DNA of 64,000 nucleotides. Origin: Leifsonia sp. TF02-11 (GTDB taxonomy: Bacteria > Actinomycetota > Actinomycetes > Actinomycetales > Microbacteriaceae). The DNA lies in NCBI RefSeq assembly GCF_017565305.1, contig NZ_JAGEKP010000014.1:124001-188000 (forward strand). Direction: 5' to 3'. A program made the position numbers and the translations under genes. The notes beneath the pieces are model-generated. The model was not told where the DNA came from. It made no database searches and saw nothing but the letters and a program-made list of their open reading frames with translations. Shown piece after piece: positions 1 to 64,000 of this stretch (the stretch's first letter is position 1; each line of letters opens with the position of its first letter).

Positions 1-168
1 GTCGCGGTCTTGTACTCGCTCAGCTCGGCGGTCGCGAGCGTGCTCGAACTCTCGCTGTTCGGCGCGACGCGCAGTCGTGAGTCGGCAGCGGAGTGGTACC
101 GCGAGCTGCGGCGAACCATCGATCGCTCCCTCGATCGCACACTCAGGGGCGCGAGCTGCTCGCACTGA
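1..168 (+). CDS. C-terminal end of an unidentified protein, cut by the window edge
   Basis: The frame is open from base 1 and ends at a TGA at 166-168, giving 55 visible residues. They start with a hydrophobic stretch of about 20 residues (VAVLYSLSSAVASVLEL...), which could be a membrane segment, followed by an Arg/Glu-rich, probably helical tail. I do not recognise the family. In relatives dprA often lies upstream of xerC, but this tail does not look like a DprA end. Codon use fits the surrounding genes, but with so little sequence the call rests mainly on the open frame. Bases 169-259 hold nothing I can identify. Confidence 0.35.
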   Translation, partial: VAVLYSLSSAVASVLELSLFGATRSRESAAEWYRELRRTIDRSLDRTLRGASCSH

Positions 169-259
169 TGGCGAAGCGAGCTCGGCGGGACAGGTCGGGC
201 GAGTGACCGTCGCCGATTCCGGTCGGCAACGGAGCGCCGCAGGGCGGTGAGCGCCGTCA

Positions 260-1387
260 ATGGCGGAAGCTGGGAGGGTGGACCTCCAACACGCGATCGA
301 CGGCTACGTGCGCCATCTCGCGATCGAGCGCGGATACTCGCCGCAGACGGTCCGCGCGTACCGTTCCGATCTCGCCCAGCTGGAGGGGTTCGCCCGCAGG
401 CGACAGGTGACCACCACGGAGCAATTGACGCTCGACCTGTTCCGGGACTGGCTCTGGGACGGCTCGCAGCGTCAGCTGGCCAAGGCGACCCTCGCCCGGC
501 GTTCCGCCGCGGCACGCGGCTTCAGCTCGTGGACAGCGCGCCAGGTGGAGGCGCGTGACGCGAGCCTCGACGGCGGCGCCCGCGGGTCGGGCGCCTCGAC
601 TCTCGGCGGCACCGCCCTCGGCCCGGGTACAGATGACCCGAGTCTGGCTGCCAGCGCAGCACACGGCGAAGCATCCGGGGCAGTACACGGTGCGGGCCCA
701 CGCGACTTGGGCCACGACAGCGGAGCCGACTCCGGGCACCGACAGCCGTCCGCCGGAGCCCCCGATCCCGCCGCGCGCCTGCGGGCGCCGAAAGCGGACA
801 AGCACCTGCCGCGCGTCATCACGCGCGACCAGATCGAAGGCCTCCTGACGGCTCTCGGCGAACGCGCCGAGGACGGCGACCCGGCCGCGCTGCGCGACGT
901 GGTCGTCATCGAGCTGCTCTACGCCGCTGGGATCCGGGTGAGCGAGCTCACCGGGCTCGACGTCGACGACGTCGACCTCGATCGGCTCACACTGCGGGTG
1001 GTCGGGAAGGGGAAGAAGGAGCGGGTGGTGCCGTTCGGGGTTCCGGCTCTGCGCGCCGTGCGGCGCTACCTCGCGACAGCGCGCCCCGCTCTCGCCACCG
1101 AGGGGTCAGGGCCCGCGCTCCTGCTCGGGGCGCGGGGTGGCAGGCTGGGAACGCGGGCCGTCTACCAACTCGTCGCGTCGCTCCTCGTCGACCTTCCCGG
1201 CGGCGGCCCGGCCGGTCCGCACACGCTGCGGCACACGGCGGCGACGCACCTTCTGGACGGGGGAGCGGACCTGCGCGCGGTGCAGGAGATCCTCGGACAC
1301 GCGAGTCTTGGCACCACCCAGATCTACACGCACGTCTCGACCGAGCGGCTCAAGGAGTCCTACCGCATTGCTCACCCCCGCGCCTGA
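260..1387 (+). CDS. xerC: Tyrosine recombinase XerC with an inter-domain insertion
   Basis: Tyrosine recombinase of the XerC type; with a XerD partner it resolves chromosome dimers at dif. The N-terminal SAM-like core-binding domain covers about residues 8-94 and the catalytic domain about 180-370. The full catalytic set is visible: R226, K250, H321, R324, H347 and nucleophile Y356 (motifs GIRVSE, HTLRH, LGHASLG, IYTHVS). XerC is normally about 300 residues; this one is 375 because a Gly/Ala/Ser/His-rich stretch of about 74 residues (95-168, bases 542-763) lies in the linker between the domains, where relatives have only a few residues. The frame stays open through it. No good Shine-Dalgarno stands before the ATG. 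Its 3' end overlaps the convergent peptidase gene by 16 bases. Confidence 0.9.
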   Translation: MAEAGRVDLQHAIDGYVRHLAIERGYSPQTVRAYRSDLAQLEGFARRRQVTTTEQLTLDLFRDWLWDGSQRQLAKATLARRSAAARGFSSWTARQVEARDASLDGGARGSGASTLGGTALGPGTDDPSLAASAAHGEASGAVHGAGPRDLGHDSGADSGHRQPSAGAPDPAARLRAPKADKHLPRVITRDQIEGLLTALGERAEDGDPAALRDVVVIELLYAAGIRVSELTGLDVDDVDLDRLTLRVVGKGKKERVVPFGVPALRAVRRYLATARPALATEGSGPALLLGARGGRLGTRAVYQLVASLLVDLPGGGPAGPHTLRHTAATHLLDGGADLRAVQEILGHASLGTTQIYTHVSTERLKESYRIAHPRA

Positions 1388-2214
1388 CGGTCGGTCGACC
1401 CGCCGGCGCGCAGCGGCAGCAGCACCGACCGCGGCACCCGGTCGAAGAACAGCAGCGGGGAGACGTAGTCGCCGTCGATGCGCACGCCAACATGGAGGCA
1501 GCTGTTCGAGCAGTGCGCTCCGGTGCCGACGACCCCGAGTGGGGAACCGCGAGTGACGGTGTCGCCTGCCGTCAATCCGTCCGCGAGCAGGGGCTCATAC
1601 GACGACAGGATCCCAGAGCCGTGATCGAGCGTGAGTACCGGCCGATCGACGACGACGCCCGCGAAGTGCACGGTCGCGTCCGACGGCGCGACGACGACAG
1701 TGCTGGTCGCGGCGGCCAGGTCGATTCCCCGATGCCCGGCGGCGTAGGGGGAGGGCGGAGCCGCATACGCCTGCACGATACGCGGTGGAGCCACCGGCCA
1801 TCGCCATCGCGGGGCGGCCGCTTCGATCGCGCTCTGTGCCACGGTCTTTGCCCGCGGGGCGGCTGCATCGATCGCGCCTTGTTCCGCGGTTTCCGCTCGC
1901 GGGGTGGGCGCGCTGGTCGCGCTCTGTCCCGCGGTTTCCGCTCGTGGGGTGGCCGCGCCGATCGCGCCTTGTACGTCGGATGCCGACCGCCGGAACCCGA
2001 CCACCGTCCCCGGAACCTCCGGGGACGCCGCCGAAGCCGGGCCTGCTACAGGGGACTCTGCCGCCGCTGGGCTCGCCACAGGACTCGCTCCCACTGACGT
2101 CAGCAGCCAGACCACCGCGGCTGCTGTCGCGCAGATCACCGCCCCCGGTCCACCCGCGCGTCCCGCTGCCTCCGCCCGTCGGCCTGAACGCCGAAACCGC
2201 TCGTTCACCGACAC
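1372..2214 (-). CDS. M23-family peptidoglycan endopeptidase with a 15-residue tandem repeat
   Basis: Exported zinc metallopeptidase of the M23 (LysM/NlpD-like) type expected to cut peptidoglycan peptides or act as a cell-wall hydrolase factor. A basic N-terminus and hydrophobic stretch at about residues 24-50 form a signal peptide or anchor. The M23 domain is at about 138-265: zinc ligands H161 and D165 (GHRGID) and the second motif with H234 and H241 (CLHVGV). The usual HxH is reduced to LH, a common variant in actinobacterial members. Between signal and enzyme, residues about 81-136 consist of nearly four copies of a 15-residue Ala/Thr/Pro-rich repeat, a probable flexible spacer. The start is a GTG; the 265 bases to the divergent symporter gene must hold both promoters. 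Confidence 0.8.
   Translation of the reverse strand: MSVNERFRRSGRRAEAAGRAGGPGAVICATAAAVVWLLTSVGASPVASPAAAESPVAGPASAASPEVPGTVVGFRRSASDVQGAIGAATPRAETAGQSATSAPTPRAETAEQGAIDAAAPRAKTVAQSAIEAAAPRWRWPVAPPRIVQAYAAPPSPYAAGHRGIDLAAATSTVVVAPSDATVHFAGVVVDRPVLTLDHGSGILSSYEPLLADGLTAGDTVTRGSPLGVVGTGAHCSNSCLHVGVRIDGDYVSPLLFFDRVPRSVLLPLRAGGSTDRQARG
1815..1985. repeat. 45-bp tandem repeat inside the M23 peptidase gene
   Basis: The motif (a or g)tcgcgc(t/c)(c/t)tg recurs at 1826, 1871, 1916 and 1961, exactly 45 bases apart, giving almost four copies of an in-frame unit that encodes a 15-residue Ala-rich spacer. Copies differ at several positions, so it is an old expansion rather than a fresh duplication. Confidence 0.85.
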
Positions 2215-2479
2215 TCGTTCACCACCAATATCCGTCTACCCCGCATCCCGTCGCCCGCTCATGCCATCCGGTCACCACCGCGAACCCGCCGATCACCACC
2301 GCGCACCCTCCCACCACCCTGCCCCGCCCCGAACGCCTCACCCGCCCTGCCCCCTCGATCCGTGGACAACCGCACGGCGCCGCCCGCTGTGGAGGACTCT
2401 TCTGCCCGTCCTGATTGCGGCGTACCGTGTCGTACGCCGCGACCTGTTCGCTCGCGCGCCACAACCGAAGAGGGATGTC

Positions 2480-3985
2480 ATGACTGATCAACGCAGCTCC
2501 ACGTCCGACGCAGAAGAGCACGTTCCCCAGCCCACGGCGGCGATGAGACGGAAGGTCGTCGGCCTGGCGACCGCAGCGGCGGTCGGCGGATTCCTGTTCG
2601 GTTTCGACTCGTCGGTCATCAACGGGGCCGTCGACTCCATCCAGCACCACTTCGCGCTCAACGCGTTCGTCACCGGGTTCATCGTCGCCGTCGCCCTGCT
2701 GGGCTGTGCGGTGGGCGCCTACGTCGCCGGCCGGCTCGCCGACCGGTGGGGCCGGATCCGGGTGATGCTCATCGGCGCCGTCCTCTTCCTCGCGAGCTCG
2801 ATCGGGGCCGGCCTCTCGTTCTCGGTCTGGGACCTCGGCTTCTGGCGCATCATCGGGGGTCTCGGCATCGGCATCGCCTCGGTCGTCGCTCCGGCGTACA
2901 TCGCCGAGATCGCGCCGAAGCAGCGACGGGGCGGCCTCGCCTCGCTGCAGCAGCTGGCCATCACCGTCGGTATCTTCGTCGCCCTGCTCTCCGACGCGCT
3001 GCTGGCGGGCGCGGCCGGCGCGGCGGCCAACCAGCTCTGGCTGGGGCTGGAGGCCTGGCGGTGGATGTTCCTCGTCGGGGTCATCCCGTCCCTCGTCTAC
3101 GGGATCCTGGCGCTCGTCCTGCCCGAGTCGCCCCGTTACCTGCTGGCGACGGGCAGGCATGATCAGGCGCGGGAGATCTTCGTCACGCTGGTGCCGGAGG
3201 AGGACGTCGACCGCCAGGTGCGCGACATCGAGCAGGCGATCGAGCAGGACAAGGATGCGGCCAAGGGAACGCTGCGCGGCAACCGGTTCGGGTTGAAACC
3301 CATCGTCTGGATCGGCATCATCCTGTCGGTGTTCCAGCAGTTCGTCGGCATCAACGTAATCTTCTACTACTCGACGACGCTCTGGAAGGCGGTCGGCTTC
3401 ACCGAGAGCAACTCCCTGCTGATCACCGTGATCACGTCCGTCACCAACGTGGTCGTGACGATCGTGGCCATCCTGCTGGTGGACAGAGTGGGTCGTCGAC
3501 CGATCCTGCTCACCGGATCGGTCGGAATGGCGCTGTCGCTCGGCGTGATGGCCCTGGCGTTCAGTTTCGCCTCCAAGACAGGAAGCGAGGTGTCGCTGCC
3601 GAACCCGTGGGGTCCGATCGCGCTGGTCGCCGCGAACCTGTTCGTGATCTTCTTCGGCGCGTCGTGGGGGCCGCTGGTGTGGGTGCTGCTGGGGGAGATC
3701 TTCCCTCCGCGCATCCGTGGAGCCGCGCTCGGCGTCGCCGCCTCCGCCCAGTGGATCGCGAACTTCCTAGTGACCGTGTCGTTCCCGCCGATGTCGGACT
3801 TCTCGCTGCCGTTCACGTACGGGATGTACGCGGTGTTCGCCGCGCTCTCGTTCTTCTTCGTCTTCTTCAAGGTGCCGGAGACGAACGGGATGGCGCTCGA
3901 GCACGCGGAGACGCTGTTCGCCACCGCGGGGAGAAGCCGCGGACCCCAGGTGCGCTCGTCGGGGGACACGGTCCCGCGCCCCTGA
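2480..3985 (+). CDS. MFS sugar:proton symporter (sugar porter family)
   Basis: A 501-residue, 12-helix transporter of the major facilitator superfamily, sugar porter family (XylE/GalP/IolT-like), importing a hexose, pentose or inositol with protons across the cytoplasmic membrane. Family signatures visible: GGFLFGFDSSVINGA in helix 1, RLADRWGRIR in loop 2-3, PESPRYLL after helix 6, QQFVGINVIFYYS in helix 7, DRVGRRPILL in loop 8-9 and the end motif PETNG. The ATG at 2480 is chosen because GAGGG lies 9-13 bases upstream and the protein then starts just before helix 1; the frame is open further up but the upstream part is Pro/Arg-rich and unlike any transporter N-terminus. The substrate cannot be read from sequence, and no catabolic genes adjoin it. 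Confidence 0.88.
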   Translation: MTDQRSSTSDAEEHVPQPTAAMRRKVVGLATAAAVGGFLFGFDSSVINGAVDSIQHHFALNAFVTGFIVAVALLGCAVGAYVAGRLADRWGRIRVMLIGAVLFLASSIGAGLSFSVWDLGFWRIIGGLGIGIASVVAPAYIAEIAPKQRRGGLASLQQLAITVGIFVALLSDALLAGAAGAAANQLWLGLEAWRWMFLVGVIPSLVYGILALVLPESPRYLLATGRHDQAREIFVTLVPEEDVDRQVRDIEQAIEQDKDAAKGTLRGNRFGLKPIVWIGIILSVFQQFVGINVIFYYSTTLWKAVGFTESNSLLITVITSVTNVVVTIVAILLVDRVGRRPILLTGSVGMALSLGVMALAFSFASKTGSEVSLPNPWGPIALVAANLFVIFFGASWGPLVWVLLGEIFPPRIRGAALGVAASAQWIANFLVTVSFPPMSDFSLPFTYGMYAVFAALSFFFVFFKVPETNGMALEHAETLFATAGRSRGPQVRSSGDTVPRP

Positions 3986-4037
3986 ACCGCGCCAGAACCG
4001 TCCCGGAACCGCGCACGTGGGCGGGCCGCGATCCTGA

Positions 4038-4043
4038 TAAGCT
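4038..4043 (+). promoter_or_regulatory. Candidate -10 box of the rpsB promoter
   Basis: TAAGCT within GATAAGCT fits the actinobacterial TAnnnT -10 pattern, about 230 bases before rpsB and just before the leader hairpins. No convincing -35 box is visible. Confidence 0.35.
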
Positions 4044-4051
4044 GTTCTCTG

Positions 4052-4272
4052 CACTCCGCACGTCGGAGTGACTACGCGTGTCCGCAACGCCCTCTTCGCA
4101 GGGCGGGCGCGTCTCCACCGGTCTCCTGATCATCCACCACGGTTCTCCGTGCGGGTGCGCGGGTGCGGAGCAGCGCAGGGCACCAGGCGCGGCGATCGAC
4201 CGATCGTCGCGGGACAACCGAGAGTCGCGTCCCCGCCTCAGGGCCGGGCGCGCAAGACAAGGAGAACGGCAA
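4052..4272 (+). promoter_or_regulatory. Long structured leader upstream of rpsB
   Basis: The 287 bases between the symporter gene and rpsB contain no gene with ribosomal-protein-like sequence. A perfect 7-bp stem (4052-4058 with 4064-4070, loop CACGT) is followed by a 6-bp stem (4088-4093 with 4100-4105), and the rest is GC-rich up to AAGGAG at 4258-4263. A long leader before rpsB-tsf is what S2 autoregulation would need in other bacteria; that role here is inference. Confidence 0.4.
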
Positions 4273-5151
4273 ATGGCCGTCGTCACCATGCGCCAGCTGC
4301 TCGACAGCGGCGTCCACTTCGGACACCAGACCCGTCGCTGGAACCCGAAGATGAAGCGCTTCATCCTCACCGAGCGTTCCGGCAGCTACATCATCGACCT
4401 GCAGCAGTCGCTCGCATACATCGACAAGACCTACGAGTTCGTGCGCGAGACCGTCGCGCACGGCGGCACCATCCTCTTCGTCGGCACCAAGAAGCAGGCT
4501 CAGCAGGCGATCGCCGAGCAGGCGACCCGCGTGGGCCAGCCCTACGTGAACCAGCGCTGGCTGGGCGGTCTGCTGACCAACTTCCAGACCGTGTCCAAGC
4601 GTCTCGCGCGCATGAAGGAGCTCGAGGAGCTCGACTTCGAGGGCACCACGAGCGGCTTCACCAAGAAGGAGCTGCTGATCAAGAAGCGCGAGCTCGACAA
4701 GCTGCACAAGTCGCTCGGCGGCATCCGCAACCTGTCGAAGACCCCGAGCGCGATCTGGGTCGTCGACACCAAGAAGGAGCACCTCGCGATCGACGAGGCG
4801 AAGAAGCTGGGCATCCCGGTCATCGCCATCCTCGACACGAACTGCGACCCGGACGAGGTCCAGTACCCGATCCCGGGCAACGACGACGCCATCCGTTCGG
4901 TCACCCTCCTCACCCGCATCGTCGCCGACGCCGCGGCCGAGGGCCTCATCCAGCGTCACCAGAAGCCCGAGGAGGGCTCCGAGCAGGCCGAGCCGCTCGC
5001 CGAGTGGGAGCAGGAGCTCCTCGCGCAGTCGAGCGACGAGGTCCAGTCCTCCGCCGAGAACGAGAAGGCGGCCGACGCCGACCTCGCCGAGGCCAAGGCG
5101 GACTCCGCCGAGGTCGTCGCCGAGGGCGAAGCCGACGCCGAGGCCAAGTAA
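4273..5151 (+). CDS. rpsB: 30S ribosomal protein S2
   Basis: Ribosomal protein S2 of the small subunit. The start ATG at 4273 follows AAGGAG by nine bases and gives the family N-terminus [20 protein letters not shown]. The S2 signatures [16 protein letters not shown] and the later DTNCDPD are present. At 292 residues it is longer than E. coli S2 (241) owing to an acidic, Glu/Ala-rich tail from about residue 235, usual in actinobacteria. It is followed 40 bases later by tsf, the conserved rpsB-tsf pair. The frame is open upstream of 4273, but that part does not resemble S2. Confidence 0.97.
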
Positions 5152-5191
5152 CCAACTTCCCAACTTCGAGTCAGAAGGTTCCAGTCAGAAC

Positions 5192-6022
5192 ATGGCAAAC
5201 ATCAGCATCGCTGACATCAAGGCCCTGCGCGAGCAGCTCGGCACCGGCATGGTCGACACCAAGAAGGCCCTCGAGGAGGCCGGCGGCGACATCGAGAAGG
5301 CCACCGAGATCCTGCGCCTGAAGGGTGCGAAGGGCAACGCCAAGCGCGCCGACCGCTCCACCTCCGAGGGCCTCGTCGCCGCGAAGGAGAACGGCAACGG
5401 CACCGCGACGATGATCGAGCTCGCGTGCGAGACCGACTTCGTGGCGAAGGGCGAGAAGTTCATCGCCCTGGCCGACAAGGTGCTCGACGCGGCAGCCGCC
5501 GCGGGCGCGACCACGGTCGAGGAGGCGCTTGCCGCCCCCGCCGGCTCGCAGACCGTCGCCGAGCTCATCGGTGACGAGGCCGCGATCCTCGGCGAGAAGG
5601 TGGAGCTCCGCCGCATCGCCGTCGTCTCGGGCGAGAGCTTCGCGATCTACCTGCACAAGACCTCCAAAGACCTGCCGCCGCAGGTCGGCGTCGTCGTCGG
5701 CTACGCCGGCGGTGACGCGGAGACCGCTCGCAGCATCGCGCAGCACATCTCGTTCGCCAACCCGACCTACCTCACGCGCGAGGACGTCCCTGCGGACGAG
5801 GTCGAGAACGAGCGTCGCATCGTCGAGGAGATCTCGCGCAACGAGGGCAAGCCGGAGGCCGCGCTCCCGAAGATCATCGAGGGTCGCCTCGGCGCCTACT
5901 TCAAGCAGGTCGCCCTGCTCGAGCAGGAGTACGCCCGCGACAACAAGCTGACGATCGCCCAGGTCCTCAAGGACTCGGGTCTGACCGTTTCGGGCTTCGC
6001 CCGCTTCAAGGTCGGCGCCTGA
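5192..6022 (+). CDS. tsf: Elongation factor Ts
   Basis: Guanine-nucleotide exchange factor for EF-Tu, 276 residues. The N-terminal UBA-like domain (about 4-45) carries the typical LREQLGTGMVDTKKAL and the exchange core has the TDFVA motif at about residues 80-84 that contacts EF-Tu. It forms an operon with rpsB. A perfect hairpin terminator begins 11 bases after the stop, so pyrH is transcribed separately, at least in part. Confidence 0.97.
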   Translation: MANISIADIKALREQLGTGMVDTKKALEEAGGDIEKATEILRLKGAKGNAKRADRSTSEGLVAAKENGNGTATMIELACETDFVAKGEKFIALADKVLDAAAAAGATTVEEALAAPAGSQTVAELIGDEAAILGEKVELRRIAVVSGESFAIYLHKTSKDLPPQVGVVVGYAGGDAETARSIAQHISFANPTYLTREDVPADEVENERRIVEEISRNEGKPEAALPKIIEGRLGAYFKQVALLEQEYARDNKLTIAQVLKDSGLTVSGFARFKVGA

Positions 6023-6032
6023 CCCAGGCATG

Positions 6033-6071
6033 AAGGAGTCCGGATCGTGAATCACGATCCGGACTCCTTTT
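6033..6071 (+). terminator. Intrinsic terminator after tsf
   Basis: A perfect 17-bp stem (6033-6049 with 6053-6069) with loop AAT, followed by a short T run. It is the strongest hairpin I see in the window, and closes the rpsB-tsf operon. Confidence 0.9.
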
Positions 6072-6148
6072 CTGTGCGCACGCGAACTGTTCACGCGCCG
6101 CACGCACGCATTAGCGTTAACGAACCACACGGAAGGACTCGTACACGT

Positions 6149-6862
6149 ATGTCGGCATCCACTCAAAGACGCAGGGTCCTCCTCAAACTCTCCGGCGAGG
6201 CGTTCGGCGGCGGCCAGCTCGGGGTGAACCCCGACATCGTCAGCAGCATCGCCCGGGAGATCGCCCAGGCGGCGACGGACGTCGAGATCGCGATCGTCGT
6301 CGGCGGAGGCAACTTCTTCCGCGGGGCCGAGCTCTCGCAGCGCGGCATGGACCGCGGGCGTGCCGACTACATGGGCATGCTGGGCACGGTCATGAACTCG
6401 CTCGCCCTGCAGGACTTCCTCGAGCAGGCCGGCGCCGAGACGCGCGTCCAGTCCGCCATCGAGATGACCCAGGTCGCGGAGCCCTACATCCCCCGGCGCG
6501 CGGAGCGGCACCTCGAGAAGGGCCGGGTCGTCATCTTCGGCGCCGGCGCAGGGCTGCCGTACTTCTCGACCGACACGGTCGCGGCCCAGCGGGCACTGGA
6601 GATCAGCGCCGACGTCGTCCTGGTCGCCAAGAACGGCGTCGACGGGATGTACGACGACGACCCGCGCACGAACCCGGAGGCGCGCAAGATCGACCAGATC
6701 AGCCACCAGGACGCCCTCCAGCAGGGCCTCAAGGCCGTGGACTCCACCGCGCTGAGCCTCTGCATGGACAACGGGATGCCGATGCGTATCTTCGGCATCG
6801 AGCCGGCAGGTAACGTGACGGCCGCGCTGCTCGGCGCCGAGATCGGCACGCTGCTCGGCTGA
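6149..6862 (+). CDS. pyrH: Uridylate kinase (UMP kinase)
   Basis: Bacterial hexameric UMP kinase of the amino-acid-kinase fold, making UDP from UMP and ATP. It is 237 residues, the family size. Motifs: [10 protein letters not shown] at the N-terminus, [10 protein letters not shown] (phosphate binding), [24 protein letters not shown] and the [20 protein letters not shown] nucleotide region. The ATG at 6149 has GGAAGGA 12-18 bases upstream; an upstream extension would run through the tsf terminator and is rejected. TAGCGT at 6112-6117 could be its -10 box. It stands between tsf and frr, the standard order. Confidence 0.96.
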
Positions 6863-6911
6863 GCGGCGTCCGCTGGCCGCGACCGGCCCGTCCGGCACGC
6901 GACAGCGGACC

Positions 6912-6960
6912 GCCGGCAGCCGGTCGTGCGCAGGCTGCCGGCAGCCGGTCGTGCGCAGGG
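6912..6960. repeat. 25-bp tandem duplication upstream of frr
   Basis: The 23 bases beginning GCCGGCAGCCGG occur identically at 6912 and 6937, in the pyrH-frr gap. It looks like a simple recent duplication of non-coding DNA. Confidence 0.8.
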
Positions 6961-7016
6961 CGCCGGGCGCCCTGGCCCTAGACTAGACACCGACTCACCG
7001 ATCTGAAGGAGAAACC

Positions 7017-7571
7017 GTGATCGCCGATGTGATTTCCGACGCCCGCCAGCGCATGAGCAAGACCGTGGACGCGGCGAGGGACGACTTCGGCACGGTGAGC
7101 GCGGGGCGTGCGAACCCCGCCCTCTTCCAGAAGGTGCTCGTGGATTACTACGGCTCGCCGACGCCGCTGGCACAGCTCGCCGGCCTCCAGAACCCGGAAG
7201 CGCGCGTGCTGCTCGTCACGCCGTACGACAAGTCCGCCCTCAAGGACATCGAGAAGGCGATCGTCGCCATGCCGAACCTCTCGGCGAACGTCGGGAACGA
7301 CGGCGAGATCGTGCGCGTGACGCTGCCCGAGCTGACGGAGGACCGCCGCAAGGAGTTCGTCAAGATCGTCCGGGGCAAGGGTGAGGACGCCAAGGTGGCG
7401 ATCCGCAACATCCGGCGCAAGGCGAAGGATGAGCTGGACGCGCTCAAGGGCGAGGTCGGGGATGATGAAGTCGCTCGCGGCGAGAAGGAGCTCGAGACCC
7501 TCACCCGTTCGCACGTCGACGCCGTCGACGAGGCCCTGAAGCGCAAGGAAGCAGAGCTCCTCGAGGTCTGA
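7017..7571 (+). CDS. frr: Ribosome recycling factor
   Basis: Splits post-termination ribosomes together with EF-G. It is 184 residues, against 185 in E. coli. The family features [37 protein letters not shown] and [13 protein letters not shown] are present; the fold is a three-helix bundle with a small beta domain. The start is a GTG with AAGGAG at 7005-7010. TAGACT at 6979-6984 could serve as a local -10 box. The stop touches the cdsA start, so the two are co-translated. Confidence 0.97.
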
Positions 7572-8570
7572 ATGAGCGAGGGGAGCAGCCCCGGCGCGCC
7601 CCGCACGCCGGAGTCGGGCAGACGGGGGAAGGCGGCGGCACGGGCAGAGCTCCGCGCGCAGGTTCAGGCCACCCGTGCCGACTTCGAGCGCCAGATGCTG
7701 GCCAGGAAGGCGCAGCTCGATGCGACCAACGAGCGAATCGCCGCCCGCACCGGCCGTAACCTCATCCTGGCCATCCTGATCGGCCTGGGGGCCGGCGCGC
7801 TGCTCATCCTGAGCCTCATCTTCATCAAGGAGCTGTTCCTGGTGTTCGGGGCGGCGATGATCGGGTTCGCCGCCTTCGAGCTCACGCAGGCGTTCCGGGG
7901 AGCCGGGCGACGTGTCCCGCGCATCCCGACAGTGATCGCCGCGCTCGCGATCGTGCCCGCCACGTTCTGGTTCCACGCGGGCGGCCAGCTGGTCGCCCTG
8001 GCGGCGGGCATCTTGCTGGTCGTCGTGTGGCGGCTGGTCGAGGAGGCCGCTGTTCCCGCCAAGCGGGCGGGGGGAGTGGCGCTGGCGCGGGATCTCGCCT
8101 GGAGCGTCCTCGTTCAGATGTATGTGACGCTCCTCGGATCGTTCGCGATCCTGCTGCTCGCCGAGAACGGCGGCGAATGGTGGGTGCTCGCGTTCCTGAT
8201 CGTGGTCGTGGCCGTCGACACCGGGGCCTACGCGAGCGGCCTGTCGTGGGGCCGGCATCCGATGGCACCGACGATCAGTCCGAAGAAGACCTGGGAGGGC
8301 TTCGCAGGGGCAGCCGTCGCCGCGGTGGTCGCCGGCGTCCTCGTCTCGCTGTTCATGATCGGCGAGACGTGGTGGTTCGGCGTCGTGTTCGGTCTGGTGG
8401 CCTTGCTGACGGCGACGGCCGGAGACCTCGCGGAGTCGCTGATCAAGCGCGATCTGGGCATCAAAGACATGAGCTCCTGGCTGCCGGGTCATGGCGGATT
8501 CCTCGACCGACTGGACTCGATCCTGCCGTCGGCGGCGGCCACCTACGTGCTGTTCCTCATCTTCACCTGA
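7572..8570 (+). CDS. cdsA: Phosphatidate cytidylyltransferase (CDP-diglyceride synthase)
   Basis: Integral membrane enzyme making CDP-diacylglycerol from phosphatidate and CTP, the branch point for all phospholipids. The family signature near the C-terminus is complete: SLIKRDLGIKD followed by PGHGGFLDRLDS. About eight membrane helices fill residues 62-332. The first 60 residues are a charged, probably helical cytoplasmic extension (Arg/Ala/Gln-rich), common in actinobacterial CdsA. The ATG abuts the frr stop with no gap, indicating translational coupling. Confidence 0.95.
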   Translation: MSEGSSPGAPRTPESGRRGKAAARAELRAQVQATRADFERQMLARKAQLDATNERIAARTGRNLILAILIGLGAGALLILSLIFIKELFLVFGAAMIGFAAFELTQAFRGAGRRVPRIPTVIAALAIVPATFWFHAGGQLVALAAGILLVVVWRLVEEAAVPAKRAGGVALARDLAWSVLVQMYVTLLGSFAILLLAENGGEWWVLAFLIVVVAVDTGAYASGLSWGRHPMAPTISPKKTWEGFAGAAVAAVVAGVLVSLFMIGETWWFGVVFGLVALLTATAGDLAESLIKRDLGIKDMSSWLPGHGGFLDRLDSILPSAAATYVLFLIFT

Positions 8571-8576
8571 CAGAAT
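8571..8576 (+). promoter_or_regulatory. Weak candidate leaderless -10 box
   Basis: CAGAAT lies six bases before the GTG of the DivIVA-like gene. It differs from TAnnnT at the first base. It fits the leaderless pattern seen at many starts in this window. Confidence 0.3.
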
Positions 8577-8582
8577 GTCCCG

Positions 8583-9131
8583 GTGAGCACCTTTCCCCGG
8601 AGCCCCAAGTCGAAGCTCGGATACGACGTCGACCAGGTGGACGAGTTCCTCGTGAGCGCGCGCGTCGCGTACGACGCCGACGCGTCGTCGCAGGCGTCCC
8701 TGACTGCCGCCGACATCCGCCACACGGCGTTCTCGATGGCCAAAGGCGGCTATTCGACCTCGCACGTGGACGCGGCCCTCGAGCGGCTGGAGGACGCCTT
8801 CGCGGCCCGCGAGCGCGAGGCCGCCCGCGGCGCTGTCAGCGACGCCCAGTGGTTCGAGCAGGCGCGCACGACGGCGCAGGCGATCCTCGACCGTCTCGAG
8901 CGGCCCATCGGTCACCGCTTCCAGAGAGTCAGCTTCCTGACCCTCGGGTACAACAGGAACGACGTCGATCGTTTCGCCGGCAGGCTGGTCAAGTACTTCC
9001 AGGATGGGCGGCCGATGAGCGTCGAGGAGGTGCGCACCGTGACGTTCCGCGAACAGCGCGGGGGGTATCGTGAGGCGCAGGTGGACCTCCTCTTGGACAG
9101 CGTCACGGACGTGATGCTCGCGGTCCGCTGA
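8583..9131 (+). CDS. Small DivIVA-domain-like protein with four repeated motifs
   Basis: A 182-residue soluble protein. Two full DivIVA-like N-terminal motifs occur: LGYDVDQVDEFL at about 13-24 and LGYNRNDVDRFA at about 120-131. Each is followed by a related 'GGY..hVD..L' element (GGYSTSHVDAALERLE and GGYREAQVDLLLD). DivIVA motifs bind curved or polar membrane in cell-division and polar-growth proteins; here there is no long coiled coil. It may be an adaptor or partner of larger DivIVA/Scy-type proteins, such as the one at 12165-15260; that link is inference. The GTG start at 8583 has no Shine-Dalgarno and may be leaderless. Confidence 0.7.
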   Translation: MSTFPRSPKSKLGYDVDQVDEFLVSARVAYDADASSQASLTAADIRHTAFSMAKGGYSTSHVDAALERLEDAFAAREREAARGAVSDAQWFEQARTTAQAILDRLERPIGHRFQRVSFLTLGYNRNDVDRFAGRLVKYFQDGRPMSVEEVRTVTFREQRGGYREAQVDLLLDSVTDVMLAVR

Positions 9132-9196
9132 GCCTGGTCATTCGCTGAATAGGGGTGTCCCGCCTTGGAAAGTCGTGAATTGTTCGTTATGGTCTT

Positions 9197-9907
9197 GTGA
9201 TCGTGGGTAGACGAGAAGCAGCAGAAATCGTTCCGCTGACCCCTGCCAACCCGGTCGGAGTCGCATTCCGGCGTTCGCGGCGCCCTCACATCCGGTCGCG
9301 CGCGGCCATCTGGGGGTTCGCCTTCACCGCCGCCGTCGGCTTCGCTCTGGTCAATGTCGTCGACCCGTACTCGGGCAGCGCGGCCACTCCGGCATACGCG
9401 GACTCCCTGCAGAACATCGACCAGACCTCCCGCTACGGAGACGCGCCGGTGCAGAGCCTGACGGCCCCCGACGCCTCGGCGACCACGGTCACTCGCGACG
9501 TGCTCGGCGTGAAGCCGAAGCCCACTCCGACCCCGACCCCGACTCCGACGCCGACCAAGTCGTCGTCGAGCGGCAGCAGCGGCGGTTCGACCGCGCCGTC
9601 GGCGCCCGTTCCCGACCCGGGAACCGCGAAGGCCATCGCGTACCAGATGGTGCAGCAGCGCGGTTGGGGCGACGACCAGTACAGCTGCCTCGTCGCACTC
9701 TGGAACAAGGAATCCGGCTGGCGCGTGAACGCATCCAATCCCAGCGGCGCGTACGGCATCCCGCAGGCCCTCCCCGGCAGCAAGATGGGCCCGGGCTGGC
9801 AGACGGACGCCAGCGTGCAGATCTCGTGGGGCCTCGGCTACATCGCCGGCCGGTACACGAACCCCTGCGGCGCGTGGGGGCACTCGCAGTCCTCCGGCTG
9901 GTACTGA
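9197..9907 (+). CDS. Secreted lytic-transglycosylase-like protein
   Basis: A 236-residue exported protein. A basic N-terminus (about 1-35) and one hydrophobic helix (about 36-56) form a signal peptide or anchor. Next come a Ser/Thr/Asp region, a PT repeat (Pro-Thr units, about 111-120) and a Ser/Gly linker, all typical wall spacers. The C-terminal domain (about 137-236) has QYSCLVALWNKESGW, with a Glu in the SLT catalytic position, then NPSGAYGIPQALPGSKM and a GLGYIAGRY helix. This is the fold seen in Rpf-like and aggregation-promoting-factor-type transglycosylases. It probably cleaves or remodels peptidoglycan. Two GTG codons (9197, 9203) compete as start. Confidence 0.75.
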   Translation: MIVGRREAAEIVPLTPANPVGVAFRRSRRPHIRSRAAIWGFAFTAAVGFALVNVVDPYSGSAATPAYADSLQNIDQTSRYGDAPVQSLTAPDASATTVTRDVLGVKPKPTPTPTPTPTPTKSSSSGSSGGSTAPSAPVPDPGTAKAIAYQMVQQRGWGDDQYSCLVALWNKESGWRVNASNPSGAYGIPQALPGSKMGPGWQTDASVQISWGLGYIAGRYTNPCGAWGHSQSSGWY

Positions 9908-9962
9908 GTCGGCACTCCGCGGCCCTCCGCTCGCACCTGTACGGGTTGCCGCCGGCGCTGCA

Positions 9963-9968
9963 TAGACT
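9963..9968 (+). promoter_or_regulatory. Leaderless-type -10 box
   Basis: TAGACT ends six bases before the GTG at 9975, the spacing expected if the transcript begins at the start codon. Confidence 0.55.
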
Positions 9969-9974
9969 GGGGGA

Positions 9975-10274
9975 GTGCCCCGCAGCAATCGTCCCCGCCG
10001 TCGCCCTGGCGAGCAGCGTGAGGAGGAGCAGGACGGCTTCGACCGCCTGCTGGCAGGCTGGAAGCGCGTGGAGGTGCGCCGGGGTGCCGAATGGAACGTC
10101 CAGCCCGTGTCCGCGCTCCAGGCGCAGAAGAGCTACGTCTGCCCGGGATGCGGACGCGAGATCGGTCCGGGGGTAGCGCACCTGGTCACGTGGCGCGCCG
10201 ACGGCGTGCTCGGCGACTCGGCGGACCTCGCCGCGCGGCGGCACTGGCACACGGCGTGCTGGAAGACCGCGTGA
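9975..10274 (+). CDS. Small conserved zinc-ribbon-like protein
   Basis: A 99-residue protein of unknown function. The first 25 residues are Arg/Glu-rich. The C-terminal half has CPGCGREIGPG, then HLVTWRAD and RRHWHTACW: two Cys, then His and Cys, in a spacing that suggests a bound zinc. I recall similar small proteins as conserved but uncharacterised in Microbacteriaceae. The GTG at 9975 has no usable Shine-Dalgarno but a -10 box six bases upstream, so it is probably translated from a leaderless mRNA. The alpha/beta hydrolase follows 22 bases after the stop. Confidence 0.65.
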   Translation: MPRSNRPRRRPGEQREEEQDGFDRLLAGWKRVEVRRGAEWNVQPVSALQAQKSYVCPGCGREIGPGVAHLVTWRADGVLGDSADLAARRHWHTACWKTA

Positions 10275-10296
10275 GCGGATGAAGGAGACCACGGAA

Positions 10297-11025
10297 GTGA
10301 CGGACGCACCGACGGAGATCCGCGGCGGCATCGAGTTGCCGGCGCGCCGGGAGGACATCGAGCTGCACACCAGGGACGGCCTGACCCTCGTCGGCGAGCT
10401 CGCGAGCCCCCTGGAGCGCGAGCCGGTTGCGACCCTGGTCACGCTGCACCCACTGCCGACGGGCGGCGGCTTCATGGACTCGCACATCCTGCGCAAGGCC
10501 GCCGGCCGATTGCCCGCACTGGCCGACATCGCCGTGCTGCGCTTCAACACGCGCGGCACGGCATCCCCGCGCGGCCGCAGCCAGGGGCAGTTCGACCACG
10601 GCATCAGCGAGCGCTACGACGTGGAGGCGGCGATGGGTTTCGTCGCCGAACGCGGCCTTCCGCACCCGTGGCTCCTCGGCTGGTCGTTCGGCACCGAGCT
10701 CGCGCTGATGTACGGCCGGGAGTGTCCCGTCGACGGCGTCATCCTGCTCTCGCCCCCGCTGCACCGCGCGAAGCCGGAGCACCTCGTCGCCTGGGCCGGC
10801 GACGAGCGTCCCATCGTCGCGCTCATCCCGGAGCACGACGACTATTTGAAGCCTGCGGAGGCGGCGGAGCGGTTCCGCCCACTGCCGCAGATCGAGCTGG
10901 TGGACGTGGAGGGCGGCAAGCACCTCTGGGTGGGCGAGAACCAGACACGTCGAGTCCTCGACGAGATCGTCGAACGGCTGAACCCGGCCGCGCTTCCGCT
11001 GCCGACGCAGTGGCCGCCCGCGTGA
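10297..11025 (+). CDS. Alpha/beta hydrolase of the dienelactone-hydrolase/YqiA-like type
   Basis: A 242-residue cytoplasmic alpha/beta hydrolase. The nucleophile elbow is GWSFGT (Ser), the early loop has LHPLPTGGGFMDSH as oxyanion region, LRFNTRGTASPRG is typical of this group, and an Asp (EHDDYLKP) and His (GGKHLWVG) complete a triad. Substrate unknown; the group includes esterases and peptidase-like enzymes. I chose the GTG at 10297 because AAGGAG lies nine bases upstream; an in-frame ATG at 10279 has no ribosome site. It is probably co-transcribed with the zinc-ribbon gene. Confidence 0.75.
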   Translation: MTDAPTEIRGGIELPARREDIELHTRDGLTLVGELASPLEREPVATLVTLHPLPTGGGFMDSHILRKAAGRLPALADIAVLRFNTRGTASPRGRSQGQFDHGISERYDVEAAMGFVAERGLPHPWLLGWSFGTELALMYGRECPVDGVILLSPPLHRAKPEHLVAWAGDERPIVALIPEHDDYLKPAEAAERFRPLPQIELVDVEGGKHLWVGENQTRRVLDEIVERLNPAALPLPTQWPPA

Positions 11026-11085
11026 GCCGCTGAGCGGTGCCGGGTACTCCAGGCGAACTCGGCGGCTTCGGCCGGTGACCGTCCG

Positions 11086-12123
11086 CTACAGCTCGTTCTG
11101 GCGGGGGATGACCACCTGCTTGATGATGAGCAGGATCGCCGCCGCGAACGGGATGGCGACGAGGGCACCGAGGATGCCCAGGAGGGTTCCGCCCGCGAGG
11201 GCGGCCACCACGACGAGGGCGCCCGGGACGGACACCGCCCGGTTCATGATGCGCGGGCTGAGGACGTATGCCTCCACCTGCATGTAGGCGAGGTAATAGA
11301 TGGCGGCGGCGATCGCGGTCGGCGGTCCGGAGAGGAAGCAGACCGCGACGATGATCACCGAACCGGTGATCGTGCCGACGAGCGGGATCAGCGAGAAGAA
11401 GAACGCGATCGACGCGAGCAGGATCGGGAACTTCGCGCCGATGATCGTCAGGAAGATCGCGCTCAGGACGCCGTTGACCAGAGCGAGCGACACCTGACCC
11501 ATCACGTACTTGCCGACGGAGTCGGTGATCTGGTCGCCGAGGTCGGCGAACCGCGAGCGGCGGGAGGCCGGCACGAGCTGGTAGGCGGCCCGCTTGATGC
11601 TGGGCAGCGAGGCCGTGAAGTAGATCGTCAGGATGACCACGATGATCACGCCGAAGGCGCCCTGCACGATCCCGATGCCCGTCTGCAGCACCTTGGAAGT
11701 GATGTCGGGGAGGTTCTTCTGCAGCCAGTCCGTGACGGCGTTGATGTTCTGCTGGTTGACGATCGTCGGGAACTGGTGCTGGAGGCTGAGGAACCACGAC
11801 TCGGCCCCACCATTGTTCACCCAGTTGATGGTGTTCTGGACGAGCTGACTGGCCTGGCCGACCGCGACCGGGACGATCGCCCAGATCAGCGCGACGAACA
11901 GGCCGAGGATGACGACTAGGGTCAGGACGAGCGCGAGCCAGCGCGGGAACTTGCGCCGCTCGAGGAACGCGATCGACGGCTCGATGCCTAGCGCGAGGAA
12001 TAGCGCGGCGCCGATGTAGGTGATGATCGTGGCCAGGCTGACGATCGAGGTGAGGATGAGATAGCCGAGCCCCACTCCGAGAGTGCCGATCAGCCCCACG
12101 CGAAACGCGTTCTGGATCTTCAC
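11086..12123 (-). CDS. AI-2E family transporter (PerM-like membrane protein)
   Basis: A 345-residue membrane protein of the AI-2E exporter superfamily. Members export or exchange varied small molecules or ions, so the name should not be taken as proof of AI-2 transport. About eight helices are visible: three at the N-terminus (about 10-75), a soluble part (about 85-140: VGQASQLVQNTINW...), then a helical C-terminal half with SLIPLVGTITG and GILGALVAIPFAAAI, the family's conserved ends. The GTG start has GGAGGGGG upstream. The gene lies 41 bases behind the giant coiled-coil gene on the same strand, so they probably share a transcript. Confidence 0.82.
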   Translation of the reverse strand: MKIQNAFRVGLIGTLGVGLGYLILTSIVSLATIITYIGAALFLALGIEPSIAFLERRKFPRWLALVLTLVVILGLFVALIWAIVPVAVGQASQLVQNTINWVNNGGAESWFLSLQHQFPTIVNQQNINAVTDWLQKNLPDITSKVLQTGIGIVQGAFGVIIVVILTIYFTASLPSIKRAAYQLVPASRRSRFADLGDQITDSVGKYVMGQVSLALVNGVLSAIFLTIIGAKFPILLASIAFFFSLIPLVGTITGSVIIVAVCFLSGPPTAIAAAIYYLAYMQVEAYVLSPRIMNRAVSVPGALVVVAALAGGTLLGILGALVAIPFAAAILLIIKQVVIPRQNEL

Positions 12124-12164
12124 TGAGTCCCCCTCCGCAGCCGGTCGCCTCCGCCGGCCGGAGG

Positions 12165-15100
12165 TCAGTCGTCGGCTGACACCTTGTCTGCCGCCTGGAG
12201 CATACCCCGCAGGTTCTCGAAGTACCCGGCCACGGCCTCGCGCTCAATCCTAATCTGGGAAAGGCGCTCCTCCGCGTCGGCGATCAGGCGTTGCGTGCGC
12301 TCTTCCGCTTCTGCGACGAGTGCATCCGCACGCTCCTGGGCGTCGCGCACGATCTCGGCGGCCGCTTTCTCGGCGTCCTTGCGTGCCGCCTTCACGGTCT
12401 GACGCGCTTCTGTGTCGAACGTCTCGGCCTCGGTACGCGCCTGAGCGGTGCGCTTGACCGCGTCGGCGAGCTGTACGTTGGCCTCGTCGAGGTACTTCTG
12501 GGTCTGGGCGACGGCTTCCTGGTGGCGGGCGAGGTACTCCTTCTCCGCCTCGTCCCGCCGGGCGCGGAGCTCGACGTCGAGGTCGATCCTCGCCTGCTCG
12601 ATCTCGTGCGTGCGCTTGTCGAGCTCGGCCACCGTCGCCGTGCGGAGAGCGGTGAGCTCGGCGTCGAGCGCTGCACGCGCGGTGGCGTCCTCCTGGTCGA
12701 AGGCGGCCTGGCGCTCGGCGAGCTCGGCATCCAGCGCCGTGCGCGCCTCGGCCGATTCGCGGGCGATCTCGGCTCTGGCCTTCGCCGTCTCGGCGTCGAG
12801 AGCCACCCTGGCGCGCTCGGTCTCCTCTGCGAGGGTCACCCTGGTCTGCTCGGCCTCGCGCTCGAGTTCGAGGCGCTGCTGCTCGCGATCGTTCCTCAGC
12901 TCCTGCTCGGTGGTCGCCCGCTGGTCGGCGAGCTCTGCCGTGATGCGCTTCGTCTCGGCGGCGAGCGTGCTGCGCGTCTGCTCACGGTCGTCGGCGAGAC
13001 GGGACCGGGTCTCCTCCGCCTCGGCGGCGAGGGCGGATTTGGTCTGCTCGACCTCGGCGGCGAGCGCGGACTTGGTGGTGGTGACCTCGGTCTCGAGGGC
13101 GGATTTGGTCTGCTCGACCTCGGCGGCGAGGGCGGACTTGGTGGTGGTGACCTCGGTCTCGAGGGCCGATTTGGTCTGCTCGACCTCCGCGGCCAGTGCG
13201 GACTTCGTCTGCTCGACCTCCGCGGCCAGCGCGGTCCGGGTGGTGACGACCTCGGTTTCGAGGGCGGACAGGGTCTGCTCCTTCTCGGTCGCCAGGCGAA
13301 CGGCGGTCTGGTCGACGTCGGCGGCCAGCTTCGCGCGCGTGGTGGCGACCTCGGCGGCGAGAGCGCTGCGCTCGGTCGCGAGCTCCTCGGCGAGTGCGGT
13401 CCGTGCCTCGCCGACCTCCGCTGCGAGATCCGCCCGGATGCGCTTGGCCTCCGTGTCGACCTCCTTGCGCTGCGCGTCCACCTCGGCGGCGAGCTCGGCG
13501 CGGGTGGTCGCGACCTCGTCGGCGAGGGCGGCCTGGGCCGTCTCGACCTCGGTCGCCAGGTCGGCACGGGTCGTCTCCACCTCGGCGGCGAGTGCCGCCT
13601 GGGTGGTCGCGACCTCGGTCGCAAGCTCGGCCCTCGCGGTCTCGACCTCCTTCGCGAGCGCGGAGCGGGTCTTCTCGACCTCCTTCGCCAGCGAGGCCTG
13701 GGTTCGCTTGACGTCGGCGGCGAGCGCGGCCTGTGTGCTCTCGACCTCGGCCGCGAGATCGGAACGGGTGCGCTCGACGGTGTCGGCGAGCTCCGCCGCC
13801 GTGCGCTCCCGGTCGGCGGCCAGCTGGGCGCGGGTGTTCTCGACCTGGGTCGCGATCTCGTTGGCGGTGCGGTCGCGGTCGGCGGCGAGGGTCGCCGCGG
13901 TCGAGATGCGGTCGGCCTCCAGCGCGGCGCGGGTCTCCGTCGTCTCGCGCTCGAGGGTCGAGCGGGTCTGGAGGACCTCGTCGGCGAGCTCCTTCCTGGT
14001 GCGCTCCACCTCGTCGGCGAGCGCCGAGCGGGTCGTCGTGACGTCGGTCTCGAGCTGCGAGCGCGCGGCGGTGACGTCGGCTTCCAGCTGCGCCCTGGTG
14101 GTCGTGACCTCGTCGAGGAGTGCGGACTTGGTGCGGGTCACTTCGTCGGCGAGCTCGCTCGTGGTGCGGGCGACCTCGTCGGCCAGTGCCGACTTCGTGG
14201 TCGTCACCTCGTCGGCCAGGCGCGCCTTGGTCTGCTCGACCTCCGCGGCCAGAGCACTCTTGGTCTGCTCGACCTCTGCCGCGAGGGAGGTGGTGGTCTG
14301 CGAGACGTCATCCGCCAGCTTCTGCCGTGCCGTGGCGTCCTCGTGCTGGAGGTCGGCGCGCGTCTGCGCGGCCTCGGCCGCAAGGGCGGCGCGCTGCCGC
14401 TCCACCTCGTCGGCGAGCTCTGCGCGGGCCTGTGCGATCTCGGCCGCGAGAGCGTCACGCGCGGCGGTCTCCTCCGCAGCGAGCCGGTCAGCGGTCTCTG
14501 CGACCTTCTTGTCGAGCTCCAGGCGGATCTGGGCCGACTCGCGCTCGAAGGCGGCCCTGTCGCCCGCGAGCGCGTTCTCGAGCTCGCTGCGGCGGGCGGC
14601 GATGGTGCGGTCGAGCTCGGCGGTCTCCGCACGGGCGGCCTCGGCCTCGCGGAGGGCGACGGCCTTGAGCTCCGCCGCCTCGCGGTCGGCCTCTGCGCGG
14701 ACCGCTGCGGCCTCGCGCTTGCTGGTGGCGCGCAGCTCGGCGGCCTCGGTGGCGACGGCCCCGCGGATGGCGGCGGCCTCGCGCATGGCGTCGGTGAGGA
14801 GGGTCTCTTTGTCGGCGCGGGTGCGTGCGAGCAGCTCCGCCGATTCGATCTGGGCGTCCTCGAGCGCCGTCGTCGCGCGCGCCTGGGCGTCGGCCAGCAC
14901 CCGCTCCGCCTGGAGCGCCGCCGTCTTCTTGATCTTCTCGACCTCGGCGGTGACGCCGGCGCGCAGCTTCTCGGCGTCGATGTCGGCCTGCGCGATCAGT
15001 CGCGTCGACTGCTCCTCTGCGACGCGGAGGGTGTTCTCGAGCTTCGTGCCGAGGCCCGAGTAGGTGGGGCTGCCGACCTCTTCGATCTCGGCGTTGAGCT

Positions 15101-15260
15101 CGTCGATCCGCAGCTGGAGCCGCTTGAGCTCCTTGGCCTGGTCGGCGGACTGGGTGTTGGACTTGATCAGCTCGCGCCGGAGCTCCTGGACGGCCTTGTC
15201 CACCTCGTCCTTGTCGTAGCCGCGGAAGACCTGCGTGAAGTTGGATTCATCGGTGGCCAC
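12165..15260 (-). CDS. Giant DivIVA/Scy-like coiled-coil protein built from 58 hendecads
   Basis: A 1031-residue protein with almost no Trp, Cys or Gly after residue 75. Residues 8-30 match a DivIVA-type start (FTQVFRGYDKDEVDKAVQEL), as in actinobacterial polar-growth scaffolds DivIVA/Wag31, Scy and FilP. Residues 75-261 are Ala/Glu/Arg-rich helix; 262-899 form exactly 58 contiguous 11-residue repeats (typical AEVEQTKSALA); 900-1031 return to mixed coiled coil ending ADKVSADD. An 11-residue period favours a straight or slightly right-handed rod; as one helix the repeat part alone would be about 95 nm. It is probably a cytoskeletal or polarity scaffold, by analogy with Scy/FilP. The GTG start has AGGAG upstream. 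The long opposite-strand frames are composition artefacts. Confidence 0.85.
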   Translation of the reverse strand: MATDESNFTQVFRGYDKDEVDKAVQELRRELIKSNTQSADQAKELKRLQLRIDELNAEIEEVGSPTYSGLGTKLENTLRVAEEQSTRLIAQADIDAEKLRAGVTAEVEKIKKTAALQAERVLADAQARATTALEDAQIESAELLARTRADKETLLTDAMREAAAIRGAVATEAAELRATSKREAAAVRAEADREAAELKAVALREAEAARAETAELDRTIAARRSELENALAGDRAAFERESAQIRLELDKKVAETADRLAAEETAARDALAAEIAQARAELADEVERQRAALAAEAAQTRADLQHEDATARQKLADDVSQTTTSLAAEVEQTKSALAAEVEQTKARLADEVTTTKSALADEVARTTSELADEVTRTKSALLDEVTTTRAQLEADVTAARSQLETDVTTTRSALADEVERTRKELADEVLQTRSTLERETTETRAALEADRISTAATLAADRDRTANEIATQVENTRAQLAADRERTAAELADTVERTRSDLAAEVESTQAALAADVKRTQASLAKEVEKTRSALAKEVETARAELATEVATTQAALAAEVETTRADLATEVETAQAALADEVATTRAELAAEVDAQRKEVDTEAKRIRADLAAEVGEARTALAEELATERSALAAEVATTRAKLAADVDQTAVRLATEKEQTLSALETEVVTTRTALAAEVEQTKSALAAEVEQTKSALETEVTTTKSALAAEVEQTKSALETEVTTTKSALAAEVEQTKSALAAEAEETRSRLADDREQTRSTLAAETKRITAELADQRATTEQELRNDREQQRLELEREAEQTRVTLAEETERARVALDAETAKARAEIARESAEARTALDAELAERQAAFDQEDATARAALDAELTALRTATVAELDKRTHEIEQARIDLDVELRARRDEAEKEYLARHQEAVAQTQKYLDEANVQLADAVKRTAQARTEAETFDTEARQTVKAARKDAEKAAAEIVRDAQERADALVAEAEERTQRLIADAEERLSQIRIEREAVAGYFENLRGMLQAADKVSADD
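12564..14477. repeat. Array of 58 degenerate 33-bp units encoding hendecads
   Basis: 1914 bases, exactly 58 x 33, encode residues 262-899 of the coiled-coil protein with no insertion or deletion. Units at about 13030-13210 are nearly identical and also form a 66-bp higher-order pattern, the sign of recent expansion; units toward both ends have diverged. Confidence 0.9.
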
Positions 15261-15314
15261 TGTGTTACTCCTGAAGGGGATTCCGGGTGAGCGAGCCGCG
15301 CGCGCGCCGCATCG

Positions 15315-15320
15315 ATCTTA
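15315..15320 (-). promoter_or_regulatory. Candidate -10 box for the coiled-coil gene
   Basis: On the minus strand the sequence reads TGTAAGATC, containing TAAGAT, about 55 bases before the GTG at 15260. Confidence 0.4.
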
Positions 15321-15446
15321 CATTTCGAGGCGCGTACCCGCATGGGGGACTGCGTGAGCGTGCAGACAACGGTTAGATGCCTCTCAGGGTGCTCCACTAT
15401 CGTTGTGTGACTGTGCCCACCCCCCTCCGGCACACGAGGAGTCTGT

Positions 15447-17339
15447 TTGCGTTTCGTACTGGCCATCGTCGCGTTCGTGGTCGCTGCCGTCATGATCGTG
15501 GCCGGCATCGCCCAGCGCACGATCTTCGCACCCCCATCGCAGATCGCCGTGTCGGCGACCGTCGGCGGCGACGCGCGCTACATCGTGATCGACAGCGCGG
15601 TGCTCAACGCTCATCCCGGGCAGCAGACGCTGTCGGTGGCGGGAGCGCCCGACGGCAAGACGCAGATGGTCGCCTACGGCCGCACCTCCGACGTGAAGTC
15701 GTGGCTCGGCGACCAGAAGTACGCCGCCGTCTCCTATCGCGCCGGCTCCGGCGACCTCACGGTGAAGACGGTCACGCCCAAGGCCTCGACAGACTCCGGC
15801 TCCATCGACGGCTCCGCCTCCGGCTCCACCGCGACGCCCGCCCCGACGGACACGCCCACTGCGGCTCCCACGGCCGGCGCCGGATCGACGGCGGCCGCCA
15901 CCCCCGGTCCCGACCCCGCCGGCTCGGATCTCTGGCTGGAGGAGTACGACGGCCAGGACGCCCAGCTCACCAAGATGAACGTGCCGAGCGGCGTGAGCGT
16001 GATCATCGCGAGCGACGGCACGAAGCCGGCGCCCAACAAGATCCTGCTGACCTGGCCGGTCGACACCAGCACGCCGTGGGCGTTCCCGCTCATCATCGGC
16101 GGCCTCGTGCTGCTGGTCATCGGCATCGCGCTGTACCTGTGGGGTCTCTACACCCACCGCAAGTCCCGCGGACCCCGGCGCAAGAGCGGACCCAAGATGC
16201 CCAAGCTCCCCAAAGCTCCGAAGTACAAGCCGACGGCCTCGATCGAGGCGACGCCGCGCGGCCGTCGCGCGAGCCGCCGCACGCGCGTGATGGTGCCGGC
16301 GCTGCTCGCCGGCGTGCTCGCACTGACCGGAGCGGGCGCCGGCGCCGCGTTCGCCGACGGCCCGACCGGCACGCCGACGCCGACGAGCACGAGCGTGCCG
16401 AAGGGCGACAACCAGCTGCCGCCCGCGGTCACTGTTCCCCAACTGGAGCGCATCGTCAAGCGGATCTCGGTGGCGGCCGCCAACGCCGACGCCAAGAACG
16501 ACCCGGCGCTCGCGAAGCTCCGGTTCACCGGCCCCGCGCTGCAGCTGCGCGAGGCCAACTATGCGATCCGGGCCAAGAAGGCCGACGAGCCGGCGCTCCC
16601 CGCCATCCCGGCCGGCCCCCTGGAGCTGTCCCTCCCTCAGGCGACCGACAGCTGGCCGCGCACCGTCACAGCCGTGCTCAAACTGCCGAACGACGCGACG
16701 GGCAAGGCGCAGGCCCCGCTCGCGCTCGCGCTCGTGCAGCAGACGCCGCGCGACAACTACATGGTGGAGTACGCCATCGCCCTCGAGCCGAACGTCAAGG
16801 TCCCGAACCTGGCGCCCGCCAGCATCGGCGCAGCGGTGGTGCCGCCGGACTCCAAGCTGCTGAAGGTGCAGCCGAGCGAGATCGCCGCCGCCTACGGCGA
16901 CATCCTCCTCAACGGCGACAAGAGCAAATGGCTGTCGAGCTTCGACCTGACCGACGACAAGCTCGTGGCTCAGGTGGGCGCGTCATGGAAGCAGCAGGAG
17001 CAGGCCCGGCTCGCGCAGCAGTTCGGCAACACGTCGTCGCTCACCTTCACGAGCAGGCAGGGCCCCGGACCGGTGATCTCGATGGCGACGAACGACTCGG
17101 GGGCCATCGTCTGGGTGAACCCGGAGGAGGTGCAGCTGCACAAGGTCCAGGAGGCCGGCGCGCAGGTGATCGCGGGCGCGACCACCGCCGCGTTGAGCGG
17201 CGTCGCCCAGTCGAACACCGGGATCGAGTCGGTGTACGGCTACCAGCTCGCGTTCTACGTGCCTCCGGCCGGCTCGGCGGAGAAGGTGCGTCTGCTCGGT
17301 TTCTCGCAGGGCCTGGTGTCCGCCCGCGAGGTGCAGTAG
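15447..17339 (+). CDS. Large conserved actinobacterial membrane protein of unknown function
   Basis: A 630-residue protein of unassigned function. Residues 2-23 form a membrane anchor. The first extracellular part (about 30-210) includes a Thr/Ala/Pro/Ser-rich linker at 110-155. A second helix lies at about 212-234, followed by a basic Pro/Lys segment that should be cytoplasmic. A third hydrophobic stretch at about 280-303 leads into a 325-residue C-terminal domain with no motif I recognise. Similar proteins occur across Microbacteriaceae and are sometimes named glycosyltransferase without visible basis; I see no catalytic motif. The TTG start is supported by GAGGA at 15436-15440. It is divergent from the coiled-coil scaffold gene, with 186 bases between. 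Confidence 0.75.
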   Translation: MRFVLAIVAFVVAAVMIVAGIAQRTIFAPPSQIAVSATVGGDARYIVIDSAVLNAHPGQQTLSVAGAPDGKTQMVAYGRTSDVKSWLGDQKYAAVSYRAGSGDLTVKTVTPKASTDSGSIDGSASGSTATPAPTDTPTAAPTAGAGSTAAATPGPDPAGSDLWLEEYDGQDAQLTKMNVPSGVSVIIASDGTKPAPNKILLTWPVDTSTPWAFPLIIGGLVLLVIGIALYLWGLYTHRKSRGPRRKSGPKMPKLPKAPKYKPTASIEATPRGRRASRRTRVMVPALLAGVLALTGAGAGAAFADGPTGTPTPTSTSVPKGDNQLPPAVTVPQLERIVKRISVAAANADAKNDPALAKLRFTGPALQLREANYAIRAKKADEPALPAIPAGPLELSLPQATDSWPRTVTAVLKLPNDATGKAQAPLALALVQQTPRDNYMVEYAIALEPNVKVPNLAPASIGAAVVPPDSKLLKVQPSEIAAAYGDILLNGDKSKWLSSFDLTDDKLVAQVGASWKQQEQARLAQQFGNTSSLTFTSRQGPGPVISMATNDSGAIVWVNPEEVQLHKVQEAGAQVIAGATTAALSGVAQSNTGIESVYGYQLAFYVPPAGSAEKVRLLGFSQGLVSAREVQ

Positions 17340-17430
17340 CCCGCAGGCGGAGCGCAGTGGCCCGCAGCGCCGTATCCTGTTAACTCGTTCGGACGCGCAG
17401 TCCGCGAACCGTCAGCCTCAGGAGAACCGC

Positions 17431-18396
17431 ATGAGCCAGATCCCGCCCACCCCGACCAACCTCCGCGGCGCTGTGGACCTGAGCGGTCTGGTGAACCGGC
17501 CGCAGGCTTCCGCGGGCGGCGCCGCAAGTGAGGCCGCGCCCGGCGAGGCGATCGAGCTCCCCAGCCTGTTCTTCCAGGGCACGGACGCGAACTTCAACGA
17601 CTTCATCGACCTGTCGATGCGGGTGCCCGTCGTCGTCGCGCTCTCGGCCTCCTGGGCCGACCCCGACCGGCGACTGGCGACGGTGCTCGACACGGTCACG
17701 TCCGACCTCAGCGGCCGGATCGTGCTGGTGCAGGTCGACGTGGATGCGAACCCGCAGCTCGTGCAGGCGTTCCAGGCCCAGTCCGTGCCCGCGGTCGCCG
17801 GCATCGTCGCAGGGCGACCCGTGCAGCTCTTCGCCGGGGCGATTCCCGAAGACCAGGTCAGGGACGTGGTCGCGCAGCTGCTCGAGCTCGCCGCGCAGAA
17901 CGGCGTCACGGGTACGGCGAAGGTCGACGCGACGGCAGGGGAGACGCCCGAGGACGAGGCCGCCGAGCCCGAGCCCGAACCGCTGCCGCCGCTGCACGCC
18001 GAGGCCTACGAGGCGATCGACCGCGGTGACTACCCGGCGGCCATCGCCGCCTACAAGACAGCGATAGCGCAGGACCCGCGCGACACGATGGCGATCGCGG
18101 GTCTCGCCCAGGTGAGTCTGCTCGACCGGCTCGCCGGCCGCACCCTCGACGAGATCCGGTCGGCGGCCGCCGCCGATCCCGCCGACCTCCACGCTCAGCT
18201 CGCCGTCGCCGACCTCGACCTCTCCGGCGGCCACGTCGATGACGCGTTCGACCGTCTGCTGACGGTGTTCCCCAGCCTCGACGCCGCGGGCAAGGAAGCG
18301 GTGCGGGCGCGCATCCTGGAGTATTTCGAGATCGTCGGTGTGGACGACCCGCGGGTGGGCAAGGCCAGGGCTAGGCTGGCCTCGCTGCTCTACTGA
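17431..18396 (+). CDS. YbbN-like co-chaperone: thioredoxin fold plus TPR, no redox cysteines
   Basis: A 321-residue cytoplasmic protein. A thioredoxin-like domain (about 55-155) is recognisable from VVVALSASWADPDRR and VDVDANPQLVQAFQAQSVPAV. The WCGPC active site is replaced by WADPD, so disulfide chemistry is excluded. A Glu/Pro linker (about 170-187) leads to TPR-like repeats (about 190-320: AYEAIDRGDYPAAIAAYKTAI...). This layout matches YbbN/CnoX-type co-chaperones, which bind unfolded clients; that function is from the family, not shown here. Start ATG with AGGAG upstream. Confidence 0.85.
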   Translation: MSQIPPTPTNLRGAVDLSGLVNRPQASAGGAASEAAPGEAIELPSLFFQGTDANFNDFIDLSMRVPVVVALSASWADPDRRLATVLDTVTSDLSGRIVLVQVDVDANPQLVQAFQAQSVPAVAGIVAGRPVQLFAGAIPEDQVRDVVAQLLELAAQNGVTGTAKVDATAGETPEDEAAEPEPEPLPPLHAEAYEAIDRGDYPAAIAAYKTAIAQDPRDTMAIAGLAQVSLLDRLAGRTLDEIRSAAAADPADLHAQLAVADLDLSGGHVDDAFDRLLTVFPSLDAAGKEAVRARILEYFEIVGVDDPRVGKARARLASLLY

Positions 18397-18473
18397 CCCG
18401 GATCCTCCTGCACATCGGAGGGGCCGAGGCACTCGCGGGCGGTTGATACCCCCCTCGCCTGGAAGGCTCACGC

Positions 18474-19259
18474 ATGTCCCGTGTGCTCGTCGTCGGCGGT
18501 ACCGGCTTGGCCGGACGCGCCGTCGCAGCTGAGGCCGTGGAGCGCGGCCATCGCGTCATCGTCGCAGCCAGGCGGATCCCGGACGACGACGCGGAGAGCT
18601 ACGTCGTCGGTGCCGACTACGTGACGGTCGACCTGGTGTCCGGCGACGGTCTCGAGGAGGCGGTCGACGGCGTCGACGTGGTGGTGGACGCGAGCAATGC
18701 GTCCGGACGGCGCGCGTCGCACGTGTTCGCGCACGGCTCGCGCAACCTGTTGCACACGGCGGCACGGTTCGGCGTCGGCCGGGCTGTGCTCCTCTCCGTC
18801 GCCGGCATCGACGGCGCGCGATATCCGTACTACCGGGCGAAGCTGGTGCAGGAGCGCACGTATCTGGACTCCCCGCTGGAGACCAGGGTCGTGCGAGCGA
18901 CGCAGTTCCACGACTTCGTGACCGCGATCTTCGAGCGCGGGCGTCGGTTCGGGATCCTGACGTCACCGGCCGCGACCCGGTTCCAGCCCATCGCCGTGTC
19001 CGACGTGGCGCGCGTTCTCGTCGATGCGGTCGAGGGAGCGGGGGAGCCGGAGGCGATCCGCACGGTGGGCGGCCCGCGCGTCGAGTCCGCACGCTCGCTC
19101 GCCCGGCAGTGGAAGCACGCCAGCGGCACGCGCCGCCCGATCCTCGCGGTGCGGCTCGGCGGACCGCTCGGCTCGGCGTGGCGCTCCGGGCGCAACCTCG
19201 CGCCGGAGCACGCGATCGAGGGGCAGGGCTACGACGCCTGGCTCCGCGGTGGAGCCTAG
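18474..19259 (+). CDS. NAD(P)-binding NmrA/SDR-a-like oxidoreductase or epimerase
   Basis: A 261-residue Rossmann protein with the N-terminal dinucleotide motif VVGGTGLAGRAV (GxxGxxG), VDASNASGRR in the second half of the fold, and LLSVAGIDGARYPYYRAKLVQE carrying a YxxxK pair. It belongs to the atypical short-chain dehydrogenase (NmrA-like) group, whose members are reductases, isomerases or redox sensors. Substrate unknown. Its last five residues and TAG stop lie inside the first unit of a 49-bp tandem repeat, so the C-terminus may have been remodelled by it. Confidence 0.75.
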   Translation: MSRVLVVGGTGLAGRAVAAEAVERGHRVIVAARRIPDDDAESYVVGADYVTVDLVSGDGLEEAVDGVDVVVDASNASGRRASHVFAHGSRNLLHTAARFGVGRAVLLSVAGIDGARYPYYRAKLVQERTYLDSPLETRVVRATQFHDFVTAIFERGRRFGILTSPAATRFQPIAVSDVARVLVDAVEGAGEPEAIRTVGGPRVESARSLARQWKHASGTRRPILAVRLGGPLGSAWRSGRNLAPEHAIEGQGYDAWLRGGA

Positions 19260-19390
19260 AGCAGCGCGAAGCGATGCCGCGACCCCAGCGCCGCGCGGTG
19301 GAGCTTGGGGCAACGCGCAGCGATGCTGCGACCCCAGCGCCGCGCGGTGGACCTTGGGGCAGCGCGAAGCGATGCTGCGACCCCAGCGCC
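19245..19390. repeat. Three-copy 49-bp tandem repeat between convergent genes
   Basis: Units begin at 19245, 19294 and 19343 (CGCGGTGGA...), each with the core GCGATGC(C/T)GCGACCCCAGCGCC. The first unit contains the stop codon of the upstream gene (CCTAG where the others read TTGG or CTTGG). Segments such as CCCCAGC...GCTTGGGG can pair, so it may act as a terminator region between the converging transcripts. A second short direct repeat (GAGCCGGCGACCGAGG) follows up to about 19430. Confidence 0.85.
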
Positions 19391-19439
19391 GAGGGAGCCG
19401 GCGACCGAGGACAGAGCCGGCGACCGAGGTTGCCAACGC

Positions 19440-21643
<2,204 letters not shown>

Positions 21644-21647
<4 letters not shown>

Positions 21648-23788
21648 CGGGCGGCCTCCAACGGCTTGACGGTCAGGATGTGAACCGGCTCGGAGAAGGC
21701 GTCGAGGCGCACGTAGTTGTCGGCTCCCCAGGTCCAGCGCTGGCCGGTCACCAGGTCGCGCACCTCGAACTGCGATCCCGGCGCGATGCCGAAGGCGGCG
21801 ACGTCGAGGTGCACCAGCGTCTCGCGCACCGAGTGCGGGTCGACGTTGGCGACGACGAGCACGGCATCGGGCTTGCCGCTGCGCGTGAACTCTCCCGCGA
21901 GGTACTTTGAGTACACGAGCACGGCATCGTCCTCGCTCCCGTGCACGTGCAGGTTGCGCAGCTGCCGCAGTGCAGGGTGCTCGCTGCGGGCGCGGTTGAG
22001 CATCGTGAGGTAGGGCGCGAGCGAGCGGCCCACCGCGGCCGCGCGGGCGTAGTCGCGGGGGCGGTACTCGTACTTCTCGTTGTCGATGTACTCCTCTGCG
22101 CCGGGGCGTGCGACGTTCTCGTACAGCTCGAACCCGGAGTAGACCCCCCAGGTCGGCGCCCCCGTCGCGGCGATCGCCGCCCGGATCTTGAACGCGGCAG
22201 GACCGCCGAACTGCAGGTACTCGGTGAGGATGTCCGGCGTGTTCACGAACAGGTTGGGCCGCAGGAAGTCCGCGGTGTCGTGGGCCAGGCCGGTGAGGAA
22301 CTCCGCGAGCTCCTCCTTTGTGTTGCGCCAGGTGAAGTACGTGTACGACTGCTGGAAGCCGGCCTTTGCGAGCGTGTACAGAAGGGCGGGCCGCGTGAAC
22401 GCCTCGGCGAGGAACACTACGTCCGGATCGGTGGCGTTGACGGTGTGGATCAGCCACTCCCAGAAGTGCAGCGGCTTGGTGTGCGGGTTGTCGACGCGGA
22501 AGATCCGCACGCCGAGGGACATCCAGTACCGCACGATCCGCAGGACCTCGGTGCGGAGCCCGTCGTAGTCGTTATCGAAGTTGATCGGGTAGATGTCCTG
22601 GTACTTCTTCGGCGGATTCTCCGCGTAGGCGATGGTGCCGTCGGGAAGGGTGGTGAACCACTCCGGGTGCTGTGTGACCCAGGGGTGGTCGGGGGAGGCC
22701 TGCAGGGCGAGATCGAGGGCGATCTCCAGCCCCGCCTGCTTGGCCTTGCCGATGAAGAACGCGAAGTCCTTCTCGGTGCCGAGATCCGGGTGGATGGCGT
22801 CGTGCCCGCCGTCGGGGCCGCCGATCGCCCACGGCGATCCCGGGTCGTTCTCCCCGGCGTCCAGTGTGTTGTTCGGGCCCTTGCGAAACGTGCGTCCGAT
22901 CGGGTGGATCGGCGGAAGGTACACGACGTCGAAGCCCATCGCCGCGATTTCGGGCAGGCGCTTGGCCGCGGTGCGGAAGGTGCCGGACTGCCAGGAGCCG
23001 TCCGGCAGGCGCTTGGCGCCCTCCGACCGCGGGAAGAACTCGTACCAGCTGCCGACACCGGCGCGTGTGCGCTCCACGAGCACTGCCCGCGTCGGGGACA
23101 GCGACGGCAGCGCGACGACCGGACGCTCGGCGAGGATACGCCTGATGCGGTCGTCCACGGCCGCCTGGAACCGTTCGTCGACACCGCGCTCCGCGTCCGC
23201 CACCACCCGGGCGGCTTCGGAGAGGTGGCGGCGCTCCGCCGTGGAGCGACGCTTGTCGGCGGCCGCCCTCGCGAGCAGGTCGTGCCCGATCGTCAGCATC
23301 AGCTCGACGTCGACGCCCGCCGGGACCTTGACCTCCGCGTTGTGCCGCCAGGTGGCGTACTCGTCGGCGTAGGCCTGGACGCGGTAACGCCAGAGACCCT
23401 CCTGCTCCAGCTGGACCTCGACCTCCCAGCGGTCGGTGCCCGGCGCGACGGCGTGCATGTGGTGCTCGGTCTGGGTACCTGACGGGTCGAGCAGCAACAG
23501 GTCGACCCCGATGCGGTCGTGGCCCTCGCGGAAGGCCGTCGCGCCGAAGGGCACGACCTCCCCGCTGAACGCCGTGGCCGCCCAGTGCCCTTCGTCGACC
23601 TGGGGAGACAGATCGAGGATGGGGATACGGGGAAGCAGGGGCTCGTAGTCGATGTCGACAGGCTCGACGGCCGGCGTGCCGGTGTCGGCCGCACCGCCCG
23701 GCTCCGTCTCCACGGGCGCCTGCGCCGGCTCTGCTGCGGCGGCTGATGGTTTGGTCGCTGCGCTCTTTCCCACATGCCGACCGTACAC
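21644..23788 (-). CDS. glgE: Alpha-1,4-glucan:maltose-1-phosphate maltosyltransferase
   Basis: GH13_3 enzyme that extends alpha-1,4-glucans with maltosyl units from maltose-1-phosphate, the key step of the actinobacterial GlgE pathway. It is 714 residues: a variable N-terminal Ala/Pro region (1-40), domain N with the dimer face (about 50-210), and the barrel with [19 protein letters not shown]. Nucleophile D433 (RVDNPHTKP) and acid E462 (FLAEAFTRP) are present. An in-frame TGA lies directly before the GTG at 23788, so the gene cannot start further up; no strong Shine-Dalgarno is seen. It is divergent from glgP across 65 bases. No treS or maltokinase gene is in the window. Confidence 0.95.
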
Positions 23789-23840
23789 TCATTCACTCAC
23801 GCGTCATGAGCCCATTAACACTCCCGTCACAAGCCTCCTT

Positions 23841-23846
23841 TATGCT
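23841..23846 (+). promoter_or_regulatory. Leaderless-type -10 box of glgP
   Basis: TATGCT ends seven bases before the GTG at 23854. TTAACA at 23815-23820 is a possible but distant -35 box. The ATG inside the hexamer (23842) is in frame with glgP but is better explained as part of the promoter. Confidence 0.5.
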
Positions 23847-23853
23847 CGTGCGA

Positions 23854-26421
23854 GTGAAGGCCATCCGTAGATTCACCGTCCGCGCCGTCCTCCCCGAGAA
23901 CCTCTCGGCCCTCGAAGAGATCGCGGGCAACCTCCGCTGGTCCTGGCACGAGCCGACCAAGGAGCTGTTCGCCCGCATCTCACCGGAGCTGTGGCAGGAG
24001 GTCGGGCACGACCCGATCGCCTTGCTCGGCTCCGTCGAGCCGGCGAGACTCGCCGAGCTGGCGGCGGATCCCGGCTACGTGGACTGGGCGAACCACGTCA
24101 GGGACGAGCTGCGCGCCTACATCCACGACCCGCGCTGGTACCAGTCGCTCGGCGACTCGGCGCCGGCCTCCATCGCCTACTTCTCGCCCGAGTTCGGGAT
24201 CGCGGCGACCCTGCCGCAGTACTCCGGCGGACTCGGCATCCTGGCGGGCGACCACCTGAAGGCCGCGAGCGACCTGGGCGTCCCTCTGGTCGGCGTCGGG
24301 CTCTTCTACCGCTCGGGCTACTTCTCGCAGGCCATCACGCCCGACGGCTGGCAGCTGGAGAGCTACCCGGTGCTCGACCCGGACGGACTCCCGCTCAATG
24401 TGCTGCGCGACCCGGACGGTTCCCCCGTGCAGATCACGCTGGCCCTGCCGGCGGGCGAACTGCACGCGCGCGTGTGGCAGGCCGCCGTCGGCCGCGTGCG
24501 GCTCCTGCTGCTCGACACCGACATCCCCGAGAACGATGAGAGCCTGCGCTCGGTCACCGACCGGCTCTACGGCGGGGGCGGTGAGCACCGGCTGCTGCAG
24601 GAGCTGCTGCTCGGGATCGGCGGCGTGCGCGCCGTCAAGGCCTGGGCGGAGCTCACCGGTGCGCCGGCCGCCGAGGTCTTCCACACCAACGAGGGCCATG
24701 CCGGCTTCCTCGGTCTGGAGCGGATCTCCGACCTGATCGGAGAGGGTCTCACGTTCGACGAGGCCCTCCAGGTGGTCCGGGCCGGCACCGTGTTCACCAC
24801 TCACACGCCCGTCCCGGCCGGCATCGACCGGTTCGACCGGCCGCTGGTGGAGCGGTACTTCTCCACCACCCTGCTGCCGGGCGTCGAGGTGGACGACGTG
24901 CTCGCACTCGGCGCGGAGGACTATCCCGGCGGCTCCGACGCGGTGTTCAACATGGCGGTCATGGGCTTGCGGCTGGGCCAGCACGCGAACGGCGTTTCCC
25001 GACTGCACGGGGAGGTCAGCCGGCAGATGTTCGGGGGACTGTTCCCGGGGTTCGACAATCCGGAGGTGCCGATCGACTCGGTCACCAACGGGGTCCACGC
25101 GCCGACCTGGACGGACCCGATGCTGCGGTCACTGGCCGTCGAGCGCCTCGGCACGGACGACACCACGCACGCCGACTGGGCGAACTCGGGCGCGGTCAGC
25201 GACCTGGACCTGTGGAGCGTGCGCACCCGGATGCGCGAGCAGCTCGTGCGCGACGCGCGCCGCCGGCTCGCCGCGGCGTGGGAGGCGCAGAACCCGGGCG
25301 GCATCGCGCCGGTCTGGATGAGCGACCTCCTCGACCCGAACGTGCTGACGATCGGCTTCGCCCGGCGCGTGCCGACTTACAAACGCCTCACACTGATGCT
25401 GCACGACCCGCAGCGGCTGCGGAACATCCTCCTCCACCCGGAGCGGCCCGTGCAGTTCGTGATCGCGGGCAAGTCGCACCCGGCCGACGACGAGGGCAAG
25501 CGCCTCATCCAGAAGCTGGTGCAGTTCGCGAGCGAGCCGGAGATCCGCCAGCGCATGGTGTTCCTACCGGACTACGACATCGGGATGGCCCAGTTGCTGT
25601 ATCCGGGGACCGACGTCTGGCTGAACAACCCGCTGCGACCGCTGGAGGCCTGCGGCACCTCCGGCATGAAGGCCGCCCTGAACGGCGGGCTGAACCTCTC
25701 GATCCTCGACGGTTGGTGGAACGAGTTCTACGACGGCGAGAACGGGTGGGCCATCCCGTCTGCGGACGCGGCGGGAGACGGCGCAGAGCGCGACGCCCTG
25801 GAGGCCGAAGCGATGTACGACCTGATCGAGCACCAGATCGCCCCGCGCTTCTACGACCGCGACGGCGACGGCGTGCCCGATGCCTGGGTCGCGCAGATCC
25901 GGCACACGCTCTCGACCCTGTCGGCGCCGCTGAGCGCGGAGCGCATGGTCGGCGAGTACGTGGAGCGGCTGTACATGCCGGCGGCGGCCAACGAGAAGCG
26001 CCTGAGCGCCGACGACTACCGCGCCGCGCGCGACCTCGCGGCGTGGAAGCAGCGCGTGCGATCCGCGTGGCCCGGCGTGAACGTCGCCCACGTGGACGCC
26101 GGCGGGCTCGACGCAGTGCCGCAGGTCGGTGACCGCTTGCGCGTGCGAGCACTGGTGCACCTGAACGGCCTCCGTCCGGAGGACGTCGAGGTTCAGCTCG
26201 TCTACGGCCGCAGCCACGACGGCGAGGACCTCACCGGCGTGCACTACGAGCGCCTGGAGCTCGAACACGCGATCCCGGGTGCCGACCCGTCGGTCGCCCT
26301 CGAGTTCGCGGGCGGCGTGACGCTCACCTGGGCCGGCTCGTTCGGATACACCGTGCGCATCGTTCCGGTCAACGACCTCCTGCTGTCGCCCGCCGAGCTC
26401 GGCCTGGTCGTCTCCGCGTGA
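23854..26421 (+). CDS. glgP: Alpha-glucan (glycogen/maltodextrin) phosphorylase
   Basis: GT35 phosphorylase releasing glucose-1-phosphate from alpha-glucans with pyridoxal phosphate. It is 855 residues and belongs to the 'MKAIRRFTVR' long actinobacterial/archaeal type. The PLP lysine is K606 in CGTSGMKAALNGGLNLS; FHTNEGHAGFL and VTNGVHAPTW are further family motifs. The start is ambiguous: an in-frame ATG at 23842 adds four residues, but it lies in a probable -10 hexamer. I chose GTG 23854 because it yields the family N-terminus and would allow a leaderless message. Together with glgE, glgB and glgX it provides both synthesis and breakdown of storage glucan. Confidence 0.95.
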   Translation: MKAIRRFTVRAVLPENLSALEEIAGNLRWSWHEPTKELFARISPELWQEVGHDPIALLGSVEPARLAELAADPGYVDWANHVRDELRAYIHDPRWYQSLGDSAPASIAYFSPEFGIAATLPQYSGGLGILAGDHLKAASDLGVPLVGVGLFYRSGYFSQAITPDGWQLESYPVLDPDGLPLNVLRDPDGSPVQITLALPAGELHARVWQAAVGRVRLLLLDTDIPENDESLRSVTDRLYGGGGEHRLLQELLLGIGGVRAVKAWAELTGAPAAEVFHTNEGHAGFLGLERISDLIGEGLTFDEALQVVRAGTVFTTHTPVPAGIDRFDRPLVERYFSTTLLPGVEVDDVLALGAEDYPGGSDAVFNMAVMGLRLGQHANGVSRLHGEVSRQMFGGLFPGFDNPEVPIDSVTNGVHAPTWTDPMLRSLAVERLGTDDTTHADWANSGAVSDLDLWSVRTRMREQLVRDARRRLAAAWEAQNPGGIAPVWMSDLLDPNVLTIGFARRVPTYKRLTLMLHDPQRLRNILLHPERPVQFVIAGKSHPADDEGKRLIQKLVQFASEPEIRQRMVFLPDYDIGMAQLLYPGTDVWLNNPLRPLEACGTSGMKAALNGGLNLSILDGWWNEFYDGENGWAIPSADAAGDGAERDALEAEAMYDLIEHQIAPRFYDRDGDGVPDAWVAQIRHTLSTLSAPLSAERMVGEYVERLYMPAAANEKRLSADDYRAARDLAAWKQRVRSAWPGVNVAHVDAGGLDAVPQVGDRLRVRALVHLNGLRPEDVEVQLVYGRSHDGEDLTGVHYERLELEHAIPGADPSVALEFAGGVTLTWAGSFGYTVRIVPVNDLLLSPAELGLVVSA

Positions 26422-26425
26422 TGTG

Positions 26426-26462
26426 ATGGCCCTCCCGCTCAGAAGGCGAGCGGGAGGGCCAT
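26426..26462. terminator. Bidirectional hairpin terminator between glgP and a convergent gene
   Basis: A perfect 15-bp stem (26426-26440 with 26448-26462) with a 7-base loop lies five bases after the glgP stop. It overlaps the stop codon of the minus-strand membrane protein gene. It lacks a clear T tail on either strand. Confidence 0.7.
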
Positions 26463-26978
26463 CAGTGCGACGGAGGCGGCGCCCAGCCCGGCTTCGGCGC
26501 GGGCGAGCGCAGGTCGGCGCGATCGGACGGCGATGATCGCCGAGACGGTGGCGAACACCAGGGCGGCGGAAACGACGAGTGCGGTGAGCGGGATGGCGTG
26601 GCCGGCGTGCTCCGCAGAGTGGGCCGGCCCGGCGTGGTGGCCCGCCGTGATCGCCACGAGCCCGGCCATGAGCACCGACTGCAGGGCGCGGTGCGCGTCC
26701 ATCCCCGGACGGGCTCGCGCGCCGGCGGTTGCGCCATCGGAGCCCGCATGGGGAAGCCGTGCGCGCACGGCCGCCGCGATGCCGAGGGCGACGAGTGCCG
26801 CCGCCCAGACGATGGCCGGCACGATCGGGTGCGGCAGCAGCATGGTGTCGGCCATCGCCCCGAGCATCGCCAGCATCCCCAGCCATGCCAGCGGGGAGCG
26901 GCGGTCGGCGCCCCCGGCGACGCAGCATGCTCCCAGCGCGGCCGGGAGCATGCTGCCGAGGTGGAGGGCCTCGATCAT
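26439..26978 (-). CDS. Small His-rich membrane protein coupled to the copper amine oxidase
   Basis: A 179-residue membrane protein with about five or six helices (roughly 8-25, 30-48, 50-70, 98-112, 125-150, 160-178). Loops carry many histidines, notably AGHHAGPAHSAEHAGHA at about 112-128, plus HP and MLLPHP motifs. This resembles the DUF5134 type of actinobacterial membrane protein that I associate with copper-handling genes; the family assignment is tentative. Its ATG overlaps the amine oxidase stop (ATGA), so the two are translated together. A role in supplying copper to the oxidase is my inference. The alternative is a generic small membrane protein. Confidence 0.6.
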   Translation of the reverse strand: MIEALHLGSMLPAALGACCVAGGADRRSPLAWLGMLAMLGAMADTMLLPHPIVPAIVWAAALVALGIAAAVRARLPHAGSDGATAGARARPGMDAHRALQSVLMAGLVAITAGHHAGPAHSAEHAGHAIPLTALVVSAALVFATVSAIIAVRSRRPALARAEAGLGAASVALMALPLAF

Positions 26979-28978
26979 CCGTGGTGGTAGGTGTGGTCGT
27001 GGTGCGTGTGGTCGCCGTCGCCGTGCCGGCCGGGAGCACAGTGCGCCGGCGCTTCGGCCGGCACGTTGAGCGCGGGGTTGCGGCCGAAGAAGCCGTACGG
27101 CTTCAGCGTGAACTTCGCGTAGTCCACCGGCATCACCGGCCAGTCCTCGACGCGCGGGAAGTGCGTCGGGCCGAAGGTGTGCCAGAGCACGATGTCCTCG
27201 CCGTCGAGCGAACGGTCGGCGGCCATGTAGGCGGGCAGCCCGTCGCCTCCCGGGTTCTGGTTGACGAACTCGCCGGCGGGGTAGCGCTCGTCGCTGGCGT
27301 ACTGCGTCACCCACAGCTGCTTCGTGGTGAACGTGGCGCGCGCCGCGACCGTGGCCGACGGGTCGGCCATCAGGGTGGGGTTCTGCTCGGCGTGCAGCAC
27401 GTAGCCGGTGGGACGCCCGAGCCGGTTCGTCTTCTCAGTGTTCACGATGTGCCAGGTGCGGCCGACGGAGGCGTCCGCGTCCCGTGCGCCGTCCGCCTCG
27501 CTCGCGATGCGGGTCACGCGCTTGGTGAAGGCGTTTCCGTAGGGGTTCGTCGCGCTGACCGGGAGGCGGACCGCGTCCACCTCCTCCACCGCGTTGGCGA
27601 GCCCGTCCACCATCATGTCGAGCCGCGCCGAGAACAGGTGCTGGTGGTACGGCGCGCCCAGGCCCGGGGCGACTTCGCTGGCGGTCGGCGAACCCTCCAC
27701 ATAGGCCGAGGTGAACAGGATGCCGGTCAGTTTGGCCTCGCACTCGATGGTGCCGTCGAGGTAGAGGTACCAGTAGAACCCGTAATCGTAGTTGCCGACG
27801 GTGGTGAAGAACGAGATCACCAGCCGACGCGATCGACGCACTTCGTTGGCGGACGTGAACATGTCGGTGTGCTTCCAGAGCGTCCCGTAGTCCTCCTCGT
27901 GCATGCAGATCGCGTTCTCGACCGTTTTGGGGCGGCCGAACTCGTCGGACAGCACGGCGTCGAAGTAGCGGATCTCGCCGAGGCAGTCGCAGCCCAGCGT
28001 GAGCGAGTTCGCGAAGCGGCCGAACAGGTACTCGCCGGTGTCGAAGTAGTTCTGCCAGTAGCGCGTGGGCGACGGGTCGGCGTACGGCACGACCATCTCC
28101 GCGATGGACGCGCGGTAGATCACCGGGCGCACCGTCCCGCCCTGATCGGGGTCGGCGAACGCGAGGTTGCGCAGGATGAGCCCCTCCCTGGCGTCGAAGC
28201 CGAGCGAGAACGACCAGTTCGCCCAGGTGACGGCGTCGCCCTCCACCCGGTAGCTCGGTCCCTCCGGCTGGGTGATCGAGATCGGCTTGAGGGTGTCGAG
28301 CGGAGCGGGGCGCTCCGTGGCGAGGTGGAAGTTGCCGGGCTCCTCAGGGACGGGGAGCTCGGCCGCGTCCACGACCTGGGTGACCTCGCGGGCGATGACA
28401 TCGACGTACGCGCAGAGCCCGTCGACAGGATGCGCCCACGGGTGGTCCTCCGCGTGATCCATCCGGAACGCGAAGACGCGGATGATGCGGCGGCCCTCCT
28501 CACCCGGGATGTCGTAGGAGCCGGGCGAGAGCGGCGCGTACACCACCTGCTCGCTCGTGAGCCCGCGCTTCGCGAGCGCGCTCAGCCAGCCGGTGTCCGC
28601 CGCCATCACGGCGCCGATGGCCTCGAACTCCTCCTCGAGGATCGGCACCTGGCCGCGTGATCCGTCGATCGGGACCACGGCGATGACCTCGCCGCGGGTC
28701 AGCGACACGGCGGCGTCGACGCTCGCGCCGGACGCGACATCGAGCAGGAGCACGCGCGCTTCCCGCTCGGGTGCGGGAGCGCTGCCGGCGAGCGCGGCGA
28801 GCACATCCGCCTTGTCCGGCTCCAGGAGGCCGACGTAGACGAAGCGGGTGGTCTCGGTGACGGCGCCCGCGTCGCGGAGGATGCGCGAGGCCGAGGCGAT
28901 CTCGGCGGCGGTGAGGCTCGAGAGCGGTCCAGGAGCGGTCGTCTCGCCGGGGAGGGTCAGGGGCAGTTCGGTGGTCAT
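26975..28978 (-). CDS. Copper-containing primary amine oxidase (TPQ enzyme)
   Basis: Oxidises primary amines (tyramine, phenylethylamine or histamine type) to aldehydes, releasing ammonia and hydrogen peroxide. It is 667 residues with two N-terminal N2/N3-like domains (about 15-215) and the catalytic beta-sandwich (about 230-640). Y397 in VGNYDYG is the TPQ precursor; D313 (YFDTGEY) is the catalytic base; copper ligands are H445 and H447 (YHQHLF) and H606 (THFPRVEDWP). No signal peptide is seen, so it is cytoplasmic as in Arthrobacter. The C-terminal 16 residues are strikingly His/Asp-rich (DHTHHDHTYHHG). An APC permease gene lies just upstream and a His-rich membrane protein gene just downstream. 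Confidence 0.95.
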   Translation of the reverse strand: MTTELPLTLPGETTAPGPLSSLTAAEIASASRILRDAGAVTETTRFVYVGLLEPDKADVLAALAGSAPAPEREARVLLLDVASGASVDAAVSLTRGEVIAVVPIDGSRGQVPILEEEFEAIGAVMAADTGWLSALAKRGLTSEQVVYAPLSPGSYDIPGEEGRRIIRVFAFRMDHAEDHPWAHPVDGLCAYVDVIAREVTQVVDAAELPVPEEPGNFHLATERPAPLDTLKPISITQPEGPSYRVEGDAVTWANWSFSLGFDAREGLILRNLAFADPDQGGTVRPVIYRASIAEMVVPYADPSPTRYWQNYFDTGEYLFGRFANSLTLGCDCLGEIRYFDAVLSDEFGRPKTVENAICMHEEDYGTLWKHTDMFTSANEVRRSRRLVISFFTTVGNYDYGFYWYLYLDGTIECEAKLTGILFTSAYVEGSPTASEVAPGLGAPYHQHLFSARLDMMVDGLANAVEEVDAVRLPVSATNPYGNAFTKRVTRIASEADGARDADASVGRTWHIVNTEKTNRLGRPTGYVLHAEQNPTLMADPSATVAARATFTTKQLWVTQYASDERYPAGEFVNQNPGGDGLPAYMAADRSLDGEDIVLWHTFGPTHFPRVEDWPVMPVDYAKFTLKPYGFFGRNPALNVPAEAPAHCAPGRHGDGDHTHHDHTYHHG

Positions 28979-28993
28979 GGGTTCTCACGTCTC

Positions 28994-30496
28994 CTAGGCG
29001 CTGATGGTGTCGATGATGTTTTCGTAGGCGGCGCGCTTGGTGCGGCGCAGGACGAGGGCCTGCACGACGCCGATGATCGGGAAGGCGAGCATGGCGGCGA
29101 AGAACGCGAGGGAGAGCGGGCCGAGCACCGGGGTGCCCTGCGCATCCACATCGCCGATGAGGAGGGGGAAGTTGTCGACGATGATGAGCGTGACGCCCAC
29201 CAGGCCGATGAGCCCGATGACAGGAGCGACGGCGGTGCGCCAGAGCCCTGCGCCGGTCTTCTTCCGGGCGAAGTAGACGATCACGGCCAGGCAGGTCAGC
29301 GCCATCAGCACGACGATCGCGAGTGTCGCGACACCGCTGAACCAGGTGAAGACCTGCAGCACCGGATCGAGCCGGAACACCGCGAACGCCGCGATCAGCA
29401 CGGCCGCCGTGCCCGTCTGCACCAGGGAGGAGGCGTAGGGCGAGGCATGCTTGCCGTGCACGCGGCCCACGAGGGCGGGGAGCACGCTCGCGTTCGACAT
29501 CGAGTGCTGGTAGCGGGTGACCACATTGTGGAAGGACAGCACGCAGGCGAACAGGCTGGTGATCAGCAGCACGTTGACGACCACGCCGCCGACCGACCCG
29601 AGGTAGTGCACGGCCGTGTTCACGATGAACCCGCCGGTGTCCTTCGCCACGACGTCGACGATGTGCGTCGGCCCCCAGCCCATCACCAGCGACCACGAGG
29701 CGAACGTGTAGAACACGCCGATAGCGATCACCGCGATGTAGGTGGCGCGCGGGATAGTCTTCTCCGGCTCCTTCGCCTCGTCGCGGAAGATCGCTGTGGA
29801 CTCGAACCCGATGAAACCGGCGAGCGCGAACATCAGGCCGATGCCGGGGGAGCCGGACAGCACCGTGCTCGGCTGGAACGGCACCGCGGAGAGACCGTCG
29901 GCGCCGCCTGTCGCGATGATGACGACGCTCAGGATCACGACGATGCCCACTTCGGCGACCAGCAGCACACCCAGCACCCGCGAGCTCAGCTCGATGTGCC
30001 GATAGCCGAGGATGCCCACCAAGGCGACCATCGCCAGCGAGTACAGGTACCAGGGCAGGTCGGGGCCGTGCAGCGCGACCACCGACGACTCGAGTGTCGC
30101 GCCGAGGTAGCCGTACACCGCCACCTGTACGGTCGTGTAGGTGAGGAGCGCCAGGTACGCCGCGGCCAGTCCGAGCGGGCGTCCCATCCCGTAGCCGACG
30201 TAGGTGAAGAACGCGCCGGGGCGCGGGATGAACCGGCTCATCGCACTGAGCCCGACGGCGAAGAACAGCAGGATGATCGCTCCGATCGCGAACATGCTGG
30301 GGACGCCCGCCCCGTTTCCGAGCAGGACCGCCACGGGGAAGCCGCCGCCGATCACGGTGAGGGGGGCCGCGGCGGCGACCACCATGAACACGATCGAGCC
30401 GACGCCGAGCCGGCCGGAGAGCTGGCGCGACGCGCCGGGCCCGCGGATCGCGACCGGATCGCCGAACAGAGCGTGGGGCTCCTGTGCTGCCGTCAT
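28994..30496 (-). CDS. APC-family amino acid/amine permease
   Basis: A 500-residue, 12-helix transporter of the amino acid-polyamine-organocation superfamily. Helix 1 has VFMVVAAAAPLTVIGGGFP; GFESTAIFRDEAKEPEKTIPRA in the helix 6-7 region is the standard APC segment. The start ATG at 30496 has GGAGGAA seven bases upstream; the open frame beyond it is rejected. The amine oxidase gene starts 15 bases after its stop, so the permease probably imports the oxidase's amine substrate. Substrate specificity cannot be read directly. Confidence 0.85.
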   Translation of the reverse strand: MTAAQEPHALFGDPVAIRGPGASRQLSGRLGVGSIVFMVVAAAAPLTVIGGGFPVAVLLGNGAGVPSMFAIGAIILLFFAVGLSAMSRFIPRPGAFFTYVGYGMGRPLGLAAAYLALLTYTTVQVAVYGYLGATLESSVVALHGPDLPWYLYSLAMVALVGILGYRHIELSSRVLGVLLVAEVGIVVILSVVIIATGGADGLSAVPFQPSTVLSGSPGIGLMFALAGFIGFESTAIFRDEAKEPEKTIPRATYIAVIAIGVFYTFASWSLVMGWGPTHIVDVVAKDTGGFIVNTAVHYLGSVGGVVVNVLLITSLFACVLSFHNVVTRYQHSMSNASVLPALVGRVHGKHASPYASSLVQTGTAAVLIAAFAVFRLDPVLQVFTWFSGVATLAIVVLMALTCLAVIVYFARKKTGAGLWRTAVAPVIGLIGLVGVTLIIVDNFPLLIGDVDAQGTPVLGPLSLAFFAAMLAFPIIGVVQALVLRRTKRAAYENIIDTISA

Positions 30497-30667
30497 GAGT
30501 TCCTCCAGGAAGGGCCGAGTGGGATGTGCGGCCAGTCTCACCACCCGGTGTTGCGCCACCGTTCCGTGCGCGTGAAGACTCCCGGCGCCCGGAATGGGAC
30601 GGTGCTGTCGCATTCGGCGGTCACGCGTCCGTGACGCCGGCGAAACGCTGCCGCAACGTGGCGCACG

Positions 30668-30673
30668 TAGCCT
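30668..30673 (+). promoter_or_regulatory. Candidate -10 box of the second APC permease gene
   Basis: TAGCCT lies 19 bases before the GTG at 30693, in the 196-base gap between the divergent permease genes. Operators for the adjacent IclR regulator would be expected in this gap; I cannot name a site. Confidence 0.3.
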
Positions 30674-30692
30674 CGCGGACGAGGAGCATACG

Positions 30693-32192
30693 GTGACAGC
30701 ACAGCCCTACGTGACGGCCCTGAGTCGAGCGATCGCCGACCCGAAACCGGTCGACGGCCTCCCCGCGCGGTCGCCGATGGCCGGGCTCGACCGGCGGAGC
30801 CTCGGGTTCGTCGACGTGCTCGCGCAGTCCGTCGGCGCTGTCGCTCCGTCCGCAGCGGCAGCCACCTGTCCCGTCTTGGTCGCCGCGCGTGCCGGGTCGG
30901 GGACACTCGCGGCGTTCCTGCTCGCGGCGGTGCTCATGACGCTCGTCGCGTCGGCGGTCAACCAGTTCACGCGGCGCATGGCGGCGACCGGCTCGCTCTA
31001 CACCTTCGCGGCGCGCGGACTGGGGGTGCGGGCGGGGTTCGCGACGAGTGCCGCGATGGTGGTCGGCTACGGCTTCGTCGCCATGTTCGCCCTGCTCGGC
31101 GCCGCCCACTACGGCCTGACCCTGCTCGCGCACGCTGCGCCGGGAATCACGGAGTCGCGGCCGCTGGTCCTGGCGCTGCTCGTCGCCTTCGGCGCCGTCT
31201 GCCTGCTGATCCTCTGGCGCGGCATCCGGCTCTCCACCCGCGTGACACTGGTCATCGAACTGCTCTCGATCGTCGGGATCTTCGTATTGATCGCCGTGCT
31301 GCTCGTGCGCGTGCCCGGGTCACTGTCCTGGAGCGTCGCGCTGCCCGGGAACATCGGCCTCCCGGAGCTCGCAGCGGGTACGACCGTCGCCGTGACCGCC
31401 TTCGTCGGGTTCGAGAGCGCTGCGACCCTCGGCGTGGAGTCCCGGCGGCCGTTCGCCACCATCCCGCGCACGATCCGCTGGACCGTCATCGCAGCCGGCG
31501 TGCTCTACGTGCTGTCGGCCTACACACAGCTGGCCGGCTACGACACGTTCGGCGGCGACCTCGCCGCCGCGGAGAACCCCGTCAACGACCTCGCGGCGCG
31601 TGCCGGGGTGGAGTGGATCGGCCTGCTGCTCGACGCGGCGCTGGCGTGCTCGTTCCTGGCCTGCGCCCTCGCCTCCACGACGGCTCTCGCCCGCGTCGTG
31701 TTCTCGCTCGGGCGGGAGGGGATCGCGCCCCGCGCGTTCGGCCGCACGCACCCCCGGCACCGCACTCCGCACGTCGCGCTCGCCGTGGGCATCGCCGTGG
31801 AGGTCGCCGTGCCGGTAGCCCTGGTCGCTGCGGGGATGAGCGCCTGGGACGCGATGGGCGTCATCGTCGTGTGCGCCGCCGCCGGCTACATGACCGCGTA
31901 CACGCTGGTGTGCGTCGCCACGCCGTTCTTCCTGCGGCGGATCGGGGAGCTGACGGCGTGGCCGGCCGTCGCGGCGGCAATCGCCGTACTCGGGCTGGTC
32001 GCGGCGCTGGGTCTGGACCTCTGGCTGGAAGTCTCGGGCACCCGGACACTCGCGGTCGTGCTGCTGGCCGTGATGGCGCTGATCGCGTGGGCGTTTTACG
32101 TGTTCTGTCGGCGGAGGCGCCCGGAGGCGCTCGGCCGCATCGGGCTCTACGACGAGCCGACGACGGGGGACGTGCTCGGCGGGTCGCCGTGA
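30693..32192 (+). CDS. APC-family permease, divergent from the amine oxidase operon
   Basis: A 499-residue APC permease with 12 helices. Family features are LGFVDVLAQSVGAVAPSAAAA in helix 1 and AFVGFESAATLGVESRRPFATIPR in the central region; SLGREGIAPRAFGRTHPRHRTPH is the cytoplasmic loop typical of YhdG/GABA-type APC members. The GTG at 30693 follows GAGGAG at 30681-30686; an upstream extension lacks membrane or family sequence. It is clearly distinct from the permease across the gap. The IclR gene overlaps its stop, so permease and regulator are one unit. Confidence 0.85.
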   Translation: MTAQPYVTALSRAIADPKPVDGLPARSPMAGLDRRSLGFVDVLAQSVGAVAPSAAAATCPVLVAARAGSGTLAAFLLAAVLMTLVASAVNQFTRRMAATGSLYTFAARGLGVRAGFATSAAMVVGYGFVAMFALLGAAHYGLTLLAHAAPGITESRPLVLALLVAFGAVCLLILWRGIRLSTRVTLVIELLSIVGIFVLIAVLLVRVPGSLSWSVALPGNIGLPELAAGTTVAVTAFVGFESAATLGVESRRPFATIPRTIRWTVIAAGVLYVLSAYTQLAGYDTFGGDLAAAENPVNDLAARAGVEWIGLLLDAALACSFLACALASTTALARVVFSLGREGIAPRAFGRTHPRHRTPHVALAVGIAVEVAVPVALVAAGMSAWDAMGVIVVCAAAGYMTAYTLVCVATPFFLRRIGELTAWPAVAAAIAVLGLVAALGLDLWLEVSGTRTLAVVLLAVMALIAWAFYVFCRRRRPEALGRIGLYDEPTTGDVLGGSP

Positions 32193-32863
32193 GCGCTGTG
32201 CCGGAGCTGAGCGGACGTCAGCCCGGGGCCGTGCACAGCGCACTCGCGGTGCTGGAGGAGGTCGCGCGCTCCGGACCGGGGATCACCGCCCAGCAGCTCT
32301 CCGCCCGCCTCGGTCTGCCGCGCGCCACCGCCTACCGACTGCTCAACCTGCTCGTGCAGGACGAATACCTGGTGCGCATGCCCGACCTGCGCGGTTTCGC
32401 GCTCGGTCGCAAGGTGGCAGAGCTCGCCGACGTGGCGCGGGCGCAGGACGCTGCCGCCAACGCACACCAGGCGGTCGCCGAGCTGCGGGCCCAGATCCGC
32501 GGCGGCGTCCATCTCGCCGTCTACCGCGAGGGCCGCGTCGTGCCGGTCGATGTCGACCCGGACTTCCCCCTCTCGGACCCGAAGCGCATCGGCAGCGACC
32601 TGAGCGTGTCCGCCCTCGGCCGTCTTCTGCTGGCCGAGCAGGCCGCACGGACGATCCCGTCGCCGACTCGCTATGCGGCCCAGGAGGGCGAGCTCACCCC
32701 CGGCTTCGGCTGCCTCGCGGTGCCGGTGCGCGACGCCGATTCGTACCTGATCGGCGGCCTCGCCCTAGCATTGCCCGCCGCGCGGCTGGCGGACCGGGAC
32801 GCTCTCGTCTCGCTCGTGGCCGGAACGGCGGCGACGTTGGGCGGCCTGTTGCCGCGGCGGTGA
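32189..32863 (+). CDS. IclR-family transcriptional regulator
   Basis: A 224-residue regulator. The N-terminal winged helix (about 12-65) has VHSALAVLEEVARSG, GLPRATAYRLLNLLVQDEYLVR and the wing DLRGFALGRKVAEL. The C-terminal effector domain is GAF-like but shorter than usual (IclR proteins are about 250 residues) and ends at LGGLLPRR. The GTG start overlaps the permease stop by four bases (GTGA). It probably controls the divergent amine oxidase and permease genes in response to an amine or aldehyde; this rests on position only. Confidence 0.8.
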   Translation: MSAVPELSGRQPGAVHSALAVLEEVARSGPGITAQQLSARLGLPRATAYRLLNLLVQDEYLVRMPDLRGFALGRKVAELADVARAQDAAANAHQAVAELRAQIRGGVHLAVYREGRVVPVDVDPDFPLSDPKRIGSDLSVSALGRLLLAEQAARTIPSPTRYAAQEGELTPGFGCLAVPVRDADSYLIGGLALALPAARLADRDALVSLVAGTAATLGGLLPRR

Positions 32864-32888
32864 GGCCGGTGCCGAGATGCCCGGCGCC

Positions 32889-33386
32889 TCAGGCGCCCTC
32901 CTTGGCGATCGCCGCGTAGATCCCGCCCGTCGCCGCCAGCAGGTCGGCGGGCGCCAGCTCCACGTCGAGCCCGCGCCGGCCTCCCGAGACGAAGACGGTG
33001 TCGAAGAGCTGTGCGGTCTCGTCGACGACCGTGACGTGCTGCGTCTTCTGGCCGATGGGGGAGATGCCGCCCACCACATAGCCGGTGCGCCGCTCGGCCA
33101 CGGCCGGGTCGGCCATTCCCGCGCGCTTGGCGCCCACCGCGGCGGCCAGCGCTTTCAGGTCGAGCATCCCCGTCACCGGGACCACGCCGACCACGATGCC
33201 CAGCTCGGTGTCGGCCAACAGGGTCTTGAAGACTCGCTCGGGATCGACCCCGAGCGCCTCGGCCGCCTCCAGACCGTACGAGGGAGCGGCCGGATCGTGC
33301 TCGTAGGGGTGCAGGGTGAACGGGATGCCCGCGGCGGCGAGCGCGGTCGAGGCAGGGGTGCCCGCCCCAGCGGAACGTTTTGCCAT
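32889..33386 (-). CDS. ybaK: Cys-tRNA(Pro)/aminoacyl-tRNA deacylase, YbaK type
   Basis: Trans-editing enzyme that hydrolyses mischarged Cys-tRNA(Pro). It is 165 residues with the YbaK/EbsC fold: TALAAAGIPFTLHPYEHD, ALGVDPERVFKTLLAD (catalytic Lys region), GVVPVTGMLDLKALA and the TGYVVGGISPIGQK motif are all typical. Its ATG shares one base with the glgX stop (TGATG), so it is translated with glgX, though no functional link is apparent. A more divergent YbaK-like protein is encoded at 45992-46567. Confidence 0.92.
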   Translation of the reverse strand: MAKRSAGAGTPASTALAAAGIPFTLHPYEHDPAAPSYGLEAAEALGVDPERVFKTLLADTELGIVVGVVPVTGMLDLKALAAAVGAKRAGMADPAVAERRTGYVVGGISPIGQKTQHVTVVDETAQLFDTVFVSGGRRGLDVELAPADLLAATGGIYAAIAKEGA

Positions 33387-35482
33387 CAGGACGCGGCCTC
33401 TGCCGTCGTGCCCGCCGGCGCCTCCACGCGCGGCCCGTTGGCCCGGTAGAGCTGCATGGACGTCCCGCCGACCGTGCGGATGGCTCCCGGCTCGAGCTCG
33501 ATGCCGTCTTCGGCGATCGGCACCTCCGTGGCGCTGTCCCACAGCAACTGGTACGACGTGACGCCGGGCGCCACCGGGAGCGACACCTCCACGTCGTCCT
33601 CCACGCCGTGCACGATGAGCAGCACCCGGTTGAACTCCTCCTTGTCGGGGGTGGAGGCCGCGAGGTACTGCAGGGTGCGGTTCTCCGGCGAGTTCCAGTC
33701 CTCGTCGTCCATGAGCGCGCCGGTGGCGTCGTACCAGTCCATGTGGCTGGCGTTCGGCGTCGTCTGCCCGAGCACCGCGAACCGGCTCGGGCGCAGTGCC
33801 GGGTTCTCCCTGCGCAGCTGAAGGAGCCTGCGCGTCGTGTCGAACATCTCGCGCTGCTCGCGCGTGCGCAGCCACGACAGCCAGGTGAGTTCGCTGTCCT
33901 GGCAGTAGGCGTTGTTGTTGCCGCGCTGGCTGCGGCCGTACTCGTCGCCGGCCGTGATCATCGGCACTCCGGCCGACAGCAGCAGCGTGCCCATCAGGTT
34001 GCGCATGGCTTTGTGTCGGTCGAGCAGGACGCTCTCGTCGTGCGTCGGTCCCTCCACGCCGTGGTTGAACGAGCGATTGTTGTCGGTGCCGTCGCGGTTG
34101 TCCTCGCCGTTGCCGAGATTGTGCTTGACGTTGTACGCGGTGAGGTCGGCCATCGTGAAGCCGTCGTGGGCCGTGACGAAGTTGATGGAGGCCAACGGGC
34201 CGCGCTCGGGGGAGAACGTGTTCGACGACCCGGCGAGGCGAGTGGCGAACCCGCCGATGCCGATGGGCGCCTGGCCGTTGCGGCGCGCGTCGGCGATGTC
34301 GGCCAGCCAGAAGTTGCGCACGCGGTCGCGGTAGCGGTCGTTCCACTCCGACCAGCCGTCGGCGAAGTTGCCGGTCTGCCAGCCGCCCATCCCCACGTCC
34401 CACGGCTCCGCGATGAGCTTGACGCCGGAGAGCACCGGGTCGGCGAGCATGGCGGTGAGCAGGGGATGGTCGCGGTGGTAGGCGAGATCCTCCCCGCGGC
34501 CGAGCGTCACGGCGAGATCGAAACGGAAGCCGTCGACCTGCACTTCGTCGGCCCAGTAGCGCAGCGAATCCAGCACCAACCGCTGGGGAACCGGGTGGCC
34601 GAAGTCGACCGTGTTGCCGACCCCGGTGACGTCGATGTACACGCCGTCGGCGTCCTGGCGGTAGTAGGTGGCGTTGTCGAGGCCGCGGAAGCTGGTGCGC
34701 GGCCCGCCGATGCCCTCTTCCGAGGTGTGGTTGTAGACCACATCCAGAATCACCTCGATGCCGGCCTCGTGGAGCAGCTTCACCATCCCCTTGAACTCGC
34801 GCAGCACCCCCTCCGGACCCTCGGCCTGCGCTTCCCGCGTCGCGTAGGGTGCGTGCGGGCTGAAGAAGCCCAACGTGTTGTAACCCCAGTAGTTGGTCAG
34901 ACCCTCGCGGATGAGCCGCTGCTCCGAGGTGAAGGCGTGCACGGGCAGGAGCTCGACGGCGGTGATGCCGAGGTGCTGGAGATACCCGATGGTGGACTCG
35001 TGCGCCAGGCCGGCGTAGGTGCCGCGAAGCTCCTCCGGCACCTCCGGATTCTGGCGGCTGATGCCGCGCACGTGCGCTTCGTAGACCACCGTGTGGTCGA
35101 GCGGCGTGCCCGGCTTGCGCGAGTCGCCCCAGTCGAAGCCGTCCGACACCACGGTCGAGCGCCACTCCTCCGGTCCGACCCGCGTGAGACCGCGCGCGTA
35201 CGGGTCCAGCAGCAGCGTCTCCGGGTTGAACATGTTCTGCGGAGACGCCGGACCGGAGGCGCGGATGGCGTACAGGCTGCCGACCTGGAGGCTGCGCGAG
35301 CGGCCCAGCCAGACGTTGTTCGCATCCCGGTGCATCTCGACGGTCTTGGTGCGCCAGTCGGGGTCCTTCGGATCGAACAGGCAGAACTCCATCGCGTCGG
35401 CGTGCTCGGAGTAGACGCGCAGCTCACCGCCGTGCGGACCGATGCGGACGCCCAGGTTGCGCAGAGGATCGACGGGAGTCAT
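33386..35482 (-). CDS. glgX: Glycogen debranching enzyme GlgX (isoamylase type)
   Basis: GH13_11 isoamylase that cuts alpha-1,6 branches after phosphorylase trimming. It is 698 residues: CBM48 domain (about 5-110), barrel (about 150-560) and a C-terminal beta domain. Nucleophile D322 (DGFRFDLA) and acid E359 (LIAEPWD) are intact; VVYEAHVRG, NYWGYNTLGFFSPH and FVTAHDGFTM are family motifs. It complements glgP and glgB in the window. The start ATG has no Shine-Dalgarno, but TACTCT lies seven bases upstream, suggesting a leaderless message from a promoter shared with the divergent cysteine desulfurase gene. Confidence 0.95.
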   Translation of the reverse strand: MTPVDPLRNLGVRIGPHGGELRVYSEHADAMEFCLFDPKDPDWRTKTVEMHRDANNVWLGRSRSLQVGSLYAIRASGPASPQNMFNPETLLLDPYARGLTRVGPEEWRSTVVSDGFDWGDSRKPGTPLDHTVVYEAHVRGISRQNPEVPEELRGTYAGLAHESTIGYLQHLGITAVELLPVHAFTSEQRLIREGLTNYWGYNTLGFFSPHAPYATREAQAEGPEGVLREFKGMVKLLHEAGIEVILDVVYNHTSEEGIGGPRTSFRGLDNATYYRQDADGVYIDVTGVGNTVDFGHPVPQRLVLDSLRYWADEVQVDGFRFDLAVTLGRGEDLAYHRDHPLLTAMLADPVLSGVKLIAEPWDVGMGGWQTGNFADGWSEWNDRYRDRVRNFWLADIADARRNGQAPIGIGGFATRLAGSSNTFSPERGPLASINFVTAHDGFTMADLTAYNVKHNLGNGEDNRDGTDNNRSFNHGVEGPTHDESVLLDRHKAMRNLMGTLLLSAGVPMITAGDEYGRSQRGNNNAYCQDSELTWLSWLRTREQREMFDTTRRLLQLRRENPALRPSRFAVLGQTTPNASHMDWYDATGALMDDEDWNSPENRTLQYLAASTPDKEEFNRVLLIVHGVEDDVEVSLPVAPGVTSYQLLWDSATEVPIAEDGIELEPGAIRTVGGTSMQLYRANGPRVEAPAGTTAEAAS

Positions 35483-35488
35483 GCGTTC

Positions 35489-35495
35489 TAGAGTA
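35489..35495. promoter_or_regulatory. Bidirectional promoter with a shared -10 box
   Basis: TAGAGTA reads TAGAGT on the plus strand (35489-35494) and TACTCT on the minus strand (35495-35490). The minus box stands seven bases from the glgX ATG. The plus transcript would begin about 35501, before the desulfurase gene. One 7-bp element could therefore drive both genes. Confidence 0.5.
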
Positions 35496-35529
35496 GTGAC
35501 ACACCGTGCCGCACCCTGAGGAGGCCCCG

Positions 35530-36735
35530 GTGCCCGTCTATCTCGACCACGCCGCCACCACGCCCCTACGCCCCGAGGCGATCGCCGCCTTCACCGATGC
35601 GTTGGGGCTCGTCGGCAACCCGTCGAGCATCCACAGCCAAGGCCAGCAGGCCAGGCGGATGCTCGAAGAGGCGCGTGAGGCGGTGGCCTCCACCCTGGGC
35701 TGCGACCCGATCGAGGTGGTCTTCACCTCCGGCGGCACGGAGGCGATCAACCTCGCGGTGAAGGGGATGTTCTGGGCGCGCAACGCGGAGCGCGCCCATC
35801 CGCGCATCCTGGTGCCGGGAGGGGAGCACCACGCCACGCTCGACGCGGTGGAATGGCTCGAGCGCGCAGAGGGCGCGACGGCTGACTGGCTGCCGCTCGA
35901 CTCGGAGGGGCGCGTCGAGGCGGACGCGGTCCGATCGGGCCTCGCGGCGCCCGACGACATCGCACTGCTGACGTTCCTGCAGGTCAACAACGAGGTGGGC
36001 ACGATCCAGCCGGTCGGCTCACTCGCCGCGCTCGCCGCAGCGGCGGGTGTCCCGGTCCACGTCGACGCGGTCGCCGCGTACGGGCACCTCCCGATCGACT
36101 TCCGAGGCTTCGGGGTCGACGCCCTCAGCGTGTCGGCGCACAAGATCGGCGGGCCCGTCGGGATCGGCGCCCTGGTGCTGGCCAGGACCTCCGCCGTCGT
36201 GCCGCTCATCCACGGCGGCGGCCAGCAGCGCCAGGTGCGCAGCGGGACGCAGGACGTGGCGGCGGCCGTCGCCTTCGCCGCCGCCGCGCTCGCCGCGGAG
36301 GCCGAGCGCGTCGACGAGGCGCAGAGGCTCTCGGCCTTGCGCGACCGCCTGATCCGCGGGGTGCGCGAGGCGGTCCCCGAGGCGGTGCTGAGCGGGCCGG
36401 AGCCCTCGACCGGCGAGCGGGTGGTCTCCAACGCGCACTTCGTCTTTCCCGGCGCCCAGGGCGACTCGCTGCTCTTCCTGCTCGATCTGGCCGGGGTCTC
36501 GGTGTCGACAGGGTCGGCCTGCCAGGCGGGCATCCCGGAGCCGTCGCACGTCCTGATCGCGATGGGGCGCAGCGAGCAGGAGGCGCGGGGCGCGCTGCGG
36601 TTCACGCTCGGCCGCACGTCGACCGAGGCCGACGTGGACGCCCTGCTGCTGGCGCTGCCCGGCGCGTACGCGCAGGCGTCGCGGGCCGGTCTCGCAGAGC
36701 GGGCGCCCGGCGGCCGTACAGGAGCCCCGGCGTAG
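35530..36735 (+). CDS. Cysteine desulfurase (NifS/IscS class)
   Basis: PLP enzyme taking sulfur from cysteine as a persulfide. It is 401 residues. PLP lysine K205 is in SAHKIGG; the sulfur-carrying cysteine C331 is in STGSACQAG; YLDHAATTPLRPEA and SGGTEAINLA are further signatures. I chose GTG 35530 because GAGGAGG ends five bases upstream and the fold begins at once; an in-frame GTG at 35506 would add eight residues. mnmA follows ten bases later, so this enzyme probably supplies sulfur for tRNA thiolation, as in other actinobacteria with this gene order. Confidence 0.92.
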   Translation: MPVYLDHAATTPLRPEAIAAFTDALGLVGNPSSIHSQGQQARRMLEEAREAVASTLGCDPIEVVFTSGGTEAINLAVKGMFWARNAERAHPRILVPGGEHHATLDAVEWLERAEGATADWLPLDSEGRVEADAVRSGLAAPDDIALLTFLQVNNEVGTIQPVGSLAALAAAAGVPVHVDAVAAYGHLPIDFRGFGVDALSVSAHKIGGPVGIGALVLARTSAVVPLIHGGGQQRQVRSGTQDVAAAVAFAAAALAAEAERVDEAQRLSALRDRLIRGVREAVPEAVLSGPEPSTGERVVSNAHFVFPGAQGDSLLFLLDLAGVSVSTGSACQAGIPEPSHVLIAMGRSEQEARGALRFTLGRTSTEADVDALLLALPGAYAQASRAGLAERAPGGRTGAPA

Positions 36736-36738
36736 ACT
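36733..36738 (+). promoter_or_regulatory. Leaderless-type -10 box of mnmA
   Basis: TAGACT overlaps the desulfurase stop codon and ends six bases before the mnmA GTG at 36745. Confidence 0.5.
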
Positions 36739-36744
36739 CTCCTG

Positions 36745-37845
36745 GTGCGAGTTCTGGCAGCGATGAGCGGTGGCGTCGATTCCGCCGTGGCGGCGGCGCG
36801 TGCCGTCGAGGCCGGCCACGACGTCGTCGGGGTGCACCTGGCGCTCAGCCGGATGCCCGGCACGCTGCGCACGGGCAGCCGCGGCTGCTGCACCATCGAG
36901 GACTCGATGGATGCCCAGCGCGCGGCCAATATCATCGGCATCCCGTACTACGTGTGGGACTTCTCGGAGCGGTTCAAGCTCGACGTGGTCGACGACTTCA
37001 TCGCCGAGTACAGCGCGGGACGCACGCCGAATCCGTGCATGCGCTGCAATGAGCGCATCAAGTTCGCCGCGCTTCTCGAGAAGGCTCTCGACCTCGGTTT
37101 CGACGCGGTCTGCACCGGCCACTATGCGAGCATCCTCACCGATGCGGACGGCAACCGTGAGCTGCACCGCGCGAGCGCGTGGGCGAAGGACCAGTCGTAC
37201 GTGCTGGGCGTGCTGACGAGCGACCAGCTGGCGCACGCGATGTTCCCGCTCGGTGCTACGCCCTCCAAGGCGGAGGTACGGGCGGAGGCGGCGGCGCGCG
37301 GGCTGAGCGTCGCCAACAAGCCGGACTCCCACGACATCTGCTTCATCCCCGACGGCGACACGCGCGGCTGGCTCGCGGAGCACGTCGGTGCGGCGCAGGG
37401 CGACATCCTCGACCGAGAGGGCAACCGGCTCGGCTCGCACGAGGGGGCGCACGCGTACACCGTCGGGCAGCGCAAGGGGCTCAACATCGGCTACCCGTCA
37501 CCAGACGGCCGACCGCGGTTCGTGCTCGAGGTGCGGCCGAAGGACAACACGGTCGTCGTCGGCCCCAAGGAGGCGCTCGACATCGCCGAGATCGCCGGGT
37601 CGCGCTACACCTGGGCGGGCCTGCCGCCCGCCGACCTCGAGACGCCTTTCGCGTGCGAGGTGCAGATCCGCGCGCACGCCGACCCGGTGCCGGCGGTGGC
37701 CCAGGTCCGCGACGGCGAGCTGGTGGTACGGCCGGACGAGCCGCTGAACGGCGTCGCCCCCGGCCAGACGGCCGTCGTCTACGTCGGCACGCGCGTGCTC
37801 GGCCAGACCACGATCGACCGCACGGTCTCGGCCGTCCCTGCCTGA
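36745..37845 (+). CDS. mnmA: tRNA-specific 2-thiouridylase MnmA
   Basis: Forms 2-thiouridine at the wobble position of Glu, Gln and Lys tRNAs using ATP and persulfide sulfur. It is 366 residues, the normal size. The PP-loop is [14 protein letters not shown] at 5-18. The catalytic cysteines are C98 (TPNPCMRC) and C199 ([10 protein letters not shown]). [12 protein letters not shown] marks the central domain and the C-terminal beta barrel follows. No ribosome site precedes the GTG, but a -10 box six bases away suggests leaderless expression besides read-through from the desulfurase gene. Confidence 0.96.
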
Positions 37846-37862
37846 CGGCGCGCGCCCACAAC

Positions 37863-38056
37863 TCCGGAGTCACGGCGCGACACGCCACTGGGGTGTCAGT
37901 ACTTCCGGAAGATGTGCCGGAATCGCGGCCGGATCTCCGGAACTCCGGACACCGTAGGGACACGGCGACGGGCGGCTACTCCGGAGATGTGGCGGAATCG
38001 CGACCGGATCTCCGGAACTCCGGACGCTGCAGCAGCGTGTCGCCCCGACCTCCGGA
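37863..38056. repeat. Cluster of TCCGGA palindromes with a 45-base direct repeat
   Basis: The mnmA-ligA gap (263 bases) holds eight TCCGGA sites within 194 bases. It also holds a direct repeat: 37905-37950 and 37981-38025 agree at almost all positions (...GGAATCGCG(G/A)CCGGATCTCCGG...). Several sites extend to ACTCCGGAGT-like palindromes. No gene is recognisable; the open frame across it gives Arg/Ser/Pro-rich nonsense. Function unknown. Confidence 0.85.
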
Positions 38057-38096
38057 GTTGCCGACCGTGCCCTCCACCGGTGTCGGAGCTCGTCCC

Positions 38097-40451
<2,355 letters not shown>

Positions 40452-40462
40452 AGTCGGTCAGT

Positions 40463-40500
40463 TTGTGGACAGACCACAAGTTATCCCCCTGAATCGGGGG
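40463..40500 (+). terminator. Two small tandem stem-loops after ligA
   Basis: TTGTGG/CCACAA (40463-40468 with 40474-40479) and CCCCC/GGGGG (40485-40489 with 40496-40500) follow the ligA stop. Neither has a T run, so they could be a weak terminator or an operator before the next promoter. Confidence 0.35.
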
Positions 40501-40534
40501 TAGAACGACCATCCGTCCACCGCGTTGGTGCCGG

Positions 40535-40540
40535 TAGAGT
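40535..40540 (+). promoter_or_regulatory. Candidate -10 box before a mini-ORF and the DUF1023 gene
   Basis: TAGAGT ends six bases before a GTG at 40547. That GTG opens a 10-codon frame closed by TAG at 40577-40579, in the same frame as the hydrolase gene that starts at 40610. Confidence 0.4.
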
Positions 40541-40609
40541 CGAGGTGTGCGCTCGCCCGGTGCACACGCAAGGGCTTAGCTCGCTCGCTCTCGGAGGGAC
40601 CCGGACGGA

Positions 40610-41992
40610 GTGCTGGTCGGCTTTGCAGCAGCTTCCATCGTCACCTCGGTCGTCACAGGACTGACCGGGGCCTTCGTCATGCCCGCGGAGAGCGCTCACG
40701 CGGCGGTCGCGCCCGTCGCGGCGGTGCCGTCCATCGACGCCGGCTCCCTCGGCCGGACCGCGATCGATCCGGCGTCGGTCGGCGACGCGCCGGCGAGCTC
40801 GGGCTCGGCCGGCGCCGCGGCCGCGAGCCGGAGTGCCGCGGCCGTCTTCAGCTCGATCCAGGCCGTCGACCCTGCCGCCCTCCCCGGGTTCCTCAGCGCG
40901 CACGCGAAGGACCTCGACCGGTTGCTGGTCGACCCGCCCGCCGCGGCGAGCGTCAACCAGCTGTGGAAGCTCCTCGACCCCGCCCGGCAGGCGGAGCTCG
41001 TCACGATCGTGCCGCACCTGGTCGGCAATCTGGAAGGCGTGCCCTACGACGTGCGGGGCAAAGCGAACCGCCTCGACCTGGAACGCACGATCAACTCAGC
41101 CCAGAAGGCGCTGCGCACCGAACGGGGCAAGGCCGCGCGGGTCGCCCTGAAGCGCCAGCTCACCACGCTCGGCAACGTGAAGGCGGCGCTCACGAAGAAG
41201 GACGGCGTCGCCCGCACCCTGGTGTCCCTCGACGCGTCGGACGAGGCCAAGGCGTCCATCGTCATCGGCGATCTGAGCACGGCCAGCTATGTGAGCGTCC
41301 TCGTGCCGGGCATGTACATGGCCGTCGGTGAGCAGATCGTGGCCTGGTCCGCCGTCGCACAGGACCTGTACGACCAGCAGACCGCCTTCCTCGGGCGCCT
41401 CGGGGGAGCCGGCACGACCAAGCACACACCCCGTGTCGCCGTCGTCGCCTGGATCGGCTACCAGACCCCGGTCCTGACGAACATCGGCGGCCTCGACCTG
41501 GCTCGGCAAGGGGCCGACAGCCTCGAGCGGACGCTGCTCGGCATCCAGTCGCTGCGCGCGTCGAACCCGCCGTACCTGAGCGTCCTCGCGCACTCCTACG
41601 GGTCGACCGCCGCGCTGCTCGCCCTGGAGCGCGGAACGGTGAAAGTCGACGCGCTCGCCCTGATGGGGTCGCCGGGATCGGACGCCCAGTCGGTGAAGCA
41701 GCTCGGCGTGCGCGAGGGCAACGTGTTCGTCGGGGAGGCGCCGATGGACCCGATCGTCAACAGCGCGTTCTTCGGCAGCGACCCGGGTTCGCCGTCGTAC
41801 GGCGCCAAGCCGATGGGCGTCGGCGGTGCGGTGGACCCGATCACGCACCGCACTCTCGCCGGGTCGAGCGGCCACAACGAGTACTTCACCGCCGGCACGG
41901 AGTGCATCCGCAACCTCGCGCTGATCGGCATCGACCGGGGCGATCTCGTCCTCGCCGGCGGTTCGTCGGCGCGGGCCGCCTCCTCGCGCTGA
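40610..41992 (+). CDS. Secreted alpha/beta hydrolase of the DUF1023 family
   Basis: A 460-residue exported protein. The N-terminus is a signal peptide (hydrophobic 2-24, probable cut after AESAHA) and a Ser/Ala-rich stretch follows to about residue 85. The middle (about 85-225) is helical. The C-terminal domain (about 270-445) matches the actinobacterial DUF1023/Abhydrolase_8 family: VAVVAWIGYQTP, then HSYGSTAA with the nucleophile Ser, LMGSPGSD, and a late His in SSGHNEYF. Substrate unknown. Start: GTG with GGAGGG 12-17 bases upstream. The signal lacks positive residues at its start, although the codons just upstream encode Arg-rich residues behind an in-frame TAG. Confidence 0.75.
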   Translation: MLVGFAAASIVTSVVTGLTGAFVMPAESAHAAVAPVAAVPSIDAGSLGRTAIDPASVGDAPASSGSAGAAAASRSAAAVFSSIQAVDPAALPGFLSAHAKDLDRLLVDPPAAASVNQLWKLLDPARQAELVTIVPHLVGNLEGVPYDVRGKANRLDLERTINSAQKALRTERGKAARVALKRQLTTLGNVKAALTKKDGVARTLVSLDASDEAKASIVIGDLSTASYVSVLVPGMYMAVGEQIVAWSAVAQDLYDQQTAFLGRLGGAGTTKHTPRVAVVAWIGYQTPVLTNIGGLDLARQGADSLERTLLGIQSLRASNPPYLSVLAHSYGSTAALLALERGTVKVDALALMGSPGSDAQSVKQLGVREGNVFVGEAPMDPIVNSAFFGSDPGSPSYGAKPMGVGGAVDPITHRTLAGSSGHNEYFTAGTECIRNLALIGIDRGDLVLAGGSSARAASSR

Positions 41993-42047
41993 TCGGCGGC
42001 AACGGCGCGGTCCGTCGACCGACGGGGGCGGTCCGTCCCGCTCACCA

Positions 42048-42053
42048 TAGAAT
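42048..42053 (+). promoter_or_regulatory. Candidate -10 box of the gatCAB operon
   Basis: TAGAAT lies 34 bases before the gatC ATG, giving a short leader that includes the gatC ribosome site. Confidence 0.5.
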
Positions 42054-42087
42054 TGGTTCGTCCATCCAGAAACCAGCACGGAGACGC

Positions 42088-42384
42088 ATGTCCGAAATCA
42101 GCGCAGAACAGGTCGCGCACCTGGCGAACCTCGCCAGGATCGACCTCAGCCCGGAAGAGATCGAGAGCCTCACCAGCGAGCTCGGCCAGATCGTCGAGGC
42201 GGTCGCGAAGGTGCAGGAGGTCGCCGGTCCCGACGTTCCCGCCACGAGCCACCCGCTTCCGCTCACCAACGTGTTCCGCGCCGACGAGGTGCGGCCGTCG
42301 CTGACGGTGGAGCAGGCGCTCTCCGGAGCTCCGGCGCGCGAGGGCGATCGCTTCAAGGTCGCCACCATCCTGGACGAAGACTGA
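42088..42384 (+). CDS. gatC: Asp-tRNA(Asn)/Glu-tRNA(Gln) amidotransferase subunit C
   Basis: Small belt subunit that stabilises GatA-GatB. It is 98 residues, the family size. [17 protein letters not shown] and the C-terminal LRADEV-like [12 protein letters not shown] are diagnostic. The ATG has GGAG a few bases upstream. First gene of gatC-gatA-gatB, which makes correctly charged Gln- or Asn-tRNA by transamidation. Confidence 0.95.
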
Positions 42385-42401
42385 GCCGAGGAGCGACCGA
42401 C

Positions 42402-43949
42402 ATGACCGATCTGACCAGGCTCTCCGCCTCGGCCCTCGCCGACCTGCTGACCGTGGGCGAGGTCTCCTCCGTCGAGGCCACGCGCGCCCACCTCGACCGC
42501 ATCGAGTCCGTGGACGCCGACGTGCACGCGTTCCTGCACGTCGCGGGCGAGAACGCGATCCGCACCGCCGCCGAGATCGACGGCCGCCGTGCGGCCGGCG
42601 ACCCGCTCGGCGCGCTCGCGGGCGTCCCCGTCGCCATCAAGGACGTGCTCGCCACCCACGACATGCCGTCGACCTCGGGGTCGCGCATCCTCGAGGGCTG
42701 GATCCCGCCGTATGACGCGACGGTGGTGCGCAAGCTGCGCGAGGCCGACCTCGTGCCGCTCGGCAAGACCAACATGGACGAGTTCGCGATGGGCTCCTCC
42801 ACCGAGCACTCGGCGTACGGGCCGACCCGCAACCCGTGGGACCTCGAGCGGATTCCCGGCGGTTCCGGCGGCGGTAGCGCCGCGGCGGTGTCCGCGTTCG
42901 AGGCGCCGTTCGCTCTCGGCTCCGACACGGGCGGCTCGATCCGTCAGCCGGCCGCCGTCACAGGCTCCGTCGGCGTCAAGCCGACCTACGGCGGCGTCAG
43001 CCGCTACGGCGCGATCGCGTTGGCGAGCTCGCTCGACCAGGTCGGGCCGGTGTCCCGCACCGTGCTCGATGCCGGCCTGCTCCACGACGTGATCGCGGGC
43101 CACGACCCGTTCGACTCGACGTCGCTGACGGACACGTGGCCGTCGATGGCCGACGCCGCCCGCGCGGGACTGCGCGACGACGCGCTGCGCGGCGTCCGCG
43201 TCGGCGTGGTGCGCGAGCTGAACGGCGCCGGCTTCCAGGCCGGCGTCAAGCAGCGCTTCGACGAGGCGCTGGCGCTCCTGCAGGACGCGGGTGCCGAGAT
43301 CGTCGAGGTCGACGCGCCGAGCTTCGAGTACGCGGTCGCGGCCTACTACCTGATCCTGCCGGCCGAGGCCTCCAGCAACCTGGCACGCTTCGACTCGGTG
43401 CGGTTCGGCCTGCGGGTGAATCCGGAGGAGGGTCCCGTCACGGTCGAGCGCGTGATGGCCGCGACCCGCGACGCCGGCTTCGGCACCGAGGTCAAGCGCC
43501 GCATCATCCTCGGCACCTACGCACTGAGCGCCGGCTACTACGACGCCTACTACGGCTCGGCGCAGAAGGTCCGCACGCTCATCCAGCGCGACTTCTCCGC
43601 CGCCTTCGAGAAGGTGGACGTGCTGGTCAGCCCGAGTGCCCCCACGACCGCGTTCAAGTTCGGTGAGAAGCTCGCGGACCCGATGGCGATGTACCTCAAC
43701 GACATCACCACGATCCCGGCGAACCTCGCAGGCGTTCCCGGCATGGGCCTGCCGATCGGCCTGGCCCCGGAGGACGGCCTCCCCGTCGGCATGCAGCTGA
43801 TGGCGCCGGCGCGGGCCGACGCGCGGCTGTACACGATCGGCGCAGCGCTCGAGCGGCTGTTGGAGCAGCAGTGGGGCGGCCCGCTGCTCAGTCAGGCGCC
43901 TGATCTGAGCGCCACCGAGATGTTCGCGAGCGAAGAGGGAGCGGTCTGA
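42402..43949 (+). CDS. gatA: Asp/Glu-tRNA amidotransferase subunit A
   Basis: Glutaminase subunit releasing ammonia from glutamine. It is 515 residues. The amidase-signature Ser-Ser-Lys triad is K80 (VAIKDV), S155 (GGSGGGS) and S179 ([10 protein letters not shown]). ATG 17 bases after the gatC stop with a GAGGAG-like site upstream. Its stop shares one base with the gatB start (TGATG), so the subunits are co-translated. Confidence 0.97.
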
Positions 43950-45448
43950 TGGCCAAGGCCCAGCTGATGGATTACGACAAAGCCCTCGAGCTGTTCGAGC
44001 CCGTGCTCGGGTTCGAGGTGCACGTCGAGCTGAACACCGCGACCAAGATGTTCTGCGGCTGCGCCAACGAGTTCGGCTCCGGTGCCAACACGAACACGTG
44101 CCCGACCTGCCTCGGGCTGCCCGGCGGACTGCCGCAGGTCAACGAGAAGGCGATCGAGTCGAGCATCCGGCTCGGCCTGGCCCTCGGCTGCGACATCGCC
44201 GAGTCGAGCCGGTTCGCGCGCAAGAACTACTTCTACCCCGATCTGGCGAAGAACTTCCAGACGTCCCAGTACGACGAGCCGATCGCCCACGACGGCGCGG
44301 TGACCATCGAGCTGGAGAACGGCCGTGAGCTGCGCATCGAGATCGAGCGCGCGCACATGGAGGAGGACGCGGGCAAGCTCACCCACATCGGTGGCGCGAC
44401 CGGACGTATCCAGGGTGCCGACTACTCGCTCGTCGACTTCAACCGCGGCGGCGTGCCCCTCGTCGAGATCGTCACCAAGATGATCGAGGGCGCCGAGGGC
44501 GATGCACCGGAGGTCGGCCGCACGTACGTGCGCGCCATCCGCGATCTGGTCAAGGCGCTCGGCGTCTCCAACGCACGAATGGAAGAGGGCAACGTGCGCT
44601 GCGACGCGAACGTGTCGCTCCGCCGTCGCGGCTCCTCCGAGCTCGGCACGCGCACCGAGACGAAGAACGTCAACTCGCTGCGTTCCATCGAGCGCGCCGT
44701 GCGCTACGAGATCCAGCGACAGGCTGCGATCCTCGAGGCAGGCGGCACGATCGTGCAGGAGACCCGGCACTGGCACGAGGACACAGGGACGACCTCCGCC
44801 GGCCGGCCGAAGTCCGACGCCGACGACTACCGGTACTTCCCCGAGCCCGACCTCGTTCCTGTCGCGCCGAGCCGCGAGTGGGTTGAGGAGTTGCGCGGCA
44901 CGCTTCCTGAGGCGCCAGCCGCCCGTCGCAAGCGTCTCACCGCCGAGTGGGGCTTCACCGCGCTCGAGTTCCAGGACGTGGACAACGCCGAGCTGCTCGA
45001 CGAGCTGGAGGCGACCATCGCCGCCGGTGCGACCCCGGCGGCCGCGCGCAAGTGGTGGACCGGCGAGATCGCCCGCCTCGCGAACGCCCAGGGCGTCCCC
45101 GTTGGCACGCTGGTGAGCCCGCAGCACGTCGCGGAGCTGGCCGCCCTGGTCGACGCCGGCACCCTCACCGACCGCCTGGCCCGCCAGGTGCTCGAAGGGG
45201 TCGTGGCCGGCGAAGGCGCCCCGCAGGAGGTCGTCGACGCCCGCGGGCTCGCGGTGGTCTCCGACGACGGCGCCCTGATCGCGGCCATCGACGAGGCGCT
45301 GGCCGCCCAGCCCGACGTGCTGGAGAAGATCCGCGACGGCAAGGTCCAGGCCGCCGGCGCCGTGATCGGCGCGGTGATGAAGGCCATGAAGGGCCAGGCC
45401 GACGCCGCGCGCGTGCGCGAGCTGGTGCTGGAGCGCGCCTCCCAGTGA
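43949..45448 (+). CDS. gatB: Asp/Glu-tRNA amidotransferase subunit B
   Basis: Activates the tRNA-bound Glu or Asp with ATP and transfers ammonia made by GatA. It is 499 residues: catalytic cradle domain (about 15-290) with [25 protein letters not shown] (zinc cysteines), RKNYFYPDL and the [10 protein letters not shown] signature; then a helical domain and the C-terminal YqeY-like tail (about 350-499). The next gene overlaps its stop. Confidence 0.97.
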
Positions 45449-45987
45449 CCGTGACGGTCGAGCGGGTCACGGACGCGAGCGCTGCCGCATCGGCGGCGGC
45501 GCTCGTGTCCGTCCTGATCGACACGGTCGCCTCGGGAGCGAGCGTGGGCTGGGTCGAGCCTCCGACGGCGGAGGAGGCTACGGCTTGGTGGTCGGCGCTG
45601 TTCGACGACCCCGACGCCGAGACCTGGGTCGCCCGCGACGGCGAGCGCGTCCTCGGGACGATCACGCTCGTGCGCGCCGCCAAACGCAACGGCCCGCATC
45701 GCGCCGAGGTGATCAAGCTGATGGTGCACCGGGACGCCCGCGGCCGTGGTATCGCGCCCGCACTGATGGCGGAGCTGGAGGAGTTCGCCACTGCGAGCGG
45801 CCTGAGCCTCCTCGTCCTCGACACCGAGACCGGCAGCCTGGCCGAGTCGCTGTACACGCGCTGGGGCTGGCAGACCGTCGGCGGCATCCCGGACTATGCG
45901 ATCAGACCGTCCGGTGAGCTCGGCGGCACCACGATCATGTACAAGCGGCTCCCGGCTCGAAGTGGGGGAACACGCGCGCTAGCGTAG
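45445..45987 (+). CDS. GNAT-family N-acetyltransferase
   Basis: A 180-residue GNAT acetyltransferase. The acetyl-CoA site is seen at about 93-105 as [18 protein letters not shown] (RxxGxG/A type), followed by [21 protein letters not shown], the usual helix and strand near the end. Substrate unknown. The GTG start overlaps the gatB stop (GTGA), so it is read at the end of the gatCAB transcript. Confidence 0.8.
45980..45985 (+). promoter_or_regulatory. Leaderless-type -10 box
   Basis: TAGCGT, overlapping the end of the GNAT gene, ends six bases before the ATG at 45992. Confidence 0.5.
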
Positions 45988-45991
45988 GCGT

Positions 45992-46567
45992 ATGGGCGTC
46001 TTCACTCTCGGCGGGCTGACCACGGCCCCGGCCTCCACCCGCACCGACCTGCTCGCGCCGGCGACGTTCGCGTCGCTGACTGCGCTCGGCTGGCTGGACG
46101 AGGTCGGCATCGTGGAGATCGACCCGGACGTCTCCGACACCGCTGCGACGCAGGAACGGTTCGGGTTGGCGGCGGACACGCTGGCCAACTGCGTGGTCGT
46201 CGGCGGAAAGCGCGAGGGCGCCGAACGGATCGCGGCGTGCGTCGTGCTCGCGACGACGCGCGCGGATGTGAACAACACCGTCAAGCGCCTGCTCGACGTC
46301 CGCAAGGCCTCCTTCCTGCCCATGGACCGTGCGGTGGAGCTGACCGGGATGGAGTACGGCGGCATCACCCCGCTCGGTCTCCCCGCGGAGTGGCCGCTGC
46401 TCGTCGACTCCCGCGTGGTCGCCGACGGGGTCGTCGTGATCATCGGTTCCGGCGTCCGACGATCGAAGATCCTGCTTCCGGGGCGGCTGCTCGGCGACCT
46501 CCCGTCGGCGCGCGTGATCGACGGCCTCGGACTCGCCGCACCGTCGGGCACTCGGCCTCCGGAATGA
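45992..46567 (+). CDS. YbaK/prolyl-tRNA-editing-domain protein
   Basis: A 191-residue protein with the YbaK-like editing fold, divergent from YbaK itself. Visible elements: ANCVVVGGKREGAERIAACVVLATTRADVN, followed by FLPMDRAVELTGMEYGGITPLGLP, which matches the TGxxxGGxxPxG motif of the deacylase domain, and VVIIGSGVRRSKI near the end. It may hydrolyse a mischarged tRNA; specificity unknown. It probably has its own leaderless start and overlaps the next gene by four bases (ATGA). Confidence 0.75.
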   Translation: MGVFTLGGLTTAPASTRTDLLAPATFASLTALGWLDEVGIVEIDPDVSDTAATQERFGLAADTLANCVVVGGKREGAERIAACVVLATTRADVNNTVKRLLDVRKASFLPMDRAVELTGMEYGGITPLGLPAEWPLLVDSRVVADGVVVIIGSGVRRSKILLPGRLLGDLPSARVIDGLGLAAPSGTRPPE

Positions 46568-47508
46568 CCGGAGCGGCCGTCGACCGCCTCCTCGGGCCGA
46601 TGCGGTCGCATCTGATCGAGACGCTCTCCGGGCGCTCCGACCGGGTCCCGGCCTGGATTCTGCGACTCGAAGACGGCGACGACCAGGGATTCTTTCCCGC
46701 CGGAGGCGCTGCCTGGACCGTGCACGGCGGCATGCCGACGCTCGTCGCCGGCGTGCGCGCCCTCCTCCTGCAGGCCCTGCATCCCGGAGCGCTGGCCGGC
46801 GTGCGCGAGCATTCGCGCTACCGGGAGGATCCGCTGGGCCGGCTGGCCGGCACCATCCAGTGGATCCACACCGTCACGTTCGGGAGCCGGGCACAGGCGA
46901 TCGCCGGATCGGACCTGGTGAGGTCGCTGCATGAACGCGTGAGCGGGAACTACGTGGACGGACACGGCGTGACGCGCCCGTACGCGGCGAACGATCCCGA
47001 GCTCGCCGCCTGGGTGCACCTGGCGTTCACGGACGCGTTCCTCACGGCCCACGAGCGCTGGGGGTCGCCGATTCCCGGCGGCGCCGACGGGTACGTGGCC
47101 GAATGGGCGACGGCGGCCGAGTTGATGGGCGTCGAGGACCCGCCGCGGAGCGCGGCCCACCTGCGCGCGCGCATCGACGCGGTGACGGACGCGGGGGAGT
47201 TGCGGGGAGGGCCGGACGTCGAGGAGATCGTCCGGTTCATCCGGCGCGCGCCCCTGCGGCGCACGTTGCGGCCCTCGTACCGGATCCTGTTCCGCGCGGC
47301 GGTGTCGACGCTCGAGCCGCGCCACCGGGTGATGCTCGGATTGCCGACCGTCGACCGGCTGCCGGTCCACCGGGCGACGGCCATCGTCCTCTCCGGCGCG
47401 CAGCTCCTGCTCGGGCCGCAGACGCAGGCGGAACTGGCAGCCCGGCGCAGGTTGGCGCGGCTCGACGGCTCGGGGTCGTCCGACGTCCTGAGTCCTCTCG
47501 CAGATTAG
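46564..47508 (+). CDS. Oxygenase MpaB-family (DUF2236) protein
   Basis: A 314-residue, mostly helical protein of the MpaB/latex-clearing-protein-like DUF2236 family, whose characterised members are heme-bound oxygenases. Visible elements: LLLQALHPGALAGVREHSRYREDPLGRLAGT, where the His is the probable heme or metal ligand region, then IQWIHTVTFGSRAQA and HLAFTDAFLTAHERWG. There is no signal peptide. Substrate unknown. Start overlaps the YbaK-like gene stop (ATGA). Confidence 0.8.
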   Translation: MTGAAVDRLLGPMRSHLIETLSGRSDRVPAWILRLEDGDDQGFFPAGGAAWTVHGGMPTLVAGVRALLLQALHPGALAGVREHSRYREDPLGRLAGTIQWIHTVTFGSRAQAIAGSDLVRSLHERVSGNYVDGHGVTRPYAANDPELAAWVHLAFTDAFLTAHERWGSPIPGGADGYVAEWATAAELMGVEDPPRSAAHLRARIDAVTDAGELRGGPDVEEIVRFIRRAPLRRTLRPSYRILFRAAVSTLEPRHRVMLGLPTVDRLPVHRATAIVLSGAQLLLGPQTQAELAARRRLARLDGSGSSDVLSPLAD

Positions 47509-47536
47509 GGACGGTCCGGAATCGCCGTCTCGGAGC

Positions 47537-47542
47537 TACGCT
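47537..47542 (+). promoter_or_regulatory. Candidate -10 box of an APC permease gene
   Basis: TACGCT lies about 54 bases before the ATG at 47596, in the 87-base gap after the MpaB-like gene. Confidence 0.35.
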
Positions 47543-47595
47543 GTGCTCCGGTGGCCCGTTCACCGGCGAGCGGACCCGAGTCACCGGAGGTTGCC

Positions 47596-49353
47596 ATGAC
47601 ATCCACCAGCTCATCCGCCACGGACGAGGCGGGCAACAAGGGCCTGAAGGGCGGAGCGCTCGGCCTGGTGTCGAGCGTCGTCGTCGGAGTGGCCTCGACG
47701 GCGCCCGCCTACAGCCTGGCCGCGAGCCTCGGTTTCATCGTCGTCGGCGGGACGCTCGCCGCGGGCGTGAAGGCGCCGGGCATCGTGCTGCTGGCGTTCA
47801 TCCCGATGTATCTGATCGCCGTCGCCTACCAGGAGCTCAACAAGGCGGAGCCGGACTGCGGCACGACCTTCACCTGGGCGGCCCGCGCCTTCGGACCCAT
47901 CACCGGCTGGATGGGAGGCTGGGGCATCGTCATCGCCGACATCATCGTGATGTCGAACCTCGCGCAGATCGCCGGCAGTTACACCTTCACCTTCGTCGGC
48001 GGGTTCGGGTTGCCGGGGGTGGCGGCGCTCGCGAACGTGCCCTACGCGGTCACCATCGCGGGTCTGGTGTGGATCGCACTGATGACGTGGATCTGCTACC
48101 GCGGTATCGAGGTGTCCGCGCGCTTGCAGTACGTGCTCCTCGGGTTCGAGGTCGTCATCCTGATCTTCTTCGCCGTGTTCGCCCTCGTGAAGGTGTACAG
48201 CGGCCACGCCGAGCCGTACTCGCTCATGCCGCAGTGGTCGTGGTTCAACCCGTTCACCCTCGACTTCGGCCAGACGGTCGCCCCTGCCCTGCTGACCGCG
48301 ATCTTCATCTACTGGGGCTGGGACACCGCGGTGTCGGTCAACGAGGAGACCAAGAACCCCGAGAAGACCCCGGGCCGCGCTGCGGTGATCAGCACGCTCC
48401 TCCTGCTGGCCACCTACGCGCTCGTCACGGTCGCCGCCGTGGCGTTCGCCGGAGTCGGGACCAAGGGGATCGGGCTGGCGAACCCGGCGAACTCCGGAGA
48501 CGTCTTCTCGGCCATCGGCCCGACGCTCTTCGGGAGCGGGCCGGTCGGGGCCATCCTGATGACGCTGCTGGGCTTCTCGATCCTGACCTCGGCGTCGGCC
48601 TCGACGCAGACCACCATCCTGCCGACGGCGCGCACGACGCTCTCGATGGCGGTGTACAAGGCGATCCCCGAGAAGTTCGCGCGCATCCACCCGAAGTTCC
48701 TCACGCCGACCTGGTCGACGATCGGCATGGGCCTGGTGTCGGCGCTCTTCTACCTCGCCTTCACCTCGATCAGCGTGTCCCTGCTCACCGCGCTGATCGG
48801 ATCGATCGGCCTGATGATCGCGTTCTACTACGGCCTCACCGGCTTCGCGTGCGTCTGGTACTACCGTCGGACGCTGTTCACGAGCTTCCGGCACGTCATC
48901 ATGCGCGGGCTGTTCCCGTTGCTCGGCGGTCTGATGCTGCTGGCCGTTTTCATCTACGGCACGTACAACTTCGCGCAGCCCAGCTGGCTCACGGATTCCG
49001 CGGGCAAGAACGTCACCATCTTCGGGATCGGGGCAGAGGCGGTCGTCGGTATCGGCGGCATCCTCATCGGCGTCGTGCTGATGATCATCTGGCGGCTCAT
49101 CCGTCCCGACTACTTCAAGGGGCTGACGCTGCCGCGGCAGAGTGACGACATCATCCTGGAGCCCGTGGCCGTCGGCGACGAACTGCCGTTCGGCACGGCG
49201 GCGGCGCGCATCCCCGCCACGGTCATCGCGCCCGACTTCTCGAACCTCCCGGAAGGACAGACACCGGTCAATGCCGATACGCTCGAGGTCGTCGACGAGC
49301 CGTCGGACCTCCCGCCGGCCGATCCCGACCTTCCGCGGAAGGGGAGCGAGTGA
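47596..49353 (+). CDS. APC-family amino acid permease
   Basis: A 585-residue APC transporter with 12-14 membrane helices and a charged C-terminal tail of about 80 residues. VVGVASTAPAYSLAASLGFI in helix 1, FIYWGWDTAVSVNEETKNPEKTPGRAA at the helix 6-7 segment and SASASTQTTILPTARTT are characteristic of the large actinobacterial APC group. The ATG follows GGAGG at 47586-47590. The thioesterase start overlaps its stop. It is the third APC permease in the window; substrate unknown. Confidence 0.87.
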   Translation: MTSTSSSATDEAGNKGLKGGALGLVSSVVVGVASTAPAYSLAASLGFIVVGGTLAAGVKAPGIVLLAFIPMYLIAVAYQELNKAEPDCGTTFTWAARAFGPITGWMGGWGIVIADIIVMSNLAQIAGSYTFTFVGGFGLPGVAALANVPYAVTIAGLVWIALMTWICYRGIEVSARLQYVLLGFEVVILIFFAVFALVKVYSGHAEPYSLMPQWSWFNPFTLDFGQTVAPALLTAIFIYWGWDTAVSVNEETKNPEKTPGRAAVISTLLLLATYALVTVAAVAFAGVGTKGIGLANPANSGDVFSAIGPTLFGSGPVGAILMTLLGFSILTSASASTQTTILPTARTTLSMAVYKAIPEKFARIHPKFLTPTWSTIGMGLVSALFYLAFTSISVSLLTALIGSIGLMIAFYYGLTGFACVWYYRRTLFTSFRHVIMRGLFPLLGGLMLLAVFIYGTYNFAQPSWLTDSAGKNVTIFGIGAEAVVGIGGILIGVVLMIIWRLIRPDYFKGLTLPRQSDDIILEPVAVGDELPFGTAAARIPATVIAPDFSNLPEGQTPVNADTLEVVDEPSDLPPADPDLPRKGSE

Positions 49354-49841
49354 GCGAACGCAGCCGAACCGTCCACTGGGAGGACCCGGCGCCGGGCGTC
49401 GCCGTGATGCCGACGATGAGCGGCCTGGACTATCTGCACACGATGATCGCCGGCGAGCTGCCGCCGCCACCGATCGCGAGCCTGATGGGGATGACCCTGA
49501 CGGAGGCCGAGCCGGGCCGCGCGGTGTTCGTCTGCGAGCCGGACGAGTCGCACTACAACCCGATCGGCACGGTGCACGGCGGGCTGGTGTGCACACTGCT
49601 CGACTCGGCGCTCGGCTGCGCGGTGCAGACCACGCTTGCGGCCGGGCAGGGATACACGTCGATCGAGATCAAGGTCAACTACCTGCGCCCGGTCTTCGCG
49701 AGCAGCGGTCCGCTGACCTGCAGTGCAACGGTGACCAAGCCGGGCAACCGCGTCGCGTTCGCCGACGGGGTCGTCACGGACGGGTCGGGGAAGACCGTCG
49801 CGACGGCGACCGGGTCGCTGCTGGTGTTCCCGATCGGCTGA
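49350..49841 (+). CDS. PaaI-type hotdog-fold thioesterase
   Basis: A 163-residue acyl-CoA thioesterase of the PaaI group. The active-site region is NPIGTVHGGLVCTLLDSALGCA, with the conserved HGG and an Asp in the following helix; TSIEIKVNYLRPV and TGSLLVFPIG are typical later strands. It hydrolyses a CoA thioester (aryl, phenylacetyl or medium-chain type; not resolvable). The GTG start overlaps the permease stop by four bases. Confidence 0.87.
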   Translation: MSERSRTVHWEDPAPGVAVMPTMSGLDYLHTMIAGELPPPPIASLMGMTLTEAEPGRAVFVCEPDESHYNPIGTVHGGLVCTLLDSALGCAVQTTLAAGQGYTSIEIKVNYLRPVFASSGPLTCSATVTKPGNRVAFADGVVTDGSGKTVATATGSLLVFPIG

Positions 49842-49881
49842 GCCGGCCGGCGAGCTGCGGCGCCGGCTGCGGCGGCTAGGC

Positions 49882-51576
49882 CTACTCCTGATTCGCGGCC
49901 AACAGCTGGTCGCGCACTTTGCGGCGGATGACCTTGCCGACGATGCTGCGCGGCAGCTCGTCGACCTGCACGACGTGCTTGGGCACCTTGTACGCGGTCA
50001 GGCAGTCGCGGCCGTAGGCACGGATGGCCTCCTCGTCGAACGACGCCCCCGGTTCCATGACCACGGCGGCCACAACGTCCTCGCCGCCGCGCCGGTGGGG
50101 GAGGCCGACAACGGCGACGTCGGCGATGCCCTCGAAGCCGCGCAGGGCGTCCTCCACTTCGGTCGGCGAGACGTTGAAGCCTCCCGTGACGATCAGCTCT
50201 TTGATGCGGTCGACGATGCGCACGAAGCCGTCGGGGTCCATCGTGACGATGTCGCCGGTGCGGAACCAGCCGTCCGCAGTCATAACCTTGGCGGTCTCGT
50301 CCGTCTTGCGCCAGTAGCCCGAGAAGACTTGGGGGCCGCGGGCCAGCAGCTCGCCCTCCTCGCCGAACGCACGGTCGGAGTCCGGGTCGTCCGGGTCGAC
50401 GACGCGCAGCTCGGTCCCCGGCAGCGGGAGGCCGACGGTGCCGGCCTTCCTCGTCGCACCCACCGGATTCGCCATCAGGACGGGAGAGCACTCCGAGAGC
50501 CCGTAGCCCTCGACGAGATATCCGCCGGTCTTCGACTCCCAGAGGTCGACGATCGACTGCGGCAGGCTCATGGCGCCCGAGATGGCGATGTCGATGCCCG
50601 ACAGGGAGACCCTGCGCTTCTCGGCGGCCTGCACGAGCCGCTCGTAGATGGGCGGCACGGCCGGCAGGAAGGTGGCCGGGTGCTTCTTCACGACGTCGAG
50701 CACCAGGTCCGGGTCGAACTTGGGGAACAGGACCAGCCGCGAACCCATGCTCATCGCGAAGGTCAGGCAGAGCGTGAGGCCGTAGGCGTGGAAGAGCGGG
50801 AGGACGGCGTACACGACCGAGGTTCCGCGTTCGATGGTCGGCACCCAGGCCCTGGCCTGCGCCGCGTTGACGGCGAGGTTCAGGTGGGAGAGCATGACGC
50901 CCTTCGGCAGCCCGGTGGTCCCGCTCGTGTACTGGATCAGCGCGAGGTCGTCACGCTCCGGGCGCGGCACGGAGGCCTTGAGCCGTCGCGACGCCACCAG
51001 CGACTCCCAGGTGATGGTGCCGGAGACCTTGGCCGTCAGCTGCTCGCGGGCTTTGCGAGCGGCGGGCACAGGGAGGCGCAGCGCGAACCGCTTGCTCGCG
51101 GGCATTCCGCGGGTGATGTCGACCGAGATGATCGTGGTCACGCCGAGGTCGGCCGGCAGGTCCTGCACGGTCCGGGCGACCTTGTCCCACACGATCGCGA
51201 CCGTGGCGCCGTGATCTTCGAACTGGTGCCGCAGCTCGCGGGCCGTGTAGAGCGGGTTGTGCTCCACGATCACCGCACCGAGACGCAGCGCCGCGTAGAA
51301 GGCCACGACGTGCTGCGGACAGTTCGGCAGGACGAGCGCCACGCGGTCGCCCTTGCGCACCCCGCGCTTGCGCAGGCCCTCTGCCGCACGGGCGATCTGT
51401 TCGCCGAGCTCCGCGTACGTGGTCGTCGCGCCGAAGAACTCGAGGGCGACGTGCTTGCCGTACGTCGCGACCGAGGCGTCGATGAGATGCGCGAGCGATC
51501 CCTCCGGCAGGTCGATGTCGGCGGGCACGTCCGGCGCGTAGCCGGCGACCCAGGGGCGATCGCTGTAGATGCTCAC
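49882..51576 (-). CDS. Long-chain fatty acid-CoA ligase (FadD-like)
   Basis: Adenylate-forming enzyme, 564 residues, converting fatty acids to acyl-CoA. Motifs: IQYTSGTTGLPKGVMLSH (AMP/P-loop), YGLSECSPVLMAN, GWFRTGDIVTMDPDG and the C-terminal SIVGKVIRRKVRDQL with the catalytic Lys. The chain-length preference cannot be told. It converges with the thioesterase gene 40 bases away. The GTG start has no Shine-Dalgarno but TAGGAT seven bases upstream. Confidence 0.9.
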   Translation of the reverse strand: MSIYSDRPWVAGYAPDVPADIDLPEGSLAHLIDASVATYGKHVALEFFGATTTYAELGEQIARAAEGLRKRGVRKGDRVALVLPNCPQHVVAFYAALRLGAVIVEHNPLYTARELRHQFEDHGATVAIVWDKVARTVQDLPADLGVTTIISVDITRGMPASKRFALRLPVPAARKAREQLTAKVSGTITWESLVASRRLKASVPRPERDDLALIQYTSGTTGLPKGVMLSHLNLAVNAAQARAWVPTIERGTSVVYAVLPLFHAYGLTLCLTFAMSMGSRLVLFPKFDPDLVLDVVKKHPATFLPAVPPIYERLVQAAEKRRVSLSGIDIAISGAMSLPQSIVDLWESKTGGYLVEGYGLSECSPVLMANPVGATRKAGTVGLPLPGTELRVVDPDDPDSDRAFGEEGELLARGPQVFSGYWRKTDETAKVMTADGWFRTGDIVTMDPDGFVRIVDRIKELIVTGGFNVSPTEVEDALRGFEGIADVAVVGLPHRRGGEDVVAAVVMEPGASFDEEAIRAYGRDCLTAYKVPKHVVQVDELPRSIVGKVIRRKVRDQLLAANQE

Positions 51577-51583
51577 GGGTCAG

Positions 51584-51589
51584 ATCCTA
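51584..51589 (-). promoter_or_regulatory. Leaderless-type -10 box of the acyl-CoA ligase gene
   Basis: On the minus strand TAGGAT ends seven bases before the GTG at 51576. It lies in the 25-base gap behind the oxidoreductase gene. Confidence 0.5.
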
Positions 51590-51601
51590 CGGGCCGGGCC
51601 G

Positions 51602-52267
51602 TCAGCCGGCCTGCGTCAGCGCGCGAACGGCCTCGTCGATGGGCGTGTCGCCGGCGACGGCCTCCCAGGTGCGGCCGATCGTGGCCGGGTCCGCCAGACA
51701 GGCGACGATGAGGCGTGCCACGTCCTCGCGGGGGATGTCGCCGCGCGGAACGCTCTCTCCGAGCCGGATGCGGCCGGTCCCCTCGTCGAACGTGAGGCGT
51801 CCCGGACGCAGGATCGTCCAGTCCAGCCCGGAAGACCGCAGGTCGGCGTCGGCGTCGCGCTTCGCTTCCACGTACGCACGCCACTGTGGATCGGCTTCGG
51901 GCTGCACGGGGGAGTCGACCCCCCACGCGCTCACCTGGACGAAGCGGCGGATGCCGGCGCGCGCGGCGGCCTCCGCGGACTTCACGGCTCCGGCGTAGTC
52001 CACGGTCCGCTTGCGCTCGACACCGGAGCCCGCCCCGGCGCCCGCTGTGAACACGACCGCGTCACAGCCGGCGATCGCCTGCGCGATCGCCTCGGTGTCG
52101 GACTGCTCGATGTCGAGCACGACGCCCTCCCCGCCGAGACGGTAGACGTCTTCCGCGTGCTCGTCGGCGCGGACGACGCCGACGAAGTCGTCCCCGTTGT
52201 CGTAGAGCACCCGCATGAGCTGCTGGGCGACTTTTCCGTGGGCTCCGATGATCGCGACTCGAGACAT
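51602..52267 (-). CDS. NAD(P)-binding SDR-a-like oxidoreductase
   Basis: A 221-residue atypical short-chain dehydrogenase of the YwnB/HSCARG-like group (NAD(P)H-binding). Motifs: VAIIGAHGKVAQQLMR at the N-terminus (GxxGxxx), VVFTAGAGAGSG, and FVQVSAWGVDSP followed by WRAYVEAKRDADADLRSSGLDWTILRPG, which has a YxxxK pair. Family roles include stress response and quinone or flavin reduction; substrate unknown. The start ATG has CAAGAT six bases upstream, a near match to the leaderless box. Confidence 0.82.
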   Translation of the reverse strand: MSRVAIIGAHGKVAQQLMRVLYDNGDDFVGVVRADEHAEDVYRLGGEGVVLDIEQSDTEAIAQAIAGCDAVVFTAGAGAGSGVERKRTVDYAGAVKSAEAAARAGIRRFVQVSAWGVDSPVQPEADPQWRAYVEAKRDADADLRSSGLDWTILRPGRLTFDEGTGRIRLGESVPRGDIPREDVARLIVACLADPATIGRTWEAVAGDTPIDEAVRALTQAG

Positions 52268-52273
52268 GACTCC

Positions 52274-52279
52274 ATCTTG
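52274..52279 (-). promoter_or_regulatory. Weak candidate leaderless -10 box of the oxidoreductase gene
   Basis: On the minus strand CAAGAT ends six bases before the ATG at 52267; the first base departs from TAnnnT. Confidence 0.3.
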
Positions 52280-52338
52280 CCCCTGTTGCGGGTGGTCCGC
52301 TGACGGCGAACGTCTTCGGGCTGGACGAGGGGATGCGC

Positions 52339-52344
52339 TAGCGT
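52339..52344 (+). promoter_or_regulatory. Leaderless-type -10 box
   Basis: TAGCGT ends seven bases before the ATG at 52352. Confidence 0.5.
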
Positions 52345-52351
52345 CATCACC

Positions 52352-52639
52352 ATGACCGCCCTTCTCGAGCTCGTCGCGCGCCTTCTGGCGTTCGCGCCCT
52401 CGAGTGCGTCCGGCCTCGTGGCCCTCGCCGGTCTCGCCGGAGCGATCGGACTGGTCGCGGTCGTCGCGACCGCCGCCGTGCGCTCCGTTGCGGCGTTGGC
52501 GGCCTCCCTGCGTGTTCGTGCCGTCTGGTCGAATCCGCTGCAGCCGACCGCCGGCTGGCTTCTCGAGAGCCAGGCCGATCCGGACGCCGACGGGCGTCCC
52601 CGCCCGCGAGCGCCGGGCATCCCCCTGCCGGTCGCGTAG
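52352..52639 (+). CDS. Small membrane protein next to a YidC paralogue (DUF6412-like)
   Basis: A 95-residue protein with one or two hydrophobic helices (about 3-13 and 20-46) and a Pro/Arg-rich cytoplasmic tail (NPLQPTAGWLLES...RPRAPGIPLPVA). I recall similar small proteins beside yidC-like genes in Microbacteriaceae under the label DUF6412; function unknown. The YidC-like gene starts 82 bases later on the same strand, so the two probably act in one process. Confidence 0.65.
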   Translation: MTALLELVARLLAFAPSSASGLVALAGLAGAIGLVAVVATAAVRSVAALAASLRVRAVWSNPLQPTAGWLLESQADPDADGRPRPRAPGIPLPVA

Positions 52640-52720
52640 CGAGGCGTCCAGCCTCAGAGCCAGTTCTGCTCCTGCGCGGCCAGACGACGTCATCGTCCGT
52701 TCCGACAGCAGGGAATACCC

Positions 52721-53482
52721 ATGGACTTCTTCTCGTGGCCGCCGATCGCGGCCGTCCTTGACGCCGCCTACGGCTTCGTCACCGCACTCTCCGCCGCCGT
52801 CGAGCCCGTGGCGGGCTCGGCGGCCGCCCTCGTCGCCATCGTCGTCCTGACGGTGCTCGTGCGAGCGCTTCTCCTCCCCGTCGGCGTCAGCCAGGTGCGC
52901 GCCGAGTACACCCGCCGGCGCCTCGCGCCCGCCCTCGCCGACCTCCAGCGGCGGCACGGGTCGGATCGGGAGTTGCTCGCGCGCAAGACCATGGAGCTCT
53001 ACCGGGAGGAGCGCACCTCGCCCTTCGCCGGGATGCTGCCGCTGCTGGCGCAGATTCCCGTGATCTCCCTCGTCTACGCGATCTTCACCCATGCCACGAT
53101 CGCCGGTCACGCCAACGCGCTGCTCGGCGAGCACGTGTTCGGCGCGCCGCTCGGCACGAGCTTCGTCGGTCTCACGGGGTCCGCCTCCGTCTGGCCCGGG
53201 TTCTGGGTCTATGCCGCGGTACTGCTGCTCATCGCAGTGGTGACGACCGTCTCGCGCCGCGTGCTCGCCCTCCCGCAGCCCGCGGGGAGCCCGGCCCCGA
53301 CCGGCGCACTGCGAGCCCTCTCGTTCCTCCCGTACGTCACCGTGATCTTCGCCGCCTTCGTCCCGCTCGCGGCGGCCGTGTACATTCTGACCTCGACGGC
53401 CTGGACCGTCGTCGAGCGCGCGACGCTGCGTCGCCTGCTCGATCCGGAACGAGGGAGGCCCGCACCATCGCCATCGCACTGA
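52721..53482 (+). CDS. yidC: YidC/Oxa1-family membrane protein insertase (short paralogue)
   Basis: A 253-residue insertase with five helices. After helix 1 (about 35-55) comes VRALLLPVGVSQVRAEYTRRRLAPALADLQRRHG, the cytoplasmic loop typical of YidC, then SPFAGMLPLLAQIPVISLVYAIF. It is smaller than the usual actinobacterial YidC (about 320 residues or more) and lies away from the rnpA-jag region, so it is probably a second, accessory copy. The conserved helix-1 arginine may be R49 (VRALLLP). No strong Shine-Dalgarno precedes the ATG. Confidence 0.85.
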   Translation: MDFFSWPPIAAVLDAAYGFVTALSAAVEPVAGSAAALVAIVVLTVLVRALLLPVGVSQVRAEYTRRRLAPALADLQRRHGSDRELLARKTMELYREERTSPFAGMLPLLAQIPVISLVYAIFTHATIAGHANALLGEHVFGAPLGTSFVGLTGSASVWPGFWVYAAVLLLIAVVTTVSRRVLALPQPAGSPAPTGALRALSFLPYVTVIFAAFVPLAAAVYILTSTAWTVVERATLRRLLDPERGRPAPSPSH

Positions 53483-54015
53483 AGCCCGTCCCGACCCTGA
53501 CCACGGAGCGACTGACGCTCGTTCCACTGGGTCCCGAGCACCTCGACGGCACCTGGGCGTCGCTGCAGGAGCCGGAGGTGCTGCGCCTGACCGGCACACA
53601 CGCGGCGTTCACCCGGGAGCAGGTGTCGGCGTGGCTGGGGAGCCTCCGCGACCGTGAGGACCGCGCCGACTGGGCGATCCTGCGCAGCGACGATGGAACG
53701 CATCTCGGCGAGGTCGTGCTGAACGACGTGGACGCGGGCAACCTCTCGGCCGGTTTCCGGATCATGCTCGGCGCGCCGCGCTGGTTCGGCAGCGGCTACG
53801 GCACCGAGGCGACCCGTGCGGTGCTAGGCCACGCGTTCGACACGCTCGGGCTGCACCGCGTCGAGCTGGAGGTCTACGCGTTCAACCCGCGGGCGCAACG
53901 CGCCTACGAGAAGGCCGGCTTCGTCGTCGAGGGCCGTAGGCGCGACGCGCTGCTCTGGGACGGCGAGTGGGTCGACGCCATCGTGATGGGATGCTTGAGC
54001 CATGTGGAAGCGTGA
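53467..54015 (+). CDS. GNAT acetyltransferase (RimJ-like) with an apparent ATC start
   Basis: A RimJ/RimL-like GNAT protein of about 182 residues. LGAPRWFGSGYGTEATRAVLGHAFDTLGLHRVELEVYAFNPRAQRAYEKAGFVVEGRRRDALLWDGEWVDAIVM-type order is complete from the acetyl-CoA site to the end. The N-terminal strand TLTTERLTLVPLGPEHLDG, needed for the fold, is encoded from about 53491, but no ATG, GTG or TTG precedes it in frame after the last upstream stop region. GAGGGAGG at 53451-53458 stands eight bases before ATC at 53467, the best start by position. A GTG at 53578 would delete the first 37 residues. Substrate unknown; the YidC-like stop lies inside its beginning. Confidence 0.75.
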   Translation: MAIALKPVPTLTTERLTLVPLGPEHLDGTWASLQEPEVLRLTGTHAAFTREQVSAWLGSLRDREDRADWAILRSDDGTHLGEVVLNDVDAGNLSAGFRIMLGAPRWFGSGYGTEATRAVLGHAFDTLGLHRVELEVYAFNPRAQRAYEKAGFVVEGRRRDALLWDGEWVDAIVMGCLSHVEA

Positions 54016-54316
54016 CCGTCCCCGACCCGCCCGCGACCCGCGTGCTGCCATCCCCGGTCTCGGCGTCGGCGTGCAGGTCTACGTCGTCGAGCACGAGCCG
54101 CCCGTCGGCACGGACTGGCCCGACGAACCGACCGGCGTCATCATCGCGCCGGGCGAGCGCGGGCTGCGCGAGGTTTCGTTGCCCACGGACGGCTTCACCA
54201 CGTGGGTGGTCGCGTTCAGCGAGCCGCAGAGCCGCCGCGACGGGAGCGGGCCGTATGAGAAGGCCGTCATCCCGTCTGCGCTCCTCGTGGCCGCCGACCC
54301 CGTCGCGGAGGGGTGA
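54002..54316 (+). CDS. Hypothetical protein, no recognised domain
   Basis: A 104-residue protein with a basic start (MWKRDRPRPARDPRA) and a mainly beta-strand-like remainder (VGVQVYVVEHEPPVGTDWPDEPTGVII...DGFTTWVVAFSEPQ). No motif recognised. It overlaps the GNAT gene by 14 bases and is followed by the DUF1697 gene three bases after its stop, so it sits in a tightly packed operon; the codon pattern is normal for the window. Function unknown. Confidence 0.55.
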   Translation: MWKRDRPRPARDPRAAIPGLGVGVQVYVVEHEPPVGTDWPDEPTGVIIAPGERGLREVSLPTDGFTTWVVAFSEPQSRRDGSGPYEKAVIPSALLVAADPVAEG

Positions 54317-54319
54317 GCG

Positions 54320-54856
54320 ATGCTCGGCGTCGGCCTGATCCGCGGGATCAATGTGGGGGGCAACGCGCGCGTTGCCAAGGCCGACCTGGCGGCGGCGTTC
54401 GTCTCCGCGGGTTTCGCCGACGTCGTGACGATTCTGCAGAGCGGCAACGTCGTGTTCCGGTCGGAGGCGGCGCCGACGGCGGAGGACGCTGCGGCGGTCA
54501 CGGCGGCCCTGAAACAGTCGTCGGGCGTTGAGGCCGGGGTCGTGCTCCTGGAGGAGCGGCGCTTCCGCGAACTGGCGGCGGCGAACCCGCTCCTCGGGGT
54601 CTCCGACGACGACTCGCGGCTCGTGGTGACGTTCCTCGATCACGACCTCCCCGCCGACGTCGTCGCGCCGACCGACGATGAGCTGGAGCCGGAGCGAGTG
54701 CGGCTCGGCGAGCACGCGGTCTACCAGTGGAGTCCGCTGGGCGTCTCGAAATCGACCGTTCCGCCGGCCTTCTGGCGCCGCGTCGGACAGGTCGCGACAG
54801 CGCGGAACCAACGGACCGTGCTGCGGCTGATCGCGGAGGTCGACCGCCGCCTCTGA
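54320..54856 (+). CDS. DUF1697 family protein
   Basis: A 178-residue protein of the widespread but uncharacterised DUF1697 family. The family N-terminus LIRGINVGGNARVAKADL, the ILQSGNVVFRS motif and the closing PPAFWRRVGQVATARNQRTVLRL (the 'TxRNxxTV' motif) are all present. Biochemical role unknown. It starts at ATG three bases after the previous stop and ends the small operon. Confidence 0.88.
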   Translation: MLGVGLIRGINVGGNARVAKADLAAAFVSAGFADVVTILQSGNVVFRSEAAPTAEDAAAVTAALKQSSGVEAGVVLLEERRFRELAAANPLLGVSDDDSRLVVTFLDHDLPADVVAPTDDELEPERVRLGEHAVYQWSPLGVSKSTVPPAFWRRVGQVATARNQRTVLRLIAEVDRRL

Positions 54857-54897
54857 CCCTGGCGGAAATCTCCCTTCTCCGTGTCAGCGCCGGCTCT

Positions 54898-54903
54898 TAC
54901 AAT
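54898..54903 (+). promoter_or_regulatory. Leaderless-type -10 box
   Basis: TACAAT, close to the TATAAT consensus, ends six bases before the ATG at 54910. TTCTCC at 54875-54880, 17 bases upstream, is a weak -35 candidate. Confidence 0.6.
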
Positions 54904-54909
54904 GACGGC

Positions 54910-55533
54910 ATGTTCGTCGAGGGCACCCTTCGATGGCAGGTCACAGAGGACTGTCCCTGGGACCTGCTGATCGCGCTCGCCCTCCGCGATCTCGCCGGTC
55001 TGGGTGCCGGCGTCGCGCACGCGCTGCCGGCGGTGGCGCCGGCGCTCGTCCCCGTGCTGCAGGGCGGCGTCGGCGGCGGGCACGCGGCCGCGCCGGCGCT
55101 CCGGGGTGCGCTGACGGCGCAGTGGGACGCGCTCTTCGACGCCGCCGCCGACCGGGAGCATCGCCCGCTCACCCCGCTGCTGCAGCCTCCGCATTTCGCC
55201 GCGCTCGACCGCGCCCTGGAGCTGCAGGACTTCGTGCTCGCGCACCACGAGGCCGCCGCCCGCTGGGCTCGCGAGCGGCACGCGGAGTATGCCCGCGTGA
55301 GCGTGGAGCAGCACGCCAGGCGCGCCGCGGACATCGTCGACGTCGTCCACGAACGCGAGCACGACCTCCGCCGTCAGGCCGGCTACTTCCGGCTGGACAT
55401 CGACGTGCTCCCGCTGGCCGAGACCGGCGCCTGGATCGTCGGCCCGCACACGATCGTGGTCAGCACGTCGCTGCGCGACGACTCGCGGGCGTTCCGCGCG
55501 TGGTTCCGTCCCCTGGTGGCGGCTCTCGTCTGA
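54910..55533 (+). CDS. Hypothetical protein, alpha-helical, function unknown
   Basis: A 207-residue protein I cannot assign. It begins MFVEGTLRWQVTEDCPWDLL, has an Ala/Gly/Val-rich middle (about 25-65), and a charged helical C-terminal half with scattered His (LAHHEAAARW, VVHEREHDLRRQ). It ends in a small strand-rich section (YFRLDIDVLPLAETGAWIVGPHTIVVS). No signal peptide, clear membrane segment or metal motif is evident. The ATG at 54910 is supported by a good -10 box six bases upstream; a longer in-frame start would run through the DUF1697 gene. Confidence 0.6.
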   Translation: MFVEGTLRWQVTEDCPWDLLIALALRDLAGLGAGVAHALPAVAPALVPVLQGGVGGGHAAAPALRGALTAQWDALFDAAADREHRPLTPLLQPPHFAALDRALELQDFVLAHHEAAARWARERHAEYARVSVEQHARRAADIVDVVHEREHDLRRQAGYFRLDIDVLPLAETGAWIVGPHTIVVSTSLRDDSRAFRAWFRPLVAALV

Positions 55534-55576
55534 CCGATCGACGGCGACCGCCGCGGGGAGTGTCGGCCCGCGGTGG

Positions 55577-55582
55577 GAGAAT
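55577..55582 (+). promoter_or_regulatory. Candidate leaderless -10 box of dinB
   Basis: GAGAAT ends six bases before the dinB ATG at 55589; it matches TATAAT at four of six positions. Confidence 0.35.
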
Positions 55583-55588
55583 CATTGG

Positions 55589-56863
55589 ATGGGCAAGACG
55601 GACGGCAGCGACCGGCGGGTGACGACCGCCGCGGTCGACGACTCCGACGCCACGATCCTCCATGTCGACATGGATGCCTTCTTCGCGTCGGTCGAGTTGC
55701 TCGACCGGCCGGACGCCCGCGGCAAGCCCGCCATCGTGGGGCACGCCGGCGGCCGCGGCGTGGTCACGAGCGCGACCTACGAAGCGCGACGGTTCGGTGT
55801 GCGCAGCGCTATGCCGGTGTCTCAGGCGCTGCGGCTCTGCCCGACCGCGATCATCCTGCCTCCGCACTACGAGAAGTACACAGAGTACTCGGCCAGGGTG
55901 ATGCAGATCTTCCAGGAGGTCACCCCGCTCGTCGAGCCGCTCAGCATCGACGAGGCGTTCCTCGACGTCGCCGGTGCCAGACGCCTGCTCGGATCGCCGC
56001 GCCGGATCGCCGAGCTGATCAGGTCGCGCGTGCACGACGAGACCGGGCTGACCTGCTCGGTGGGCGTCGCAGGGACCAAGTTCATGGCCAAGCTGGCGTC
56101 GGGCCACGCCAAGCCGGACGGGATGCTCGTCATCCCGCCCGCCGAGACCGTCGCCTATCTGCGGCCGCTTCCGGTGGGCGCGCTCTGGGGCGTTGGCGCC
56201 AGCACCCAGGCGTCGCTGGAGCGCATGGGCATGCGGACGGTCGCCGACCTCGCGGACGCCCCCTTCGGCGTTCTGCAGCGAGCCGTCGGCGACGCGACGG
56301 CGCACCGGTTGCGCGACCTGGCCCACGGCCACGACCCGCGGCAGATCGTCACGGCGTCGCGCGAGAAGAGCATCGGCCACGAGAACACCTTCGCGGTCGA
56401 CGTGGACGACGCCGACACACTCCGACGCGAGCTGCTGCGGCTGTCCGGCCGGGTGGGTGAGCGGCTGCGCACGCACGGGATGGTCGGTCGGACCATCGCG
56501 CTCAAGATCCGGTACGCCGACTTCCGGACGATCTCGCGGTCGCGCACGCTTGCCGAACCGACGAACGTCGGCCGGCGGCTGTTCGAGGAGGCGTGGGACG
56601 TCTTCGAGAGTGTGGGCATCGACCTGCGTGCGACGCCGATCCGCCTGATCGGCGTGCGGGCGGAGCAGCTCGCCGACGCAGGTGGCGACGCGACAGCGTT
56701 GTGGGATCCGGACGAGGAGTGGCGGGAGGCCGAGCGCACGCTCGACGCCGTCAGCGCGCGTTTCGGCCGCGGCGCGATCGGCCCGGCCTCCCTCGTCCGC
56801 CGCGCGCAGGACGCCGACGAGGCAGAGCGCGACGGCCGCAACCCGCGCTGGCTGAGCGACTGA
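55589..56863 (+). CDS. dinB: DNA polymerase IV (Y-family)
   Basis: Error-prone translesion polymerase, 424 residues. Metal-binding acidic residues are D27 (VDMDAFFASVE) and D121-E122 (SIDEAF); SATYEARRFGVRSAMP is the fingers region, LWGVGASTQASLERMGM the helix-hairpin-helix and SIGHENTF the little-finger start. The stretch where many Pol IV proteins have a QLxLF-type clamp-binding peptide reads QLADAGGDATALW, and the protein ends RNPRWLSD, so a canonical beta-clamp motif is not visible. No LexA site was recognised upstream; the start appears leaderless. Confidence 0.93.
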   Translation: MGKTDGSDRRVTTAAVDDSDATILHVDMDAFFASVELLDRPDARGKPAIVGHAGGRGVVTSATYEARRFGVRSAMPVSQALRLCPTAIILPPHYEKYTEYSARVMQIFQEVTPLVEPLSIDEAFLDVAGARRLLGSPRRIAELIRSRVHDETGLTCSVGVAGTKFMAKLASGHAKPDGMLVIPPAETVAYLRPLPVGALWGVGASTQASLERMGMRTVADLADAPFGVLQRAVGDATAHRLRDLAHGHDPRQIVTASREKSIGHENTFAVDVDDADTLRRELLRLSGRVGERLRTHGMVGRTIALKIRYADFRTISRSRTLAEPTNVGRRLFEEAWDVFESVGIDLRATPIRLIGVRAEQLADAGGDATALWDPDEEWREAERTLDAVSARFGRGAIGPASLVRRAQDADEAERDGRNPRWLSD

Positions 56864-56881
56864 ACCTCCCGCTGCGCCTCC

Positions 56882-57799
56882 TCAGCGCAGCCCGATCTCG
56901 ATTCCGCGGTGGTCGGATCCGTTGTCGTCGAGCACCGAGCTGCCGACGGTCGTCAGCCCGCGAACGAACGCGTGATCGAGCCGGGCGACCGGGAAGGACG
57001 CCGGCCAGGTGAAGCCGAGGCCGACCGTGCTGTTGCTGGCCTCCGTCAGCTCCTTCTGGAGCGGCGCGATGGCACGGTCGGTACTCGCGGTGTTGAAGTC
57101 GCCCACGACGAGCAGCCGCTCGCTATGGTCGGCGGCGACAGCCTGGGTGAGTTCGCCCAGCATGCGGTCGCGCGCGGTGTACTCCAGCGGCCGGACCGAG
57201 GCGAGGTGCACGACGTAGATCCGGGTCGACGCTCCGGGAGTGTCCACATCCACGCTGATGGCGCGGTTCCAGCCCAGCCCGAGATCGAGTTTGGCGCCGT
57301 CGGTCAGCGGGTAGCGGCTCCAGAGCCCGACCGTGCCGACGACATAGCGGTGGGGATACGGTGCGTCGAGCACGCCCTCGACCGCGTGCAGATTGGTCGC
57401 ATCCAGCTCCTGGAGCGCGACCACGTCGGGGGACCGCGCCGCCAGCGAGCGCGCGATGTCCGCCGCCTCGGCGTTCTGCGCCTGGACGTTCTCGCTCACC
57501 ACGGTGAAGCGCGGGGATCCCGCACTCATCGACGGGAGCAGGGCGACCCCGAACGCCGCCCACCAGACCGCCATGGCCGCGGCGACGGCCAGCCCGGCGA
57601 AGAGCGAGAACCGCACGAGCGCCGCGACACCCAGTGCGATGAGGGCGACGCCGGCCCAGGGCAGGAAGGTCTCCAGCATGGACGCGGCGCCGGCCACGTC
57701 CGGAAGCAGCCCGTGCCAGAGCAGCAGGGCGCCGACGGCGAGTGCCACCAGGCCCGTCAGCAGCCCGCGGGGGCGGCGGCGGGGACGGGAGCGGGGCAC
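56882..57799 (-). CDS. Membrane-anchored endonuclease/exonuclease/phosphatase family protein
   Basis: A 305-residue protein. The first 95 residues hold a basic tip (RSRPRRRPRG) and three hydrophobic helices (about 12-30, 43-62, 66-90). The EEP-fold domain faces outside at about 98-305: VSENVQAQN, ALQELDATN (metal Glu), VVGDFNTASTD, LDHAFV and the closing NGSDHRGIEI with the catalytic His. Members of this layout are extracytoplasmic phosphodiesterases; substrate unknown. The GTG start has AATAAT seven bases upstream on the minus strand. Confidence 0.85.
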   Translation of the reverse strand: MPRSRPRRRPRGLLTGLVALAVGALLLWHGLLPDVAGAASMLETFLPWAGVALIALGVAALVRFSLFAGLAVAAAMAVWWAAFGVALLPSMSAGSPRFTVVSENVQAQNAEAADIARSLAARSPDVVALQELDATNLHAVEGVLDAPYPHRYVVGTVGLWSRYPLTDGAKLDLGLGWNRAISVDVDTPGASTRIYVVHLASVRPLEYTARDRMLGELTQAVAADHSERLLVVGDFNTASTDRAIAPLQKELTEASNSTVGLGFTWPASFPVARLDHAFVRGLTTVGSSVLDDNGSDHRGIEIGLR

Positions 57800-57806
57800 T
57801 CGCCCG

Positions 57807-57812
57807 ATTATT
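57807..57812 (-). promoter_or_regulatory. Candidate leaderless -10 box of the EEP-family gene
   Basis: On the minus strand AATAAT ends seven bases before the GTG at 57799. Confidence 0.45.
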
Positions 57813-57891
57813 CCGAAGCCGTCGGTGAGAACCCGCCGTGAACGCTGAACGCGGGGTGCGAACCGCCCTGGTCAGCCTGGGAGGCGGCGGG

Positions 57892-57897
57892 TACGGT
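57892..57897 (+). promoter_or_regulatory. Leaderless-type -10 box
   Basis: TACGGT ends six bases before the ATG at 57904. Confidence 0.5.
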
Positions 57898-57903
57898 GAT
57901 CCC

Positions 57904-58251
57904 ATGACGAACATCTCGCTCAAGCTCGCGGAGACCATGAGCACCTCCGGAATCAAGTCGGTCTACGGCGAGCCGATCGTCGTCGACGGCACGACCATCG
58001 TCCCTGTCGCCGCCGTGCAGTTCGGATTCGGCGCGGGCGAAGGTCCCGGCGACGACTCGGCGCCCGGCGACGACTCGGCGCCCGGGGGCGCGGGCGGCGG
58101 CGGCGCGGCCGTCCCGTTCGGCGCGTACGTGAGCGACGAGACCGGCGTGCGGTTCCGCCCCAACATCATCACCCTGCTCGCGGTCGCCATCCCCTTCGTG
58201 TGGGTGGCCGGGCACGCCTGGGCGCGCGTCATCAAGGCGCTCAAGAGGTAG
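57904..58251 (+). CDS. GerW/YtfJ-like protein
   Basis: A 115-residue protein of the GerW (YtfJ) family, known in Bacillus for spore germination but common in non-sporulating actinobacteria, where the role is unknown. Family features: LAETMSTSGIKSVYGEPIVVDGTTIVPVAAVQFGFG followed by a Gly/Asp/Ser-rich loop containing the duplicated unit GDDSAP, then GAYVSDETGVRFRPN and a C-terminal hydrophobic stretch (about 92-108) that may touch the membrane. The ATG is probably leaderless. Confidence 0.8.
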   Translation: MTNISLKLAETMSTSGIKSVYGEPIVVDGTTIVPVAAVQFGFGAGEGPGDDSAPGDDSAPGGAGGGGAAVPFGAYVSDETGVRFRPNIITLLAVAIPFVWVAGHAWARVIKALKR

Positions 58252-58292
58252 TGCTTCGGGGAGTGGGGCGCCCGTCCCTGTCGGCTCGGGGC

Positions 58293-58298
58293 TACACT
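58293..58298 (+). promoter_or_regulatory. -10 box of the TPP-riboswitch operon
   Basis: TACACT places the transcript start at about 58305, just before the riboswitch. Confidence 0.55.
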
Positions 58299-58305
58299 GG
58301 CTCCT

Positions 58306-58398
58306 GAACACGGGAGTCCGGTGAGCCGGGCTGAGAGGAAGCTTCTCCAAGTTTCGACCGTCGAACCTGATCTGGGTCATGCCAGCGCAGGGAGGCAT
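58306..58398 (+). ncRNA. TPP riboswitch (THI element)
   Basis: The conserved thiamine-pyrophosphate-binding core is present: GGGCTGAGAGGA at about 58328-58339 (pyrimidine-binding CUGAGA) and ACCTGATCTGGGTCATGCCAGCG at about 58365-58387 (pyrophosphate-binding arm), closed by GGAG/GGGAG ends. One change from the usual GGGTAATGCCAGCG is GGGTCATG. It ends about 45 bases before the GTG of the first gene, where it can control initiation or termination. It shows that the downstream transporter handles thiamine or a precursor. Confidence 0.95.
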
Positions 58399-58443
58399 CT
58401 CACATCCCGTGCCCTCGTTTCGTCAAGAGAAGGGGCACGATCA

Positions 58444-59064
58444 GTGCACGCAACCATTTCGTCCGTCACCGCGCCGTCGAAGCGCGTCCTCCGCTGGCGT
58501 GTCGTCGACATCGTCGTCGCCAGCGTCGTCGCCGTCGCGTCCGGCGTCGTCTTCTGGGTCTGGGGTCAGGCCTACAACCCGATCTCGGGGCCGGTGACCG
58601 CCGTCCTCCCGGGGTTCCAGGGCATCCTCAACGGCCCGTGGCTGTTCGCGGGCGTGCTCACCGCCCTGATCGTCCGCAAGCCGGGCGCCGCTCTCTACGG
58701 GGAGGTCGTCGCCGCGGTCGTCTCGATGCTCATCGGGACGCAGTGGGGCTTCGCGACCCTGCTGTCCGGCGTCGTGCAGGGCCTCGGCGCCGAGATCGTC
58801 TTCGCGCTGTTCCTCTACGCGCGCTGGAACCTCGGCACCGCGCTGCTCGCCGGCGCGGGGACGGGGCTCGCGGAGTCGATCCTCGACCTGCTGTACTCCT
58901 ATCCCGGCGCCAAGCCCGAGTTCGCGATCGTCTACACGATCACGACGATGGTGTCCGGCGTCATCGTCGCCGGTCTGGGTTCGTGGCTGCTGGTCAAGGC
59001 GCTCGCTCGCACCGGCGCGCTCAGTCGGTTCGCGGCGGGCCGCGAGGCGACAGGGCGGGTCTAG
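58444..59064 (+). CDS. ykoE: ECF transporter substrate-binding component YkoE (thiamine/HMP)
   Basis: The S component of an energy-coupling-factor importer for thiamine or its pyrimidine precursor (HMP). It is 206 residues with about six helices. YkoE-family hallmarks: VVWQ-like WRVVDIVVASVVAVASGVVFWVWG in helix 1, LNGPWLFAGVLTALIVRKPGAALYGE and LLYSYPGAKPEFAIVY. GTG 58444 is chosen because AAGGGG lies about nine bases upstream, after the riboswitch; the open frame further up runs through the riboswitch and is not used. Confidence 0.9.
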   Translation: MHATISSVTAPSKRVLRWRVVDIVVASVVAVASGVVFWVWGQAYNPISGPVTAVLPGFQGILNGPWLFAGVLTALIVRKPGAALYGEVVAAVVSMLIGTQWGFATLLSGVVQGLGAEIVFALFLYARWNLGTALLAGAGTGLAESILDLLYSYPGAKPEFAIVYTITTMVSGVIVAGLGSWLLVKALARTGALSRFAAGREATGRV

Positions 59065-59088
59065 GCCGCCGGAGTGGGACAGTCCCTG

Positions 59089-60633
59089 ATGTCGGACTCC
59101 CGATCTCCGCGCCCTCCCGCCCCGGTCGCCGTCCGGGTCGAGGACTGGGGTTGGCGGTATGCGGGGCGCGCTGCCTGGGCGGTCCGCGGGCTGACGCTGT
59201 CGGTGGAGCCGGGGGAGCGCGTGCTCCTGCTCGGCGCTTCCGGCGCGGGCAAGTCGACGGTGCTCGCCGGGCTCGCCGGAGTGCTCGGCGGTGACGACGA
59301 CGGCGAGACCGAGGGGTCTCTGCTCCTCGACGGCCGGGCGCCGGCGGAGGCCAGAGGGCGCTCGGGTCTGCTGTTGCAGGACCCCGATGCCCAGGTGATC
59401 CTCGCGCGCGTGGGCGACGACGTCGCGTTCGCGTGCGAGAACCTGGGCGTGCCCAGGGACGAGCTGTGGGCGCGGGTCCGCTGGTCGCTTGACGCCGTCG
59501 GCCTCGATCTGCCGCTCGACCGCTCGACGGCGCAGCTGTCGGGGGGCCAGAAGCAGCGGCTCGCCCTCGCCGGGCTGTTGGCGATGCGACCAGGGCTCCT
59601 GCTCCTGGACGAGCCGACGGCGAACCTGGATCCGGAGGGTGCCAGGGAGGTGCGGGATGCTGTCGCGGCGGTCCTCGCCGCGTCCGGCGCGACGATGATC
59701 GTCGTCGAGCACCGCGTGCCGGTCTGGCGCGACCTGGTCGACCGTGTCGTCGTGGTCGACGCTGCGGGCGGCGTACTCGCCGACGGGGCGCCGGACGCCG
59801 TGCTGTCGGACCGGGCGGGCGATCTGCGCAGGGCGGGTGTGTGGCTGCCCGACGAGACCGTCCCGGCGGCGCCGACCGTGGCGGTCGGAGCTCCGCTGCT
59901 GGAGGCGCGCGAGCTGGCGGTTGGCCGTTCGCCGCTGTTCTCCGGTCGTCGTCGCCGCGCGCGCGGCACGAATCGGCGGCGTCCCGATGACGCGCGGCTC
60001 GAGCACGCCCTCCCCTTCCTCACCGACCTCGCCGTCGCGGAAGGCTCCGCCCTGGCCCTGACCGGGCGCAGCGGGGTGGGCAAGTCGACGCTCGCGCTCA
60101 CGCTCGGGGGTCTGCTGCCGCGGCTGGGCGGCACGCTCGGCGCGTCGGCCGGCCTGGCGGACGGCGCGGGCGCCGATCCGGGCGCCTGGCGGTCCCGGGA
60201 CCTGTTGACCCGGATCGGCAGCGTCTTCCAGAATCCCGAGCACCAGTTCCTCGCCTCGACGGTGCGCGACGAGCTCGCCGCTGGGCCGCGCGCACTGCAC
60301 CTGCCGGCGGATGCGATCGATCGCCGGGTGGCCGAAGTGCTGGAGGCGCTGGGGCTCTCCGCTCTGGCGGAGGCCAACCCGTTCACGCTCTCGGGCGGCC
60401 AGAAGCGCAGGCTGTCCGTCGGGACCGCGCTGGCGACCCGCCCGCGGGTACTCGTCCTCGACGAGCCGACGTTCGGGCAGGACGCGAACACCTGGCGCGG
60501 TCTCGTCGAGCTGATCGCGGCACTGCGCGCCGACGGCCACGCGATCATCGCCGCGACCCACGATGCGGAATTCGCGTCAGCCGTCGGTGCGAGCGAGCAT
60601 CGGGTGGATGCACAGCAGGAGGCCGCGGCATGA
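59089..60633 (+). CDS. ECF transporter fused double ATPase (YkoD-like)
   Basis: Two ABC ATPase domains in one chain of 514 residues, replacing separate EcfA1 and EcfA2. Domain 1 (about 10-250): Walker A GASGAGKST, signature LSGGQKQR, Walker B LLLLDEPTANLDP. Domain 2 (about 270-510): GRSGVGKST, LSGGQKRR, VLVLDEPTFGQD. It powers YkoE and the T component. Start is ATG 59089 or GTG 59074 in the same frame; neither has a perfect ribosome site. Stop overlaps the next start (ATGA). Confidence 0.92.
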   Translation: MSDSRSPRPPAPVAVRVEDWGWRYAGRAAWAVRGLTLSVEPGERVLLLGASGAGKSTVLAGLAGVLGGDDDGETEGSLLLDGRAPAEARGRSGLLLQDPDAQVILARVGDDVAFACENLGVPRDELWARVRWSLDAVGLDLPLDRSTAQLSGGQKQRLALAGLLAMRPGLLLLDEPTANLDPEGAREVRDAVAAVLAASGATMIVVEHRVPVWRDLVDRVVVVDAAGGVLADGAPDAVLSDRAGDLRRAGVWLPDETVPAAPTVAVGAPLLEARELAVGRSPLFSGRRRRARGTNRRRPDDARLEHALPFLTDLAVAEGSALALTGRSGVGKSTLALTLGGLLPRLGGTLGASAGLADGAGADPGAWRSRDLLTRIGSVFQNPEHQFLASTVRDELAAGPRALHLPADAIDRRVAEVLEALGLSALAEANPFTLSGGQKRRLSVGTALATRPRVLVLDEPTFGQDANTWRGLVELIAALRADGHAIIAATHDAEFASAVGASEHRVDAQQEAAA

Positions 60634-61409
60634 CCATCGCCGAGCCCGTGCGCAGCGGTCCGCTCGCCACTCTCAACCCGGTCTCGAAGCTGGGCGCCGC
60701 CCTCATCGTCACCGCCGTGCTGCTCGTCTCGATCGATCCGGTGTCGGCCGGCGTCGCGCTCGCCCTGGAGCTCGTGCTGCTGTGCTTCTCCGGCATCCCG
60801 GCTCTGGTGCTGCTCGCTCGCACCTCCCCCGTCCTGATCGCCGCCCCACTCGCCGCGATCACCACGGCGCTGTACGGCCGCACCGGCGGTATCGTCTACG
60901 TGCACTGGTGGGCGATCGAGGTCAGTGACGGCTCACTGCAGCTGGCGCTGGCGACGCTGCTGCGGGTGCTCGCGATCGGACTTCCCGCCGTGCTGCTCTT
61001 CGTCACGATCGACCCGACCGACCTGGCGGACGGCCTGGCGCAGCTGCTCAAGCTGCCCGCCCGCTTCGTGGTCGGAGCGCTCGCGGGCCTCCGGCTCGTC
61101 GGTCTGTTCATCGACGACTGGCGTGCGCTGTCGCTCGCCAGGCGCGCCCGCGGCGTGGCGGAGTCCGGCGCCGTCCGCCGTTTCCTCGGGCAGTCGTTCG
61201 CGCTGTTCGTGCTGTCCATCCGGAGGGGATCGAAGCTGGCGACGGCGATGGAGGCTCGCGGATTCGGCGCTGCGACGGAGCGGACCTGGGCGCGCCCATC
61301 GGTGTTCCGCGCCAGGGACTGGGCGGCATTGGGTGTGGCCGTGGCCGTGGCCGGGACGGCCGCGGCCGTCGCGATCGCAGTGGGGAGCTGGAATGTCCTG
61401 GGCTCCTGA
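60630..61409 (+). CDS. ECF transporter T component (YkoC-like)
   Basis: The transmembrane coupling protein of the ECF importer, 259 residues with about five or six helices. The two Ala-Arg-Gly coupling motifs that dock on the ATPase are visible as ARRARG at about 170-175 and EARGFG at about 207-212, in the cytoplasmic helices. It is translationally coupled to the ATPase (ATGA), and its end overlaps the P-loop protein gene by 17 bases. Confidence 0.92.
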   Translation: MTIAEPVRSGPLATLNPVSKLGAALIVTAVLLVSIDPVSAGVALALELVLLCFSGIPALVLLARTSPVLIAAPLAAITTALYGRTGGIVYVHWWAIEVSDGSLQLALATLLRVLAIGLPAVLLFVTIDPTDLADGLAQLLKLPARFVVGALAGLRLVGLFIDDWRALSLARRARGVAESGAVRRFLGQSFALFVLSIRRGSKLATAMEARGFGAATERTWARPSVFRARDWAALGVAVAVAGTAAAVAIAVGSWNVLGS

Positions 61410-62037
61410 GGCCGCACGCGACCTGGACAGACTGCTCGCGCTGGTCGCCGACGCGGTCGAATCCGCGAACGGCGGCGCTCCCGTCGTGTTGATCGACGGC
61501 CCGAGCGGTGCAGGAAAGAGCTCGCTCGCGGATCTGCTCGCATCGCGCTGGCCCGGCGCGGGCGCGCAGCAGGTCGAGCCCGTGCGGACCGTCCGGATGG
61601 ACGACCTGTATCCGGGCTGGGACGGCCTCGACGCCGCCAGCGCCGCGCTAGGCGCCGAGCTGCTCGAGCCGCTCGCGGCGTCGGGGACCGGCCGGTGGCG
61701 GCGCTGGGACTGGGCGCGGGCGTGCCCCGCCGAGTGGCATGTGCTGACGGGAACCGCGCCCGTCCTGGTGGAGGGCTGCGGCACGCTCACCGGCGCGAAC
61801 ACGCGCTGGGCGCAGCTCGCGATCTGGCTCGACGCCGACGACCGGCTCCGCAAGGAGCGGGCGCTCGACCGCGACGGTGAGACGTTCGCGATGCACTGGG
61901 ACCAGTGGCAGTCCGAGTTCGAGCGCTACCTCGCGCGCGAGAACCCGCGGGCGAACGCCGACCTGGTGCTGAACGTGACCGACTGGCCGATCGCATCTGC
62001 ACCGCGGCGTGCGTCCGGGACTACGGTGGTGCTATGA
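61393..62037 (+). CDS. P-loop NTPase, uridine-kinase-like, in the TPP-regulated operon
   Basis: A 214-residue soluble P-loop protein resembling the uridine/panthothenate kinase and AAA_18-type small-molecule kinases. Walker A is GPSGAGKSS at 36-44. VRTVRMDDLYPGWDGL follows, with Asp-Asp in the position of the substrate-binding base of nucleoside kinases, then APVLVEGCGTL and IWLDADDRLRKERALDRDGE (the lid Arg region). The start lies inside the T-component gene, so it is made with the importer. A salvage kinase for the imported vitamin precursor is a reasonable hypothesis; generic family annotation as nucleoside kinase-like is the alternative. Confidence 0.75.
   Translation: MSWAPEAARDLDRLLALVADAVESANGGAPVVLIDGPSGAGKSSLADLLASRWPGAGAQQVEPVRTVRMDDLYPGWDGLDAASAALGAELLEPLAASGTGRWRRWDWARACPAEWHVLTGTAPVLVEGCGTLTGANTRWAQLAIWLDADDRLRKERALDRDGETFAMHWDQWQSEFERYLARENPRANADLVLNVTDWPIASAPRRASGTTVVL
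62022..62027 (+). promoter_or_regulatory. Leaderless-type -10 box inside the operon end
   Basis: TACGGT ends six bases before the ATG at 62034, so the last small gene may have its own unleadered transcript, independent of the riboswitch. Confidence 0.45.
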
Positions 62038-62300
62038 GTGAGACACCGCAGCCGGATCCCGAGTACATCGTCGAATACGCCGACGGCCCGCTGGTCGGGA
62101 CCGCGGAGCGCCGGTACCTGGTCGGCGGGGTGGCGGATGAGCGCATCGGTGCGGTCGCCGCTGTCGAAGGACTCGAGTCGGTGTTCTGGTATGTCGCGGG
62201 GCAGGAGCGCATCCTGAACGGTGAGCGCCACGTGCAGTACCACTTCGATGCTCCCGACAGCGACCCGGTCGAGGCCGACAAGGACGAGGAGTCCCTCTAG
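62034..62300 (+). CDS. Small hypothetical protein
   Basis: An 88-residue acidic protein of unknown function. It reads as a small mixed alpha/beta domain (EYIVEYADGPLVGTAERRYLVGG, then VAAVEGLESVFWYVAGQERI, HVQYHFDAPDS) and ends in Asp/Glu. The ATG overlaps the stop of the P-loop protein (ATGA), and it also has its own candidate -10 box. No motif suggests catalysis. Confidence 0.6.
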   Translation: MSETPQPDPEYIVEYADGPLVGTAERRYLVGGVADERIGAVAAVEGLESVFWYVAGQERILNGERHVQYHFDAPDSDPVEADKDEESL

Positions 62301-62382
62301 GCTGCTCGCCCGGTCGCCCGGCCCGGCGCCCCGGAGGTCGGTCATTTCCCCCGGGGCACCGAACGGCGGGCGTCCGCCGCTG

Positions 62383-64000
62383 TCAGTGCTCCCGCGTCCG
62401 GTTGCGGCGTGTCGTCATGATTGCGATGCCGGTGCCGGCCAGCGCAAGGATCACGGCGAGCGGCGCAAGCCAGGTCGTCACGGAGCCCCCGGTGTCGGGG
62501 AGCGCGACGTTGCCGCGGTCAGCCGCAGGCGGATCAGGCAGGCGCACGTCGACGACCGCTTCGGACTCCTGCGAGCGGAGGGTCGCTCCCGACGGATCGG
62601 TTGCCTCGGCTGTGGCGCGGTTGGTGATGCGACCGGAGGCGACGTCGGCATCGGTCACCCGATAGTCCGCGGTGCACGTGAGCGACGCGCCGGCCGCGAT
62701 GGTGTCCTGGGCGGGGCAGGTGACGGCCAGCGGACCACCCGTGCCCGAGAAGCTCTGCTCTGTGATGCCCACAGCGGTCAGGGTCACGTTGCCTGTGTTC
62801 GTCACCCGGAACGCGTAGCCGATGCTCTGGCCGGACGCGGTGGTCGTGGACGGGTTCGCCGTTTTGGCGAGTCGGATGCCCGGCGCTGCCGGGATCGTCA
62901 CGGTCGCCGTGGAGCCGGCCGACGTGACGTCCGCTCCGGCCGGGTCGAGGCCGATCGCCGTCGCCGTGTTGTCGACGTGCCCGGCGTCCGCGTCGGCCTG
63001 GGTCAGCTCGTACGGAGCCGTGCAGGTGACGCTGGCTCCGGGAGCGAGCGTGGCGGCGGCCGCCGGGCAGTCGACGACGGGGGCGGGGCCGCTCCCGGAG
63101 AATGTGCCCTCCTGCACCGCGACGCGCGTGACGGGGACGTTGCCGGTGTTCTCGATCCGGTAGGAGTACGTGACGATCTGTCCGGGGCCGGTCGCGGTGG
63201 CCCGGTCGACCGACTTGGTGAGTGTGAGTGCGGGAGCGGGTGCGACCGTGACCACCGCCGTCGCGTCCGGGCTGGTGACCGCGCCCGTCACGGCGTCCTG
63301 ACCCGTGGCCACCGCCGTGTTCGAGACCGAGCCCGCGGCGATGTCGGCGGAGGTGACGACGTAGCTCGCTGTGCACTGTGCGGTGGCACCCGGGTCCAAC
63401 GACGTGGTGGCGCACGTCGGTGCGGGCGGCGTGCCGCTTCCGGTGAAGCCGGTCTCCGTGATGCCGATGGCAGAGACGGGCGTGTTGCCGTCGTTCGTGA
63501 CCGTGTACGTGTAGTCGACGGTGTCGCCGGCGTTCGAGAACATCGTCGGGCTCGCCGACTTGGTCAGGGCGAGCGAGGCCGCCCGTGCTTCGTTTGTGAA
63601 GGTGCAGACGACGGCGGGAGACTCGCCCGTCGAGAACGGCTCGAGCGTGAAGGTGGCGGTCGTCCCAGCGCCGGTGATCGGGAACTCCGGATTCGTCGGA
63701 TTGGCGCTGTCGATGCAGCGGTACGACGTCAGATACCGGGAGAGGTCGGTCGTACCGGCCGCGGTCTCGGTGACCGTGTAGGAATCGTCGACGCGCGCGA
63801 GCGCCGGCCCGGCCTGGAGCACCTGGCCACCGGCGGTGGTCTGCAGGCCGGTGGCGGTTCCTGTCGTCGTCGCGGTCGCGGGGAGGCTGATCGTGGCGCC
63901 GGTGGCGGTCAGGGTGAACTGATCGGTGGGGTTGACGCGGGAGACGACGTTCTTCTGCACGCTGACCGTGGGCGGGAACGCGCAACTCGCCAGGTCGATG
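62383..64000 (-). CDS. Cell-wall-anchored surface protein with DUF11-type repeats, N-terminus beyond the window
   Basis: The frame is open at the right edge, so the N-terminal part is missing; about 538 residues are visible. After a prealbumin-like segment (SVQKNVVSRVNPTDQFTL...) come three repeats of about 110 residues (roughly bases 63590-63250, 63245-62900 and 62890-62540). Each has the pattern LTKS..P....G..V.Y.Y.V.NTGN.PV, typical of DUF11/DUF7507 beta-sandwich repeats. The end carries LPDTGG, a hydrophobic helix and TTRRNRTREH, a complete sortase-sorting signal. It is therefore displayed on the cell wall, likely as an adhesin or structural stalk. No sortase gene lies in the window. Confidence 0.88.
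   Translation of the reverse strand, partial: IDLASCAFPPTVSVQKNVVSRVNPTDQFTLTATGATISLPATATTTGTATGLQTTAGGQVLQAGPALARVDDSYTVTETAAGTTDLSRYLTSYRCIDSANPTNPEFPITGAGTTATFTLEPFSTGESPAVVCTFTNEARAASLALTKSASPTMFSNAGDTVDYTYTVTNDGNTPVSAIGITETGFTGSGTPPAPTCATTSLDPGATAQCTASYVVTSADIAAGSVSNTAVATGQDAVTGAVTSPDATAVVTVAPAPALTLTKSVDRATATGPGQIVTYSYRIENTGNVPVTRVAVQEGTFSGSGPAPVVDCPAAAATLAPGASVTCTAPYELTQADADAGHVDNTATAIGLDPAGADVTSAGSTATVTIPAAPGIRLAKTANPSTTTASGQSIGYAFRVTNTGNVTLTAVGITEQSFSGTGGPLAVTCPAQDTIAAGASLTCTADYRVTDADVASGRITNRATAEATDPSGATLRSQESEAVVDVRLPDPPAADRGNVALPDTGGSVTTWLAPLAVILALAGTGIAIMTTRRNRTREH

Follow-up and report, generated by a model that had tools for sequence, protein, structure and literature searches.

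What kind of protein carries a DivIVA-like head in front of a long, unbroken run of 11-residue repeats (hendecads), and what could such a rod do in the cell? The question is raised by a 1031-residue protein encoded in the 64,000-nucleotide stretch of Leifsonia sp. TF02-11 DNA analyzed here (hereafter, the window).

The gene and its surroundings

An earlier note on this DNA, made from the sequence alone, gave no strand; the gene lies on the minus strand (Table 1). It is probably co-transcribed with the AI-2E family transporter gene, which has the same orientation. We take a plus-strand open reading frame of 999 aa to be an antisense by-product that GC-rich codon usage creates. The window also holds a small DivIVA-repeat gene (43 bits). 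A whole-genome DivIVA search pointed to a probable separate DivIVA gene elsewhere in the genome and missed this small gene, which makes single-copy claims from genome searches uncertain. With the same reservation, that such searches can miss genes, the head profile found one copy here.

Table 1. Features of the scaffold gene, its product and its neighbours (positions within the window).
Feature	Position	Strand	Remarks
AI-2E family transporter gene	11086..12123	-	41 bases downstream of scaffold gene; conserved neighbour
CDS of the 1031-aa scaffold	12165..15260	-	GTG start; stop 12165-12167
Conserved C-terminal part, residues 900-1031, with EREAVAGYFENLRGML	12168..12563	-	invariant columns; tail profile
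58 hendecads, residues 262-899	12564..14477	-	Leu-centred; E/D at k, R/K at e
Residues 691-745	13026..13190	-	sole unit pairs with at least 90% DNA identity; 22-residue, 66-base period
Four more units in array register, residues 218-261	14478..14609	-	uncounted in the earlier note
N-terminal rod, residues 66-217	14610..15065	-	conserved block around SGLGTKLENTLRVAEEQST at its start; Ala-centred stripe
DivIVA-like head, residues 1-65	15066..15260	-	FRGYDKDEVD at 12-21; TIGR03544 above cut-off
AGGAG, likely ribosome-binding site	15268..15272	-	7 bases 5' of GTG; read by eye
630-aa conserved neighbour, divergent	15447..17339	+	weak SCO2278-type lipoprotein similarity

A pure hendecad array

The 58 gapless units of 11 counted in the earlier note at residues 262-899 were confirmed without a single insertion. 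Spectral power at 3/11 was 12.4, compared with a top value of 1.9 at any frequency in 500 shuffles, and lag-11 identity was 0.466 (z 29 against 200 array shuffles). The array has neither a 7-residue period (lag 7, z -2.3 against 200 shuffles; 2/7 power 0.004) nor a 51-residue period (lag 51, z -1.7 against 200 shuffles; 14/51 power 0.013), so that its description as purely hendecad was borne out. The contrast drawn with the 51-residue period of Scy also held, as five Streptomyces-type Scy proteins peaked at 51/14. The count of 58 is conservative, since hydrophobic unit centres extend over residues 216-898: the array register spans this whole stretch, 62 of the 63 unit centres being L/I/V/F, and each of the 13 corresponding positions in residues 73-205 is occupied by K, Q, D, E or R. 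The least regular part is residues 757-899, where the hydropathy phase is weak (power 0.6-1.1) and every h position except T876 is hydrophobic; the stripe-centre values there (L/I/V/M/F 0.28, Ala 0, Thr 0.22) are a weak result.

The array contains no proline and one glycine, has a net charge of -56, and carries a narrow hydrophobic stripe of three of 11 positions. Across some 3,930 hendecads from 131 family proteins, position h was L/I/V/M/F in 91%, k was D/E in 83% and e was K/R in 73%. Opposite charges beside a narrow stripe would fit salt bridges between chains. A search for charge periodicity along the rod axis yielded weak signals only, with lag correlations within about 0.2. If helical, the array would be near 95 nm long (638 x 0.15 nm), which matches the earlier estimate. 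The same note's description of a straight rod had to be amended: the standard calculation gives a slightly right-handed supercoil for 11/3 (3.667), with a predicted pitch of about 54-75 nm for a 3.63-3.64 helix, and it is the 51/14 (3.643) of Scy that is nearer straight.

The inner units had been described as nearly identical. This applies to residues 691-745, which hold three unit pairs at or above 90% DNA identity, and fails elsewhere, mean DNA identity between units being 0.545. Where neighbouring units share an amino acid, they share its codon in 178 of 292 cases, against 176.6 expected, no excess over chance.

FilP-type ends

The proposed DivIVA-like character of the N-terminus was upheld by TIGR03544 (23.5 bits, cut-off 22), although the Pfam DivIVA match (19.2 bits) is under its own cut-off of 28. 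The RGYDxxEVD motif of the DivIVA-like superfamily is present near the N-terminus as FRGYDKDEVD, and the head profile matches GpsB 4UG3 (E 1.8e-4) and DivIVA 2WUJ (E 9.3e-4), aligning with these crystal structures over about 50 residues. In eight Streptomyces-type genomes it found the FilP-type gene with E-values from 1.8e-25 to 2.5e-24; for the Scy-type gene close by, listed in five of these genomes, the values were only 3.5e-7 to 2.7e-5. Judged by these scores, the head is closer to FilP than to Scy. No relative without a DivIVA-like head was found, a weak observation for relatives gathered through the head.

The tail profile matched FilP-type proteins at the level of the order (E about 1e-11) and Streptomyces-type FilP close to the C-terminal end (E about 2.5e-6). 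These E-values refer to a small target set in which Scy rods score too, and similarity is inflated by low-complexity helices. The profile fails to tell FilP from Scy: on whole sequences, four of five Scy-type proteins scored better than FilP (E 1.2e-9 to 2.9e-7; the fifth, 1.5), as the Scy rod matches in many places. For the best single stretch, Scy reached 20.0 bits (mid-rod) and FilP 18.4 bits (near the C-terminus). The head is clearly FilP-like and the tail more weakly so, and the array would lie between FilP-type ends.

A search of a protein database with residues 1-262, in which 8000 candidates were scored, returned none at E 1e-3, and the protein itself was also unlisted. Since close relatives were then found, we attribute the empty result to a word search that failed with a low-complexity query, rather than to a lack of relatives. 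The ZorA hits in PADLOC, like the PspC and CsgB hits in NCBIfam, look like chance similarity of coiled-coil or low-complexity sequence.

Rod length across the family Microbacteriaceae

The head was matched in 203 of 249 Microbacteriaceae genomes, leaving 46 without a match. Removal of L086 and L132 (early-stop frames), L123 (contig end) and ten exact duplicates left a first set of 92 rows; the order-level loci L057, L059, L060, L063 and L065 served for comparison only. A further 40 loci were picked non-randomly from the 203 matching genomes for genus spread, leaning to long frames; with the anchor patterns widened twice, all of them could be measured (31, then 37, then 40). As L187 duplicates L144, the final set comprised 131 proteins. 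Only anchor-to-anchor distances were used, because open-frame lengths (up to 1683 aa) overstate the protein, given that a frame may open before the start codon; the fetched stretches yielded shorter frames than the genome search.

Among these 131 distinct proteins (the window's included) the head-to-tail distance took 47 values, from 353 to 1006 residues. Modulo 11, these fell into three classes only (93, 37 and 1 proteins), L222 being the sole row outside both main classes. On one tree, the distance changes at least 51 times and its modulo-11 class 4 times; the C-terminal stub length changes 36 times and its class 33 times. Rod lengths of the compared relatives differ almost only by whole 11-residue units. 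Variation in length between strains had been raised as a possibility. It was found between species, and the nearest tree row, Leifsonia shinshuensis DP-L11, is equally long at 1031 residues and differs by 56 substitutions without any indel.

The rod core is a mosaic. The N-terminal rod was Ala-centred in 130 of 131 proteins and the array Leu/Ile/Val-centred in 128 of 131, by a test that uses local hydropathy phase and hence favours high-hydropathy residues at the centre; the same method also gave Ala centres elsewhere within the same proteins. In the shortest relatives the whole-rod period was nearer 51/14 (3.644 in the 482-aa form, 3.652 and 3.654 in 537-aa forms), a peak that we put down to the phase step from the Ala-centred end to the array. 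The kinship with FilP, the FilP-type ends, the Leu- rather than Ala-centred core, the wide family spread and the quantised length had all gone unremarked in the earlier note.

A probable lengthened FilP form and its alternatives

We consider it fairly probable, from the sequence comparisons, that the protein is a DivIVA-headed polar or septal scaffold, a Microbacteriaceae form of the intermediate-filament-like FilP whose rod has been lengthened in whole hendecads between FilP-type ends. The head would pair and, at the pole or septum, anchor the protein to DivIVA or to curved membrane. The array would be a continuous coiled coil of about 100 nm, almost straight with a slight right-handed supercoil, within a total rod of nearly 150 nm, against the 37 nm given for FilP in the available text of PMC6599971, and the conserved C-terminal part would bind a partner or join rods into filaments. 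Because each hendecad would make exactly three turns in the coil frame, gain or loss of whole units would shift length by 1.65-nm steps, with the hydrophobic stripe unbroken and the tail unturned relative to the head. Such a scaffold may serve the cell as a strut or ruler of adjustable length. The oligomer may be other than a dimer, since the array stripe is Leu-centred where FilP and Scy have Ala. A stricter version seems to us unlikely. In it, Microbacteriaceae would have evolved a novel type of coiled-coil rod, a pure hendecad with Leu at its centre and E/R salt bridges at its flanks, three- or four-stranded instead of dimeric. The rod would act as a ruler, each lineage setting the distance from the pole-bound head to the C-terminal partner as a whole number of 1.65-nm units.

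That rod length is neutral, with unequal crossing-over of 33-base units, only the register kept and no length selected, is somewhat unlikely; this reading is compatible with a scaffold and opposed to a ruler. It draws on the 33- and 66-base units repeated at residues 691-745 and on the 47 different lengths, and part of the quantisation does follow from 33-base tandem duplication, length selection being unneeded for that part. However, length is exactly equal in a clade of 51 of the 92 first-tree rows, spanning several genera, and the nearest species shows no indel. Slippage should also be rare, because unit DNA identity is low and silent sites are at chance.

A Scy-like role, as a tip-organising hub linking DivIVA and ParA, strikes us as quite improbable. 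The overall plan and length are similar and the tail profile picks up both Scy rods and FilP, but the periods differ (51/14 in Scy, 11/3 here), the Scy core is Ala-centred and the head profile prefers FilP. In addition, Scy is nearly always encoded beside filP, as far as the available part of PMC4255298 goes, whereas one copy was found here by a head profile that can miss genes. Very improbable, in our view, is a reading of the array as a single-stranded amphipathic helix resting on membrane or lipid in the manner of apolipoprotein A-IV, perilipin 4 or group 3 LEA proteins. The Pfam Apolipoprotein score (93.4 bits, cut-off 90) speaks for it, as does the 11-residue period that such proteins also have, and among solved structures the whole protein matched just three at E 0.01, apolipoproteins A-IV (two) and E (one). 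Against this, the stripe is narrow, its two flanks differ in charge (E/D opposite R/K) where the class A pattern has basic residues on both, the array has no proline, one glycine and a net charge of -56, and the head and N-terminal rod are FilP-type.

Hendecads are called largely unexplored in the part of PMC9858780 available to us, and our literature search found no experimental FilP paper on Microbacteriaceae. The family offers a natural length series between the same two anchors, with register and ends conserved. Two questions thereby become testable: is the length of bacterial cytoskeletal rods under selection, and what does a large axial residue in a hendecad do to the oligomer? The array is also a clear contrast to the repeat of Scy, and the scaffold gives a handle on cell organisation in Microbacteriaceae.

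Comparison with known systems

Streptomyces FilP shares the DivIVA-like head, the Ala-centred rod and, more weakly, C-terminal similarity. It differs in gene neighbourhood and in the long pure-hendecad array, absent from two trimmed FilP proteins of 312 and 317 residues. The Ala-rich core that runs along the whole FilP rod is here found in residues 66-215, as the same Ala-centred stripe seen in FilP and Scy, and is absent from the array. FilP has a DivIVA-dependent subapical location, and its filaments have a reported striation spacing of about 60 nm. In the available text of PMC6599971, FilP is recruited by DivIVA and forms striated filaments, with parallel dimers proposed; that of PMC9858780 notes its annotation as a cellulose-binding protein. 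The latter also characterises the actinobacterial FilP/Scy group by one DivIVA-like head and, behind it, a coiled-coil rod whose length varies, a plan that the Leifsonia scaffold shares, with its coiled coil predicted from sequence.

Streptomyces Scy is likewise longer than 1000 residues (1250-1373 in five Scy-type proteins, counted from the RGY motif region on), with lag-11 repeats and an RGY head. It differs in its period of 3.642 (51/14) and in its stripe-centre Ala (0.68-0.76), and its 51-residue hendecad/heptad repeat is absent from the Leifsonia scaffold. The scy- and filP-type genes are adjacent in five Streptomyces-type loci, none of which shares any of seven tested window neighbours. 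In L178, the single scy-filP locus checked for neighbours, a glyoxalase-fold gene is present, the fold being that of methylmalonyl-CoA epimerase. This agrees with the Scy neighbourhood described in the available part of PMC9858780; nearly all Scy orthologues are encoded beside filP according to that of PMC4255298.

DivIVA/Wag31 has the same FRGYD..EVD head, but the match to the Wag31 equivalog NF050102 reaches 24 bits where its cut-off is 260, and a separate probable DivIVA gene is present. Apolipoproteins A1/A4/E (PF01442) share the 11-residue amphipathic period and the Pfam score over cut-off. They have a wide hydrophobic face, basic residues on both flanks and proline-punctuated 22-mers; despite the score, the Leifsonia array shows none of these, and has another charge pattern and a DivIVA-like head.

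Hendecad register, unit composition and age of the array

The earlier note had divided residues 262-899 of the 1031-residue scaffold into 58 gapless hendecads, and this was borne out by the sequence. Identity within the array was 0.466 at lag 11 (z 29), and neither a heptad period (lag-7 identity 0.101, z -2.3) nor a 51-residue period (lag-51 identity 0.107, z -1.7) was found there. Likewise, the array's spectrum of large hydrophobic residues peaked at 3/11, with the heptad and 51-residue frequencies near zero. When every 11th residue is taken through L227, 62 of the 63 places between residues 216 and 898 hold L, I, V or F, and all 13 corresponding places between residues 73 and 205 hold K, Q, D, E or R. 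Since the hydrophobic places begin at 216 and are preceded by charged or polar ones, the onset is sharp and the true array is slightly longer than had been proposed.

With three turns per 11 residues, the stripe centre falls on position h, where 57 of the 58 units have Leu, Ile, Val or Phe, and is flanked at 33 degrees to either side by positions a (Val in 33 units) and d (Thr in 37, Ala in 11). Farther out, at 65 degrees from h, come the oppositely charged positions k (Glu or Asp in 54) on one side and e (Arg or Lys in 42) on the other. This pattern suggests a coiled coil whose chains are linked by salt bridges rather than a lipid-facing helix. Mean DNA identity between units was 0.545, and where neighbouring units shared an amino acid the codon was also shared in 178 of 292 cases (176.6 expected). 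Unit pairs with at least 90% DNA identity occurred only within residues 691-745. These figures indicate that the array as a whole is not a recent duplication and that the amino-acid pattern was retained while silent sites became randomised.

Relationship to FilP

The head passed the cut-off of TIGR03544, a DivIVA domain model, and fell below that of Pfam DivIVA, and its alignment matched crystal structures of GpsB and DivIVA. A head profile matched 125 of 296 genomes of the phylum, with one copy in the source genome, where a probable DivIVA gene lies on another contig. In five loci, filP- and scy-like genes lying side by side marked the genome as Streptomyces-type, and in one of these, L178, an adjoining glyoxalase-fold gene did so as well. 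The head profile matched the FilP-type gene of eight such genomes at E 1.8e-25 to 2.5e-24, and the Scy-type gene of five far more weakly (3.5e-7 to 2.7e-5). With the C-terminal profile, order-level proteins of the FilP type came up at about 1e-11, and a stretch near the C-terminus of Streptomyces-type FilP at about 2.5e-6; Scy rod stretches scored equal to or above FilP, and the tail similarity is weaker evidence of FilP kinship than the head. From these sequence comparisons we conclude that the window protein is a FilP relative, with the array apparently lying between FilP-type ends. FilP-type proteins of very different length, including those of Micrococcales, have already been published (PMC9858780), and PMC4255298 notes that simple actinobacteria have orthologues of FilP. 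The final Asp of GYDxxEVD, to which PMC9858780 ascribes a hydrogen bond spanning the dimer, is replaced by Ala, Ser or Thr in 15 Cryobacterium proteins (orthologue rows L095, L097, L098, L100, L104, L106-L109, L113, L115-L117, L119 and L129).

Distribution and quantised length

The gene was present in 24 of 24 same-genus relatives and in 37 of 40 genomes overall (the window's own included), and 203 of 249 Microbacteriaceae genomes matched at E 1e-3. Two orthologue frames, L086 and L132, stop early (251 and 193 aa), either because the gene is truly broken or through faulty assembly. Across 92 orthologue rows the distance between conserved head and tail anchors took 19 values, with at least 19 changes on a tree built quickly from the conserved ends; a 51-row clade spanning several genera was fixed at 502. 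Among 131 distinct proteins (the 92 rows and 40 more loci less one duplicate, the window's included), for which slightly different anchors were used, we found 47 distances from 353 to 1006. Taken modulo 11, 93 of these proteins fell into class 1, 37 into class 5 and one into class 0. This last protein, L222 (distance 495 residues), is the only one outside the two main classes, which lie four residues apart, a stutter in the usual terminology. Over the joint tree there were at least 51 changes of distance and four of its class; for the control, the stub from tail anchor to stop, there were 36 changes of length and 33 of class. The register of the array relative to the head is identical in 126 of 131 proteins.

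Tandem duplication is a mutational source of length change, and therefore quantisation alone is no proof of selection on length. The fixed length shared by 51 species and the absence of any indel relative to the nearest species argue that such selection may act.

Gene neighbourhood

Features of the scaffold locus
Feature	Position	Strand	Remarks
Scaffold CDS, 1031 aa	12165-15260	minus	GTG start preceded by AGGAG
AI-2E transporter gene	41 bases after scaffold gene	minus	same strand as scaffold
Divergent neighbour, 630 aa	15447-17339	plus	conserved; without Pfam match
236-aa protein	9197-9907	plus	Pro-Thr linker; conserved neighbour
Second DivIVA-domain protein, 182 aa	8583-9131	plus	TIGR03543 217.9 bits (cut-off 154.2); four TIGR03544 stretches
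ORF, 999 aa	12291-15290	plus	opposite array

The neighbourhood is largely conserved in Microbacteriaceae. Among 124 loci searched, some of them duplicates and many too short to hold every neighbour, the 630-aa gene was present in 108, the AI-2E transporter in 107, a hydrolase in 105, a transglycosylase-like gene in 92, a thioredoxin-TPR gene in 82 and a PolyDIV-type gene in 74. The five Streptomyces-type loci yielded none of the seven window neighbours sought, and a few loci of other families had one or two of them. The C-terminal half of the 630-aa protein shows a weak likeness to SCO2278-family lipoproteins (44 bits, cut-off 210), and similarity of the 236-aa protein to phage lysozyme and transglycosylase is weak and below cut-off. 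The 182-aa protein resembles the PolyDIV group described in PMC9858780, a paper that places most clusters of the group near UMP kinase; here it lies 3 kb from the FilP relative. The 999-aa frame, a trap for gene finders, probably arises because the repeated codons are rich in GC.

Proposed working and comparison with FilP and Scy

Most likely, a dimer sits at the pole or septum, anchored there by its DivIVA-like head, and would carry the conserved tail on a rod of nearly 150 nm. Whole-hendecad changes would alter length while preserving the stripe and leaving the tail at the same azimuth. For FilP, PMC6599971 describes a 37-nm rod, proposed parallel dimers and striated filaments. The array is real and unusually clean. 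Searches of the open-access literature turned up no account of a Microbacteriaceae rod that is purely hendecad, Leu-centred or quantised, which is weak evidence of absence, as subscription journals mostly lie outside that literature.

Residues were placed by local phase and the stripe centre was scored. Ala made up 0.68-0.76 of the centre positions in five Scy-type proteins; two FilP-type proteins gave 0.58-0.60, and residues 66-215 of the window protein 0.47. In residues 262-899, by contrast, L/I/V/M/F reached 0.56 and Ala 0.07, the pattern being weak in residues 757-899 alone (0.28 and 0). The N-terminal rod was Ala-centred in 130 of 131 proteins, and the array L/I/V/M/F-centred in 128. It has been argued that a hendecad dimer requires a small axial residue, the oligomer otherwise being larger (PMC9858780). 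By this argument the L/I/V/M/F-centred array may be more than two-stranded, although a Val-Leu pattern is also found in dimeric heptad coils.

Arrays alone had a median period of 3.664 in the 131 proteins, and lag-51 z in the 122 with arrays of at least 140 residues had a median of 0 and a maximum of 1.6. Short relatives were mixed, with whole-rod peaks from 3.644 (482 aa) to 3.654 (537 aa) and lag-51 z no higher than 1.8. The 51-residue repeat of Scy, which the earlier note had mentioned and which reportedly goes back to Walshaw 2010, was visible in the five Scy-type proteins as a peak at 3.642 (51/14 = 3.643) and a lag-51 z of 4 to 7, with no lag-110 excess. In the window protein the peak lay instead at 3.667 for the array alone and at 3.663 over residues 131-971, a stretch with a z of 13 at lag 110. 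Its hydropathy phase stays at about 69-129 degrees over residues 199-900, weakly defined past 760, whereas that of Scy rotates continuously along the chain.
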